Source: Odontesthes bonariensis
Lineage: Eukaryota; Chordata; Actinopteri; Atheriniformes; Atherinopsidae
Assembly: GCF_027942865.1 (NCBI RefSeq)
Contig: NC_134506.1
Coordinates: forward strand, 15,274,436-15,338,435
Reading direction: 5' to 3'
Length of the DNA: 64,000 nt
Part shown: positions 1 through 64,000 of the stretch, in pieces
How positions within the stretch are numbered: the stretch's first letter is position 1
Layout of the letters: each line of letters begins with the position of its first letter
Notes under the pieces: generated by a model
Database searches by the model: none
The model's input: the letters and a program-made list of their open reading frames with translations, nothing else
Told to the model about the DNA's origin: nothing
Made by a program: the position numbers and the translations under genes

Positions 1-85
1 CACTGCTAAAACAGTACAGGCAATGTGTGGGCAGGCACATTCTTAATAAAAAGTACACTTGTTAAGTATTTGTCAGGGGACTTAC

Positions 86-490
86 CATTCTGCAGGATGT
101 TCTTATATTTTACTTTGGCTTGCTGCCATGTCCGTTTTGGCCCAGTCATGTTAAATCTACACCCACAAAAACACACAATGAAACAGTAGAGGAGCATGGA
201 GTTACATTTAGATAGTTTCACTCACATGCAGTCAATTTCAACTTATTCATAATCAAAGTAGGCTACAAATATGTTAATTAACATTTTATTTGAATTGTAG
301 CCTAATTGTGATAGTTTCAGTGGAGTGGTGAGAGTGTATTTGTGCACTACTTACGCATTCAGGCGGTCAGAAATGGTTTGCCACGCTTGCTCCCTTTGTT
401 TTTTAACTGTGGCAGTATTTCCTTTTTGTTTTATTTTCTCCTTCACCTCTTCATATGCTTCCATTAATAGTTCTTGGCATGATGTATTTC
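86..490 (-). CDS. Myb/SANT-like DNA-binding domain fragment of a transposon gene (partial)
   Basis: Two exons on the minus strand encode the start of a Myb/SANT-like domain of the type found in teleost Harbinger-associated and NAIF1-like proteins. The first exon runs from about 490 (frame open; first in-frame Met at 464) to a GT donor after 355 and encodes LLMEAYEEVKEKIKQKGN and QREQAWQTISDRLNA. The second, 86-156, follows an AG acceptor and encodes FNMTGPKRTWQQAKVKYKN. The phase (2+1) is kept across the junction and a GTAAGT donor follows at 85, so the gene continues beyond the left edge. The tryptophans spaced along the helices are the usual SANT signature. Such proteins are normally the DNA-binding partner of a Harbinger nuclease. 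No nuclease is visible here, so this is either a copy truncated by the window or a relic. I cannot tell whether it is still expressed. Confidence 0.6.
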
Positions 491-548
491 AACGTATTTC
501 TCCCCAGCGGAGCAAGAAGTTCTTGCTCCGCTGGGGAGAAATACGTTG
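490..548. repeat. Perfect palindrome, 29-nt arms, 1-nt spacer
   Basis: Bases 490-518 and 520-548 are exact reverse complements around a single G at 519. The left arm begins CAACGTATTTCTCCCCAGCG. Such a tight perfect inverted repeat could extrude as a cruciform or fold as an RNA hairpin. It lies directly upstream (minus sense) of the Myb/SANT-like exon. It may be a tiny foldback remnant or a recent palindromic duplication. Confidence 0.9.
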
Positions 549-932
549 CCATGGTGAATCAGTGAATCTATGATCGATCGTGGGGTCTATTTAAGCAAGC
601 CGTGTGCAGCACTTATCCAGGATTGGTTTCACCTGGCTTGGTGAATCTGTGTCTGCTCATCCTGGCTTGGCCTTTGTGCAACCAACTAAGCCTGGGCGCC
701 CATGTTTTGGATTACTTGAACCTGGCGAAGTAATATCCTGGATGTCTAAATCCTGCTTTTGTGCAACGGGCCCCAGGACTGTGCCATGCATCCCTAAAAG
801 GCCTGATATGTTTTATTTCACAAATATATTAGGCGTTGAGAATGCAAAAAAGGGAAAAGGTGGCATTTTTCAACTTGAAAAGGGTCAAATTTGACCGATA
901 AAATAAAGTTTACAGTGTGTTAAAAAAAATAC
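549..932. other. Non-coding flank of the Myb-like element
   Basis: No gene is seen. The stretch repeats the phrase TTTGTGCAAC (near 671 and 757) and CCTGG-rich words. I read it as non-coding sequence of the neighbouring Harbinger-like element, but this is inferred. The plus-strand open frame at 604-894 has no recognisable protein content. Confidence 0.35.
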
Positions 933-1589
933 TACTATATGGGTCAATGACATATAAGGGTTGGCATGATGACAAATTTAAAAATATGTTTTCAACCTGT
1001 TAAAACAACATGACCAAAGACCGTTAGAATGTATATTTTGCATTTCTGTTGGTTTCATAGTATTTGATATGACATTTCTACCATTTTTAAGCAAATACAG
1101 AGCTAATGGCCCATTATTTTGTCAAATGGTGTAACCACAAAACAATTCATATTTATTTGATATTTCACCCTCTAAGATTTTATGTAAGTGTAGCCATGAA
1201 AACAAGTAATTGATTTTCAAATATCACATGAAAAATATTTTGTTATATCTATTTTTAAATTTAGATTACATGGATTTTTTTATCGAGCCGAGCAAGACAG
1301 TATGTTGTGAACATTTAAGTTTTCTGCATATTCCTTGACCAGTTGGGTAAAAATGGTTTTAAAACACATTACTACAGTGTACTTGAATACTTAAATCTCA
1401 TCCATAGTAACTTTTTTGTATAATATGAGATTTTTGGAAAAAATACTGGTTACGCCAATTGACACATCGGTTACACCAACTGACCATAAAACATCTACAG
1501 CAAAAGGACAAGAAATTGACACAGAAAATAGTCATCAAGGTAAACTGAATTGGATATTTTAATACTCCATATCAAAAATGATTTCATAA

Positions 1590-1888
1590 CAACAATGAAG
1601 AAACAGGATTAATTTGTGATCTATTCTGGATTAATTTGTGTTCTATTTCAGTTCAGATCTCATACAATTTCAGTCTATACCCATTGTTTTCAAAAAGAGT
1701 AAGAGAAAGTGTGTGTGAAAGAGAATAAGAGTGAGTGAAAGAGTGAGTAAGATCATATCTTAACAACCATGAAGAAACAGGATTAACTTGTGATCTATTC
1801 TCATACAATTTCAGTTTGTAAAATAACAGCCTTTGCTTTCAAAGAAAGAGTGAGTGAGAGAGAGTGTGTGTGAGTGAGAACAAGAGAG

Positions 1889-1919
<31 letters not shown>

Positions 1920-1930
1920 GAGTATCATCA
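1590..1930. repeat. Diverged tandem duplication with GA-rich and (AAAG)n microsatellite
   Basis: The phrase ATGAAGAAACAGGATTAA and the following bases occur near 1594 and again near 1768, each followed by CATACAATTTCAGT and a GAGTGAG/GTGTGTG-rich run. The second unit ends in an (AAAG)n tract at about 1887-1919. This is a duplicated unit of roughly 175 bp inside the 3.3 kb element. Confidence 0.6.
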
Positions 1931-2149
1931 TTCATTGTGAGAGAGTATCATCATTAATTTCTTTCATCACTAAACTGTTCGGATTACACTTTTAAAAACC
2001 CGAGAACCATCAGTGTAAGTTCATGCCATCTGATGAGATCTGAACAAATTATTTAACATTAACATAACAATATAAATGAAACAGCGTCTCAGAAACGTAA
2101 GACTTGAAATATTTCTGCCCAGAAAAGTTGAGTCTGTGGAAGAAAGACA

Positions 2150-3093
2150 TTAACCTTTCAAGTTGTGTGCTTGGAACTGTTTCCAGGCATCTTCTGTTAG
2201 TTTGGAATGACGTGAGTTCACAGGTTCTGGCTCAGAAATAACGTGGAGAACATCAGACTCGTAATAAAACAAGATGTCAGGTGGATGAGGCCAGGTGAAG
2301 ACATTCTTCTCGGCTAGCTGTTGCATGCAGCTTACCTCAACTTCATCCCCAACCACCTGAATGATTTGCCCCACAAATGGTTTGCCCTCGAATCGAACAA
2401 GAGCAAACTTTCCTTGCCTACTTTCCTGATCCTCCACGCTGTCAGGTGTTGAAGTGGTGGCTGGTGGATCCCGGAAATCAACTGCAGTTGGCCCATGACA
2501 CTTGCAGACATTGGGTCTTCTGCAAAAGCAAGAAATGTCCCAGTACTGAATGACAGCTGGCTCTTCACAGGTCACTTGATGTATCTTGAGTGTGCCTTTT
2601 ACTGCTGGAATGAAGGCCGGGACTTTTTCATCATATAGATTGGGAGTTAGGTTTAGAACATCAATAAGTACCCTTTTGTTCTCCCTATACTGTCTCTGGT
2701 ACTGCTTCCACCTTTTCCTCATCTTCTCCTGATTCCGTTTGGAGAGCTGTGCTACTGGGGTGTTCACAATCTTTCCCTCTCCCTTCCTCCTTTGGTAGCT
2801 ATAAATACAATGTAAAAATAAAACAATTAGCCTTTTATATCTAGAATAATCCTCTCACTCCTCTCATTTCCACAGCCTATCTACATCACTGACTTTATTC
2901 TTCACATGAAAAATGTGCGTGTGTGTGTGTGTGTGTGTGTGCTTGCATGCCTGTGTCCGAATGTGTGTGTGTGCATGCTGTTGCGTGTGCACTACCTTGC
3001 CCGTCTTTTTGCCAGGTAAATTGCTTTAGCAGCAGGATCTGCGTTCACTTGCGCTCTGTGGCGAGCCACTTTTTCCTTGCTTGTAAGTGGCAT
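2150..3093 (-). CDS. Unassigned 248-aa protein of the 3.3 kb element (two exons)
   Basis: Exon 1 is 2996-3093 (ATG at 3093, starting MPLTSKEKVARHRAQVNADP) and exon 2 is 2150-2798. A GT donor after 2996 and a TATAG acceptor before 2798 join in frame (98 + 649 bp = 249 codons including stop). The N-terminal third is strongly basic and helical (ADPAAKAIYLAKRRAR, RKRWKQYQRQYRENKR), a pattern I associate with proteins recurring in many copies in fish genomes. The middle has a compact Cys/His cluster, CFCRRPNVCKCH, likely zinc-binding. The C-terminal part (RQGKFALVRFEGKPFVGQII, then PHPPDILFYYESDVLHVI) has the look of a small beta-barrel of Tudor or SH3 type. I do not recognise a catalytic triad. 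Role is unknown; DNA or chromatin binding for the element is an inference. Confidence 0.65.
2915..2941. repeat. (TG)n microsatellite
   Basis: A run of GT dinucleotides sits just downstream (minus sense) of exon 1 of the unassigned element gene, within its intron. It is about 13 repeats and may differ between copies. Confidence 0.85.
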
Positions 3094-4403
3094 CTATTGG
3101 GGGACAAGAAGTACACTTTATTTATAATAAATGTATTATTTTTTGTATTATTTATTCATAATTTAAACATGTTTACATACAACATAATAAAATATTCAAA
3201 ATATATTGTGGAAGTTAAAATTTTAAATAAAAAATATTGACATTTCAAAAATCACTTAAAATACAATCTAAATGAAACCCTATTAAAGCTACTGTTCATG
3301 CTACAGTTGGTCACTATTTAAATTAGAAAAATAATACAATTGCCACCTTAAATTACATACTCTTTGGCCTGAATCTGATCAAATTGTTCTCAAACAGAAA
3401 GGAGTCAAATGGTGTAACCGGTTACAACATTTGACATTTCTATTTAAAATCAAAATTTGTAGGCATTATTATGGACAACTATGTACACACTTGACCTTTA
3501 TGTGAATATTCAAACACAGTTTTTACATTAAATTCAATATTTTATGATTATTATGGTTTATCAACATTTTAAGGAGGTCATACCATTTGACATGTAAACT
3601 AAGCTTGCCTGACCATGGCCTAAAAACACTTAATTATTAACAATTTTAAAGAGAGTTACCACAGCCCTTTTATGGCGTTACTAACCTTGACTCATAGCAG
3701 TTGGGGTCTTCAGGGGTCCTTCTCTGTGACATCATTTCCTGTCACATGATCTTCTGACTAATAGCAGAGAGTCTCTATTCTGTATTGTGTTCTGTAAAAG
3801 TCTGTAAATACTTACAAAATGGCTCCTTAAATGGCGGTTACACCACTTGACATTTCAAGTGGTTGATGTGACAGACATGATTCCCCATATTCATTAAAAT
3901 ATTCAGAACAATGGGATTTCATTACTTTTATTTCATATTGTAAAGTTCTTATGCAAGATCAAGCCAGATTATTTTATAAGGGATTTCAGAGAGAATTTCA
4001 CATTTTTTTCAGCAAGTGTAATTATTTGGTTCATGTTTTTGTGGTTACACCATATTGACATTTTTATCCAAATTCTCTCAATACTCTCTAAAATTGAATA
4101 AATCCCAAACTTTAAGATTAGGGTTTGATGAGAATGGTGTTGGAAAATAATTTGTCAATTTATTTTCAAATTTTAACAATTTTAAATGTATCTAACCCAT
4201 ATGTACACAAAAAAATGAGCGTCACGTCATTGACCCATATACTATATACCATAAATATACAAGTATATATATGCATGATAGACCCAAAACAACATGCTGC
4301 GTGGACTCTTCCAGACGGTTACATAACAAGAAAACAGTTCAGCTTCCGCGAGATCAGACTTTGCGACAATTCGTCAGAGGAAATCGCCAGGGAGAGCAGA
4401 CCG

Positions 4404-4436
4404 ATGGCTGCGGTCCTCCAATGTAAACTACATTAG
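4404..4436 (+). promoter_or_regulatory. Short upstream ORF in the KHDC4 leader
   Basis: An ATG at 4404 opens a 10-codon frame (MAAVLQCKLH) ending in TAG at 4434-4436, 41 bp before the KHDC4 start at 4478. It lies in the likely 5' untranslated region, whose start I cannot fix. If transcribed it could reduce translation of the main frame. Confidence 0.45.
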
Positions 4437-4477
4437 AAGCAGCTCAAATTTCATTGTCGATTTGTTGGAGTAGTGCT

Positions 4478-7400
4478 ATGTCTTCGGGAATGACAGGACA
4501 AACGTCGTAAGTATTTGTTTGCTTTGAAATAGATGTGATAATGCCAGCAACGTGCTAAGAAGCTAAAACCACACTGCATATTTTCGCCATGAGCAAGCTG
4601 GCTAAGTAAGCTAACATTGGCTGCGGTGCTTCGGTTGGCTAGCAAACGACTAACAACCTGGCCTTTAAGGAAAAGTTAGCTTTTATGGGTTTTGTTTGCA
4701 CACTAAAACGTCGATTCAAGGCGTCTGGTGTAACGTAATGTTGCCAGAATAACCCAGCACAACCTTACCTTGAAATCAAAGTGGATATTTGATGTTGCGA
4801 ACAACCGAAATCTGAATCGTAATTTGATACGTTAGCTAGCTTAGCTTTAGCTTCAGCTTCAGTGTCTGTTAATGCTAACTTACTTGTGTTGTTTGTGTAG
4901 TCAATAGTAACTCCCGCTTGTTTGGTATAAAAAGCTTATATTCTTTCAGCTTTCCCCAGAACATATTTTGAACATGCCGTACCTTTTTAAACAGAGAAAA
5001 TTCCCAGTCCTATTCTGCCTTTCTAACGTTTCACGATGTCAGTCTTTCTTCATTTTAGCGCCATCATAATTTAGCACTTTTTTTTTTTTTTTTTTTTAAA
5101 TGACAAATTGCTAAAAAGGCAAATTAAGGTCAACAAATCGCTTCCTACATGGAAGCTTGCTTGCCTTGAAATCAAATATGCCAAGAACGTTATGGGTGGG
5201 ACTGCAACACAATTCCTTTAACAATGTCATCAGTAGATGATCGTTACTATGCGGTAGGTCACATATTAGAAGTTGCCTGTCTGGCTATAAACATTAGGTA
5301 CCATCAAGCCATTACAGAACAGTGACCCAATAGCATAAAGTAGAATCATACCCAGTGTGAAAAAGTGTTGATAGATATGAAAAATTGTGTGGTTAGCTCA
5401 AATTATTACATTCAAGCAGTTATGTCGTGATTGAGTCGAGTCTAAACCTAATTTTTTGTCTTTTCTTTTATTCTCAGCTGCCTAAACAGTCGTTGGGATC
5501 AGCCAGCCCAACCTAAACAGAATGTAGATGTACAGCAGCAGAGGAGTATTGGAAATGCACCTCTACCTGTCTCTTTATCAGGAGTTGTCAGCTCTGCGGG
5601 TTCAAATAGCACAGTCTCCCAGCCACAGGAAATGAGAGAAAAGTCTACTCCTCAAGGAGTTGAGATGGCAGCAGCAATGGCTGCTAAAATAAATGCCATG
5701 TTAATGGCAAAAGGAAAGCTTTTGACTCCTCCACCGTTACTTGCAAAGGTGCGTGTTTTTAGAAAACTTTAATTATTTGTGCGTCTAATTGTGCAGTGCT
5801 GAATGACTGAGATTGTTTTTGGTTTTTTTTGTTGTTGTTTACTTCTCATCTTTAAGACACCTCCAAGTATCCCTGTACCAACCACTACAGAAGAGGTGGT
5901 GGTGACAGAGGTTGACATAAATGATGTTCCACTAAACTGCAGGGATCTTCTTACTAAAGGCAAAACGCAAGAAGAGGTAAGTAGGAAACATGCATATTAG
6001 TGGTAGATCTGATGCACCACATTCAAGAAAAGAAAATGGGGTATATAATAAGTTCTAATTATTTCTTATCTTTTCCAGATCCGACAGTTTAGTGGGGCTG
6101 TTGTCTCAACAAAAGGTTATTACATGAGTGAAGCTGACAAGGGAAACGGAGGAGGGTATGTATTCACCCATGGCTCAATGTTTTGGGGTTGGTTTTGTTT
6201 TTCCAATGCATTATAATTTATATATTCAAGGTCCCGTATCATGAAAATGTGTTTAAGCAAGGTTTATAAAAAAAAATAATAATCATACGTAAAACATAAG
6301 TCTTTAAGTCTGATGTCATTCCTCTTGCTCCTTTCAACTAGACTTTATCCAGACTTTACTTCAGTAAGAATTTTCACCCAGTTTCTGCACTGCAGTTGGA
6401 CAACTAATCGTTGCTGAGCTATCAATTTTCACCTTTTGTCTGGCTCCTTTTAGATTGAGCCACTGATCTAAAAAGCGAAAGGTTACCAGGCACTTCTGCT
6501 ACTTCTAAAATGTCTCTGCTCCTTTCAAAACGGCAAATGTTCTGTAGTTGGTTACAAAACACAGGTCTTTAATGCCTTTTTTTGTATGAGGTATGTTACT
6601 ATTTAATTTATTATCAACCGTAGAAGGGGGCCTACACCCACTATTTTTTGCCGAATAGACAAGGTTGGTGTGTACTGCTCTGTTCTATTCTTTCTATTGT
6701 CAGACAATGAAGCAAGTCTGAAATGGTAACCCAAATGCAGCACATTCAGGCCCTAATACCTTTTCACCCCTTGCCCCTCACTTTAGGCCCTATCCTTCCA
6801 TTTTGTGTTCACATGAAGGTAGTTTGTCCTGTTTCGGTTGGAGTTGGGTTACACAAACAGATGAACAGTGTTTCCACACAGTTCAGATCAACGTTCAGTT
6901 TTAGCAAAGTGATTGCATTACATGTACATGCACACATTCATTTAACATTATGGGGGGAAATGATTACTGGATGGAATTTAGCATCCTGTTTATGTCAAGG
7001 TTGGGCCTGAGACTACATGTTAATCCATTCACGTACAAGTTATTTTACAATCTGCCTCTGACAAAATAAATGTATACATAATTCAAAATAGCTGTATCGT
7101 CATTTTGGCTTTATTTACCTTTTTAAAATTATCTCTGAAAATTGGAATTTCAATAGACCGTTTAAGTTTCAGAACTCTTACAGGAAATGCCCCACCAATC
7201 CCTAAGAAATGCTAGATGGAGACTAAAAAATCATACTTAGTACTTTTAATGAAAAAAATGTCTTTTCAAATATATTATTGAGCTTTACGGTGACTGAGGA
7301 AAAATAACTGATGATGGTCTGTGTCCTCTCTGACTGTTAATTTGCTTTCTTTTAGAATAAGACCTTTGTATTTGCATGTCCAAGGAAAGACTCAAGAACA

Positions 7401-10400
7401 GGTCAACAGTAAGTCACACTTCTCTTTATCTTCTCTGTAAAAAAAAGGCTTGCATTGTCCTCATTTGATGTCATTCGCTCGTATTGTAATTATTCCTAGG
7501 CCTGTGTTTGTGACAAGTGGCAGACTTTCACCGATTGTGTGCTTGTTGCAACATTAGAGGCTGTGTTGAGGATAAAGGAGATCATCTCTGAGGATGTGCT
7601 GAGGGCCTCTGCAGCGTCGGGGGGACAGCAGGTTCCTGTAATACCACCACTCACAATCTACCCTCAGCCTCCTCGACCCGCCGTTCCCTCTCCCGTGTCA
7701 CGGACGCCCAACAACAACTCGGTGCCAGTCCAGGGACATCGGCCTGCAGCTCCTCATACAGGGGTAGGGAGACATATATGTGGTCCAATTCAAGCAACTA
7801 CAACCAGTAATGAAGCATTTGTTAAGGCTTTCTTGCAGTTTTATAACCAGTGTGATCGCGTTAATTTCAGTGTTACATAAACTCTTACAAGGAGGACAAG
7901 CTGTACTCTGCATATCATCATATTACTTGTTTCTATCATGTCTCCTTTCTTTTTGTCATATTAAACATGATTAAGATACTAGGAAGCTCGACATTGTACT
8001 CCTGTGGTATAGATTTCCTTATAGAGGTCCACAATAAAGTTTTTCATAGGCAAGAATCCATGGAAAAAACTTTAGATGTATATCATTATCATGTTACTCA
8101 ACGACATAAAGAAAATTTGGATTATACTGTATATAATTAAGTATACAGACATAGTGACCTGTGTTTTAAATTTGTTGTACTTAAATTCTGTTTAAAAATG
8201 GAGGTAAAGAAAGTGAGGCAAGTAAATATGTTGCCTTCACTGATACCCACCTCCAAAAACAACTAGCAGAGAGAACATCCCTGGTCTACAGTAAAAAGCC
8301 TTGGATTACTGCATCTGCTGACAAAACATTTTCACTGGCAGCTGAACATATTCCCTTAACTTAAATTTGGTAAGTATATTAAAAGACTTTTGTTTTTTCT
8401 TTCATTCATCTTCAGAGTTTTGTGCACACAAAGATTTTTGTGGGTCTGGATCAAGCGTCGAGTTCATTCAATGTAAAGGAAAAAGTCGAGGGTCCAGGAG
8501 GTTCGTATCTCAGTCATATCCAGACAGAGACCGGGGCTCGAGTCTTCCTCCGGGGAAAAGGATCTGGTTACATTGAACAGGCGTCAAAACGAGAGTCTTT
8601 TGAGCCTCTCTATGTCTACATCAGGTATGTTCATTCTTGGTGAAAGGTCATTTGACCTGTTGTGCTCGGTGGAACGCAGTTATGTTTTATTGAATTAAGT
8701 AAATTAATTCAAATCCATGTTGTGTGGTTTCATTTTTGAGCCCTGCCTGCGTGGAAATGCTGAAACCTCTTTTGTTTTGCTCTCTGGGTCCTTTACCGAG
8801 CCCGCTTCATCCTTTAACAACAAGGTTTCTTTGTGTCACAGCCACCCAAATGCAGCCGGATTGGAGTTGGCAAAGAAACTCACTGAAAGTCTGCTGGAAA
8901 CGGTAAGTTTGTGAAAATGTCCCGATAAATAGGATGTATGTGAGTGAGTTCATCTATATTTGAAGCGAGTCTATTGGGAGGTATAAGAAGGTGAAACTAC
9001 TGAAGCGTGTAGTTTTCACTGATACCCACCTCCAAAATTGACTGTGGTAGTGTGAACCACCTGATCTCCAGAGATAGGTCATGAGTGCTCTGCACCTACC
9101 CACAATCCCATTCAATTAAATGAATCAATGCAGCCTTTGTGGAAATTGCCTAGCTCATGAAGTCCTCCTTGTTTTCTCTCATTCTCCAGGTGAGAGATGA
9201 ACACGCCCGAACGGGTTCAGCGTACACAGCCACAGGCTCAACACAATGTGAGTATTCTAAAATCCTGTTGCTCAACTTATTCAAACGGTGTGACCAGATA
9301 TAAGTAATGGCTAACATCATCCCTCTTGTGATGATCATCCCATGGCATTTTTACAATAAGTTGGAAACGCACATTACAGTTGTCAAGTACACCCTGTTCT
9401 TGATCCATGTGATATATGCTATTAATTCAGCATTCTATACTGTCATTTCAGCATACGCAGCACATGGATTTACCCCTAATAGCAATTACTCTAACCAGGG
9501 GTCCTGGTATAACTACCCAGCAAATGGGTATGCTGGTGGCTATGCGGCATATCCAGGAGCTGGTGGTTATTGGAGTAATGCAAATGGTTCCCCAAGTTCT
9601 AACATGTCGACAAACCCTCCATCTTCTCAGGCAATGATTCAGTATCCGGTGTGTCCTAGGAAACCGCATCCCTATCTTGTTCAGGTAATTGTTGAAAATT
9701 AAAGCAGTTTGTTCTTGATGGTTTTTTTTTTGTTTGTTTTCATGTTTAAGAATATTAGTTTTTATCTTCAGGGTTTTACCCTAAATTGCTAGTTAGTACC
9801 ACGAGCATAATAAAACATGAAACCTTTTTGAGGAGTTTTATTTATTTTTTTGAATCCCATGGCAGCTTCAGTATATATGTGTTGGTTGTGCTCTACTTAA
9901 GGATCCAGGCAGTAGTGATACGGTGGAGCCTGAAGGATCTTTAAACAGCCCCCCTGAGTCAGGAAGTCCCAAACATCATTTCCAGGAGGAGGGAAAGGAT
10001 GAACAGGTTAGCTGGAGAGTAACGCCTGTCCATATCACTGAAAGATAATTCTGTCCATTTTAGCACGAACGTGTCCGTTAAAATGTTTTGACCTGACCTG
10101 CTTGTTGTCTGTTCACTTGGAACAGAAGCCTCACTGCTACACAACAAAAATGAAACAGAATTACACTTTAAGCATCTTCGAGCATTTTTGGCTGTCTGAT
10201 TCACATCTTTTTCTGTAATAGTCTATATGCTTATGTCTTTGATCATTTTTAGAGTGTTTAAAAATAGTTTTTGCTTGCCGACTAATTGCTGCCTTTCAAC
10301 ATAAAATGCAGATTTAGCTGCAACTCTGGATTCTCCCCGCTGAATAATTTGATTTATATGCAGTCAGAGGAGGAGACCATGTAGGATGATCAAACATGCT

Positions 10401-11395
10401 TTTTGCTGCAAACACAGCTCAGAATAATAAAAAAAAAAAAGTAGCAATAAAGCTGCATTTCAAAAGGCTTTTACAAGCTACATCTCTACTTCTTCAAAAC
10501 ATTTTATACGTTTAAAGTTATGTGATAATTCTCTTTTTAGCCTACCAGCTGTTCTCCAGAGGGCCCTGCTCATCTTGAGTCCACTCTTCCTGCATCCAGC
10601 GCTGGAGAGGAGAAAGTAGTTGATAGGTCTGATCATATGTCTTAAATCTGTTGCATGTTATTGGTCACAAATCCTGTGTTGTAAGGATATTAATGTGTTA
10701 TTTTCTCCTCAGGGTTCTGATGCCTCCACCACCCCTTTCCTTTGTGACTCCTGCTGCGCGTAAAAGGCCGAAGGATGCTGTGACAGAGGATCCGGCTAGT
10801 CTGCCCAGCAGCGCCGCATCAATGGGTATGCATTTCTTCATTCCCAAATATTCTGAGAGCCTGAATAATTTGACTTTTCTTCTGTGGAGTTGTCTGTTGC
10901 ATGACGTAGCATCTCCCCCCATGGAGCAGTTGGGGAGGAGTGGAGACCTGTGTGAATCTCCCCACTGGTGGAACTCACTAACATGCTCTTCTTGTATATG
11001 TTTTTTTGTCTTTCCCTTGTTTTCTCTCTCAACATGTGTCCCCGGACGTGCCTGTAATGGATGTGTGCTCTGCTGCCGTTTCATTTGATATCTTCCCTCC
11101 CCTGGCTCTGGATCAAACGAACCCAAAAACCACCGCTTATATGGGGCTCCTCAATGGGTTTCCTCTTTCTTTTGTTCTCTCTCCTCGTCTCTCCCCCTCT
11201 CTCTTATGTCCTCCACCTTTCTTCTTCTTTTCTCTGTCTCTCTGTTTTTATTGTGCCCATACAGGCATTCGAGAAGAGGTGTGCCTGAAGAAGACTAAAG
11301 TGAACGAAGATGCTTCAGGGCTAGTGCCCTACGGAGGAGATTCCTCTGATGAAGAGGAGGAGAGGACACGCAGCAGTAAGACAGAAAACTTATAA
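4478..11395 (+). CDS. khdc4: KH domain-containing 4 (BLOM7, KIAA0907), pre-mRNA splicing factor
   Basis: Fourteen exons give 583 aa: 4478-4506, 5478-5748, 5857-5976, 6079-6155, 7356-7408, 7558-7763, 8416-8624, 8842-8902, 9190-9247, 9452-9684, 9902-10006, 10541-10626, 10713-10825, 11265-11395. Recognition rests on the N-terminal SRWDQP motif, [14 protein letters not shown], then [17 protein letters not shown] and [16 protein letters not shown] (first KH region), and KIFVGLDQ...[19 protein letters not shown] and [15 protein letters not shown] (second KH region), followed by a low-complexity Y/G/N-rich and proline-rich tail and the acidic DSSDEEEE. The family binds RNA and joins the SNU13/Prp19 splicing machinery in the nucleus. 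The frame ends soon after the acidic motif, whereas the human protein continues some 35 residues. A CAGCA|GTAAG word at about 11372-11380 could be an alternative donor to a last exon I did not find. The gene hosts two guide RNAs in introns. Confidence 0.93.
6156..7355 (+). other. KHDC4 intron 4
   Basis: This is a 1.2 kb intron between canonical GTATGT and TTTTAG sites. I looked for snoRNA-like hairpins and repeats and saw none that I could support. The plus-strand open frame at 6723-7010 has no coding character. Confidence 0.6.
8196..8326 (+). ncRNA. scarna4: SCARNA4-like H/ACA guide RNA in KHDC4 intron 6 (U2 snRNA Psi41 and Psi39)
   Basis: Two hairpins are separated by a hinge. Hairpin 1: outer stem TGGAGGT (8199-8205) with ACCTCCA (8249-8255); inner stem AGTGAGGCAA with TTGCCTTCACT; pocket strands AAGAA (8207-8211) and GATAC (8242-8246). 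An H box AAAACA follows at 8256-8261, 14 nt from the pocket. Hairpin 2: outer stem AGCAGA (8265-8270) with TCTGCT (8314-8319); pocket strands GAACA (8273-8277) and TACTGC (8307-8312). An ACA box follows at 8321-8323, 14 nt from the pocket. The pockets pair with U2 snRNA: GUAUC + UUCUU around U41, and GUAGUA + UGUUC around U39 (one G.U). Human SCARNA4 (ACA26) is assigned these two sites and sits in a KHDC4 intron. The RNA ends about 90 nt before the 3' splice site, a normal position. The CAB box was not clearly placed. Confidence 0.85.
8974..9107 (+). ncRNA. SCARNA4 paralogue in KHDC4 intron 8 (U2 Psi41 pocket kept, 3' pocket different)
   Basis: Hairpin 1: outer stem GGAGGT (8977-8982) with ACCTCC (9028-9033); inner stem GGTGAAACTAC with GTAGTTTTCAC; pocket strands ATAAGAA (8983-8989) and GATAC (9021-9025). 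These match U2 snRNA UUCUUAU and GUAUC around U41 without a mismatch, better than in the intron 6 copy. The hinge (9034-9042) has only a degenerate H box. Hairpin 2: stem GGTAG (9046-9050) with CTACC (9096-9100), an inner ATCTC/GAGAT stem and an ACA at 9102-9104. The 3' pocket does not fit U2 U39, so its target is unknown. A TGAG (CAB-like) lies near 9082. The two copies share 23 bases across TTCACTGATACCCACCTCCA, pointing to duplication within the host gene. The RNA ends about 80 nt before the next exon. Confidence 0.75.
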
Positions 11396-12436
11396 CCTCT
11401 GCCCGCCCCATCCCCACTGCCCAAAGACATTTCCAGACCCAAAGGCTTCATTCAGTGATTCAACAGCAATTTACAAACTCCCTATAAAGGGAAAAGTCTA
11501 CCCTTTCATTACCATACATTGTTTTTGGCTCGTTTTAGCTACTTTTCTACAGGGGAAAAAAAGATCCATACGTGGCTCTTTGGGAAACCTTGTTACAAAA
11601 TTCCATCATCACTTTTCAGTCACTATTTTAGGAAAAAACAAGGTTTATTTACTGCCATGTTGACAAACTTCATATAACAGTGATGTATAGTACATGTGAT
11701 TCGTAACCAGTCTGTTAATGCCAAAAGAAAAAAGTACTGGTATTGTCTGAAATTCTATCCACATTCTGGTGCTTTACTAGACTCTTAAATGCAAAAGGTT
11801 TTTACCTCCTTGTCCCTTCTTTAGGTTGTGCTTTAGTGTTTGTGTTTTTTGGTTCACATTAACCCCGACACAAGACATGCAAACCCGTTGGTTTTAGTCC
11901 AGGGTGAATATATTTACTGTAAATATAGAACTATACCTGCCAGCAGTGTCTGCGTGCATGTATGTCTGCAGTCAAATGATTTAAAATGCAACATTAAAGT
12001 TATGAGCAAACTTTAATTTAACTGGTGCTTTTCCATCGCGTTTTATCTTTAAAGACACGTCTTTTTTTTTCATTCTTTCTGATGCTAAATTAAGTACTTT
12101 GCATAATTAAAATACCAGAAAGAATCACTAAAGCACATCTTTAAGAGCCCCTTTGGAGTATGGACGTATGCCGGGTGGACTTTTCCCTTTTATAATGTGA
12201 ATACGATTGTATATCAAATGGATTTTTTTTGTTTTTTTTTTTTTGGTCCTGAAATACTTTCTTTTTTTTTTCTTTTTTTCATCTTTTGTTAGTTTAAAAA
12301 AAAAAAACAGCCCTCATATCCCTTTCTGACTTTCTGGCCTGCTGCAGTTACAGATGGTTTGATACATATTGTAAAATTCAGTGAAACCTTTTCTTATCTT
12401 GGAAAATGGTTAATGCCTGTTCCCATGGAATAATAT

Positions 12437-12442
12437 AATAAA
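12437..12442 (+). terminator. Likely KHDC4 poly(A) signal
   Basis: AATAAA on the plus strand closes a roughly 1 kb 3' UTR of KHDC4. An upstream alternative, ATTAAA near 11993, is also possible. The opposing FSD2 signal (ATTAAA, minus strand) is only about 30 bp away. Confidence 0.6.
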
Positions 12443-12469
12443 AACAACTGAAAATCATCACTCATTTTC

Positions 12470-12475
12470 TTTAAT
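12470..12475 (-). terminator. Possible FSD2 poly(A) signal
   Basis: TTTAAT on the plus strand is ATTAAA on the minus strand, about 150 bp after the FSD2 stop at 12623. With it, the convergent FSD2 and KHDC4 transcripts would meet or overlap by tens of bases. Confidence 0.45.
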
Positions 12476-12622
12476 GATGAAGGTGAATTTTTCTATGTAT
12501 GGTTGTTCAAAGAGTAAAGGTTTGTATTTTAAGTCATTCAGCACTGGTAAGGATCTAAAAACTCAGTTTTATCAGGATTTTCCCACATATTTGGATGAGA
12601 ATATTGGGTGTGATGTCTGGTG

Positions 12623-15600
12623 TCAGATGAATGCGTACTCGGGAGCTTCTATGGCATTGTGTACAGTTAGAGCTCCAGGGTTGTCCAGGCTAAAGCAGGG
12701 GTGGACAAAAGTTTGAAAGTGACAGTGGAAGGTGTGCAGATGTTGCTCCAGATTGACATTGAAGAAGGACAGCGTTCCCCTGTCGTAGTCGAGTGCCACT
12801 CCAATCCGCATGGGGTGTACTGTAATCCTCAAGTCAGGACTCCAACCACCGTGCAGGAACTCATATTTATGCCTAAAAAAAAGAAAGTACATTTTTAAGT
12901 AAAAAGCTTTTTTTTTATATATCATTTAGTAAGCAGCCGTTGGGGAAAACAGATGCTTACTAATGATGCGAGGGAAGGATTCAGAAGACTGCAGATTATA
13001 GAAGATGACAAATGTGACTGTTAAATTGTGCGTAGGCAGACGAAACAAGATGATGATCACAACAGAAACTCGTGTGGGGCTCGTTTGATTTGCCAAATAT
13101 GATCATACAACTGCTCTGCTTTGTTCCAAAAACAGTTGCCATGGAAACATGCATAAAGTAATAGATATTCCATGCAGACTTTTCTGCTTCAATGGGCAAA
13201 CTCTTGGCATACAGTGGATGCACTTATTGCTTAGGAAAGCGAAATTTCTGAATGCTAAAAATACAGTCTTGGCCCAGATTCCGTGATCTGCAATAGCACT
13301 CCCTCAGTGGATCAGCAAGGGTTATTCTGAAAGGGGATTGGATGGAACGTCTACTTGGTCTGTGTTCCTCTGTTAAAATGGAAGTCTGTTTCTTTCCCCA
13401 ACTTTGAAACAGTTGGGAATAGGTATGTTTAAACAAGTGACTAGACCGCAAACCAGGGCTCCTTAAACCCTTGTGTTTACTCCAAGCTTTAAAAAGAAGC
13501 ATTAAAGGGGAAGTGAAAGAGGTGAGGATAATATAAAGAATTCTCTTCCGTCACAAATCAGAACACAGTTATTGGCGTACTGGTTATGAGCTATGCTATA
13601 AGAAGCATTTTGTCATTTTGGTGGCATGTCGTACCCATTTTAAAGTTTTGGGGGTTTTTTTGTTAAAAAAAAAAAAAACAAGTCCTCTTAAAAATGCCAT
13701 TGAGCATGTTTTCCAACCATCGTTTGAGTTCAGACAATGTTCTGTGATAAAGTATTACCTGGTTGGACTGAGAATGTGTCTCATACACCAGGAGGTACTG
13801 TTGGCCCCAAGGTAAGAGTTTCTCTCAGTGTCCTCATATGCAACTCCAATCCGAAACTCTGTCCCATCATCCACCTCAATTTCCCAGTAATGCCTGCCTC
13901 GCACTGGAATCAGATCCCCCAGGATGGCTACGCACCTGAACACACATGCACACTCTTAACCCTCAAAGTTCACCTTTTGTCACCACAAGCAGCTGGTGTA
14001 TACTCCACCTGGTGAAAGAATTGTCATCTAAAGCCATTGCACTTATTGGCAGTTCCTCGTCTCCATAAAAAATGGTGAAACCATCTTCAGAGATGGACAG
14101 GCAAGGATGGGCAGTATCCTCCAGGAGGTAGAAGAATGTTCCTGCACAGGTATGGAAAAATGTAAGGGATTCAATGAAAGTACTGTTCAATGTTGTTGGT
14201 AAGTACGTCTTCTGAATTACACTGGACTACTACTTATATTTGATGGCAATAGTTCATTGTTGAATGTGTCCTAATGGACCGACTGACCCAATCTAATGTA
14301 CGGCCACGTGTGGATTGGGATGCAGTAAAAGAGGCTCCAGATTTAACAATTATTTAGTTTTATTTGTCCAGCCAAACGAGGTCTTTATCAGAACCAGCCT
14401 GTGACCCTTTGCAATATTTCAAGGATTCAAAGACTGCACTTACAGTTAATGACCACCAGAGTAAATCTATATACACATACATGTGCATTGTGTGTTTGTA
14501 GACTATATTAAAAAAAAAAAATGCACATGCTCAGTTAAAGCAGTCACAATGGAAAAAAGGATTATTTAAAGTGTGCTTTGATATGATGGGTTGATGACTT
14601 ATGTGTGATTTTGATACTTTGTTGCTGATTGTTGCTCTTATCTCTATGCTACCTGTAAGCAAGGACTTAGTTTTGTAAACCTTGGGTGAAACTTCCTAAA
14701 CTAATTGATCTTTTACTGTGGGTCAAAGCACCATAAATAGGCCATCATTGTTATCAATGATGTTCTTTGTTTTGTTTTTGTACCTGTTGTTGATACAGTA
14801 ATAACACCACTCCTATCACTCGGCCCGCCGATGTTGACTGCTCTCACAGAGATGAGGTAACGTCGTCCTGTCTGCAGCTGTATCAGACACTGACAGGTGG
14901 GCACAGCTACTATAGACCTGGGGGATTGAAAAGCAGGAAAGAAGTCTGATATGTCTGATGACTGCTTCCAAGGTGGGCTTTTATTTCTGTACGCCTTGAT
15001 CAATGAGGGTCTTGATTGGTAGTTTTAAATGGTTTGTCCATTTTCTGAAGTCACCGGATGAGAAAGGAAAATGACCCCAAATGTGAGGACAGTCGTGTAG
15101 CTGAGGCAAACAGTGCTGCAGGCGCTGAGGCTAAGAATAGATTTTCTGGGACAGAGTGTGTCTTGATTCAGCAGCTCAATAACCATGGGACTTAAAAATC
15201 CCAGGCAAGCACTAACCCCGACTTGTTTATGAAAGTATTTAAGCGAAAGCCTCATTAAATAAAAAGTGCTGCACTTTTAAAGCTCTCCATATCCTTTTCA
15301 TTGAGCTATTTTAGCTCGACAATTTTCAAGGAAAGCACAATTAGATGATTAGATGTTGAGCTTATTGCAATGTTGCTCTATCAGCTGCGAGTGTGACAAA
15401 AATGTGGGTCTTACTCGGTAATGCTGCACTCTGTGCCATCGGAGCCCATCTCACTGAACTCCACCGTGTAAGAGTCTACGGGATTGGTGTTTCCTGACTC
15501 CCAGCGAATCAGAGCAGCTTCTGGACAGCTAGTACACTCCCTCTGCTTGATCACAGGAGGTGATGGGACTACAGAGAGAGGATGTAAGCTTTTTAATTTC

Positions 15601-18600
15601 AAACCTTGGGTGAGATTGTTTTAGCAAAGCAATTATCTAATCTGGCTCAAGTTTAATGACCCTTCATGTGGTTGTAGGAGTGTGACATTTGTTTACCCGT
15701 CATGTATAAGGCCTTCTCGCTTGCTGGGCTGATGCCTGTGGTGTTGGTAGCAGTCGCCCAGAGCTCATACTGAGCGTTGGGCAGCAGATCAGTTATAGTG
15801 CAGTGGGTCTCCTTCACTTTTACCTTGCTTACTGAAAAGAGCAGAGATTAAGTTGTGCATGATTTGGTGTTATCATGCATTGGGAATCTGCAGGCAGCAT
15901 GGCTGTGTGTCATACCATGAGGTGCACAGGTGCTGTCTGCTGGCGTGTCCTCCAGCACTGGTCTGTAGGAAAGCTCATAGTACTCCACTGTGTCATCAGA
16001 GAACAAGCTCCAGCACACACGCAGGGACGTCTGGGTGGCCGAGTTGGGCATCTGGGGGTTGATTACTGGTGCAGATGGAGCTGTGTTTATGTTGCAGAAG
16101 TACTGTTAATGCAGTTTTGTTATTGAAAACAATTTGGGAAAAAAAAATGTACAACTTCGTCTAATTTAAGCTTAACACTGACACCTGTGTGCACTCCTTC
16201 ATTCCTTCCTTCCTTTGATGACAGCTAATTTCTTTTTTCCCTGTATGGGTGAATTTGAGCTCTTTTCCTCTAATCATCTTTGTCACTTCCTCTTTCTCTT
16301 GTTGTCACGACAGCTTATGAAGTAAAAAATTTGTTTCGATATTCTGGGTTTAAACCTGTTTAAAAGAACCCCTCCAAGTACCTTTTGTGTGGGGGTCCTT
16401 CTGTTATCATTGTAATATCACTTAAATTTTGTCGATCAGATCTTCGCAACTTCCACCTTGGTGTTGTGGGAACATCACATACATCTTTCCATCATCTCTG
16501 CTGTGTCTTTTCGTGATGTGGGGCTTCAATTAACCCGAAGTTAAATAGGGCCTTGCGACCATATTCTCTCTAAATTGCCAATATCAATAAATATTGTACT
16601 GATAATCCGGCTGGATGAAACCACAAAACTAACATATTTTTATCGAGTCAGAAATGTCCAAAAGCAGTCAACTGTTTGGATTTTAACATAAAGGGTGGAC
16701 TCTTCTGACAAAGCAGTTTATAAATCGGACCTGGAACAGCATTGATGGAGTCCATCATGGTTTTGACATCCGAGAGATCAGCAAGTGGTGTGCTGAATTC
16801 AAGACTTGTTGACAACGTGAGGTCAACCTCCTCTTTGGCAAATTCTTTGATTCTAGTTAGAAATAAGGAAAACAAAATGAGCACCAATAAAGTTTAAGAC
16901 AATGTAAAAGGATATTCTGTCTTGCCATCTGTATCACAAAAAACGTCTTTAGTCTGACCACACAAAAAATCTCCAAACTTTTTTTCCATTAAATGTTGTT
17001 GTTGGGGCTTTTAAAATCATTTTGAAAGACTTATGCAGCAGATTAAGTGTGCTCATCGGTTGGTTAATTTCCTACAGCTCCAAATGTATCCTCTTAAATG
17101 ACATTAATCTGAAACATTATTCTTTTCTAATCACACTGCAGTCACTGCACACCATGCCAAAGGTGCGCCATGCCACCAAAGTAACTGAGCAGCATCCCAA
17201 TTACCTCTTAACGGTGGCTGTAACTGTCTGTTAAGAAAAGTCAAAGAAATCAGTCAAACAACAGAGTAATTAAATGCTGATAGGTCCAACAATTTAGTAA
17301 ATCTATTGTCTTGTGTAACATTTGTTACTTATTGTTGTGTGTAAAAATGTACCCACATATTTCATATGACCAGCTGAAAAAAAAAAAGCAAAAAAGAAAC
17401 AAAAGGCACCTTGAGGAAAAGCCTCTTGTCCTGGCTGCGGTAGGTCTCCTGTGCTGTCTCAATGAGCTCTTTGGAGGCATCTAGGGCCTGACCACAGACC
17501 AGCAGCTGACTGTACAGGGACTCCAACTTACTCTTCTTCTCCTCCTCCAATCCAGCCGCCCTCTCGTCATATCGTTGAGACAACGTTTGCAGCACATCAT
17601 TGTAGTGCTGCTCCAAGTGCTGCTCTTGGCGGCCAAAATTCTCCTGGACGTACACATTGATGATCATAGAAATTTACCGTGCATTACCCATAGATGCAGA
17701 AAACAAAATGAAGACGATGAAAGTCGGTTTATGAAATGGATCCACTGGATTGTTGAGTTGTGACACTTCAAGTAAATAAAATGGCCTCGATTTTCTTTTT
17801 GTCTGTCACTGAGTCAAAATTAGAAACTACACTTTATGAACAAGTATTCCCAAATTGCATAGGCAGAAAATGGTGAGTTAATGTCACAACAAATGACAGC
17901 TGTTAATGATGCAAGCCTGACTTTGCTTTACCTCGACAGTGAGAAAGATTTCCTCCAGATGACCAGCAAAGTTCTCCATCTCAGCAACCTTCCCTTGCAG
18001 CTGATTCCTGATCGAGTTGATCTCACCCTGAAAGCAACTGAAAGTCACACTAAAGCTCTTTATGTCTTTATTCAATCCAGTAACATAAAATACAATTCAA
18101 CCTTTGCTGTCAGAGCTCTCTGGTCAGTCTGTTGATAAATGACACCTTTTTAGGCTTGTTTCTGACAAAGGCCAAAACATTTTTAGGCGCCATCTACACT
18201 GAGATTTTATGTTTATGCATTTGGCAGACGCTTTTATCCAAAGTGACTTACAAATGAGGATATAACAATGTAGCTAACAATAAGCTCCATAGAAGGAAAA
18301 CTATTAGTCAGGTTCTGTCAAGCTCTGACAGGGGTGACAGTGTAGAAATAGAGTGCAGGCGTAGGGGGAAGTGCAGGGGGTAGGGTAGGAGATGCTCTCT
18401 GAAGAGCTGGGTCTCCAAGAGTTTCTTGAAGATAGACAGGGCCCCTGTTCTGGTAGCGCCCGGTAGGTCACTGCACCTTGGTTTTCACCAAGACTGTCTG
18501 AAAACATATATATTCAATTAATAAATCAATGGCTGAAGTTGCGTTAGTGTTCTCACCTTATCTTTCCCACTCCTGAACACAACATCATCATCATCATGTC

Positions 18601-18817
18601 CATCCTCTGCTCCAGTGGGAGAAGTGGAGCTGCTCTCGCAGGGATCAAAACTAAGGGAGTCGTTGGTGTCTACAGAGAACCTCTGCAAAGTCCTGCCTCC
18701 TCTGCCTGAAACCACATTGTATGTCTCCATGGTGGTCGATTCTCTGCTTAAGTCCTGCTGCTCTGCTTCCTCTGCAATTGCATCCAGTATACCTCCTCTG
18801 ATATCATTCAGGTCCAT
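12623..18817 (-). CDS. fsd2: Fibronectin type III and SPRY domain containing 2
   Basis: Twelve exons give 627 aa (in transcript order): 18557-18817, 17932-18027, 17410-17643, 17205-17227, 16731-16852, 15916-16080, 15697-15831, 15415-15568, 14784-14917, 14009-14141, 13759-13935, 12623-12872. Domains: an acidic, poorly conserved N-terminus (1-87); a coiled coil (about 88-200, [30 protein letters not shown]); two FN3 domains (about 246-345 with [20 protein letters not shown], and 346-441 with [12 protein letters not shown]); and a B30.2/SPRY domain (about 442-627 with [38 protein letters not shown]). The FSD2 family is striated-muscle enriched and sits near the sarcoplasmic reticulum with ryanodine-receptor and desmin partners. 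The N-terminus is shorter than in mammals, and I found no exon for the Cys-x2-Cys region that precedes the mammalian coiled coil. One exon is only 23 bp. The start ATG at 18817 is the first in frame; a further 5' exon cannot be excluded. Confidence 0.9.
18190..18490. repeat. Interspersed repeat with the GCATTTGGCAGACGC tail, in FSD2 intron 1
   Basis: The phrase GCATTTGGCAGACGCTTTTA followed by TCCAAAGTGACTTACAAATG is a repeat tail common in fish genomes. The following 200 bp, through CTGTTCTGGTAGCGCCCGG, match a second copy in opposite orientation at about 49500-49680. It is probably a 5'-truncated LINE or SINE. It lies just where mammals have an additional N-terminal FSD2 exon. Confidence 0.7.
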
Positions 18818-19859
18818 AAGAACAGTTACTGTGTCAGGGCAGAGGTTAACAAGTCACTTATGATCAAAGTTTCTGATACAAGATCCCTTTAGTTAGGTTT
18901 TCGGTTCTTTATGTGAGCAATCTATAGATCAATAGCCATTTAGAATAATACAGCAGAATAAACACAGACAGTTTAAGAGCTCTTCATATTTAAGTGACTT
19001 GCCATTGCAGAGAAATCTGTCCATTAACAGTAAATAAGCAGCTGATAATACAATTACCTTGCCGGTTTGTTCTAAATAACCATTTCAGGGCAGCGGTGGT
19101 GTCTGACCAGAAAACTGCCGAGTCCAACCCTCAACCAGAGACTGTGACAAAAATATCTGTGAATCACATTGCTCAAATGTCACTGGCATGTCAAACATTC
19201 ACCCAGGCCACGTGTCGTTTAATGTATAAAACTTCAAATCTAGCTCAACCAGATGGAGGAGTTTAGTCAACACTGAGGCGAATTTATACCAGTTTCTGCG
19301 TTGTCATTTGATTTGTTATTAGGAGATGGAAATCCCCGAACATGTGATCCAAAGGTCAAAGTTGAACGCAACTCAAGGAGCAGGGTGATGCATTCACGCA
19401 CCTTGTAAACGCTACAATCAGTTAGCGTAACACCCTTGATTTCTATATCCGAATTTTGACCAATTTTCGATTAGTGAATTCAATTTTTAACTCTCACTAT
19501 TCAGTCATTGTTACTTTGTTGTAAAAGATCAAGCTTCACTGCACTGTTTTCTTTTGAGCAGTTGTTAGTGAAGAGAATTTGCCTAAAAACCTGAAATGGA
19601 GCGTTACATCTACTTAGCTAAACATTGAAAGAAAAATACAGTGATGTCGTTACTACCTCTATTCTAACGGTCGATTCTTGTAAATAGCATGAATGTTTTT
19701 TTTTTCCTTTTATAATTTTTTTACGCAACCAACATTTAAGTTTTTGATTGTTCCGAATTATCTTTGGTACTTGAATGCAGCTGACGTCACACCAATGGCG
19801 GACGTTGTAAACAGAGCCAACAGCTTTTCGGAGGCCAAAGGGAAACCTCTGTTTTTAAG
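18818..19859. other. Shared upstream region of FSD2 (-) and WHAMM (+)
   Basis: The two genes are head-to-head about 1 kb apart. The half near WHAMM has CpG-containing leader sequence and a CRE (19782-19789). The half near FSD2 is AT-rich, with no element I can name. Further non-coding 5' exons of either gene could lie here. Confidence 0.5.
19782..19789 (+). promoter_or_regulatory. Consensus CRE with adjacent YY1-like ATGGCGG
   Basis: TGACGTCA, the palindromic ATF/CREB site, lies 5 bp before CAATGGCGGAC (19793-19803), which fits the YY1 core often found at or just after the start site of housekeeping genes. Both sit within 80 bp upstream of the WHAMM start codon, pointing to a compact promoter here. 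Function is inferred. Confidence 0.6.
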
Positions 19860-19872
19860 ATGGACAGCGTAG
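19795..19872 (+). promoter_or_regulatory. Out-of-frame upstream ORF overlapping the WHAMM start
   Basis: An ATG at 19795 opens 25 codons (MADVVNRANSFSEAKGKPLF, then 5 more) and stops with TAG at 19870-19872, overlapping the WHAMM ATG at 19860 in another frame. If transcription starts upstream of 19795, this would repress WHAMM translation. If it starts at the YY1-like site the ATG may be lost from the mRNA. Confidence 0.5.
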
Positions 19873-22800
19873 AGTTTGACCGGTTAGACAGTCTAGAGGG
19901 TTGGGTGGCCGTCAAAAGTAATATATTTGAAGAAAACGAGACGTTTAAGCTGGGCTTTATAGTGCAGTGGAATGTCATCGAGTCGAAGTTCGCAGTCACC
20001 TGCCACAACCGGACGCTACAGCGCCAGAAACGCAAAGCCGAAGTGACCGTCGGCGACACTCAGATGAGCTGGGCTGGACTCTTCTCCGTTAACGATTTGA
20101 AACACATCCACCAACAGTTTTCCTGCGTGGCGGACGTCCTGGGCGCTTGCTTCCCGGATCTCTCAGAGTTTGAGGAGAGCAACATTTGGGACTTGCTGTT
20201 CCTTAATCGGAGGTCAGGTCCCGAGGATGACGATGAGAGGGATTTTGATACTCCGTGTAGGAGGCTCGAAAAATATTTCAGCACAGCCATTGACCTCTGC
20301 GGACGAAAAATAGTTCTGGAAACTTTATTCACCCAGGATGAGCGGGACGTTGAGGAGTACTTTGAAAACCTCCAGGAGTTCAGAAGGAAGACGATGCAGG
20401 AGGAAATGTCAAGGGCCAAGAGTCACCTGAGACAGGTGAGGGGTGTAACAGCAGTGGAAAAGCAGGTTACAGTGAGCCACAGGTGCCACTTCTATAGCTA
20501 TATAAATATTTATATAAATATATGTATATAGTTCAACCCAAAGGTATTCATAGTCTTGCAAAATTTTGATTTAAGGGGATTTTTTTTCATTTGAACAATG
20601 GGTTTCTTCTGATTGTGAAAGACAAACAATAGCAGCCAATGAGAGAGCCTGATCTGCCACTGCAGCACTCAGATAGACAGTCTCTGCTGGGATTCAAGAC
20701 TTCTTCTCTTTTGTAAATATTTCCGCATCTTAGGGACTGGATGGCCTTCTTGCCACCTGTCTTGTGCCCATTTCTCAACTGTTGGCTGTATCTTATTTAG
20801 TATGTTTCATTGGAGCCCCCCCCCCCCCCATTTGAATCACAAAAAAAAGCAGGACTTGGTGAATAACTCTTTATGTTCTATATTTCCATAAAGTTACAAG
20901 CGTAGCCTGTGGGCTAGCACCACACAGTGGTGGTGTAAAGCTGAAAGGCAGGCCTGCTATGACACAGCAGACACTTGCAGCTGGTGTGTTACAGTCTTGA
21001 ATATTGCAACACTTTCAGCATTGGTGTTTGTTTTCCCTACTTTTAAGATGAATAAATGGCAGTATTGTAAGAAAAGATTCAAACAGTTTGAGGCAATGAA
21101 AGAAATGCAACTGTCACGTTGTCGGTCACATCTCCACAATCCACAGTCCGAAACAACAACCCAGAGGCAAACTGAATATTTAGCAAAAGCGTATGAGGTT
21201 GTTGTATCAAAGTTGTATTGAACTTTGCCTTATGTGTAAAAATCAAACTCAACATGTTGGGCCTGATCCATGTATGACTGCAAGAATCCCCGTGGTATTT
21301 AACTATAAATCCTCCTCGAAGTGGCTTTACAAGTCCCAGATACCTACTTCCGCCCACCCGGGTTGTATTTAGAAATTACTTGGATCAACTCGAATCTGAT
21401 TGGTACACAACAAAACAGCTCCCCTGGAGAGATTTCAGTTTTTCCAACTCTTCTGACGACAAAGACGAGGCTCGGTGGGCTTGGAATAAACCCGGATCAT
21501 AGTGTTAATGTGTTGCGTTGCTTATAGCTGCTGCAGACTCACAGCAGTGCTGGCCAACTGGTCGCGCTGCTCAGAATCTACGAGGAAGAAGACGAGGCTT
21601 ACCAAGATTTGGCCACTGTCGCCACCACCTTCTTCCAGTACCTGCTGCAGCCTTTCAGAGACATGAGAGAGCTGGCCTGCCTTTACAAGATGGAGATCCT
21701 GGTAAATGCAAAGCTTTTTTTTCTTCTTTTTCTTTTAGAATTTGTAAAAAGATTTTGTACAGGGACACATTTTGCTGTTTCTTTAAAATAGATTTAAGGA
21801 ATCTAAACCTTCCACAATAATGGAAGAGAATCTTGTTTACAACACAATACACACGTCAGCGTTAAGTTTTTAGCAGATGAATTACAAATCCTAATTTAAA
21901 ACCCCAGAACATAGTTGTGTAACTACAACATGATGCCACTGCAACTACTTTATGACATTATAATGGAAAGATTGAACTGTTTCAACATGTCTGTTTAGGC
22001 CTTGATTATATAGATATTTTTGGTGGATCCACTGACGTAGTTCAATGTGTTGATACTCCATTCAAGAAAAAGTGTTTTGTTTTTTTTACTAAACTCCCCG
22101 TAAATAAAAGACTAATTTCTTTGAGTTAACAGTTTGTAAGCTGTATGTACTACATCACTGAGTGTAAAGCTGTCTGCTGTTTTTTTTTTTTTCTTCTCTG
22201 ACTCTCTGCAGAAGTCTTTGGAGTTTGAGGACTTGGGTCCCAAGAGAATTGCTGCTCTGGAGAAGGAGGCGGAGGAGTGGAGAATGAAAGCAGAAGATGC
22301 AGTCGCCTCGATTCAGGACATCACTGTCACCTACTTTGCACAAACTTCAAAGGCTCTGGCTGGTATGAGTTGCAGGGTTTATTTTTCCTTTATTTATGCA
22401 TGGATCGTGTCATTAATGAATTTTATGTGTCACACGGGGAAAAGAAAAAGCAGGCAGCAGTCTGTTTTTTTTTTTTTAATTGCAGCTGCTGAAAACTTAT
22501 TTATGAGGTATTCAAGTAAATTCAAACAAGTGCAGGCCAAGAGTACATACCTGCTCCAGAGGCAGAAGGATAAGAGGAAAACAAAGTGTTCAGATCCAGA
22601 TTCATCACAACTTCGTCACTTCTATTTTCATGCACATATGTCCAAAACGTTTTGAGTTGTTCTGCTTAAAAGAAAAAGTGCGAAGCACATATTCTCTTTA
22701 GTGAAGGAAACAAAGCACACATTAATATGTTCAATGGAATGAGTTTAAGTTGTTTCTTTAAACAAGTCTTGTCCTTTTTTTCGCAAAAAAGGGCATCCTG

Positions 22801-25800
22801 TCAAAAAATCTTTGTACTTGGGAAAGTTCCAAACCAGGTTAAGGGTCATTCACAGTCACTACACGCAAAGGAAAGAAGCTGCAGTGGTTCCTTTAGTGTC
22901 GCTTTACCAAAGGAAACAGGAAGTGGAGATAACCCGGGTCTGACAGTTCTGACGGCCACAAAACTCAAAGGGGTTATTTTCATACAGTCATCCCAACTGG
23001 GGTTCATGTAAACAATGAGGACGGGAGGGGTGAGTTTAAACAGCTTGTGACAATATCTTTCACTTTTGTGACTGTTTATTTTTAATTGTATCTTATTATA
23101 CTAATATGAAACATATCATTTGGCCTCAATTAAGCAGTTTGATAGGAACGCATTAGCCAGCGTACACGCTGTGCTTTTCATGCAAATTCTTCTTTGAACA
23201 GCTGTAGTTTCACGAATGCAAAACCGCACCACTTGTCGTAAAGGAGAAATTTGTTTTTTTAGAAACCTGGACCTTTATTTTTGGCATAAAATTTGTTCAT
23301 CTACTCACCTCGTGCCGCTGCAGCACAGCTTATTTACTCTGTGCTCTGTGATGGTCGGTTAACTTCACACGTAGTGTGTTACTGCTAGTTTTGTGCAGAG
23401 TGAATGAGCTGTGCTGCTGCGGCGCCCGTCGATGATGTCATCCCAGTAGATGCGTGTGTAGAAAGCCCCCCTGATGGCCCCTAATAACAACAACATGGCA
23501 GCTCTGAACTAACCGTGCAATAGTAGCGTTCATTCATTCATTCGTCTTAAAGTATTGGTGAAATAAAGACAGACAATGCCTTATTTAGGGGCTGTATTCT
23601 CTATGCCCTGTTCTCTCCTGTTATATGGATATACGCAGATATCGAGTTATCTCAATATTGTCCGAAGGACGCCGACTTTCCCCAAACTGTTATCGGTGAG
23701 TAGATGAACGTATTTTCCATCCATCCATCCATCGTCTTCCGCTTCTCCGGGGGTCGGGTTGTGGGGGCAGCAGCTTAAGCAGAGAAACCCAGACGTCCCT
23801 GTCCCCGGCCTCTTCCTCCAGCTCTTCTGGGGGGACCCCGAGGCGTTCCCAGGCCAGCCGAGAAACATAGGCTCTCCAACGTGTCCTGGGTCTTCCCCGG
23901 GGCCTCCTCCCAGTGGGACGGGCCCGGAACACCTCACTGGGGAGGCGTCCAGGAGGCATCCTAACCAGATGCCCGAGCCACCTCATCTGGCTCCTCTCGA
24001 TGCGGAGGAGCAGCGGTTCTACTCAGAGCCCCTCCCGGATGACCGAGCTTCTCACCCTATCTCTAAGGGAGAGCCCAGACACCCTGCGGAGGAAACTCAT
24101 TTCGGCCGCTTGTATTCGCGATCTCATTCTTTCGGTCACTACCCACAGCTCGTGACCATAGGTGAGGGTAGGAACATAGATTGACCGGTAAATCGAGAGC
24201 TTCACCTTCTGGCTCAGCTCCTTCTTCACCACGACGGGCCGGTGCAGAGCCCGCATCACTGCAGACGCCGCACCGATCCATCTGTCAATCTCTTGCTCCA
24301 TTCGTCCCTCACTCGTGAACAAGACCCTGAGATACTTGAACTCCTCCACTTGGGGAAGGATCTCATTCCCAACCCGGAGAGGGCATTCCACCCTTTTCCG
24401 GCCGAGGACCATGGTCTCAGATTTGGAGGTGCTGATTCTCATCCCAGCCGCTTCACACTCAGCTGCGAACCACTCCAGTGAGAGCTGAAGGTCACGGCCT
24501 GAGGACGCCAACAGAACCACATCGTCCGCAAAGAGCAGAGACCCGATTCTGAGGTCGCCAAAACGGACCCCCTCAACGCCCTGGCTGCACCTCCTGAATC
24601 CGAGATTTGACTATCCTCCTCTCCAGTACCCCCGAATAGACCTTACCAGGGAGGCTGAGGAGTGTGATCCCCCTATAGTTGGAACACACCCTCCGGTCCC
24701 CTTTTTTAAAGAGGGGGACCACCACCCCGATCTGCCAGTCCAGAGGCACTGCCCCCGATGTCGACGCAATGCTGCAGAGGCGTGTCAACCAAGACAGCCC
24801 TACCACATCCAGAGCCTTGAGGAACTCAGGACGAACCTCATCCACCCCCGGGGCCTTGCCACCGAGGAGTTTTTTGACCACCTCAGCAACCTCAGTCCCA
24901 CAAATGGGAGGCCCCACGTCCGAGCTCCCAAACTCTGCTTCCTCATCGGAAAGGCGTGTTGGTAGGATTGAGGAGGCCCTCGAAGTATTCCCCCCACCGA
25001 CTCACGACGTCCTTGAGGTCAGCAGAGCCCCGCCCTCACCATACACGGTGTTGACGGTACACCGCTTCCCCCCCTGAGCTGCCGGATGGTGGACCAGAAA
25101 CTCTTCGAGGCCGTCCGGAAATCATTCTCCATGGCCTCCCCGAACTCCTCCCAAGCCCGAATTTTTGCCTCAGCAACCGCCGAGGCCGCGTTCCGCTTGG
25201 CCCGTCGGTACCCATCAGCTGCTTCCAGAGTCCCACTGGCCAAAAAGGCCCGATAGGACTCCTTCTTCAGCTTGACGGCTTCCCTCACCACTGGCGTCCA
25301 CCAGCGGGTTCGGGGATTGCCGCCACGACAGGCACCGACCACCTTACGGCCACAGCTCCGGTCGGCCGCCTAAACAATGGAGGCACGGAACATGGCCCAT
25401 TCGAGCTCAATGTCCCCCACCTCCCCCGGGACATGGTTGAAGCTCTGCCGGAGGTGGGAGTTGAAACTCCTCCTTACAGGGGATTCCGCCAGCCGTTCCC
25501 AGCAGACCCTCACAATACGTTTGGGCCTGAACGTATTTTATGCCAGAAATAAGTTTTTAAAGTTTAAAGTTTAAAAAAAAACAAAACAACGAACTTCCCC
25601 TTTAAGTGTGGTCGGATTCTCATAGCAGAGTGGCTGTTTTTTACCAACTTGTTACACATGGCTTCTACCATCTTTTCTTAACCTTATGATGTTTACTTAG
25701 AAGGTCAAGAAAAACTGGCGAGCTACTTTACTGGACCATACCTTTGCCATTCGTACTACATTATGTGTTGACGTCGGGCAGCACCATAACAGTCTTTGGC

Positions 25801-28800
25801 TGCCAAAGTTACCTCTCAAAGTCTGAGGTTTGATTGGTACGTAGCAACAAGAAATTCAGGAGATAAATAAAGCCAGTCTTGTTTTCAGTGAACACCGGCC
25901 TTTGGGTGGATTTTCTCCAATGTTCCATGGAAGAAAGAGGCGGACGTGACTCATTTAGAGTGCAAACTACCCTTCTACACTATGCCTTCAAGCTTATGTC
26001 TGCTTTCCTCACCCATAATGCACTTGTCATTGCAACTCTAGTACTCGTTTGTGCTGAATCATGAATCCTTTTTTTACGATTAAGAATTCCTTATTTTAAT
26101 CAAGCCGTGACCCAGACAATCAGAGTCGAATTGTGTTGTGTTCACATCTCTTAGTTTGGAGGTTCGTTAAGTAAAAACAAGGAAATCAGGGGAATTGATG
26201 CTTGTTTTGCTGTCTATCCCGTGAGTTATTTGGCGGAGATTTTATTTTGAGGATTTCTGCTTATTAACTTGGTAAGTTCTCCTTCGAGATCCAAAACTAC
26301 GTTGCTGGCAAATGTGATGACCAACTGAGATTTGTTTAAAGACCCAGTGGTCAGTTTTAGAGACTTGCACCAACTTTCCTGTTAGTATATATCTGCTGAT
26401 GCTTTTGTGTGATAGGTAAATATAACCCATCCGTGTATACATGTTCAGGTATGTTAAAACAGATGGAGGAAGATAAGTGTCGTTTTGGACCTGCTGCCTG
26501 GGCATCTGCAGCTCCTAGACTGGAGAAACTGCGCTTCCTGTTAGCCAAAGAATCCCTGCAGCACATGAGAGCCGCAGAGATGTGTCTCAGCCGCAAGAAA
26601 GACACCATCAGAGAAAAAGTACGTCTCACTGTTGGTTCATTAACATAAACAGCTTGTCTTGTGGTTCTATAATTAGTCATTTCATTCCATAAAGACATAT
26701 TGGAGTCTGACACAGTTGTATGGTTTCAGACTTATTATGCTGAAATTGCTATTAATTTCAGTACCAAGACAAACTCTGCCTTTGTAGTAGTTGTAAATCT
26801 ATGGTGATATGACACAATGCCTGCTTGCTCTCACACTTGGTATTCTAGTCTGATGTGAATCTGTTGCTGCTGGATTCCTTTGATCTATTTATAAAGCCTC
26901 TGCAAAAACACGAGAGAAATCCCCTGATACACCCCCAGAAACCTGTGTGCATGAATAAGCGAATGTGTCTGTATATTCAAAACATGCCAGCTTCATGCAC
27001 ATCTGTGACTGCATCAGGATCACAGCACGTTATGGAAATACTGCTGCACATTTCTTGCAGCGAGAAGGTGTCGTGCCGCATTTTCTTCCTTTCTCCTTTT
27101 TTTTTCTTGGAAGTAGAGAACACCTTCTTCAGCTGCATCCTGCTGCATTATTCATCTGATTAAGCTTTTTAAAAATCCGGATTGAGGATGCTGCTGGGAT
27201 CTACCAACGTGAGCCTTTGCATAGACATCTGTGTGCGAGTGTTTCTAATGAGATCAGTGAGCCGCACCTACGCAGAATTTTGTGCTGGTGGCACCATAAT
27301 CCACGACTCTGATGAGTGCACTATTGTGCCTGCAGATGTCACAGCGGGACACTTTTTTTCAGACCCCTTCCCATTTCACACATTTTATTGCTTTTTGTAG
27401 CTTAATGCTTATAAGATTTAAATTCATACGTTGTATCACACATACCTGATGCGTTTTAGAGAAAAACCCAAGCCATGAGGTCGAAAGACCAACTTGCAAA
27501 CAAGATACTCCACGAGTCTTAAATCTAAGACATTTGGAAGGACCATCACCTTGTCTTGAGCTGGTTATCCACTCCAGCCAAGTGGAGAAAGGCTTCAGTT
27601 CGAGAGTTGACTCAAACTTCTTGGTCACTCTGGCTGAACTTCAGATATAGACAGAAAGAGTGGTCATACAGAGGACTCTCCTCTGTTAAAGACACAGGAT
27701 AATCTCTTTAGAGTTGGCAACAAAGTACTTGCAGAACTCTCAGACTATGAGAAAGAAGATTTTCTTTTCTAGTGGCATAAAGATTTAACTGTTTGGCTTC
27801 AGTCCCAGGTGTTTCCCAGCAGCCAGTACAGAGACACATTTCAGATAGAGACCATTAAGCTGGCCGGATAAAGAGGAAAACTCGGTGAAAACTTGCTCCG
27901 CAGTGATCAGAACTCCAACAGGACAATAACTTGAAGCACACAGCCAAGACTAGGTTAAAGTGGCGTAGGGACACCTCTGTGAATGTCTTTCAGTAGCCAG
28001 GCAAGATCCTCAATTTTAACCCAGTCACACAGCTCTTGAACAAACTTAAAGTCCTCATCCAGCCAGACAGAGCTTAAGAGAATCTGCAGAATGTGAGAAA
28101 ATCCCTAAATCCAGATATGCAAAGCTTGTGGTGTCATTTGCAGGAATACTTGATACTGCAGTCACTTTCAGCTGTGCTTCGGTTTAGTGCCGAGCAAAGG
28201 CTGTGAAATATTTTGCTTTCCCTTTGTTATTGTGTGGTAGTGAGACTAAATTGAGTGAGAAATTGATTCATTTTTACACAAGACTGCAACATAACAAAAC
28301 AAAGGGGCCTAGATATTTAGCAAATATAACGTTTCCCTTCAGTCTCTGCAGCTCTCGTGTCATATCCAGACAGAGTAGGTATTTATTTCTGACATAGAGC
28401 CCTTAAGGTTTTGCATTTATTTCGAATGTGTCTGTACATATAAAGTACACGTCAAGGATTCTTACTACTTAATATTACTGCCCAGAATTGGATGTAGCTG
28501 TTGTTTTTGGCTCATTTGCTCACACTATGAAAGCTTGCAGAGATTAAAATTGGGCTGAGATCCGTCACACTGTATGCCATATTCTTTATTTTTCCTCCTG
28601 ATAATGTTGTGGAACAAAAAGCCTTTTGGGATCTTCATTTTCAATGACTGTTGTCAATGACTGAATGTTAAAAGTACTTCCAAATCTGATTCAGCTATAA
28701 GAAGCAAGCATTTGTGTCACAGTGCTCACAGTCTATACATAGACTGTGATTTTTTGTTTTTACAAAGCCACCAGTATGATCCTTTAATAGGGGCGTCACA

Positions 28801-30042
28801 TGTCATTGTTGTGTAGCTAGGAAACCTGCCAGGAAGAGCCCAGAACCAGAGAGCTTATTCTAGGTCTACGTTTGAGGACGGTCAGCAACTGGACACGGTA
28901 GACCAGCTGGAACTGCAGTTCTATGAAACTCAGCTCGAACTATATGACGCCAAGTTTGAGATCCTGAAGAATGAGGAGCAGCTGCTTGTGGCTCAGATAG
29001 AAACCCTACGGCGGCAGACTAAAGGTATGTTTACACTTCATTAACCGAAAGTAACCGGGCTGAGCAGTAGATTTGTGTAAACTGCATCTGGGGAGAGGTT
29101 GAAAGCATCGCATTTTGAGAGATGCTGATTTCATTGTACAATCCACTTAAAACCAACAGTAGCCTGTGTTAAACCAAAAGGTGTTTTTAAATTCCCTTCC
29201 ATTAAAATCATAATCGCAAGCTTTTACTATAAAGAGGAGTAGAGAATAGTGAGGGTAGACAAAGCAAACAACATATAGAGTGATGCAAAAGTAATACCTC
29301 ACAGTCACCCAGTTGAAGAGTGTGTTTCTGTGCAGAAACAACCACCCTCCTTGTTTTCCCTCTTTTCTTAAATTGATGCATTGAGAACATCTGAAGGCAG
29401 AGGGCGTGTAGACACCAGCCAGTGACTGTGCACAGGGTGCCAGGACTATAAAAACATAGCAATCATTTCTAATTCAGACCCTCCCTCTTATGTTTGTGTG
29501 ACAGTCAATGGTACACATGCCTATTTAATAGGGCTCCATCAACAGAACAGGGACTTGAACATAAACTCTGTCCATTCTGTGTGGATGTCAGAGTTTTATA
29601 TGTTGTCAACATACAAAGAAACAACTGAAAAACAACTTTGCACCTCTGCCCTGGGGGGGGTTTGTCATGTGGTCGCTTTTTTCACTCAGTGTGTTGTTTA
29701 AAAGGTTTACTGTGGGGAAATAGTTCATTTTGTTCTTGTAAATATTTCCCTAATTGCTCCACAAGGGACATGGGATGTTTGCCTCCATGGTGTGTGTACA
29801 GCTTGCCATGCTGTGTGTGTCCACCTGTCTGTTTATGTCATGACTTTGGCTGCATGTACTATTCAACCTTTATATGATTTTCAGGTTTATTTTCCAAGCA
29901 GCAATGTGTGTGAAAGTGGCAAGAGAGTGAATATTGTAAATTAAGAAGAGATTTTTATGTTTGGAAAAATGGAGCCTATAATTGAAATAAGACTTTTCCC
30001 ATGCCTTTGTTGGAATACATCAACTGTTTATTAGAATATATT

Positions 30043-30080
<38 letters not shown>

Positions 30081-33000
30081 ATGTGAATATATTCAAAGGT
30101 TTATTATCATTTTATAGGTCTTTGCGGTCACTCGCTAAGTTTCCAAAGTTTCAGATTTTCCAAAACTTTAAATGGATAGTTCGCCTCTTTTGACATGAAG
30201 CTATATGACATCCCATATTAGCAATATCATTTATGAACATTGACTTACCCCCCGCTGCGTCCTGTGAGCGGAGTTCCAGCTGAGTTTTGGGGTCCACGAA
30301 GCTAGTCCGGCTAGTTGGCCGGGGCTTGAAAAATAAAGCGTTTTGCGTCTCAAAAAAATATGCGTTCAAAAGAGTAATACATTTGCATCACAAAATCGTT
30401 CTGATGAAAAAGTCAGACCTCACTTCGATTGGCGCTATTTTTGCCTCCCTTGATATCAATGCGTCCAATGTAAAACTGTGCAGACCGAAGAGCAGACCGA
30501 AGAGCAGACCGAAGAGCAGACCGAAGAGCAGACCGAAGAGCAGACCGAAGAGCAGACCGAAGAGCAGACCGAAGAGCAGACCGAGCCACCTAGCGATAGC
30601 CGCACCTGTTACGGTGTTTACTGCTCGGTCTGCACTTCGGTCTGCAAAGTTTACATTGGACGCATTGATATCAAGGGAGGCAAAAATAGCGCCAAGCGAA
30701 GTGAGGTCTGACTTTTTCATCAGAACGATTCGTGTGATTCAAATGTATTACTCTTTTAAACGCATATTTTTTTGAGAAGCAAAACGCTTTATTTTTCAAG
30801 CCCCAGCCAACTAGCCGGACTAGCTTCGTGGACCCCAAAACTCGGCTGGAACTCGGCTTATAGGACGCAGCAGGGGGGTAAGTCAATGTTCATAAATGAT
30901 ATTGCTAATATGGGATGTCATATAGCTTCATGTCAAAAGAGGCGAACTATCCCTTTAAGACAATACATTAATGATACATTTACTCAGACTGCATTTGCAG
31001 ATTTCTGCCTTAAAGGAGAATTCCGGCCATTTTACAAACATATCCCATCTGTTGGAGACCCAGGGAAGTTTGCCAAAGGGAAAACCGCGAGAAATATTCA
31101 TGCCCGCTGCGCAAAGTTGTCCAATTGGGCTGATTTCCATGAAAGCGGGCTCTTTCGGGCAAGCGTTTAACCTTTCCTGAGGCTTAGTCTTAACGTGTAT
31201 CAAAATACTTTTTACCGGATTGGCCGTGGTGTCAGTAGCAATACAATTCAACCCAGGGGCTAACCATACCATTAGCTAGCACAGACATTATACATTTTGA
31301 GATTTCAAAAACAGCGCACCTACCTCTCTCAGCTTCCGTGTTCCACAGGCGTGCGCACAAATCGATCGCCTAAGTCATATACTAAAGTATTACAAAATTG
31401 TCTTTTATGGTTAGCCTCTGGGTTGAATTGTGGGTCTCCAACAGATGGGATATGTTTGTTAAATAGCAGGAATTCTCCTTTAATTTATAAGGCAACAACA
31501 GTAATTTCTCAAACTTCAGTTATTATTTAGCTAAATCCAGTGAGAAAGCTGACTTACTCCATTGACTTTGAGTAATGATTCATCCTCTAAGCTGGGAAAA
31601 GGACAGTAGGCTTCCAATAAACACGTCATCTCAGAGTTATTTTTAGCATTAGACCTCAAATGAATAAGATTCCCTGACTTGGTGTAACCTGAACAACTTT
31701 GGTTGACGTGAAAATTCAGACCCGATTGTATGTCCTGTTTGAAAAGTTTACATCGAGTCAACATGGTGACAAAAGAGAAGTTGGTATAGTCAAAAGTAGC
31801 ATCTGAGGAATTGTGGTTGCATGAGTTAAATAGAGAAGGGCTGGACTCGGAGTGACTGGACTGTGTTTGTGACTCAGAACTGAAGGAGGAGGTGGTGTAT
31901 TATGATGTGTGTGAGGATCCTGAGGAGCTGCAGAGCCTGGTCCACACTGGTGTTCATCAGTCTCCACTTATCAGTCAGCTCAAGAGACGCCTACAGACCC
32001 TGGAGACCAAGAGAGGCAACATCTGTGCCCGCAGGGCTTACCTCCGCAACAAAAAGGTGTGGAAGAGTGCAGCTGAGAGTCGTCTGCTTTTTACGTCTCA
32101 GTCTCATCAAATTATTCATTTCTGCCTCATTTTAGTTCTTTTCTCGGGCAAACTTCAGTAGATGTGGAAATAAGCAGAAGTATTTGTAAAAAAAAAAAAA
32201 AAAGTTATTGTCCCTCTTGTTTCTTGAGTTTTTTTTATGCCTTAGCTATATTGTTTTATTTTTAGCTGACAGTGATTTAAGCAGCATTTTCTTATTCTGC
32301 TCGTTGTGTGACTTTCAGCTTGATTATCCAATTTATAACTGAGTAAATTTGGAAAAAGACCCTATTTAGAGGCACCCACAACTCACCTGCTGTTATCTAC
32401 AGGAAGGACATAGTTGCTTTTATACTTACTGATATGTGTCTATGACAAACTGCACCTTAGTAGTTTTGAGTATCTGCTTTCCTAACTTTTGCGTGTCTGT
32501 AGGATCAGTGCATCGAGGCCCATGAGCAGAAGCACTTGGCAGGAAAGCAGAGCTCTGTACTCTTCAACCAGCATCACCAGGTTCACCTGGTACGTCACCA
32601 CGGCAACAAAGCAACCCACACAGACACTCCTGCACCAGCAGAAGCGGCAGATGAAACTGGATCCAATTCTTTTTCTCTGCTAGCTCTCAGTGTCTCCCTC
32701 TGTTGTTCGCAGAAACGAGAGAAGAGGAAGGAGGAGGAGCAGAGGAGGAAACAGTGGGTGGACCTGGAGCGAGAGAAGACTCTGAGCAGATTACGATCCT
32801 TCAGAGAGGTTAGTCTCCCTCATTGTCTCCCTCTCTTCCTACTCTGGCTCTTTTTCCGTTAATGAAACCTCAGAGGTTCCTGATGCACACCTTCATCATT
32901 CAATAGTTCACCTGAAAATTCAAGCACAGGAATGAACTAAGTTCTGATGATCTCATGCTTTAAATGAGGTAGTCTTTGTGGTAGTGAACCGTCTCACACC

Positions 33001-36000
33001 AGAGCTGGTAATATTTCACAAATAAAACATTCAAAAGCCCATTTCTGGATTCCTATTATGTCTCCGTTCGCTCACTTTCGTTTCTTGAACTTTCCAAAAA
33101 TGAAAGAGAGTAGATTTTAAACATTTATGTGGGAACCAGAGCATGTTGGTGGTTTGGTTTACAAACTGTTTGTGGTAAAGATTCGCTGACACGTGATCCA
33201 AGCTTTTACATTTAGATGATGTTAAACACTAAGCATTTTTAGCAAGTATTACTTAAATTATCTTTTAAAAAAAAAAAATAGTGACAAAGATGTACTGGTG
33301 GTCCTCTGGGAATGAACTATGATTCCCCTGACTTGTCATTGGCATTACTAAGTGGGAATCATTTCAGTGTGTCCAGTATTTTGGTTGTGTGGAAGGGAAA
33401 TGTAAAGCAACACAACTAGCAAACAGCAGCTGGAAAAACATTAACTTTACTTAAAAATGATATCCTACTTTTGAATTTGAAACGGATGTATTTTTAGTGT
33501 AAGACGATTAAAATTTGAATCATTTAACCTATAAGTGAAGCTGCACAGGGGTGAACTCACTTGTGTTGCCAACTGTAATGAACCAACATGCTGAATGTTG
33601 TTCTTTTTGATTTAAAAAAAATAAAAAAATAAAAATCTTTTACAATTTTTTTTCTTTTCATTCATCCACTCTGGCACTCTCTCACACAACCGTCTGCCAT
33701 TTGGAGCAACTTAAAGGGATGTTTCATTCTTCTTCTTTCGGGTTTTACCTGCAGTCGACAGTTGTCAGATTGCTCTCAGTTTGGCGAGTCAGGAGCGAAT
33801 CCTTGCAGAGGAACTGAGCTGAAAGCTGCTCAGGGGATGGGCCACGAAAAGTGCAAATTTATCACAATCTGAAAAAAGCTTGTACCTAAAGAATTCCACA
33901 GCAGTTCAAGTGATGTCTATAATGTGAATTTAATGTGTCTGCCTCAGATACTTATTTAGTCTTGCTGTCCGGGTTGCAGATGTCTTACGCAAGAATGACT
34001 CGGTGTTAAAGTCCATTCTTTATTGTTTACTTTAACTGCAGTAAAATTTTTCTAAATGTTAAATTTGCTTTCCTCACGTGTCCCTTCTGAGTGGCTTTCG
34101 CTCACCTGTCAGGGAACCTTCGGATTATCCAAACTGAAAGCATTCCAACCGCTTTTTTCTGCAGGTAACACACAGACTACTCGTAAGTGCTTTACACAAC
34201 CCCACTTCAAAGGACAAAAAATGAAATATCCCTTTAAGGTTCGTGTCCAGGGTTTGTGTCATTATGTCCAAGGACACTTGGGCATGTGGAGTGGAGGAAC
34301 TGTTCATTGAACAGGCTGCCTTGTGATTAGCAGGCAACCCTTCCACCATTTAAATAGCCCTCCACTTAATTGAAATTCAGTTCAGTCTTAGAAAACAACT
34401 TTTATTACAACAGCAACTTGCTTTGTGTTCATGATCTCTTGTTTGGACTTAGTTTGTAGTTTTTACTAGGTTGGAAATCTCTGGAGTTCTTATGCTGCCA
34501 CCTGATTACACAAATTAACATTTAGAAACAAGCTTTAGAGACTCTTAAATAGCTGATGGCGTCACAACCTGAAACGGCCTTTTTGGTGAGATTGTTTTTG
34601 TCAAGCAATTCATTGTCTCAGCTGTTTCTCTTTTGCTTTTCAAGATGATTCTTTAGGTGTAGATTGTGAGGATTCACCTCTTGTCAGCATCCTTAAACTT
34701 GCGTTTTTGTAGACATTTCTTCCATCACTTCAGTTAAACGTCACAATGCTTTTGCAAAAGAACATTAGCTGTTGCAGAGTTCATCTTCTATCTGAACATG
34801 AGATCATATGTTGTCCTCCTTTCTGAAACTGTTCTTTTTCAAGAAGCGACAGGGCCAGTTCATCCTGAAGACTCCTCGGTCCTGGTTGTCGTCTTCTGAA
34901 GTCCCATGTCCCTCTCAGCCGTTGTCCATCATCAGCTTCTCTCCCTCTGCCTCCTCTGAGGACCCAACCTCAAACCGCCCGGCACCCAGACGCAATAAAG
35001 CACTCAAAAAACAGCAGCCTAAAGACATCCCAGTTCAGATATTCTCTGCTCCGCCACCTCCTGCTTTGACCTGCCCTACTGCACCTCCCCCGCCCCCTCC
35101 ACCACCACTACCACCTCCGCCGCCTCCATTGCCGCCTGCCATGCCGCCTCCACCTGTCCAAGCTTCACCCTCCCCTGTGGACACACCGATGCCTCTCAGT
35201 GAAAAAGAGGACCCTCCATTTCCTGCCAAGAACATGCTCAAACAGAATATAGGTGAGACTGTGATACAAAAAAAAGTATAAAGCAGCATTTTATTTATCT
35301 GTAAAGAAAAAGAAAAATGCAGTATGAATGGAGCAGGATGTGCTGTTTTACTGCTGGGGAGGTTATGTGTGCTAATACATGTAAAAAGCGTGTGTGCACC
35401 GGCACATGTTGTTCTGTCCCATATCCCCAACGTGTCCCATGAGTCCAGAGGAGGCATTTTACCACAGTTGCAGTCCGGCTGATGTGCACTCAGCTCCAGG
35501 GACACAGCCGAGAGCAGCATGGCTTTGATTTTTGAGCTTGTCAGGCTGAATCAAAGGAAGCTGTTTTTAACTTTACACACCAGTTGTAGGCAAGCTCTAT
35601 GTTATCTGCCTTATGGGAATTTCTTACTTTTTTCTTTTAGAGCCTTCATCAGCAGTGGAATAAAAACCATGAAATCACTAAAAATGGATTCCTGTACTTC
35701 TGGTGAAGCCTCTTGTGTTGCTGTTAAAGTGTTTTTCTGTCATTTTTGTCTCACTGCAGGAACAATGGATGAAGTGTTGGCCTCACTGCAGCGTGGACAG
35801 ATTAAGCTTCGAAAGGTCCCCTCTGTCAGGACAGCGGCCCCTGCTGAGGACACGAGAGGCAGCCTAATGTCTGCAATTCGACAGGGAGTCACCCTGAAGA
35901 AGGTTAGATGTTGTTATAGATTCTGAAGGCTCTCTTTTCACAACAGTGTTGGGAGAGCACAAGTGTTACTAAAAACAAAAGCAGCGGGTCTTTGCTGCTC

Positions 36001-36797
36001 GCGTGTCTCAGCAACTCATGAAAACTCGTCAGGGAGCCAGCACTCGCAATACCAGGAAAATACACGTCAGCCTTCATTCATTCATTATTCACACCTGTGA
36101 TATTGTTGCGTTCACATCAAGTCAGAAGAATTATCAGTTTTATACTTGTTAATACACTTAGGACAACCCTTGAGTCATAATTACAAATGCAGAAAGTCTG
36201 ATCTCTTTGAAAGCTTGTTGAAGTGGACCGGAAGCATCAGAAAAAGCAATAAACTGCCCACATTGCCCAAAGTCCAATGTTAAAGGAGATTCAACATTTC
36301 CCTTTCTTTTTTTTCTTTTTTAACCCTCACATGTCCAACTCCTCTCTTAAACAGTACATTTCATTTCATTTCATTTCCACTCCCGGTTGCGGTTTAGATG
36401 GTATGATGTTATTTTGCAAACATTTACTGATTAAAACAGAAGCCACAAAGCAAAACAAGAAAGACCATCAGCTGGCATCAGAAGTCGTAAACATATTATC
36501 TTTCTTGTTATTACCTTCCTTCCCATTGGATGCAAATGCAGTGTTTCCCTCCGCATTGTGAATACAAACTACTTTGGACACACAGCAGAGTCACGTTAGT
36601 ATAAGTATTTTGAAGTTAAACTGACTCTTGTCGTGATGCAGGTGGTTGCTGCACGAGCAGGAGTCCCGGACAGTGGAGACAACGAGCTCGAGCGCAGCAT
36701 CAAAGCTGCCATGATGCGGATGAAGAAGGTGTCAGCCGACTCAGACTCAGACGACAGAGGTGACGACGACATGCAGAGCACAGACTGGGACAGCTGA
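19860..36797 (+). CDS. whamm: WHAMM, WASP-family nucleation-promoting factor
   Basis: Eleven exons give 782 aa: 19860-20435, 21528-21701, 22212-22362, 26449-26618, 28817-29024, 31878-32056, 32503-32589, 32713-32808, 34844-35252, 35760-35902, 36642-36797. The long first exon encodes the WHAMM membrane-interaction domain (LEGWVAVKSNIF; RRLEKYFSTAIDLCGRKIVL). The middle is a coiled coil (about 250-550; GMLKQMEEDKCRFGPAAWAS, LELQFYETQLELYDAKFEIL) that binds microtubules in the family. Exon 9 has long proline runs for profilin. Exons 10-11 encode two WH2 actin-binding motifs (MDEVLASLQRGQIKLRKV; LMSAIRQGVTLKK), a connector (LERSIKAAMMRMKKVSAD) and an acidic end with TDWDS that engages Arp2/3. It drives actin assembly in ER-Golgi transport and autophagy. 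JMY is the nearest alternative, but the length and the FSD2/HOMER2 neighbours favour WHAMM. A poly(A) signal AATAAA lies at 37725-37730. Confidence 0.95.
23238..25605. mobile_element. TTAA-type foldback MITE in WHAMM intron 3, split by a LINE
   Basis: The left end, AAAGGAGAAATTTG followed by ATTTTTGGCATAAAA and GTTCATCTACTCACC (23239-23323), is repeated in inverted form on the far side. The right arm begins GGTGAGTAGATGAACGTATTTT at 23695 and, after the LINE, resumes as ATGCCAGAAATAAG, ending in CGAACTTCCCCTTTAAG with TTAA at 25602-25605. Removing the LINE leaves an element of about 550 bp with imperfect long inverted repeats. The left TTAA has decayed to GTAA. It has no coding capacity. Confidence 0.7.
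23717..25527 (-). mobile_element. Rex3-like (RTE clade) non-LTR retrotransposon, 5'-truncated with an internal deletion
   Basis: The minus strand encodes reverse-transcriptase pieces: the upstream part WWTPVVREAVKLKKESYRAF, then LLGGKAPGVDEVRPEFLKAL, CSNYRGITLLSLPGKV, then the catalytic LLFADDVVLLASSGRD, and the C-terminal PTLTYGHELWVVTERMRSRI and RWLGHLVRMPPGRLPSEVF. The frame jumps shortly before the FADD motif, where a few hundred bases of the palm are missing relative to a full RT; other frameshifts separate the segments, so it is dead. The 3' end is a (GGAT)n tail at 23717-23734. A perfect 12-bp target duplication TGAACGTATTTT flanks it (23705-23716 and 25528-25539). The word CTGGCAGATCGGGGTGGTGG matches a stretch widely used to identify Rex3. 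Confidence 0.85.
27465..28215 (+). pseudogene. Decayed Tc1-like transposase copy in WHAMM intron 4
   Basis: The plus strand follows the order of a fish Tc1 transposase gene with many stops and gaps: AAGCCATGAGGTCGAAAG at about 27470, TTGGTCACTCTGGCTGA near 27621, AGAACTCTCAGACTATGAGA near 27733, CCAACAGGACAATAACTTG near 27912 (the DND catalytic region), AAGCACACAGCCAAGAC, and CAGACAGAGCTTAAGAGAAT near 28065, then AATCCAGATATGCAAAGC near 28108. No complete frame and no intact terminal repeats were found, so it is an old relic. Confidence 0.75.
30044..30077. repeat. (TA)n microsatellite
   Basis: A run of about 17 TA dinucleotides in WHAMM intron 5, 90 bp before a TTAA-flanked foldback element. 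Confidence 0.85.
30168..30958. mobile_element. TTAA-flanked foldback MITE with about 300-bp inverted arms, WHAMM intron 5
   Basis: TTAA at 30168-30171 and 30955-30958 flank a near-palindrome. The left arm (GGATAGTTCGCCTCTTTTGA, then CATGAAGCTATATGACATCC, onward to about 30480) is repeated in inverted form on the right (about 30600-30954). The TTAA target and terminal GGGATAG words suggest a piggyBac-mobilised non-autonomous family. The left arm contains an expanded 12-bp tandem array. Open frames through it (for example 30287-30775) are repeat artefacts. In the WHAMM pre-mRNA this would fold into a long double-stranded stem. Confidence 0.85.
30481..30584. repeat. 12-bp minisatellite, about 8.7 copies of CAGACCGAAGAG
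   Basis: Eight exact units plus eight further bases lie in the left arm of the foldback MITE. The opposite arm keeps only about two units (CGGTCTGCACTTCGGTCTGC near 30623-30645), so the array grew in one arm after the element formed. Confidence 0.95.
31010..31483. mobile_element. Second TTAA-flanked foldback MITE, WHAMM intron 5
   Basis: TTAA at 31010-31013 and 31480-31483 flank terminal inverted repeats of about 55 bp (AAAGGAGAATTCCGGCCATT, then ACAAACATATCCCATCTGTT, GGAGACCC, and the complement at 31428-31479). An inner block, ATTCAACCCAGGGGCTAACC near 31245, is also inverted relative to GGTTAGCCTCTGGGTTGAAT near 31410. It has no coding capacity and lies 51 bp from the previous element. 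Its end resembles that of the MITE at 23238. Confidence 0.8.
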
Positions 36798-37724
36798 GAA
36801 CTCTGGTCTGACATTGCCCCTGCTGCTTTCTTCACGGCTCTGTGCTCCAGCTTCTGTTTCTGCCAAATTTTCACGAAAAAGCGGCTTTTTTTTTTTTTTT
36901 TTTCATAACAAGGACGGGATTACGCCTCCCCCGACGTGAACACTGCAGTGTGTTGAAGCTGTCACACAGTAATCCTATTGGTCTTGTCAGAGTAGCTCTG
37001 AGATGCTGTAATAGATCCAAAATGGCTCATTTCCAACTAACTTGTAGGTGGCAGAATCAAGATTTAATGTCCTCTAAAGCGGTTTCTGGTTTGCAGAAAT
37101 CTTGAATTGAACGGCTGGTTGTGTTTTATAAAGCAAACCAAGTAGTAGTACTAAAGTGTGTAAATGATGGAAATGTTCCCAACTGTGTGTCTGAGGGCTT
37201 GTTGTGAGGTTGTTACACAGCCTGAGCTGAAGGTAGATACAGCTCCAACACACAACTTCTCTGAATCGAAGCTTGTGATCTTGAATGTACTTCAATCCGA
37301 GTAATTGTTCCATTAACGAGGGCATCTTTATTGCTCAACAAAAGAGGAGTAATGTTGAAGAGCGGCACTGTTAACGGTTTATTCTACACATGTAAGACCT
37401 CTGTCACTGTTTGTGGTGAAGGCTGCTGATTATTTGCCCTGTCTGTTTTACTTTGTGTGTCAGAGAGGTGTGAATGCGTAAGGCCCAACATGGGTGCACT
37501 TTACAAATGAGCTGTTATTTCTTCCTTTATGATGCCTTAAGTTAATTGACGTATATAGAATGTTAGGTTTGTTTTTGGTAAATATGTGTTTCATTTTTAC
37601 GCAATCATTGTTTAAAGCCTAACAAAAGCTTGATGACAGTTTTAAACCTGCCAAAATGAGAAGGTAACAATGTACTGTGCACAAAAAGCACCATGACAAA
37701 TGGCATGAAATGGTTTGAAAAGTA

Positions 37725-37730
37725 AATAAA
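37725..37730 (+). terminator. Likely WHAMM poly(A) signal
   Basis: AATAAA about 930 bp after the WHAMM stop codon at 36797. The intervening stretch has no gene that I can see and is taken as the 3' UTR. Confidence 0.6.
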
Positions 37731-38039
37731 TTCCAGGCAACCCTGTGAGCTGGTAATAACTGAGGTGGAAACACGTGGAGTTCAAGTAATACATTTCATA
37801 AGTAATTTCTTTTTAATTCAAACTTTATTGGTCTTAAGATTCTTTTGCCATTTTGGCTGCTCATGCGGTTCCCTGATCTGTACAGGCTGATTGTACCCGA
37901 GTTGAGATGACTTCAAACATCTTCAGAGGTATCAAACCTGCGCTGGTGAACCCAGATGAGTGTGCTGGGGCAGATTTGTAGCCCACGATGATGAGTCATA
38001 GAGTCCTATCCATCACTCTAACATATCTCTCCTGTACTG

Positions 38040-39088
38040 ACAGCTCAGACATCCCCAGCCAGCTGTGATTGACTCTGTGGGCTCTGTTAGAGAGCAGAGG
38101 AAGCTGCGGCTGCTCTTGTTTGCAGGTCTGCTGTCACTCTGCTGTGTTATCCGTCAGCAACATCCAGGTGATTCGGGTGGAAGACGGGTCACGCACCTTG
38201 AAGAAGACACGCATGGCGGGTATTTTGGCAAACCATTCGATCGTGCATCAATACGAAATTCCCCAGCCTGTTGCTATGGTAACACCAAGTCTCAGTTGTA
38301 GTGGCCTGCAGTGCCATTTCTCCCCCTCTCACACATGTACAGAGCAGCATAGTGTCTTAATGATGTTTCACCAACTCGCCCACTCACCAGAAGTCACACA
38401 ATGAGCCTCGCAGAGAGTCGACAGCATTGAACAGCAGACAGGGGATGGAGAGAAATGCTGCTTCTGCTGTAAGTCTCAATGGAAGTGGTATTGACTACGG
38501 ATTTAAAAAAAAAAAAAAAAAAGCAAGTAAGGCATATTTTACCCAGTGCTTAATGTTTCACTTTTTTTTTCTTAAATGTCTGGCACTAATGATTTGAGAA
38601 AAAAAAAAAGCTTGATACACACAGATTTCACTGGCATCAAAAATTGAGTATGTGCCAAACACTGATAACAATATGAACATCTTCTGAGCTCTGACCAGTC
38701 AAGTCTGGAATGTCTGTAACAGAGATGTTGCAAAATAAAATAGATCTTTTGGACCCTGTGGGATAAGGTATTTGGCTTTGGTTCCCTTCCCTTTGATGCC
38801 ATAAGATTTCATCAGATTGGTTTCTGAAAAGTTTGGAGGACAGGTGAACACCTCAGAGTCCATCCATAGCTGTTTTTTGGGGGCCACTGCTGTCCCAGTG
38901 GGATATACTGCTACTGTAGTGGAGTTCCGTTGCCACCGTGTTTGTGCGGGTGTACGTGTGAGAGAGACTCGTCTGCAGAAATCTTTAGGTAGGTGGCTGG
39001 CAAGTGTCAAAGTAGCATCCATGTGAGTACCAGAATGCAGCTTTTTCCCAGCAGAACACAGCATTGGGACGAGGTAGGCAGTGCTCAC
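38040..39088. other. Unassigned open frames between WHAMM and HOMER2
   Basis: On the minus strand, 38699-39088 is open for 129 codons with coding-like content (VSLTRTPAQTRWQRNSTTVA; KSYGIKGKGTKAKYLIPQGP). On the plus strand, 38161-38279 could be an exon (VIRVEDGSRTLKKTRMAGIL, then ANHSIVHQYEIPQPVAM), and 38397-38460 lies between AG and GTAAGT sites. I do not recognise either protein and could not join them into one gene. They may be exons of a small lineage-specific gene, a retroelement remnant or chance. No gene is expected here from human synteny. Confidence 0.3.
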
Positions 39089-40397
39089 TTCACTTCTATG
39101 TTATGATTAATCAGGGTATGTGTGTGGAATCAGGACCTTAAGAAGCACATTTTTGCAACAAGTGCTGGACTCTGCATTGTTGCTGCACTTTTCATGATGG
39201 TATCTGTGCTTTGTTTCTTCCCCCTTTAACATTTTGTTGACCAGAAGATTGATTTAAAAAAAAAAAAATTTTTTTTTTTTTTTAATTGTCAACAGATTAA
39301 TTTGTGGTGAAAATTATAGCTGCCTTAATTTTCAATCAGGGGACCTAGTTGGTTGATTAATTAATAACTCAAGCACTAAATGGAAGCCTAAACTGCACTA
39401 ATAATTTTCTACTGGTGCCAACCTGCTGATGTCTGAAGGTGAAAAAGGAATTAGAGATCCTCGCTTGTCTTGTCATCCGTTCTCATGTAATACATTTTTG
39501 GAATGTGGCACTGAAAGGTCCACGTCTCTTAGTCAATCTTTAAAACAGTTAGGGGAAAGAAAAGAAAGAAAAAAACAGTGCGAGGGATAAAGTTGTCATG
39601 GCAACACGTCTTAAAATCCTCTACAATGGTGCCATGAAGACGAGTTGCGCCCCCCCCCATTAGTTCTAAAACAAGCAAATTTTTGTTCTGATCTCAGGAA
39701 CTGATACATGTTACTGAGTGTGATTAAATCTCACCTCATTTATGTCTGTAACTATATATAGTTTTATGTAAATCGACAGAGGGAAAAACTTGTGTTGGCG
39801 GAGCCTCCGCTGGACTCGGCTCTGAAGGTTCATTCCACCTCCTGTTCTGACCTACTGGTTGAGGAAAAGCCTGGAAGCTTAGAAATATGCTGCCTGAATC
39901 TGTGAAAGCTTTTTTTTTTTTTAATGTTACTGATTAAGTGCTGATTAAGGAAACCTCACCTTTTGTCCCTGTGAAGCTCTTACAAGTTTTTTTATAAAAG
40001 AAGAAAGACGCGTCATTGTAATTAAACTAAATTTTACCAATTGTCAGTTCTATTGTACAATGTTGAACAGGAATCACAAAAGTGCACAAGAGGCATTGGT
40101 TCAACAGGAAGAATCATATGTTGAGTTATCTGGATTTAGGTGGGTTACAAACAGGAAAAAAAAACAGAACAATAAGCAAGAAATCCCTTCATTAGATATC
40201 TCAGTCTTACGACAAGACCAAAACAATGATGTGAACTATAATCTTATGTCACAGTATTACACAGCAAATATGTTACTACATCATGTGCCTTTGATTTAAA
40301 AATGTATCAAGATTCAAATTTGACTTCCATAAGCAGCAACTCTATCATAATAAAAAAAAAATCTCTCAATCCTGAGAGTTTGGTATCTTTTGAATAC

Positions 40398-40403
40398 TTT
40401 ATT
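40398..40403 (-). terminator. Possible HOMER2 poly(A) signal
   Basis: TTTATT on the plus strand is AATAAA on the minus strand, about 1.3 kb after the HOMER2 stop at 41710. If used, 40400-41709 is the 3' UTR. Another candidate lies at about 37822. Confidence 0.4.
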
Positions 40404-41709
40404 CTTCACAGGGGCAACAGACCAAGGTTGATTTACTTGGTCTAGAAATATCATCTGCAGAGAGGCACCAAAAATAAATATGTGCAAGACAAAAAAAAAC
40501 AAAAACAAGAGTTTTTAGCGAAAAGGCCCAATCTATCTAAATGTTTTTGGTGAAGAACACTTTCACATTTTCCACCCGTCGAACAGCACCATGTCCCCAC
40601 ATCCAAACATAACCGCCACCATAACAAAAACAAGTGTTCAGGAAGCACATAAACAGCCTGGGAGACATACGTGTTTGTTCTACAAATGAACAGCAATACC
40701 AATGCACGCATAAAGTCCTTTAAAACACTACACTACACACATGGTGAGATGGGGTTACTATTATTTTGGATGTTGCAGAAGGAAAGTTCCTGAGACAAGA
40801 GTTTTCCTTCTATATGTAAATCTAATCAAAAAGGACAGTTTACTGCAAACACCTGCAAGAAAAGTTCCCACTGCAGTCCCCTCTGAGTCGTCTTTATGCA
40901 GACACCTGCTTTGTCCTTAGAGTTTTACACCACACCAACATCCTCAGGATGGGCGCAGCCGTCTGGGTTTCTTCTCATTTTATCAGTGAGGATGTTTGTT
41001 TATCTTCAGGTTGTCTCAAACTCAGCAAGTTACCGTTATTGTGATGATGATCATCATTTGGCCAGTTTTCCTTTCCAGGGAGATTTAGACTCACCCGGAG
41101 GCACTTTGTGTCATGGCCGCTGTCATTAATGTGCATATAATCTGTCTTCCAACACACCTGAGATAGACGAGAGGCAACGACGAGGACAGTCTGTAGAGGG
41201 ACTTCATCTTTAATGGTCTGAGGGGGCCACAAGGATTTACACCAATTATTACTTGAGTTATGCTGAATAGCATGTCTTTGCGTTGCTCATTTTAGCCCTT
41301 TTAAGTCCCCTCTTCTACTCTAGCTCAGACTGTTTATGTAGAGGTTCTGTAGCCTTCGGAAAAAGGACAGAATCTAAAAAAACCCACCACCAGCTTTTAA
41401 AGCAGCTTCCCCCTCACAGAAACGGATGAGTAAGCTCAAAGTGTGATTCTTAGTCTAGTTTCATAATGCCCGCACACAAAATGGAGCCACTTGGTGGGGC
41501 ACGCTGGTCTTCCTCTTTTTAGCATGACAATCTCCCTCTCCCAAACATCTCTCTTTGACAAAGCAGTGTTTATAAGAAGCCAAAGCTGATAGTTTCAGAG
41601 TGGGCATCACCTTGGGGGAGTAGGTGCCACAAAGTTTCCGCCCTGAAGACATACTGTAGTGAATCCCTTGTACCCGACCTCTCACCCTTTCAGCTCAGCA
41701 GCACTTTTC

Positions 41710-44700
41710 TTAGTTATCAGCACCTAGCTTGGAGAGGCCCTGCCTGAACTCATGCAGCTCGTCTATCTTTCCATCCAGAATATCCATGAACTTCTTCAGT
41801 TCGCCCTTCATGTTTCCTTGTTTTTGTTGACTGTCGTCGATGTCAATCTGAAGACCCCCTATCCTCCCCTCCAGCTCCTTGTTCTTGGTCTCTGCAGCCT
41901 GTTTATGAAAGTTAAAGAAAATGGTTATTAGAGAAATAAAAAGAAGAAGAAGAAAAAAAAAAGTCAAAAGATGGCTCCACGGAGGTCAAATGACTGTTTT
42001 AGGAGGGGAGTCGGAGCATTCAAGCATTCGACATTCAACAGAATAGATGCCGCCTCAGCAGATTTCAAACCAAAGGAAGTGTTTCTTAATTTACAGATTA
42101 AAATATTTCCTTTTTATCGCCTCTAGGAATTTCACTTCAACATTTGCAATTAAAATGTAAAAAAGGATCATGATCTGAAAACCATTAATCCAGAAGAAAC
42201 TTTTTTTTTTTTTGCATGTGTGGGGATGGGAGGGTCAAAGGAAGCCTTTCAGACAAGCAGGCGACATGAGTGCCACATTAATCCCAGAGATACCTTTGAA
42301 GGGAGGAGTTTAAAATAGGAGTGCTAAATGGGAGTTGCGTCTGCATGACTGTATCCTCCAGCTGACTCCTGAAACCTGATCTGCTCATGGGGTGTCATCT
42401 TTAAATAGAGGGGAGCCACAAACACAGAAGTGGAGTGGGTAGACATGTTTAAGTCATGGGAAAAACTGCCACTTCTAAATGACAATGGATTAGTTCAGGC
42501 CTCACAGATGGTCAAAAGTATTTGAGAAATCCCATTGTCTATGCTTCTACTCACTTTGGATAGGCGGTTAGATAAACTCCTGCTCCAGCCACTGTCATTC
42601 ATCCAGCAGGCTAGTGCAGAAACAAACCCTGCAGTCAAGTTTTGTTAAGCCCAAGAACTTCAGGCATGCCACTGTTGGTTTAATTCTCCTCCATGCCAGG
42701 GCTGAAAGGCAGCACATACATGACAGCTTGGATGATAAAATCCTGCTCTGAGTCAGTCAGCACGGGGTGAAATGAGCGTCAGTATCAATGCAGCTCATGT
42801 CAGACTTGGCACCACCAGAACAGTCATTCACAAAGCCTGGCTCTTCTGGTTTTACAGAAAGTCTGGTTATTACTCAATGAGGATTCGCTTTAGAGGTGCG
42901 CTTTGTTACAAAGAAGATGTGAGAAATCTGTTTTATTCCAGGTTTTCTCAACACAAACTTAATCTAACGGGCACAGCCCACACACTTCGCATATTGTTCT
43001 GAGACCTGATCATTAAAACTTTACAACTTGAGATGTTTTGTTCACTAAACAGAAAATGTCAGAAACTCATGAGCTTTGAGGTTAATGCGTCTCTGCTTTA
43101 TAGATGAGAAAGAAAGATAAACCTTTTCAAAGAGGTAATAATCTGAGCGTTGAGCTGGGCACAGACCTTTATTAATAGATACAGTAACTACAATGTGCGC
43201 CAGTGAGACACGTGATAGGAATGTTGTGTCGAGGCCTCGAGCAGAATGATGAATAGGAACTCATTCTCTACCTCCATTTGAAAGAGCTGCTTACGCCTCA
43301 GAGCCTGTGTACTAGGTCGCTGTGACAGTCATCGTGTCCTCACGTGCGTACGCATAGCTCTCTGCCATGCCTTTATACTAATGGGTTTGTTACTGGGTGC
43401 TTTGAAATAATACCTGCAGTTTTGTGGTGATAGTCTCGCACTCGCCCATCAGCTTTGGGATTATCTCTGCCTGCTTCCTAAGATTCTCCAGCTCCTGAAA
43501 ATGACAAAAAAATAACAATCATAAAACAAATCATATGTTTTTTTTTGTCCACATGCTTTTGTAAAGATCATTAACTTCAGAATGATTTTAAATTGGCTCA
43601 TTTGCTTTTTTCACTTAAATGTGGAGATTTAAAACCTAAAAGGCTAAATTGACAAACTATATCACCACTCTTAAAAAAATAAATGAAAGAAAAAATTGTT
43701 CATAAACAGAGATGGCAGCAATACAGACGAGACTGTACAGAAATAAAAACATCCGTTTAAAATGAATACTTGGGAAGTAGCCTTTATTCTGTTTAAGTGT
43801 TAATATTTCCTTCTTATCCATGAAGGCTTTGAAAAATGGCTTTCATTCCCTCTGCTGCTTTCAGCCAGACTCACAACTTACAGTTTCATAGCATTCGTTC
43901 TTGCTCTTAACCTTTCCGCGACAAGTAATAATTGGTTGTGTCTTTGTAGTAACCTGAAGTAGTTTTTTTTCTGTTAGTTTCCAGCTGGTGAGCACATGGC
44001 TCCAAACAGTGAATCCTTAATAATTCACTGGCCCATTTTTAATTGGAGGTAGTGAGAATGTGCATCTCCAGAAGGCAGTGAGTCACTGTGCAGATGAGCC
44101 ACTGTGGGCTGCCTGCTGGATCAGTGCTCTGAAAACACTGAGCCTTTTTCTCCAGGCCCTTGGGTCAGTGTTTGGGGCGTTGCGGCTGATTTACCAAATA
44201 GTGGAAATGCTGGAGCTCCCAGTGGGCCCGATTCTTTACATGCCATCGTTCAAAATAAGCTCAGGCTCTTTGAACAACTTTCCTTCCGTTGTTGTGCGAG
44301 ATATACCACTGTCCAAGGAAATATGTATATGTTCTATTAATACAGTGGCTGCCAGGTGGTAAGCTCGAATATCCCAGACACTGTTTGCCTAAGGCAGTCT
44401 GGAAGTGTCTCCACACTAAGCAGCCTCGTTTTTAAACACTGTAATGAGAAGCATTAAATAAAACCTGAACACTTAGTTGAGTCAAAATGTTTGCAGGTTT
44501 TCCTCATCTTGTATCAATGTGAAGCCGTATCAGCAGGACTGTTAGTCAAAGAAAACAAGATGGCACGAGTCTACGCTCCATAAAGTAGTGTTTTTTTTCC
44601 TTTTTTTGTGTATTTCATCTACAAAATTATTTAAGGCAATATTCCGCAGGGTAACAAATAGTCAAAATGTGCTTTGAGCTTGAGAAATTCTATGCAGAGG

Positions 44701-47700
44701 GTAACTGATAAACTGAAAGTGTTTCAATAATTGAGTGTAATGTGTGATTTAATGCAAAATCCAATGTTATATTGGTTTAAGAGGTCCTTTTGCGATTTTA
44801 CCGTTAAATATGAAAGACACCTGGCCACACATTCATTTCATATTCCATAAATTCACAGTTAACAGAATAAACTGTGTACTTATATCAAGCCACTGTTTTA
44901 CGAGGTCTTACAGACATGGCAGCTCCGCTGACCGAGCCGGTTGTTTCAGCAGTCTCACCTGCTGTTTGTCCTGCAGCTCAGCCTCCAGTTCCTGCACTCG
45001 AATGCTCAGTTGGGCATTTTTCTGCTTCTCCTGATTGGCTTCATTGCACTGAGCCTCTAGTTCTGCAATCTGAAAGAATGAAAAGGGACACTGAAGGTTT
45101 TCTGTGATAATGGTCCGTGGTTAACGTGACTAACTTTTAGAGCATATTCTCATTTTTGGTTTTTTATCTGATGCGTGTCGTTTGTGGATTACTGGATATA
45201 TTGGAAATCCTGAATGGTGACATCTTGACAACAAATTGTATAGAAATAAAAAAAAGGAAGCAGTTTGGTAAAAATAAAGAATAATATTGCAACAGTAGCC
45301 CAGCTGCACACACAGCCCACACTGATTATGAAAGTTAAATGGCTGTTTTTGGTTGGGATCAGACTCTGGGGCAGGAAAAACAGTATTACAGTACACTGGT
45401 GCAGAAACTTTTGTGAGGTATATACTCATCCCACTGTGTAGATTTTAATTAATGCATGAAAACCTGCAAAGAGAATCTAATCATTTTGGGATAGAGTAGG
45501 ACTCAGTTTTCTTCTTTTTCATCGTCTCTTTCAACAGGATGGATGGGTTTGTGTACATGATTCAGCCTCCCTGTAGGAGAGTGCGACTGTATTACCTTTC
45601 CCCTGAGCGTGTCACTCTCTTCCTTGCAGGCACTAAGCTGTTTCTTCCAGCTCTCTACATTAGCCGAAGACTCCTGCAGTGCATCCACAAGCCTTGCATT
45701 ATTTTCTCTTAAAGCCTGAAGCTCGGTTTCCCACTTCTTGGCGTTGGTGTTGCTGCCAGACAGACAGAGAGAGAAATCGAGGATTGTTTTTCTTGGAAGT
45801 TCAAGTGTAGAGCAGTCAGTGTGAAAGGGCTGGAGCTCATGCCCACTGACATGGTACATAATGCTACAGAAGTCTTTCCAGTTGTAACCATTTAATTAGC
45901 CACTATGCACATTGCAATGTCAATGCATATTTAGACAAGAAAGGAAGAAATGGGAATAGTCCTGAAGATCTAATAAGCTGTAGCCCTACAGTATGTTTTC
46001 CCTTCATACCAGTGTGTGTGTTTCTGTCTTATCAGTAAGGTTGGAGAGGTTGTACTGCATTGCTGTTTTCTTCCTTATCTACGGCTGGGTTATAGTGTTC
46101 CACTCTCCATCAAATAAGGACAGCTTTGCACCGCTTCTCAAGTCTTCATCTCTTTCACTGCTGTGGCACTTCAACAAAGCAATATCTCAACAATGCTTTG
46201 TTTTGACTTTTATGAAAACATATAAATCGTTAAATTACACACGTCATTTCCAAAAAAATGTCCCTAGGACTTTGCCTAGAATTTAATTTCCAGTTTGGTT
46301 GGATCTATTAGACAGTCAGTTGAGGTTCATTATATTGCAGAGCAACTCTTTTGAGTAAATTGGTCTCTACTGAATGATCAAAATAAATTCGACCTGATGT
46401 AATAACACGTAAGCATCACTTCAGAGAGACTTTTTTGAAGTATAAATTTTGTTCAAGCAATGGCATGTCTTCCACTTTGAGAGAAAAGCAGCACAAAGTC
46501 CTGTTTGAACAGTTCAGTTTCTGTGCTTTGAAAAAGAAAAGAAAAGAATAAAACTAAAGAAAATATTAAACATCCCAGAACTCAGTCATTTTTGTAAAAA
46601 TCTTCATATTTCTATAACTGTAAACTTACCAACAAACAAATGTACATGTTTCATGCAGGGCAGTTACTGAGAGGTCACATCAATTGGATTTCTTATACAG
46701 TAATTACAAGCAAATTTTGCTGACCTCAGTCATTCTAAAGAAAGTACAAAAAATGCAGTTCCTTTCTTTTTTCCTCTCCCACCTGGATCAAATAAGTCAG
46801 TTTTTACCCAGAACCAATGCCGGTTAAATTAACTTTCTATAGTTTTAATTGACTTAGCTCCCCTAAAGTCATTTTAATCCCATCTGGAACTACATCTGGT
46901 GCTTCATGCAATTATTGATTTATACACAGGGCATCTGGATTATGGAGGGCCGAAAGCACCATAGTGGAGGAAGGCAGACGGAGGAGATCATGATCGTGAT
47001 TTCTGAGCACTTTGGAGATGTGATATCATCCCAGCAGCAACTAAATAAAGTGGGAGAACATATGAGCACAGTTTGGTGCCACATTAATTAGCGTGCAAAT
47101 GTATCGTTTTAATCTCTTTAGTCATGATGAGACAAGTGCAGAAGAGAAATTCCTGAGAAATTGTGTTCTTCATTTCAAACTTTTTTTTTTTTTTTTTTTT
47201 TTACCGTTACACAATATTAAAGTTTATTTTTATCTGTCTATTAATGACCAGCTGTTCCCCTCGAGGCCAAAAATGGTCCATGCTGATATTTTTGCAGTGA
47301 AACAAAGATGAGAGAAAAACACTTCAAGAGCAGTTTTGCGAGTGTTGTATTTAATGCTTTGAAACATGTGTTAGGAGTTTCGCATTGATCTCAACACCCT
47401 CATAAGGCTGCAGGCTGATGCTGAATAAATAGAAAAGTTGATCAACTCATGAGGGGCGAAACCCATTGGGAACACGTGTATGTTACCATAAAAAGGTTCT
47501 CCAGATGTTCCCATGAAATGACACCTTACCTCTGCTCTACTGCACTCTTGAGATGTTCATTCTCCGTCTTCAGCAAAGCAGCCTCTGGAGCGACATGAAA
47601 GATTTTCTCATCATCTGTTCCGTTAATGCTTGACGCTTGGTTGGTTGAAGGTGTGTCACGTCCAGACTCCTGGTAGGGGACAGAGGCAAACTTGTGTTTT

Positions 47701-50700
47701 AGGGACAGATTTCAAGTATGTAAGCAGTTTACTTACAGCTTTCTACAAGTCTCATGGATAAAAAGAAAAAAAAAATGTTTAAAAAAAAAAAAAAAAAGAG
47801 AAATAAGCCTCAAATTCTGATCTCTCAGTGAAAAAGAGCCTAGAGCTTCTTTCAGCAGAACTCTGCAAACACCTGAATGTGTCGGCCATGACAGCACAGG
47901 GGTGAGGAAAAACTACTGCCACTATTTATCATGTTATATGGCTGAGATACTTTGTGTGTGCCAAGGCTGATTTTTATTCCCACCATCTTGAGTCACGGCA
48001 AGCAGAAAGCTGGCCTGGCAGGAGGGAACTGATGACAGCTGGATGTAAATCTAATCAACGACACAATTAACGGGTTGAAGTTTTTAGTGTAGAACTGACA
48101 AACTTTGTAGTCATGCCTCAAAGTCACCAGCTTCCTTATCCTCTTAATAAGCGGCTTCAAATTAACTTTGACCCATCCTTCATGAAGATTCGAAAGCAGC
48201 ATGAGTGGTTAATATGCTGACATTCTAAAAGTTTTCTAAAGACATTCTGTACTGCATGGTTTAGTGATATACAGTGTGCTAAATTAAAGTGATATATATT
48301 TTTTTTTTCAATGACTTTCGAGGGACAGCAGAGAGATAAACTTTACCTGGGAGTGATTACTCAACGTTTCCCCCTTCTCTTGAGATTTATCCCTTGCTAG
48401 CTTGGCTGCATCTTTGACTTCCTGGAACTTTTCAGCAAACTAAATACATGGGGAAAAAAAAAACTGATTATTTGAGGCAGTGCAAGCTGACACTATAAAC
48501 AGTGTGGTTCAGTGTATAAGGTTTTTGAGCTAATTACTAACAACTGTGAATTTAAAGAATTAATTTATCTTTAAATGTTTTACTGCTACAATCCTGTATC
48601 TGATGGTTAAGCAATAGTTGTGCAATGCAGACTTGTGTCTTAGGACAGCTACACAAATTAGCATCTCTGAACTATAAGAGGGCCTTTGTGACTTGGTGTG
48701 TTGTCACAGAAATGTTTAAGCTCACCTTTGACAGTTGCTGCTCCGAAGCAAAGCCCAGTCCAAACACTGTGTTGGCTCTGCTGTCTGCCCATTGACCGAA
48801 CTTCTGCGATGTTTTGGTGAATGTCATGTTGGGTGTGACTGTGCTGTTGATGATCACCTGGGTGAATAAAACAGCTCGTTAATTTTCTAGGCCTAATGGT
48901 AGTCCACTACAGAGTCATTGGATAAACTTAAAGCGTAGTCCTCGGGTACGTCTGACTGGCAGAAGTGTGCTGCTGCATTTTAAAAACAGACATATTCAAA
49001 CCAGAAATGTAACGATTTGCAGCTGCTGCATTCACAAATTAAACAATCCTATTAAATTATCAAAGAACAACCAACTATCTTTATAAATCCCAAATCATAA
49101 AAAAAATTGGGGTGTATGGAAAATGCAAAAAAAAACAAAAAAAAAACATGCACGTATCATGTAATATACACACATCTTTGCATTTCATGCCCACAAAACA
49201 TAAAAGTCGTGATGCTTAAGTTTTCCCTACTTTGTAAAGTTGTCATTTATTCTTAAAGCACTACATTTTCAAAGTAAAGAAAAGTCAAGATATAACAGAG
49301 ATCACTATATTGTTTTGTTTGTGTTTTTTCCCCTTTAGTTTTTCACAAAGCCCAACTTTTTTCTTGGGGGTTGTAGCTCCACTCAAACCAGAATAAAGAG
49401 TTATTTATTATCTCTAAAAATAAGCCAACTAATAAAAAGTTTAGGGGGCCTTTCTACGATGAAAATCAATTAATTAAATTAATCCTACCCTAACCCCCCT
49501 GCAGCACTCTCTCTTTCTGCACTTCCCTCTATTCCTGCACTCTTATCTCTGCACTGTCACCTCTGACAGAGCCTGACTAGTGGTTTCCTTCTATGTAACT
49601 TATTATTAGCTTTGATGTTAGCTGTAATGTTATATCCTCATTTGTAAGTCGCTTTGGATAAAAGCATCTGGCAAACACATAAACATAATTCTATGCGTAG
49701 TCTGTAGTTTGAGGTAAAACAGAAATCTAGTCTCAACACTAGGAAAGTGGCTAAAATACTGCAAAAGTCATTAAAAAAAAAAAAAAAAAAAAAAAAATTG
49801 TTAAGCAACAAAGAAAAAATTAAAGACACAAACAGTACACAGTGATGACTTCTGACCCACTAATAGCAGACCATCAAGCAGTCAAATTACAGTCTATAGT
49901 TGCTTCAATACACATTCGCCCATTGCGCCTATGCAGCAAATCATGTACAAACTAACATCTGCTGCAGTCTAAAATTGAAGGTACTGTGTGATGTAGGGAC
50001 AGCAGAAACTGGTAGATGATTCAAATGTTATTTCAGCTGACCAGACTGAACTGAAATATACAGCTGATCTTTTAATTTGCTGCATCACTGTAACCATAGA
50101 CACGTCTTATCATGTATGGAAAAAAATGGAGCTGCATTTAAATACAAGCAGCTGTAAATGACCACTGCAGACTTAAATCCAATCATCCTATGTAGACAGA
50201 ACTTAAAAGCAGTACATGCTAATTTTGCCAACAACTAGGAAACAATAGAAGACAGTTTAATCACAGTTCAGGCCTTGTTTCATAGCAACATGGTTCTGAA
50301 CACAGGATTCGAGAACTCAAACTGCAGACAGACTCGTGTCCTTTTCTACGCCTCCATCGTCTCCCTCTTTTCAGCAGCTGAGGTGTAAAAAACATTTTTC
50401 GCTGAATCATTACTGGACATGGAGATCTTAAAAACAAGATGGTGAACATTAGCACGCAATCAACAAAATTTTAGACGTGCGTACAATTTAGAACCATGCT
50501 AATGGCTCTCGAACAGAGAGACCATGGCACACACACACTCAAAGATCTTTTTCAGCCTCATATTGTGTAAACATAACAATTCAACTTCTAATTTAAGGGT
50601 TTATAAAGATAGCTGCCATTTATCAAGCTGCCACTAATCAGATTTTAAACTCACCAAAACAAAGGTGACCCAATTTACCCCAAAGAGAAACCTGGGTGAA

Positions 50701-53700
50701 GCCTGAGCAACACTCATGCATGTTATCTGAAGCAGCCGAGTGAATATTTAACAGAGCTCATTGCGTCGGTGTTAAGAGAAGATGAAACTTTAATGATCAT
50801 TGAGGAAAAACTGGGCCGGAGCTGCAGGATGAAAAAAAGGGGGGAAAAAAACAAAAGAATTAGGTAAACGGATGAGATGAAGAACACCAACTGCTTAACC
50901 ACTAGAACATGACAAGTTAAGAAATAAGTACCCAAAATGTTTTGGTTTTTTGTTTTCATTTTTAAGAAAGCCGACCCTGAAAACGATCCACACTTTGATC
51001 CACAATGTCAAGAATTCCAATTTTCTTCTTTTTCACACATTTTGTTTGCAACAAACCCCTCTTAGATCCTTCAATACAACATACTGTACCTTAAAACTGA
51101 TTGATTTATATCCAACTGATCCCTGAACAACTTACTGAGCTGATACCTCTGACCCTTTCGTTAGATCATTAGAACATCTACAGTTGCAGTTCAGATAGTT
51201 ATAAAATGAATTGTGCAAGTCTAAGACTGTTCATAATTAAATCTAAAATATGTAACTGAACCTCAGGGCCTCCATCTGTGAAGCGTAAAAGAATACAAAA
51301 AAAAACCCAACATGGTCGACTTTACATCACTGAAACTGCACTCTAAAGACCTAAAAGCTTTAGTTTGTCTTGTATTCTCTGACATTTTAACCAAACAAAG
51401 AAAAACAAGTGAGTTAAATCAATAATATCACAAATTGCTTAAAATAATTTTGGTAAAATGGAAATCACCAAAACAGTGCATTTCATCTCATTGTGTATTG
51501 ATCTATATCAGACAAATCTGTTAGAGTGCCAATACTGATTCTTGTCCACTGTTGAAAACTCTGGAAGGCAAGGCAAGTTTATTTGTATAACACAATTCAA
51601 CTACAGGGCGATTAAAAGTGCTTTACAGAGACATTAAAACAGTAGAAATAAAAAGCATGATTTAAATTTTAAACAAAAAAGAAAAAAATTAAGAACAATA
51701 GATATAATCAGATAAAATCAGTAGTTAAAATGTGATTAAGTTTTGAGCTTCATTCAAACACAGCTGAAAGTAGGTGTGTCTTCAACCTGGACTTAAATAC
51801 ACTGAAGGCTGAGTTATACTTCTTTTAACTGCCCTTGCGCTTTCTTCTTGCGCGTATGTTAATGGCTCGAGACGTTTATACTTCATTTAGCTTTGCCGGC
51901 GCTTGCGTGTGCTGCATGGCGATTCACCGCCAGGACAGTAGGTGAAGTAGCGGGTTTTTTCAATGACAAGCCTACTATGATGAAAGGAAATTCACCGCCA
52001 GGACCTCTTCGAGTGATTCATGCTTCTTCTTCTTGTAAATAGCCGGTATTTTGTCAGATTTTCAACACCTTGGGGGTCTAAACGACTACTTTCTCGCCTG
52101 AAAATGTTTCAAATGTTGCTAAAGTTATATATTTACAGAGTTTAGCCTATAGCTTAAGGGAAATCAGCTTTTCAGGCCGGCTGATTTCGGCTCGGGCAGG
52201 AGTGAAGTGCACTGTGTGTAAACGCTCTGCTTACTGTTTGATCGATGAGTATGTCGTTTTCAAGTAGTAGGCTTGCGTCTTTTCTTGCGTGAAGTTTAGA
52301 AAATTGAGGTGACACACGCAAGCTCGCAATGGGGGGCTTGCAACCGCGCAAGGGCTTGCGTTTCTTCTTGCGTCTTGCTTTGCGTCTTGCGTTACCGACT
52401 ATAAACCAGGCTTGAGTGTTTCAGCTGATCTGAGGCTTTCTGGGAGTTTGTTCCAGACATGTGGAGCATAACATGTACAGCAGCTTCTCCATGTCTGGTT
52501 CTGACTCTGGGAACTGATAAAAGACCGGATCCAGATGACCTGAGGGTCTGGAAGGTTCATACTGGGTCAGGAGGTCACTGATGTATTTTGGTCCTAGACC
52601 ATTCAGAGCTTTATATACCAGCATCAGAACTTTAAAGTCTATCCTCTGATGGACGGGCAGCCAGTGTAAAGACCTCAGAGCTGGACTGATATGGTCCACT
52701 TTTTTGGTCTTAGGACTAAGGGCATGACTCCCACAACTGAATAGTGCACCTGTGGAAAGAGGTGAGCTGATCTAAGTAACGTTGTCTTATTCAGCAGGAT
52801 AACGAGCTTCATCGCACTGGAAAACAGTTTGAGAAACGTGACGTAGAGTTCTAGCCCCCGACTTGACCTCTAAATCACCCCGGTCCTGGTCCAACGGAGC
52901 ATTCATCAAGGGCCATTCCTCACAGCTTCACTGACTTAACGAATCTGCAGCTATCATCTTGGTGTCCAATATCACAGGACATTACAGAGGTCTTGAGGCT
53001 TTGGCAGGCTGAGCTGTTTTGGGGGCCTGAGTGAAACCTACGTAATAACAAGCAGGTGATTTTAATGTTGTGGCTGATTATACCGTACCAGTCAAAAGTT
53101 TGGACACACCAACCCATTCACAAACAAATCTACAGCTACCCTTGGGTTTTAAAACCTATAGAAACAAGATTGGAACCATAAATCATAAATGTACAAACAT
53201 TGTGTGCAAAGATGCCAAATTTCAACAAATGATCTGCAAGTTATTATGCGGGACTACCAGTTTACCCGAGTCTTTGTGGGCCTTGTGACTGTATGTTGGC
53301 ATGTAGGAAGGCAAGACTCAGTGAGCAAGCGAATGAGAGTGGGAGGGTGCGACAGTGGGAGAGCCAAGTGACGCTAGCAGCTGTGCGGATGGCAAGCTGG
53401 GCTGCAGATCAGGTGGCACATGGGGCGCAGAGTGGAGCTCTGCTGGCTAATGGCCCAAAGGTCAATTAGAAACTCAAAAACCCAAGAGGGTATAGGGAAA
53501 AGCTTCGTCAGCTGATCATGTGTCTGCGGAGTACACCGAATATGTAAAGTAAATAAGACTGAAGATGAAGAACATGGAAAAGGAGAATGTGGCAGGGAAA
53601 AAACTAATCAGTTGCAAAGCACAACATACAAGAAGATTTTTTGCATGCTTGGAAAATTTACATCTGCAATGCAGCATAGTTTAGTAGACATCTTTTTAAG

Positions 53701-56700
53701 GATGATAGATTTTGTGCCACCCTGGAGTAACAAGTTATTCTGAACTTTTAAACATTTTCAATTTCAACTCCTGAAGGATGTCTATCAAAATAACTGACAA
53801 ACTGGCAGCAAGGACAGTCTCAATGATGTACAAGAGGAACTGGCAGCAGTGTTGTAATTCATAGACGGCCAAAGAAAGACAAGATGACAGTCAGTGTGAC
53901 CACAAATTGTGATCGCTCATGAGGCAAAAGGTGTGATATTGAAGAAAAAAAAAGAGAAAAAGTTCAATATGTCTTCCAACTCCTCTCATCTCGTATACTA
54001 AGGACTGGAAACACACATTGCTGTGTGGTGGCAATGACGCAGGCTCGGTTTCCAGAGGTAGGCAGGGGGTATATATTTAGTTACAGTCAGAGGTGGGTTC
54101 AAAATCTCAACTCATTAAGACCTAACAAGAGCACAGGTACACTCATATGTTTTATCAAATCTCAATGGGTGAAAGTAAATGCCGTTTTCTGGTTGAAGAT
54201 GCTATCCTGACAGGGAGATAAATCAGCTAATCATCTTTGGAATGTGTGCACATCCGTTCTTCTGCATTACCTGCATTATCTACATTCTTTCCCTGCAGAG
54301 AACTGCATACATCAATGTGGATATTTGAAGAACTAAAGCCTTAGAAGATATATTTACAAAATGTCACAATAAATACAATGTACAGGGAAATCAGCCTCTG
54401 AGCATAGAATTATGGCTCTGCGTTCCAGGCTCAAGCCTCATTCTTTGTTAATTTGCTGGCCTAGTTTAGGTTTCTGAAAGTAAAGTCAATGATATGCAAT
54501 GCTGTTTACAATACAGACTTTGCTGATGATTGTGCTACATATCAGCTCATGGCAGGGACGGTGTGATTGCACCATAATCCTATTGGATAATTGTTTTGGG
54601 ACTTATAGCAGCAGTGTGCATTCTCTGTCATGACAGCTGGGCAAACAACAAAATGCCCAATTCAGCTCAATTTCAATCACTCACTTTATGAAGTAACATG
54701 TGAAATACTGACCAAGAAACACACCCAGTGGAAATTCAACAGATGAACACCCGTCTGAAAATGCCAACATAATGTTCCCTACGACCTGGGGCACGCAGTT
54801 CAGTTAACAAGTTTGCTTGGAGGAATTTGAATTCTGATTCTTGTCAGACATGTGACAAAAACATGGCAGATAAGTCAAAGCAAAAAGCTTAAGTATAAAA
54901 TAAAAGCTTAAATGTTAGTTCATACAGTTACCACACATGGAATAATTAATTAAATATGGCAAGAAAACTCTTTGCGTTGAATTGGCACAACATTTGGTAC
55001 TTCCCTGTGTAAGAGATACTATTCCAACAGAGGGCCGGTAAAAAGTACTGATATGCTCCTCTACTTGCCATATCATCGTCAAAGAGTTGCCCGAACATTG
55101 TGAAAGGGCGAATATAAGCTGACGGCCTCCCACGGTTTGTACAGCGGAACAGATTATTATTCTATCTAGACAGATTTGTCTCCCTTGCAGCTAATGTACA
55201 AACTAGAAAATATATCTAACACTTAACGTTTCTCTGCTTTGCTCATAAAGCTCCAATTTATTTAAATTACCTGGAAATAAAGTTAAAATTTGTTTTGGTA
55301 GCAGCAGTCTCTGACCTGAAATAACCATTTCACAGACTTCATATATTCTTATCCTCACACCTGACATATAGCTGTATCCTGCAGAGATTTTATGACACAT
55401 GCTGTTCTGTTCAGGTGACGGGAGAGTGGAGAGGCTGGGAGAGGACAAAAGTTGATGTATATTTTTATGTATGAATATAAAGGATACAATGAAACAAAAA
55501 AAAAGGGGACAATGAATTTAGCCAAAAAGATTACTTTTTTTTTTATATAAAGAACATGAAGTTGTAGATGTAGTTTCTAAATTTCTCACCAAGCTATTGT
55601 CAATCCTTACAACACTTCATACGGGCTCCTTGATTACATAACCAATCAGTTTGCATCTCTCACAGTGGGACGAGTGCAAAAAAGCCAACACAGCTCAGCT
55701 GACCAATGCTTTTCTGTAATTAGGCATCAATTTTCCTGAACAAAAGCAAAGAAAGCCTTAACCTGCAGAGGAAAACAATGCTCTTAATATTTGAGACAGA
55801 AGGCAAAGGGGAGAAATTTATCATATTATACCATGCAGATTATAAAGTATACACATGCACAAACTGAACATTCAGTTTGCATCTATTTCTTGCTTTCAGA
55901 AAACAGGAGAAAGTGCTTTCTGTGCATTATATTCAGATAATACTACACTGAAATGAGACCCAACAGGCAACTGTTTGGTTGCCGATTTAAACTCTCCTCT
56001 GCTTGGCTCTGCAGGTAAACTGCACGAGTTAAGATTGTGCAAGAGGTGATTGCTCTACAATGTCAGCAGAGGGATATTGCTGTCATAATGCTCCTCCAGT
56101 TTAGACAGACAGGGCTGATCGCCATGGTAACACTCCTTCTCTTAGCCAAGGAAAAGCGTGTTAATATGTGACATAGGAAAACTTGTGTGGCATTTCTCAA
56201 CACATGAGTGATTAAATGTCAGAAGCATGCTCTAGCATTGACAGATCAAAACTATTTCGGATAATCAGTTTTTATTACTCCTAAACTCCTGATGATTGCA
56301 TGAGCACATATTTTTTGCACAAATGAGCACATACAATCATGAAACAACTGCTTGATAACAACACTTGGGTGGAACAGAATTCAAAAAGAAACTTAAATCG
56401 AGTCAACATGCGGTGCGAGGGCATATGTCAGGGAAAAGAAAAACGGCTAACTTGGTCTCGCTACTATTTTAAGTTGGCGTGTTTTTTTTTTTTTTTGGGG
56501 GGGGGGGTCTTTTTTGTTACTGTAAATTACAGAGAATTGAGTTTTATGATGAGGGTTGTATACACTCCCAACTCCAACTTTTGGGTGTTTCCTTTGTTTA
56601 ACACTTTTAAGCTATAAATCACTTTTAAAGCTAAAGGATCATCATCACTGCAACAATTTTAGCATGCTGCAATTCTGATACTTGACAAATACAGAAGCGG

Positions 56701-58017
56701 GAAAGTTGAGAGAAGAGAAATAAGTTGAGCAGAGGTTTGTTGATTATTTTTTCCAAACAGTATAGAAATATTTGACAAACATCTGGATTGGACCTAAGAG
56801 TAAAATGTGCAAAACTCATCCGCTGTAAGTTCCACTTCAATGTTACTTTACCCCGATTTAATATCTTCAATATACCAAGCAAAAATCAATGAATTAATAA
56901 AACTGAATAACAAATACACCAATTATACATTTGAAGACAGCATCTTATTTATTGAAAGCAAAGATATTAATTCTGTATAAGATATTCTTGAAATCTAATC
57001 CGTCTTGTGTAATCTATTGTGTCACTATCATGTATTATTTAAGACCATTGTAATTATCTGTTGATCCTTTATCAGAAGTCCTTCATGCAGCATCTAAGCA
57101 TACAAAGTTTATATTTTATTACCTGGCAGTGATTTGATTGCATGAGTTGGCTGAACCGTTAGTCGGCATCAGAAAGGCTAAAATCTGTGTGCAGTCTCCA
57201 CTTTTACACATATTTTATATCAATACGACAGCATTTCACAATAGTGCCTTTTTATTTGTGTATCATAATCATGGGTGCCTACAACAGTATATAGGGCTGT
57301 TAACCAATAAATTAACCATTTGTGACTGCCATCTACATTATGTCAAATGACATTTATTAAATGGTTACTTAGGGCCTTATGAATATTAAATTGGGGCACT
57401 TAACTAGTTGTGATGCAACTTTAAGCGACAGGTGCAGGCAAAGCTTTCTTTGCTCATTTTCAGACAAATTAACCATGTTTATCTCGGTGGCAGATAAAAA
57501 TAGGCGTACAGTAGATCATTTCAAATAAAAGCTGATGATTAATCTGTTTTTAATTCCATTGTCTTGTTTCTTCAGATGCAGAGAAAACAAAACCTCAGGG
57601 TTTAGAAAGTTTTTTTTGTCATTTTTCTTTTTTTAATAATACTTTATGCCTGAATTGGTACAAATATTGTGCAAAATGTCTGAAATTGTCCCATGGCTTA
57701 TAGCGTTTGTAAGAGCAGCAAATTTAATATTCATGTCTCACTCAAGTCCCAAATTTCACTCCAACTTAGGGAGTTTCACCTCCTCCTTCTCTCCCGAGAG
57801 CAGTTAAATATTTGCCACCATCTCTTCCTTAAATCGTTACACACAGGCTCACAAACGTACCTTGGATCCATCCACGCTGATAATGCGGTAGCTGTTGCGT
57901 GTGCTGTCGTAAAAATAGGAGACTGTGACAGCCTGTTTGCTGGCAGGAACCCAGTTCTTCTTCGTGGTTGGATCAATTTGGAAGACATGGGCCCTGGTGG
58001 TGTAGATCGGCTGCTCC
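41710..58017 (-). CDS. homer2: Homer scaffold protein 2 (lacks only the first exon)
   Basis: Eight exons (transcript order): 57861-58017, 48726-48857, 48347-48439, 47530-47669, 45596-45752, 44959-45069, 43414-43494, 41710-41898. The first exon here starts one base before GAG CAG CCG, so a tiny upstream exon supplying the start codon (about 5 nt of coding) must lie to the right. With it the protein would be 354 aa, the usual HOMER2 length. The EVH1 domain (about 1-112) reads [68 protein letters not shown]; it binds PPxxF ligands such as group I mGluRs, Shank and IP3 receptors. The rest is a linker ([20 protein letters not shown]) and a coiled coil that tetramerises, ending [22 protein letters not shown]. 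The C-terminus GLSKLG(T/A)DN and the neighbours separate HOMER2 from HOMER1 and HOMER3. Confidence 0.95.
49495..49690. repeat. Second copy of the GCATTTGGCAGACGC-tail repeat, in a HOMER2 intron
   Basis: The complement of this stretch matches 18190-18370 over most of its length, including TATATCCTCATTTGTAAGTC and GCTTTGGATAAAAGC near its right end. Orientation is opposite to the FSD2 copy. Confidence 0.65.
51566..52735 (-). mobile_element. 3' end of an L2/CR1-group LINE, interrupted by a MITE
   Basis: The minus strand at 52421-52699 encodes the typical C-terminus [20 protein letters not shown], then [20 protein letters not shown] and [10 protein letters not shown]. The non-coding tail continues on the other side of a 607-bp insertion and ends at AGGCAAGGCAAGTTTATTTG (51566), a tail widespread in teleosts. 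It is 5'-truncated: only the last part of the reverse-transcriptase ORF remains, with a frameshift after SRP. Confidence 0.75.
51806..52412. mobile_element. 607-bp MITE inserted in the LINE tail, TGA target duplication
   Basis: The ends AGGCTGAGTTATACTTC (51806) and GACTATAAACCAGGCT (to 52412) are imperfect inverted repeats. TGA precedes the element (51803-51805) and follows it (52413-52415); removing one copy restores the LINE reading ACACTGAGTGTTTCAGC. A 3-bp duplication and this end suggest the PIF/Harbinger group. The interior repeats TTGCG-rich words and contains the phrase ATTCACCGCCAGGAC twice (near 51924 and 51991). No coding frame. Confidence 0.75.
52790..53084 (+). pseudogene. Tc1/mariner transposase C-terminal relic
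   Basis: The order of words matches the end of a fish Tc1-type transposase gene: GAAAACAGTTTGAGAAACGT near 52820, CCAACGGAGCATTCATCAAG near 52891 (the region after the catalytic residues), CATCTTGGTGTCCAATATCA near 52955, ACAGAGGTCTTGAGG, then GATTTTAATGTTGTGGCTGA at the end. Stops and deletions make it non-functional. Confidence 0.6.
53082..53120. mobile_element. Terminal repeat of a second Tc1-like family
   Basis: ACCGTACCAGTCAAAAGTTT followed by GGACACACC is the characteristic terminal repeat of a common fish Tc1-like family. It abuts the previous relic. I found no convincing partner end, though degraded transposon-like sequence may continue to about 54100. Confidence 0.55.
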
Positions 58018-58879
58018 CTGGAGAACAGAGGACAGAACAGAGGGACAACATTAGAGGGGGTTACTGAGATAAGTCAGTGTGACTACAGATAACGTACAGT
58101 AATAAATAAGCCATATCTCACAACTTTTAGCCAAATGTAGAATAAAAGTGGGAACTGAGCTCATATTATCTCTGTGTCACAGTGTACCTCATCTCCAGAG
58201 ATGCTGAGCCTTGAGAGCCTGAGCATGGACAGGCAGGTGATAATTTAACACAAACTCTAAAGCCTCAAAGAAATCCAAAGTCATTAGCACGTAAACACCC
58301 CCTTCCCTCTCATAGGTGCCAGGAACAGATCTGTTGGTGTACATGTGAAAATGTGTACTTGCATCTCTTCACTAATGCAAGATTTCTCAGATACAATAAA
58401 TACATTCCAGACAATTATCTATTTGTGCTTACAGTCAAACAAATGAGTTACTGTTGTGGAAACAACATAATATTTTCAGTCCGCTGACATCTTGCTCGTA
58501 TCGTTTTCCAACAGACGGAAAAACGCAACTAAGACTATAAACTCATTTACCGAGATAACAGATCAAGCAAAAAGTCGAGTAATTTTCTCAAGATATCAAT
58601 GCAGTTGGATTTCTGCTTACAGCAGTCAGCCCTGGTGGCTACTAAGAGGTATGTAGGTTTTAAGCTTTCTGCCATCCATTTAAAGAGGAGGGGTTTCCCT
58701 AAAACAACTGATGATGTGGTAAAAACCTATAGAATTTACCCAGGTACTGCAACAATGCCAGCATAGATTACATTTTCACACATAACAGTGGAACAATGTG
58801 TTGAAAGGAACTTTGAATGTATTATTTCACTTCCTTCTGTATGCACCATTTATCATTATACATCTATACACGGATACAC

Positions 58880-58903
58880 GGGGGGGGGGGGGGGGGGGGG
58901 GGG
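58880..58903. repeat. Homopolymer of 24 G
   Basis: An uninterrupted G run in HOMER2 intron 1. On one strand it could form a G-quadruplex; the exact length is also the kind of thing sequencing gets wrong. Confidence 0.9.
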
Positions 58904-61900
58904 AGACATAAATATCATGCAATTCATTTTCACCACATCACTCAGCTTTACTGGAAATAATTACTTTACAATGCTTTTCTTCCCATTAAATGCAATCAAA
59001 CTGAGGATATTCAAACATTGGAATGATATGTTGATGAAAGCTCTCCAGAACTTCTCTGAATTTACAAGATGACTCGGGTTTAGCTTTTTGTCCTTCTAGA
59101 TATGCCATGCTTCATCTGGTCAGTTTATCTGAATACATTTACATATCTAAGAAATCCTTCTTATAATAAATAAACAACTTAAAATTATTGTAAGTGGAAA
59201 TCTGCATAACCTAAAATTGAAAATAAATTAGTAATCATGGCCCAACTCAATATTGACATGGAAACGGCTGCATATCATACCACCTTTGTTTGAGAAGGTT
59301 AAGTAATCTCCCCCTCAGCCGTTTGCTAACCTTTTGATTCAGAAGAGCAGCAGCAGGAGGATGAAGGGCAGGATCAGACTGCCTGTTGAACTCAAATGAC
59401 TGCAGACTAAAAACAGAGATTTTTTCCCTCTTTTATGACATCCAAAGAAATCTCTCTGCAGGCACAGATCATCCTCCCTCTCCTTCACTTGTGCACACCC
59501 ACCCCTAGACACAAATGCCACGGCTAACTCAGGCATGAGGGGCTGAAAGATAAAAGACCTCTTTTCTTATTTCTATATTTTGTATTTAAAGCAAAAAAAA
59601 ATAAAAAAAAAATAGAGCTATATACATCCAACATACACTTTCCTCAACCGGCGTGGGATTTGGTCAGCTAATGTGCCATTATTGTGCTTTCAATAAAGAT
59701 AATTATGATAACAATGACAATAATAATAATAATAATGTTAAATACAGATAAAGAATTCCATATACATGTACTTTTCTCTTTTCATCAGTCATCAGGAGAC
59801 ATATTGCTTCCCACTGACAGTGCAGCTTGTGGTTTTAGAAGACAATGAAAATAAAAAATAAGAAACATCTGCGCAGAATACATTCATGTTTTGCAGTACA
59901 CAACACTGCGTCCAACAATGAAAGAGCACCAGTGCTGAAAGTGGAAACTAGTTGGAGCTCTCCATAATGGACCTAGAAGATTTAAATTGTTCATTGGAAG
60001 CTCTCATTTAAAAAAACTGAGTAAAGGGTTTGTGTTTAAGTAGAGAAGCATCACCAGACCCCTAAAGAACTCAATGGATAGGAATGAAGGATTTGGGCTA
60101 GACAGGCAGGAAGTGGTAATCCTGTTGGAAATTTGCTGTAAAGGCATTTCTCTGCACAAATAGGTTATACTATGTCCCCATGGCTACACTTCTCTTGATA
60201 AAATAGTTGGAAATGTTTAATCACTAAAGATTATTTTTGGTCTATTGCAGTTCTGCTTAACATTTTACTGGTTTGTCCTACAAGTCTTTTTTTCACCAAC
60301 ATAACTATTATGTTTTTTTATATCCTTTACAGTCATCTCACAAGGGTTATCCAACCACATGTGATGACAAAAGTGTTTATTAATGTTCCAAACAGGCACT
60401 ATCCACGCACGGATAAAAAGTGCTGTCAGAACAGAGAGGTGTGAGATTAAAGGAATGGTTCATATGAGAATAACATTTAACAAATCTTTCCTCGGAGGCA
60501 TTTGTTGCACTGCACTGGGTTGGATCAAAAAAAAAAAAAAAAAGTGGCAAGTGACAACAATCATTAGGTCCTGAATCACAAGAGAGCCTCAGGATAAATC
60601 TGTAAATGATCATCAGCTGCATGAAGTGGCTTTGATTCTCAGATTGTTAGTTTAAGGAAGAAATCATGACATAAAACTTCTCGGGGCCAATGTTAGACAG
60701 TTGTGGGATTGGCGTCTTTTCACACTGTTCAACATCTGAAGAGCACTTCAGTGAAAGCAAACTAATGCCAAGTCACAGTGCAATTCATTCACATATCAAT
60801 TTAAAGTAAATGGAATAGAATGATTGATAGCATATGAAGGGTCTATTGCCATCTATACCTGTGATGCAGACATATAATCCCCAATTTTTTACTATAATTT
60901 TTGATTCCACTTAAGAATTTCTTCAAAACCAGCACTGCAAATATATGTGTTTATATGGAACTCAGCTGAACTCTATGCATCAAAGCTTACCAGAAGTAAA
61001 TCAAATGATTGCTATTAGGAGGGTTTCTATTTCAACACATGTAATAGGTAAAGGTAAATATCTCAGCGTTTGATCATCTCTGCTATACAAAGCATTAATC
61101 CGATCTGGCTTCTGCAAACATATCAATGGCAAAGATTCTCTTAAAAAAAAAAAAAAAAGTGTTTTTAGGTTATAAGCATTTACAAATTTGAAAGTGTTTA
61201 TGAAGAGTTAAGTGTTGTGATGCTCTTATTCATAATAATGGAACTGACACATTTTTTCTGATCTGAGCAAATCTTTGATATTCTAACTGAACAGGTGATT
61301 AAGTACATGTTTAAATGGCCTGTTTTTTAGCTATAATAAACAAGCTGCGCCTGTAAATTATCGGCTTCTGATTATGAACAGGTCTGCGTGTTCGCTAATT
61401 TGCACTGCTTCGAGTAGACTGTAGACTGCTTTGGTCATTATTGAAATAAGCAGGTTGTACCTATGTTTGCAGAGCACCACAAACCGGAATGCTGTTCTCA
61501 GAAATGAACGTTCCCCGCAGCATCAGTCCTGATCTGCAAACACATGCCACTTTGCCTGTGATACTCAGTCTGGCCCAAAGTGTCCTGTGCAGCTTTATTT
61601 AGTTGTACATTGTATAGAGACCCCCCCCTTCTGTCTTTAGGCCCATTCTTTGTAAAGCCCCATATGCTTTCGATTAGAGGCCACTGAATTACAAGTCTCT
61701 TATCTCTCCTCAAGTCTTCCCACATGCATGGTTACACACAGGATCTTAGGAGTGAGCTTTTCTCACCAATGTCCAACAGCATCAGTTTTTGTGCTTTAAA
61801 GCATGTTAAATGATCCTACTTTCTAATTCCCTCCTCTAGCCAAATTTTCTTCTCAACCTGCCATTGACTTTCATGACATTAAAGATTTGATCAAAATATG

Positions 61901-62238
61901 TGAAGTATGAAGAGGAGTGCTGAGCTGCACCCAGCAGGGCACCAGCACTTTGATTGACACAGCAAAACATTCATGGTAAACAGAAGCTATTACAAATGTT
62001 ACATTTTTTAGCACTGTGATTTGCCTAGAATAATAAAATTATATCAGACAGACAGGCTGGCACTCTGCAAATATCCATGAGCTAATAAAGCCCTTACTTC
62101 CATTGGGATTATGATTCTCACAGAATTGAAAGCCAAATAAATTCACTGTCCCCTTTAAGCCTAATCTCAGTCTTCATCTGCTTTAGGAACAACAAAATCC
62201 ATTATACAGATCACTGTTGTTTCTCTCGGTGCACATGC

Positions 62239-62242
<4 letters not shown>

Positions 62243-62270
<28 letters not shown>
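62243..62270. repeat. (AC)n microsatellite
   Basis: About 14 AC dinucleotides in HOMER2 intron 1. Confidence 0.9.
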
Positions 62271-62272
<2 letters not shown>

Positions 62273-62444
62273 GACCTTTGCTATGGCAGTGTCTGGGGCC
62301 AGCGCACACTGGTAGGGGAAGACAGGGGAAAGGCCACTGCTGAACACATGAATGCACTCACGTAACTGCTGGTGGAATCCAATGAACTGCTTTTATGAGT
62401 TAAAAAAAGCATTTGGTTGATTGATTTTTTTACAAGATAAAAAG

Positions 62445-62664
62445 GAAAGCAACATTCGTGACTTTCATGACTGCTGAATTCTTTGTCATGCTGGCTGTTG
62501 GGTATTCCCTGTCCCCATCTGGGAGTTTGAATAATTTACAGGTGTAAGAGTGAGTCTGTGAAGGAGGAGCAGGTCTGAGTAAGTGCACACCGTCTGTGCC
62601 TACGTACACCTCCACATCTAGCTGGGGCCTATACACGCTGATGATCCAGTAATCATGTTTAGTG
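62445..62664 (-). other. Exon-like open stretch after a consensus acceptor in HOMER2 intron 1
   Basis: On the minus strand TTCTTTTTCCAG is followed by an open frame beginning (S)TKHDYWIISVYRPQLDVEVY and continuing VGTDGVHLLRPAPPS. The first residues resemble the HOMER2 EVH1 string [11 protein letters not shown] (8 of 11 alike), but the likeness then stops. No recognisable gene continues it. It may be a cryptic exon, a remnant or chance. Confidence 0.25.
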
Positions 62665-64000
62665 CTGGAAAAAGAATCCATTAAAAACCAGGAACTGCAC
62701 TGACGGGTAGATATAACTGAAGACTAAACTGTCAGGAAAGGTATCAGTTCAACCTTTAAATGAAAAACTCTTACCGAGTAAGGCTTTGGATGGTGATTTT
62801 AATACACTGAGTTGTGGTGACACTGCATTTGTTTTCTCTTCACTGAGGCTTCTTTTTGGTATGAGAGAAAACAGCCTTGTCCAGATTCCTGAGTTTAGGA
62901 ATCCACTTCAGGCACATTTGACAAACAAACTGTCTGTCACAGTCACCAAACTCTGTCAGAGGATTTAGAAAACTGGTGCAAAACTGAACTATTTAAATAT
63001 CAGAAATTGAGCGAGCCTGTTTGACAGAAATCTGCAGTCTACAGCTTTTGATATATAATCTGCATTCTTCACTTTCCAACAGAAAGTGAGCATTATGTGG
63101 TCGACTTGACAAGTTAAACATCCAGTAGGCAGCACATAATAACACTCATTAAAAAAGGTAGAGCTGAAACTGGAAATGCTTTAGTGCTTTGATAACAGAC
63201 ACAATCTTACCTATGCAGTTTGGTTCCTTTTACATAGAGATGCAGAACAGTGAAAACCTTTCAGCATTTTGTTTTGCTTTTTTCTGGGAGTATCGTTACA
63301 AAAAGACGTCAAGTCTCAGTAAATGGGTCAGAGATGGCATCAATACACTGGTTTACACCATGCTTGGAGTGTAAAATGGGCAAGGAATGAATAAACAGGT
63401 CAAGTGTGAATATGGTTACGACTGGATGCAGAGCCACAGGCACAATGATATGAATTATTCTGTTATTTGATAGGATATCTCCATTAGTCACTCTGCCAGT
63501 GGAATTTTTATACGGTCAGAAGTAGGTTAAAAAGTTTCCCTCTTTTCCAGAGGCAAAATACAAACCTGTAAACATTCTTCTACCAGCTGCAGAACTGATA
63601 AAATTCCACAACAAGCTTTCCCAGTGTAAAAGTCAACAGAGCACATCAGTTACTTAAAATCCTAATTTTATTAGTGGGATACTTATAACATGCCATCCTT
63701 GGCCTAATGTGTTCAGAAGATTTTAAGGAATGTTCATTTTGTCCACTCAAAAGAACTATACTGACAAAAGCTGCTTTATTCACTTGTCAAATATCCACAG
63801 TGCATTTGGTAGTAGACGACTGAGTGAGAGTGCTCATCTTTCTCTCACCTGCTCTGCAACAACACAAGGCACGATTGGCTTTTCAGTGGGAGAGAATAAC
63901 AAAAGAACATCTTCTCAGTTATAGAAAGAAAACAAGAAAATTCTCCATCAGATCAGTAAAATGTATTGATATAAAAATCAGAGAAAAAAAAAAGATTTTG

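Follow-up and report, generated by a model that had tools for sequence, protein, structure and literature searches.

The window (the whole 64-kb stretch of DNA that was analysed) contains an element of 3296 bp at positions 941–4236. Its ends are GGGTCAATGAC...GTCATTGACCC, which form 11-bp inverted repeats in the window copy. A two-exon reading frame of exactly 248 codons lies on the minus strand and is open with a start codon, an intron and a stop codon, which bears out the spliced gene of this length given in the preliminary description of the locus. The features of the element are collected in Table 1.

Table 1. Features of the element and of its gene, in window coordinates.
Feature	Position	Strand	Basis
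Left target-site duplication, ATAT	937–940	.	Sequence; 4-bp duplications in other copies; unoccupied sites of two of those
Left terminal inverted repeat, GGGTCAATGAC	941–951	+	Outermost sequence common to the copies
Repeated motif, left subterminal, 179 bp from the left end	1120–1136	-	Motif search
Two repeated motifs, left arm (1448–1464, 1469–1485)	1448–1485	+	Motif search
Exon 2, stop codon 2152–2150; basic region fused to the C-terminal part of a transposase	2150–2798	-	Frame, tblastn
Tudor-like stretch (label of the preliminary description); longer relatives have homologous C-termini	2237–2416	-	Homology
Cysteine cluster, CFC-x5-CKCH; SCFC...C.C in relatives	2495–2530	-	Comparison with relatives
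Joint of the internal deletion; 1383 bp of L016 missing, in frame, with a 1-base overlap	2642–2643	.	Alignment with L016
Intron, GT-AG, GTAGTG...TATAG	2799–2995	-	Sequence
Exon 1, start codon 3093–3091	2996–3093	-	Open frame; first 71 residues align to L050
Back-to-back motif pair (3403–3419 minus, 3420–3436 plus)	3403–3436	.	Motif search
Repeated motif, right arm	3576–3592	+	Motif search
Segment of 43 bp found in the window copy; all 6 of the other copies spanning the place lack it	3762–3804	.	Alignment of copies
Repeated motif, right arm, 384 bp from the right end	3836–3852	+	Motif search
Repeated motif with a one-base shift, inverted partner of 1120–1136, 177 bp from the right end	4043–4059	+	Motif search
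Right terminal inverted repeat, GTCATTGACCC	4226–4236	-	Outermost sequence common to the copies
Right target-site duplication, ATAT	4237–4240	.	Comparison of copies

The 215-residue protein encoded by exon 2 was used as the query in a tblastn search of the genome, and at least 66 matches were obtained. Residues 1–53 match C16:38608551-38608709 (94%) and residues 52–215 match C16:38610087-38610578 (96%). These two matches are on the same strand, about 1.4 kb apart, and belong to the copy designated L016. This copy is 98.3% identical to the element and contains 1383 extra bases, a multiple of three, at window position 2642 inside the gene. L016 has the same right end as the window copy, and its left end is truncated, with about the first 55 bp of the element missing. 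The extra bases encode HVDFSENYSCKL...HFGGSRKQATIHT and GKGAPDGVGGAVKR. The segment reads HVDFSENYSCKLNTEIQAFHFGGSRKQATIHT, followed by an internal loss and by GKGAPDGVGGAVKRLAD, and runs directly into the sequence NLYDEKVPAF of the window protein. L016 is itself broken, since its frame is interrupted and it is without the 52 core residues that correspond to residues 346–397 of L033. The preliminary description had proposed a search for longer copies, and L016 is such a copy, having the same gene together with DNA that encodes part of the core. Judged by these alignments, the gene of 248 codons is derived from a transposase gene by an internal deletion that kept the frame and joined the N- and C-terminal parts.

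Both parts of the window protein have counterparts among the relatives. Residues 1–71 align to residues 33–101 of L050 (35%, E = 1e-5), and residues 88–241 align to L027 (37%, E = 2e-33). When five family proteins were compared with the 64-kb window using tblastn, only the C-terminal stretch at 2174–2635 was matched, plus one match with an E value of 0.86. The acidic core motifs of the relatives are absent from the window protein. The six other long copies (L009–L013 and L016) all lack the joint at position 2642. Single-sequence structure models have mean pLDDT values of 36 and 44 and are too poor for use, so that they speak neither for nor against the Tudor label. The window protein gave no match to Pfam, and exon 2 gave none to PHROGs or the PDB, at the curated cut-off or with E < 0.05. 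Nothing was found in collections of viral, phage and prokaryote sequences, a result that says little on an element of a fish. A literature search with the terminal and repeat sequences returned, by title, nothing on transposons, and a search with core motifs returned nothing.

Relatives with an uninterrupted core are present in the same genome. L033 has an uninterrupted frame of 501 codons through the core, and core motifs are also encoded in the frames of L027 (350 codons) and L038 (518 codons). A frame of 896 codons from stop to stop is present in L050–L052, with L052 differing by one codon. The identities to L033 are 39% for L050 and 48% for L016. The transposases of the relatives consist of a basic N-terminal region, an acidic core and a C-terminal part with the cysteine cluster, and the core motifs are HIDF or HIDY, SDGP..QY and E..HG.G..DG. 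In alignment A6, which contains five sequences, the invariant residues are H278, D280, D361, G362, E394, H397, G398 and D403; E394 and D403, both invariant among the five, are the two candidates for the third acidic position. From this invariant acidic pattern the core is predicted to be a DDE/DDD nuclease. The frames of five relatives match no Pfam family at the cut-off and give no integrase match, the relatives have no match in NCBIfam, and the family profile has no significant match in the PDB. No second frame of at least 200 codons was found in L050–L054. Among the matches listed, an intact core is seen in no member of the subfamily to which the element belongs, and L016 is the sole own-subfamily copy with much of it. 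The other matches to the core on the same list are short C19 fragments at 66–83%, further short matches at up to 67%, and matches of more than 300 residues at no more than 51%.

The genome searched was the window's own assembly (one genome of 945 Mb in 187 contigs), which by its gene content and repeats is probably that of a fish. The 163 bases of the left end gave at least nine matches with 98–100% identity and the 163 bases of the right end gave at least seven with 96–100% identity, the window being included in both cases. The search for further copies that the preliminary description had put forward thus succeeded with both end sequences, and its possible objection that no second copy exists is removed by this assembly alone. 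The surroundings of the eight other places matched by the left end (L009–L016) were compared. For six of the eight (L009–L013 and L016), the alignment covers most of the element with 98.3–98.7% identity, which corresponds to a divergence of approximately 1.3–1.7% from the window copy, and the other two (L014 and L015) match only about the first 168 bp. L010 is without the last few base pairs. Five copies of the subfamily therefore have both ends: the window copy, L009, L011, L012 and L013. A single deletion joint, identical letter for letter, is found in L009, L011 and L013, which are located at three targets with the duplications ATAT, GGGT and AGAA.

The borders of the element were established by comparison of the copies. 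Positions 938–951 and 4226–4239 constitute a perfect 14-bp inverted pair, and TACTA appears outside this pair on both flanks of the window copy. Both observations had been made in the preliminary description, which accordingly placed the borders at 938 and 4239 and proposed a 5-bp duplication. At the left end, the copies have in common only GGGTCAATGA and the sequence that follows; L012 reads GGATCAATGAC, its left end being GGATCAATGA where the other copies have GGGTCAATGA. At the right end the copies have TCATTGACCC in common, and L009 and L016 read ATCATTGACCC. The flanks beyond GGGTCAATGA or GGATCAATGA on the left and TCATTGACCC on the right differ among the copies, except that L014 and L015 have the same left flank. 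The copies therefore place the ends at 941 and 4236. The inverted repeat of the window copy is reduced to 11 bp because the outermost TAT/ATA of the 14-bp repeat is duplicated target.

The flanking tetranucleotides of the subfamily are ATAT/ATAT for the window copy and L009, GGGT/GGGT for L011, AGAA/AGAA for L013 and, with one mismatch, ATAA/ACAA for L012. An alignment of flanks had been proposed as a check on the 5-bp duplication, and the result is a duplication of 4 bp that is exact in the window copy and in three of the four other two-ended copies of the subfamily. In two related families, ATAT/ATAT is found in L050, L051, L052 (with the left-side tetranucleotide taken from L055) and L053, and ATAA/ATAA in L054. 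An exact 4-bp duplication is thus present in nine of the ten two-ended insertions, and one mismatch is present in the tenth. The duplicated letters of the ten are ATAT (six), ATAA (one), AGAA (one), GGGT (one) and the imperfect ATAA/ACAA (one).

Unoccupied sites were identified for two of these insertions. The repeat into which L011 is inserted has, when unoccupied, the joint that a 4-bp duplication predicts in five of five aligned loci (five aligned out of at least 40 matches, two of those being L011's own flanks). L052 lies inside a satellite, of which three unoccupied units with the same 27-base context were found; these read (AT)4, versus (AT)3 on each side of the occupied site. For L013, the corresponding search yielded its own two flanks and nothing else. 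The empty-site comparison foreseen in the preliminary description therefore shows the target once at two other insertions, but with a length of 4 bp and not as TACTA.

Duplications of 5 bp (TACTA), 2 bp (TA) or 2 bp (AT), each with other borders for the inverted repeats, suit the window copy when it is considered alone. These assignments are very improbable. No repeat outside TATGGG is present in L009, L011, L012 or L013 as a 5-bp duplication would demand. If the ends are drawn at GGG/CCC, nine of the ten insertions have a perfect 4-bp duplication, and a duplication of this length is also indicated by the unoccupied L011 repeat and by the empty satellite units of L052. A 2-bp duplication with ends one base farther out (TGGG/CCCA) was also considered and suits nine of the ten insertions equally well. 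It was dropped because the 4-bp duplication fits as many insertions with twice the letters and because the unoccupied sites require four. Since the copies and the unoccupied sites fit a 4-bp duplication with GGG/CCC ends, the TACTA pentamers are a coincidence, and the target of the window copy is ATAT.

A 17-base motif, GGTTACACCATTTGACA, is found seven times within the element and not at all in the remaining 60.7 kb of the window when up to three mismatches are allowed; with up to four mismatches the counts are seven and three, respectively. This motif is absent from the preliminary description. In element coordinates, the copies of the window motif are at 180-, 508+ and 529+ on the left and at 2463-, 2480+, 2636+ and 2896+ to the right of the gene, out of 3296. 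L050 contains a different motif, TTTCGGTAGTGACA, which is found (with up to two mismatches) at 188-, 528+ and 548+ on the left and at 3921-, 3941-, 3967+, 3982+, 4137+ and 4326+ on the right of its 4730 bp. L053 (1619–5784), a member of the L033 family, contains copies resembling TCATGTGGGGCGACCA; the first of these is located about 180 bp inside the left end, and an inverse copy lies about 170 bp inside the right end. Its left arm has four copies that point the same way, whereas the orientations in the window copy and in L050 are -, + and +. These motifs can be read as family-specific putative binding sites in three families, where the sequence changes and part of the layout is kept. Three families with a partly common site layout and differing site sequences provide a test case for changes in the binding sites of a transposase.

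Taken together, the element is interpreted, with a probability of about 0.93, as a copy of a cut-and-paste DNA transposon that an internal deletion has left non-autonomous; the target duplications made by this transposon are 4 bp long and mostly AT-rich. One deletion took out the core of the transposase and fused the N- and C-terminal parts in frame, with the 248-codon gene as the result. Because the acidic core is missing from the window protein, the element is non-autonomous and moves in trans, if at all. Such movement would require that the ends of the element be acted on by a full-length transposase, either from its own family or from a closely related one. If the 248-residue product is made, it could bind to the repeated motifs but would be unable to cut. 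The suggestion that the nuclease might be located elsewhere is correct to the extent that catalysis has to be supplied in trans, but the element has arisen by deletion and is not an organised two-component system.

Mobilisation in trans is indicated for the sister copies, because L009, L011 and L013 have one joint at three targets, which is best explained by movement of a form that was already deleted. The deletion in the window copy could postdate its insertion, since the joint at 2642 is confined to this copy among those compared. The left end of the L053 type begins with GGGTCAAAGACGTGACGC, which is close to the inverse of the right end of the window copy, GGGTCAATGACGTGACGC, and the right end of L053 resembles GGGTCAATGACGTGACGC only over the first nine or so bases. 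On the strength of these terminal sequences the L053 family may be a candidate for cross-mobilisation. The element looks young and is apparently a derivative of a rather common sort, not a novel type of transposon. The false lead of a transposon without a recognisable transposase is removed and is replaced by a young derivative of a core-bearing family, supported by other copies.

A truncated protein of this type could also have been retained as a repressor, which would occupy the sites or ends or form dead complexes with the full-length transposase, in the manner of the KP protein. The KP protein itself is without the catalytic part. The window protein has an intact frame with start, intron and stop, and the N- and C-terminal regions that match the relatives are kept while the core is gone. 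According to the account in PMC7776569, repressors can often be encoded by small non-autonomous P elements, the KP protein of 207 aa being one example. Retention as a repressor is nevertheless unlikely here. No other long copy examined shares the joint, one random deletion in three preserves the frame, and at a divergence of about 1.3–1.7% the youth of a copy can be enough to explain why its frame is still open. In comparison with L016 the codon changes are 6 synonymous and 8 nonsynonymous, relative to a neutral expectation of 75.4% nonsynonymous (P(≤8) = 0.10), and in comparison with L009 they are 5 and 5 (P = 0.07). There is no nonsynonymous deficit relative to L010–L013 (P from 0.36 to 1.0). 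The codon changes show no significant departure from neutrality, and the two lowest P values lean to constraint. This lean is no proof of a repressor because a full-length ancestor would leave the same trace.

A broader proposal goes somewhat further and is slightly more doubtful again: that the relatives constitute a lineage without a Pfam or NCBIfam model, that its families have swapped their site sequence within a partly kept layout, and that the window copy acts as a DNA-binding, catalysis-dead regulator, the vertebrate counterpart of KP. Recruitment of the fusion by the host, with the repeats as remnants, would account for an intact two-exon gene and for near frames resembling a host gene. 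It has very little probability, given the perfect terminal repeats on both sides, the undamaged target duplication, the lack of a significant departure from neutrality in the codon changes and the low divergence from the other copies. The preliminary description also offered the idea that the protein might be an unusual mobilising enzyme in its own right, in favour of which no other gene is present in an element whose ends are intact. This idea is hardly credible, since the protein consists of the joined ends of a transposase with the catalytic middle lost, and all of the invariant acidic positions are in the missing 1383 bp or in the 52 residues that L016 has lost in addition.

Complete IS3EU families are described as having TA..TA termini and usually 6-bp duplications (PMC10045372). 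The TA..TA termini are matched by the element as first drawn, but the termini established here are GGG..CCC with a 4-bp duplication, and no integrase match was obtained for the five frames scanned. ISL2EU (PHIS) elements are present in teleosts (PMC9179366). Their inverted repeats usually start with GG and a 2-bp AT duplication is made inside A|AT|T, and most have a second gene with a YqaJ domain, as stated in PMC4482050. The occurrence in a teleost and the GG start are shared, but the duplication is 4 bp rather than the 2-bp AT, and no Pfam family reached the cut-off in the five frames of relatives that were scanned. A second frame, sought at a length of 200 codons or more, was found in none of L050–L054. 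ISL2EU does not fit by the length of the duplication, and IS3EU does not fit by the duplication and the termini.

The KP and other deleted P elements of Drosophila are similar in that an internal deletion leaves a short gene while the ends and internal sites are kept, as portrayed in PMC7776569. They differ in the family of the transposase and in the duplication, which is 4 bp here and is given as 8 bp for P-like elements of zebrafish in the same source.

The termini, the duplication length and the size of the element fit the Sola superfamily, a likeness by described traits and not a statement of membership. Sola elements are described as having DDD transposases, 4-bp duplications and terminal inverted repeats from 11 bp, with most elements being 2–9 kb in length (PMC10741241). 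The 4-bp duplication is shared, as are the terminal repeats and lengths (11 bp and 3296 bp for the window copy, 28 bp and 4730 bp for L050). For amoebozoan Sola2 elements, PMC3627910 reports 12–13-bp terminal repeats and AWWT duplications in one species, 21-bp terminal repeats with ATAT, AAAT and ATTT duplications in another, and a transposase of 888 aa. The stop-to-stop frame of L050 is similarly large, and the duplications found here are likewise mostly AT-rich, with ATAT in six of the ten insertions. The targets GGGT and AGAA differ from Sola2 in not being composed of A and T only. As to the DDD triad of Sola, D280 and D361 are invariant in the five aligned relatives and the third acidic residue may be either E394 or D403, both likewise invariant, whereas the window protein itself has none of these residues.

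A 4.7-kb relative of the window element is present as three copies, L050, L051, and L052. L051 (compared over 4.4 kb) and L052 (over 4.6 kb) each share at least 99.9% identity with L050, and the 896-codon frames of the three copies differ by a single codon in L052. The three copies represent a very recent burst.

The window copy carries 43 bp that are absent from all of the other copies spanning this place (6/6). This difference is either an insertion in the window copy or a deletion common to the others. The sequence adjoining the truncated left end of L016, a longer sister copy, is approximately 92% identical to two window stretches that flank a 12-bp tandem array, and the sequence common to these places is a repeat.

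The element is located directly upstream of exons that resemble khdc4/BLOM7; a Pfam search with two frames from these exons gave no match. Since the exons are just downstream, the element may lie in the promoter region of that gene. To the left of the element, a frame that resembles a Harbinger Myb/SANT-like gene was without a match in Pfam. A perfect 29-bp inverted repeat with a spacer of 1 base is found near this frame. The reverse transcriptase fragment is probably a LINE relic.

Features of the window and compared elements
Feature	Position	Pfam match
Harbinger Myb/SANT-like frame (presumed)	window 6-221	
29-bp inverted repeat	window 490-548	
Window element	window 941-4236	
43 bp specific to window copy	window 3762-3804	
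khdc4/BLOM7-like exons (presumed)	within window 4300-7877	
WHAMM-JMY N-terminal domain gene	window 19785-20528	PF15920, E=1.4e-91
Reverse transcriptase fragment	window 24026-24610	RVT_1, E=9e-6, below family cut-off
Stretches similar to L016 left flank	window 30174-30952	
12-bp tandem array	window 30480-30584	
L050 element	L050:362-5091	
L053 element	L053:1619-5784	

The internal repeated motifs differ between the three related transposon families represented by the window element, L050, and L053, and their layout is partly conserved. Counted from the left end, the first motif site comes at about 180-190 bp in each of the three families, and the left-arm motifs have the orientation -,+,+ in two of them.
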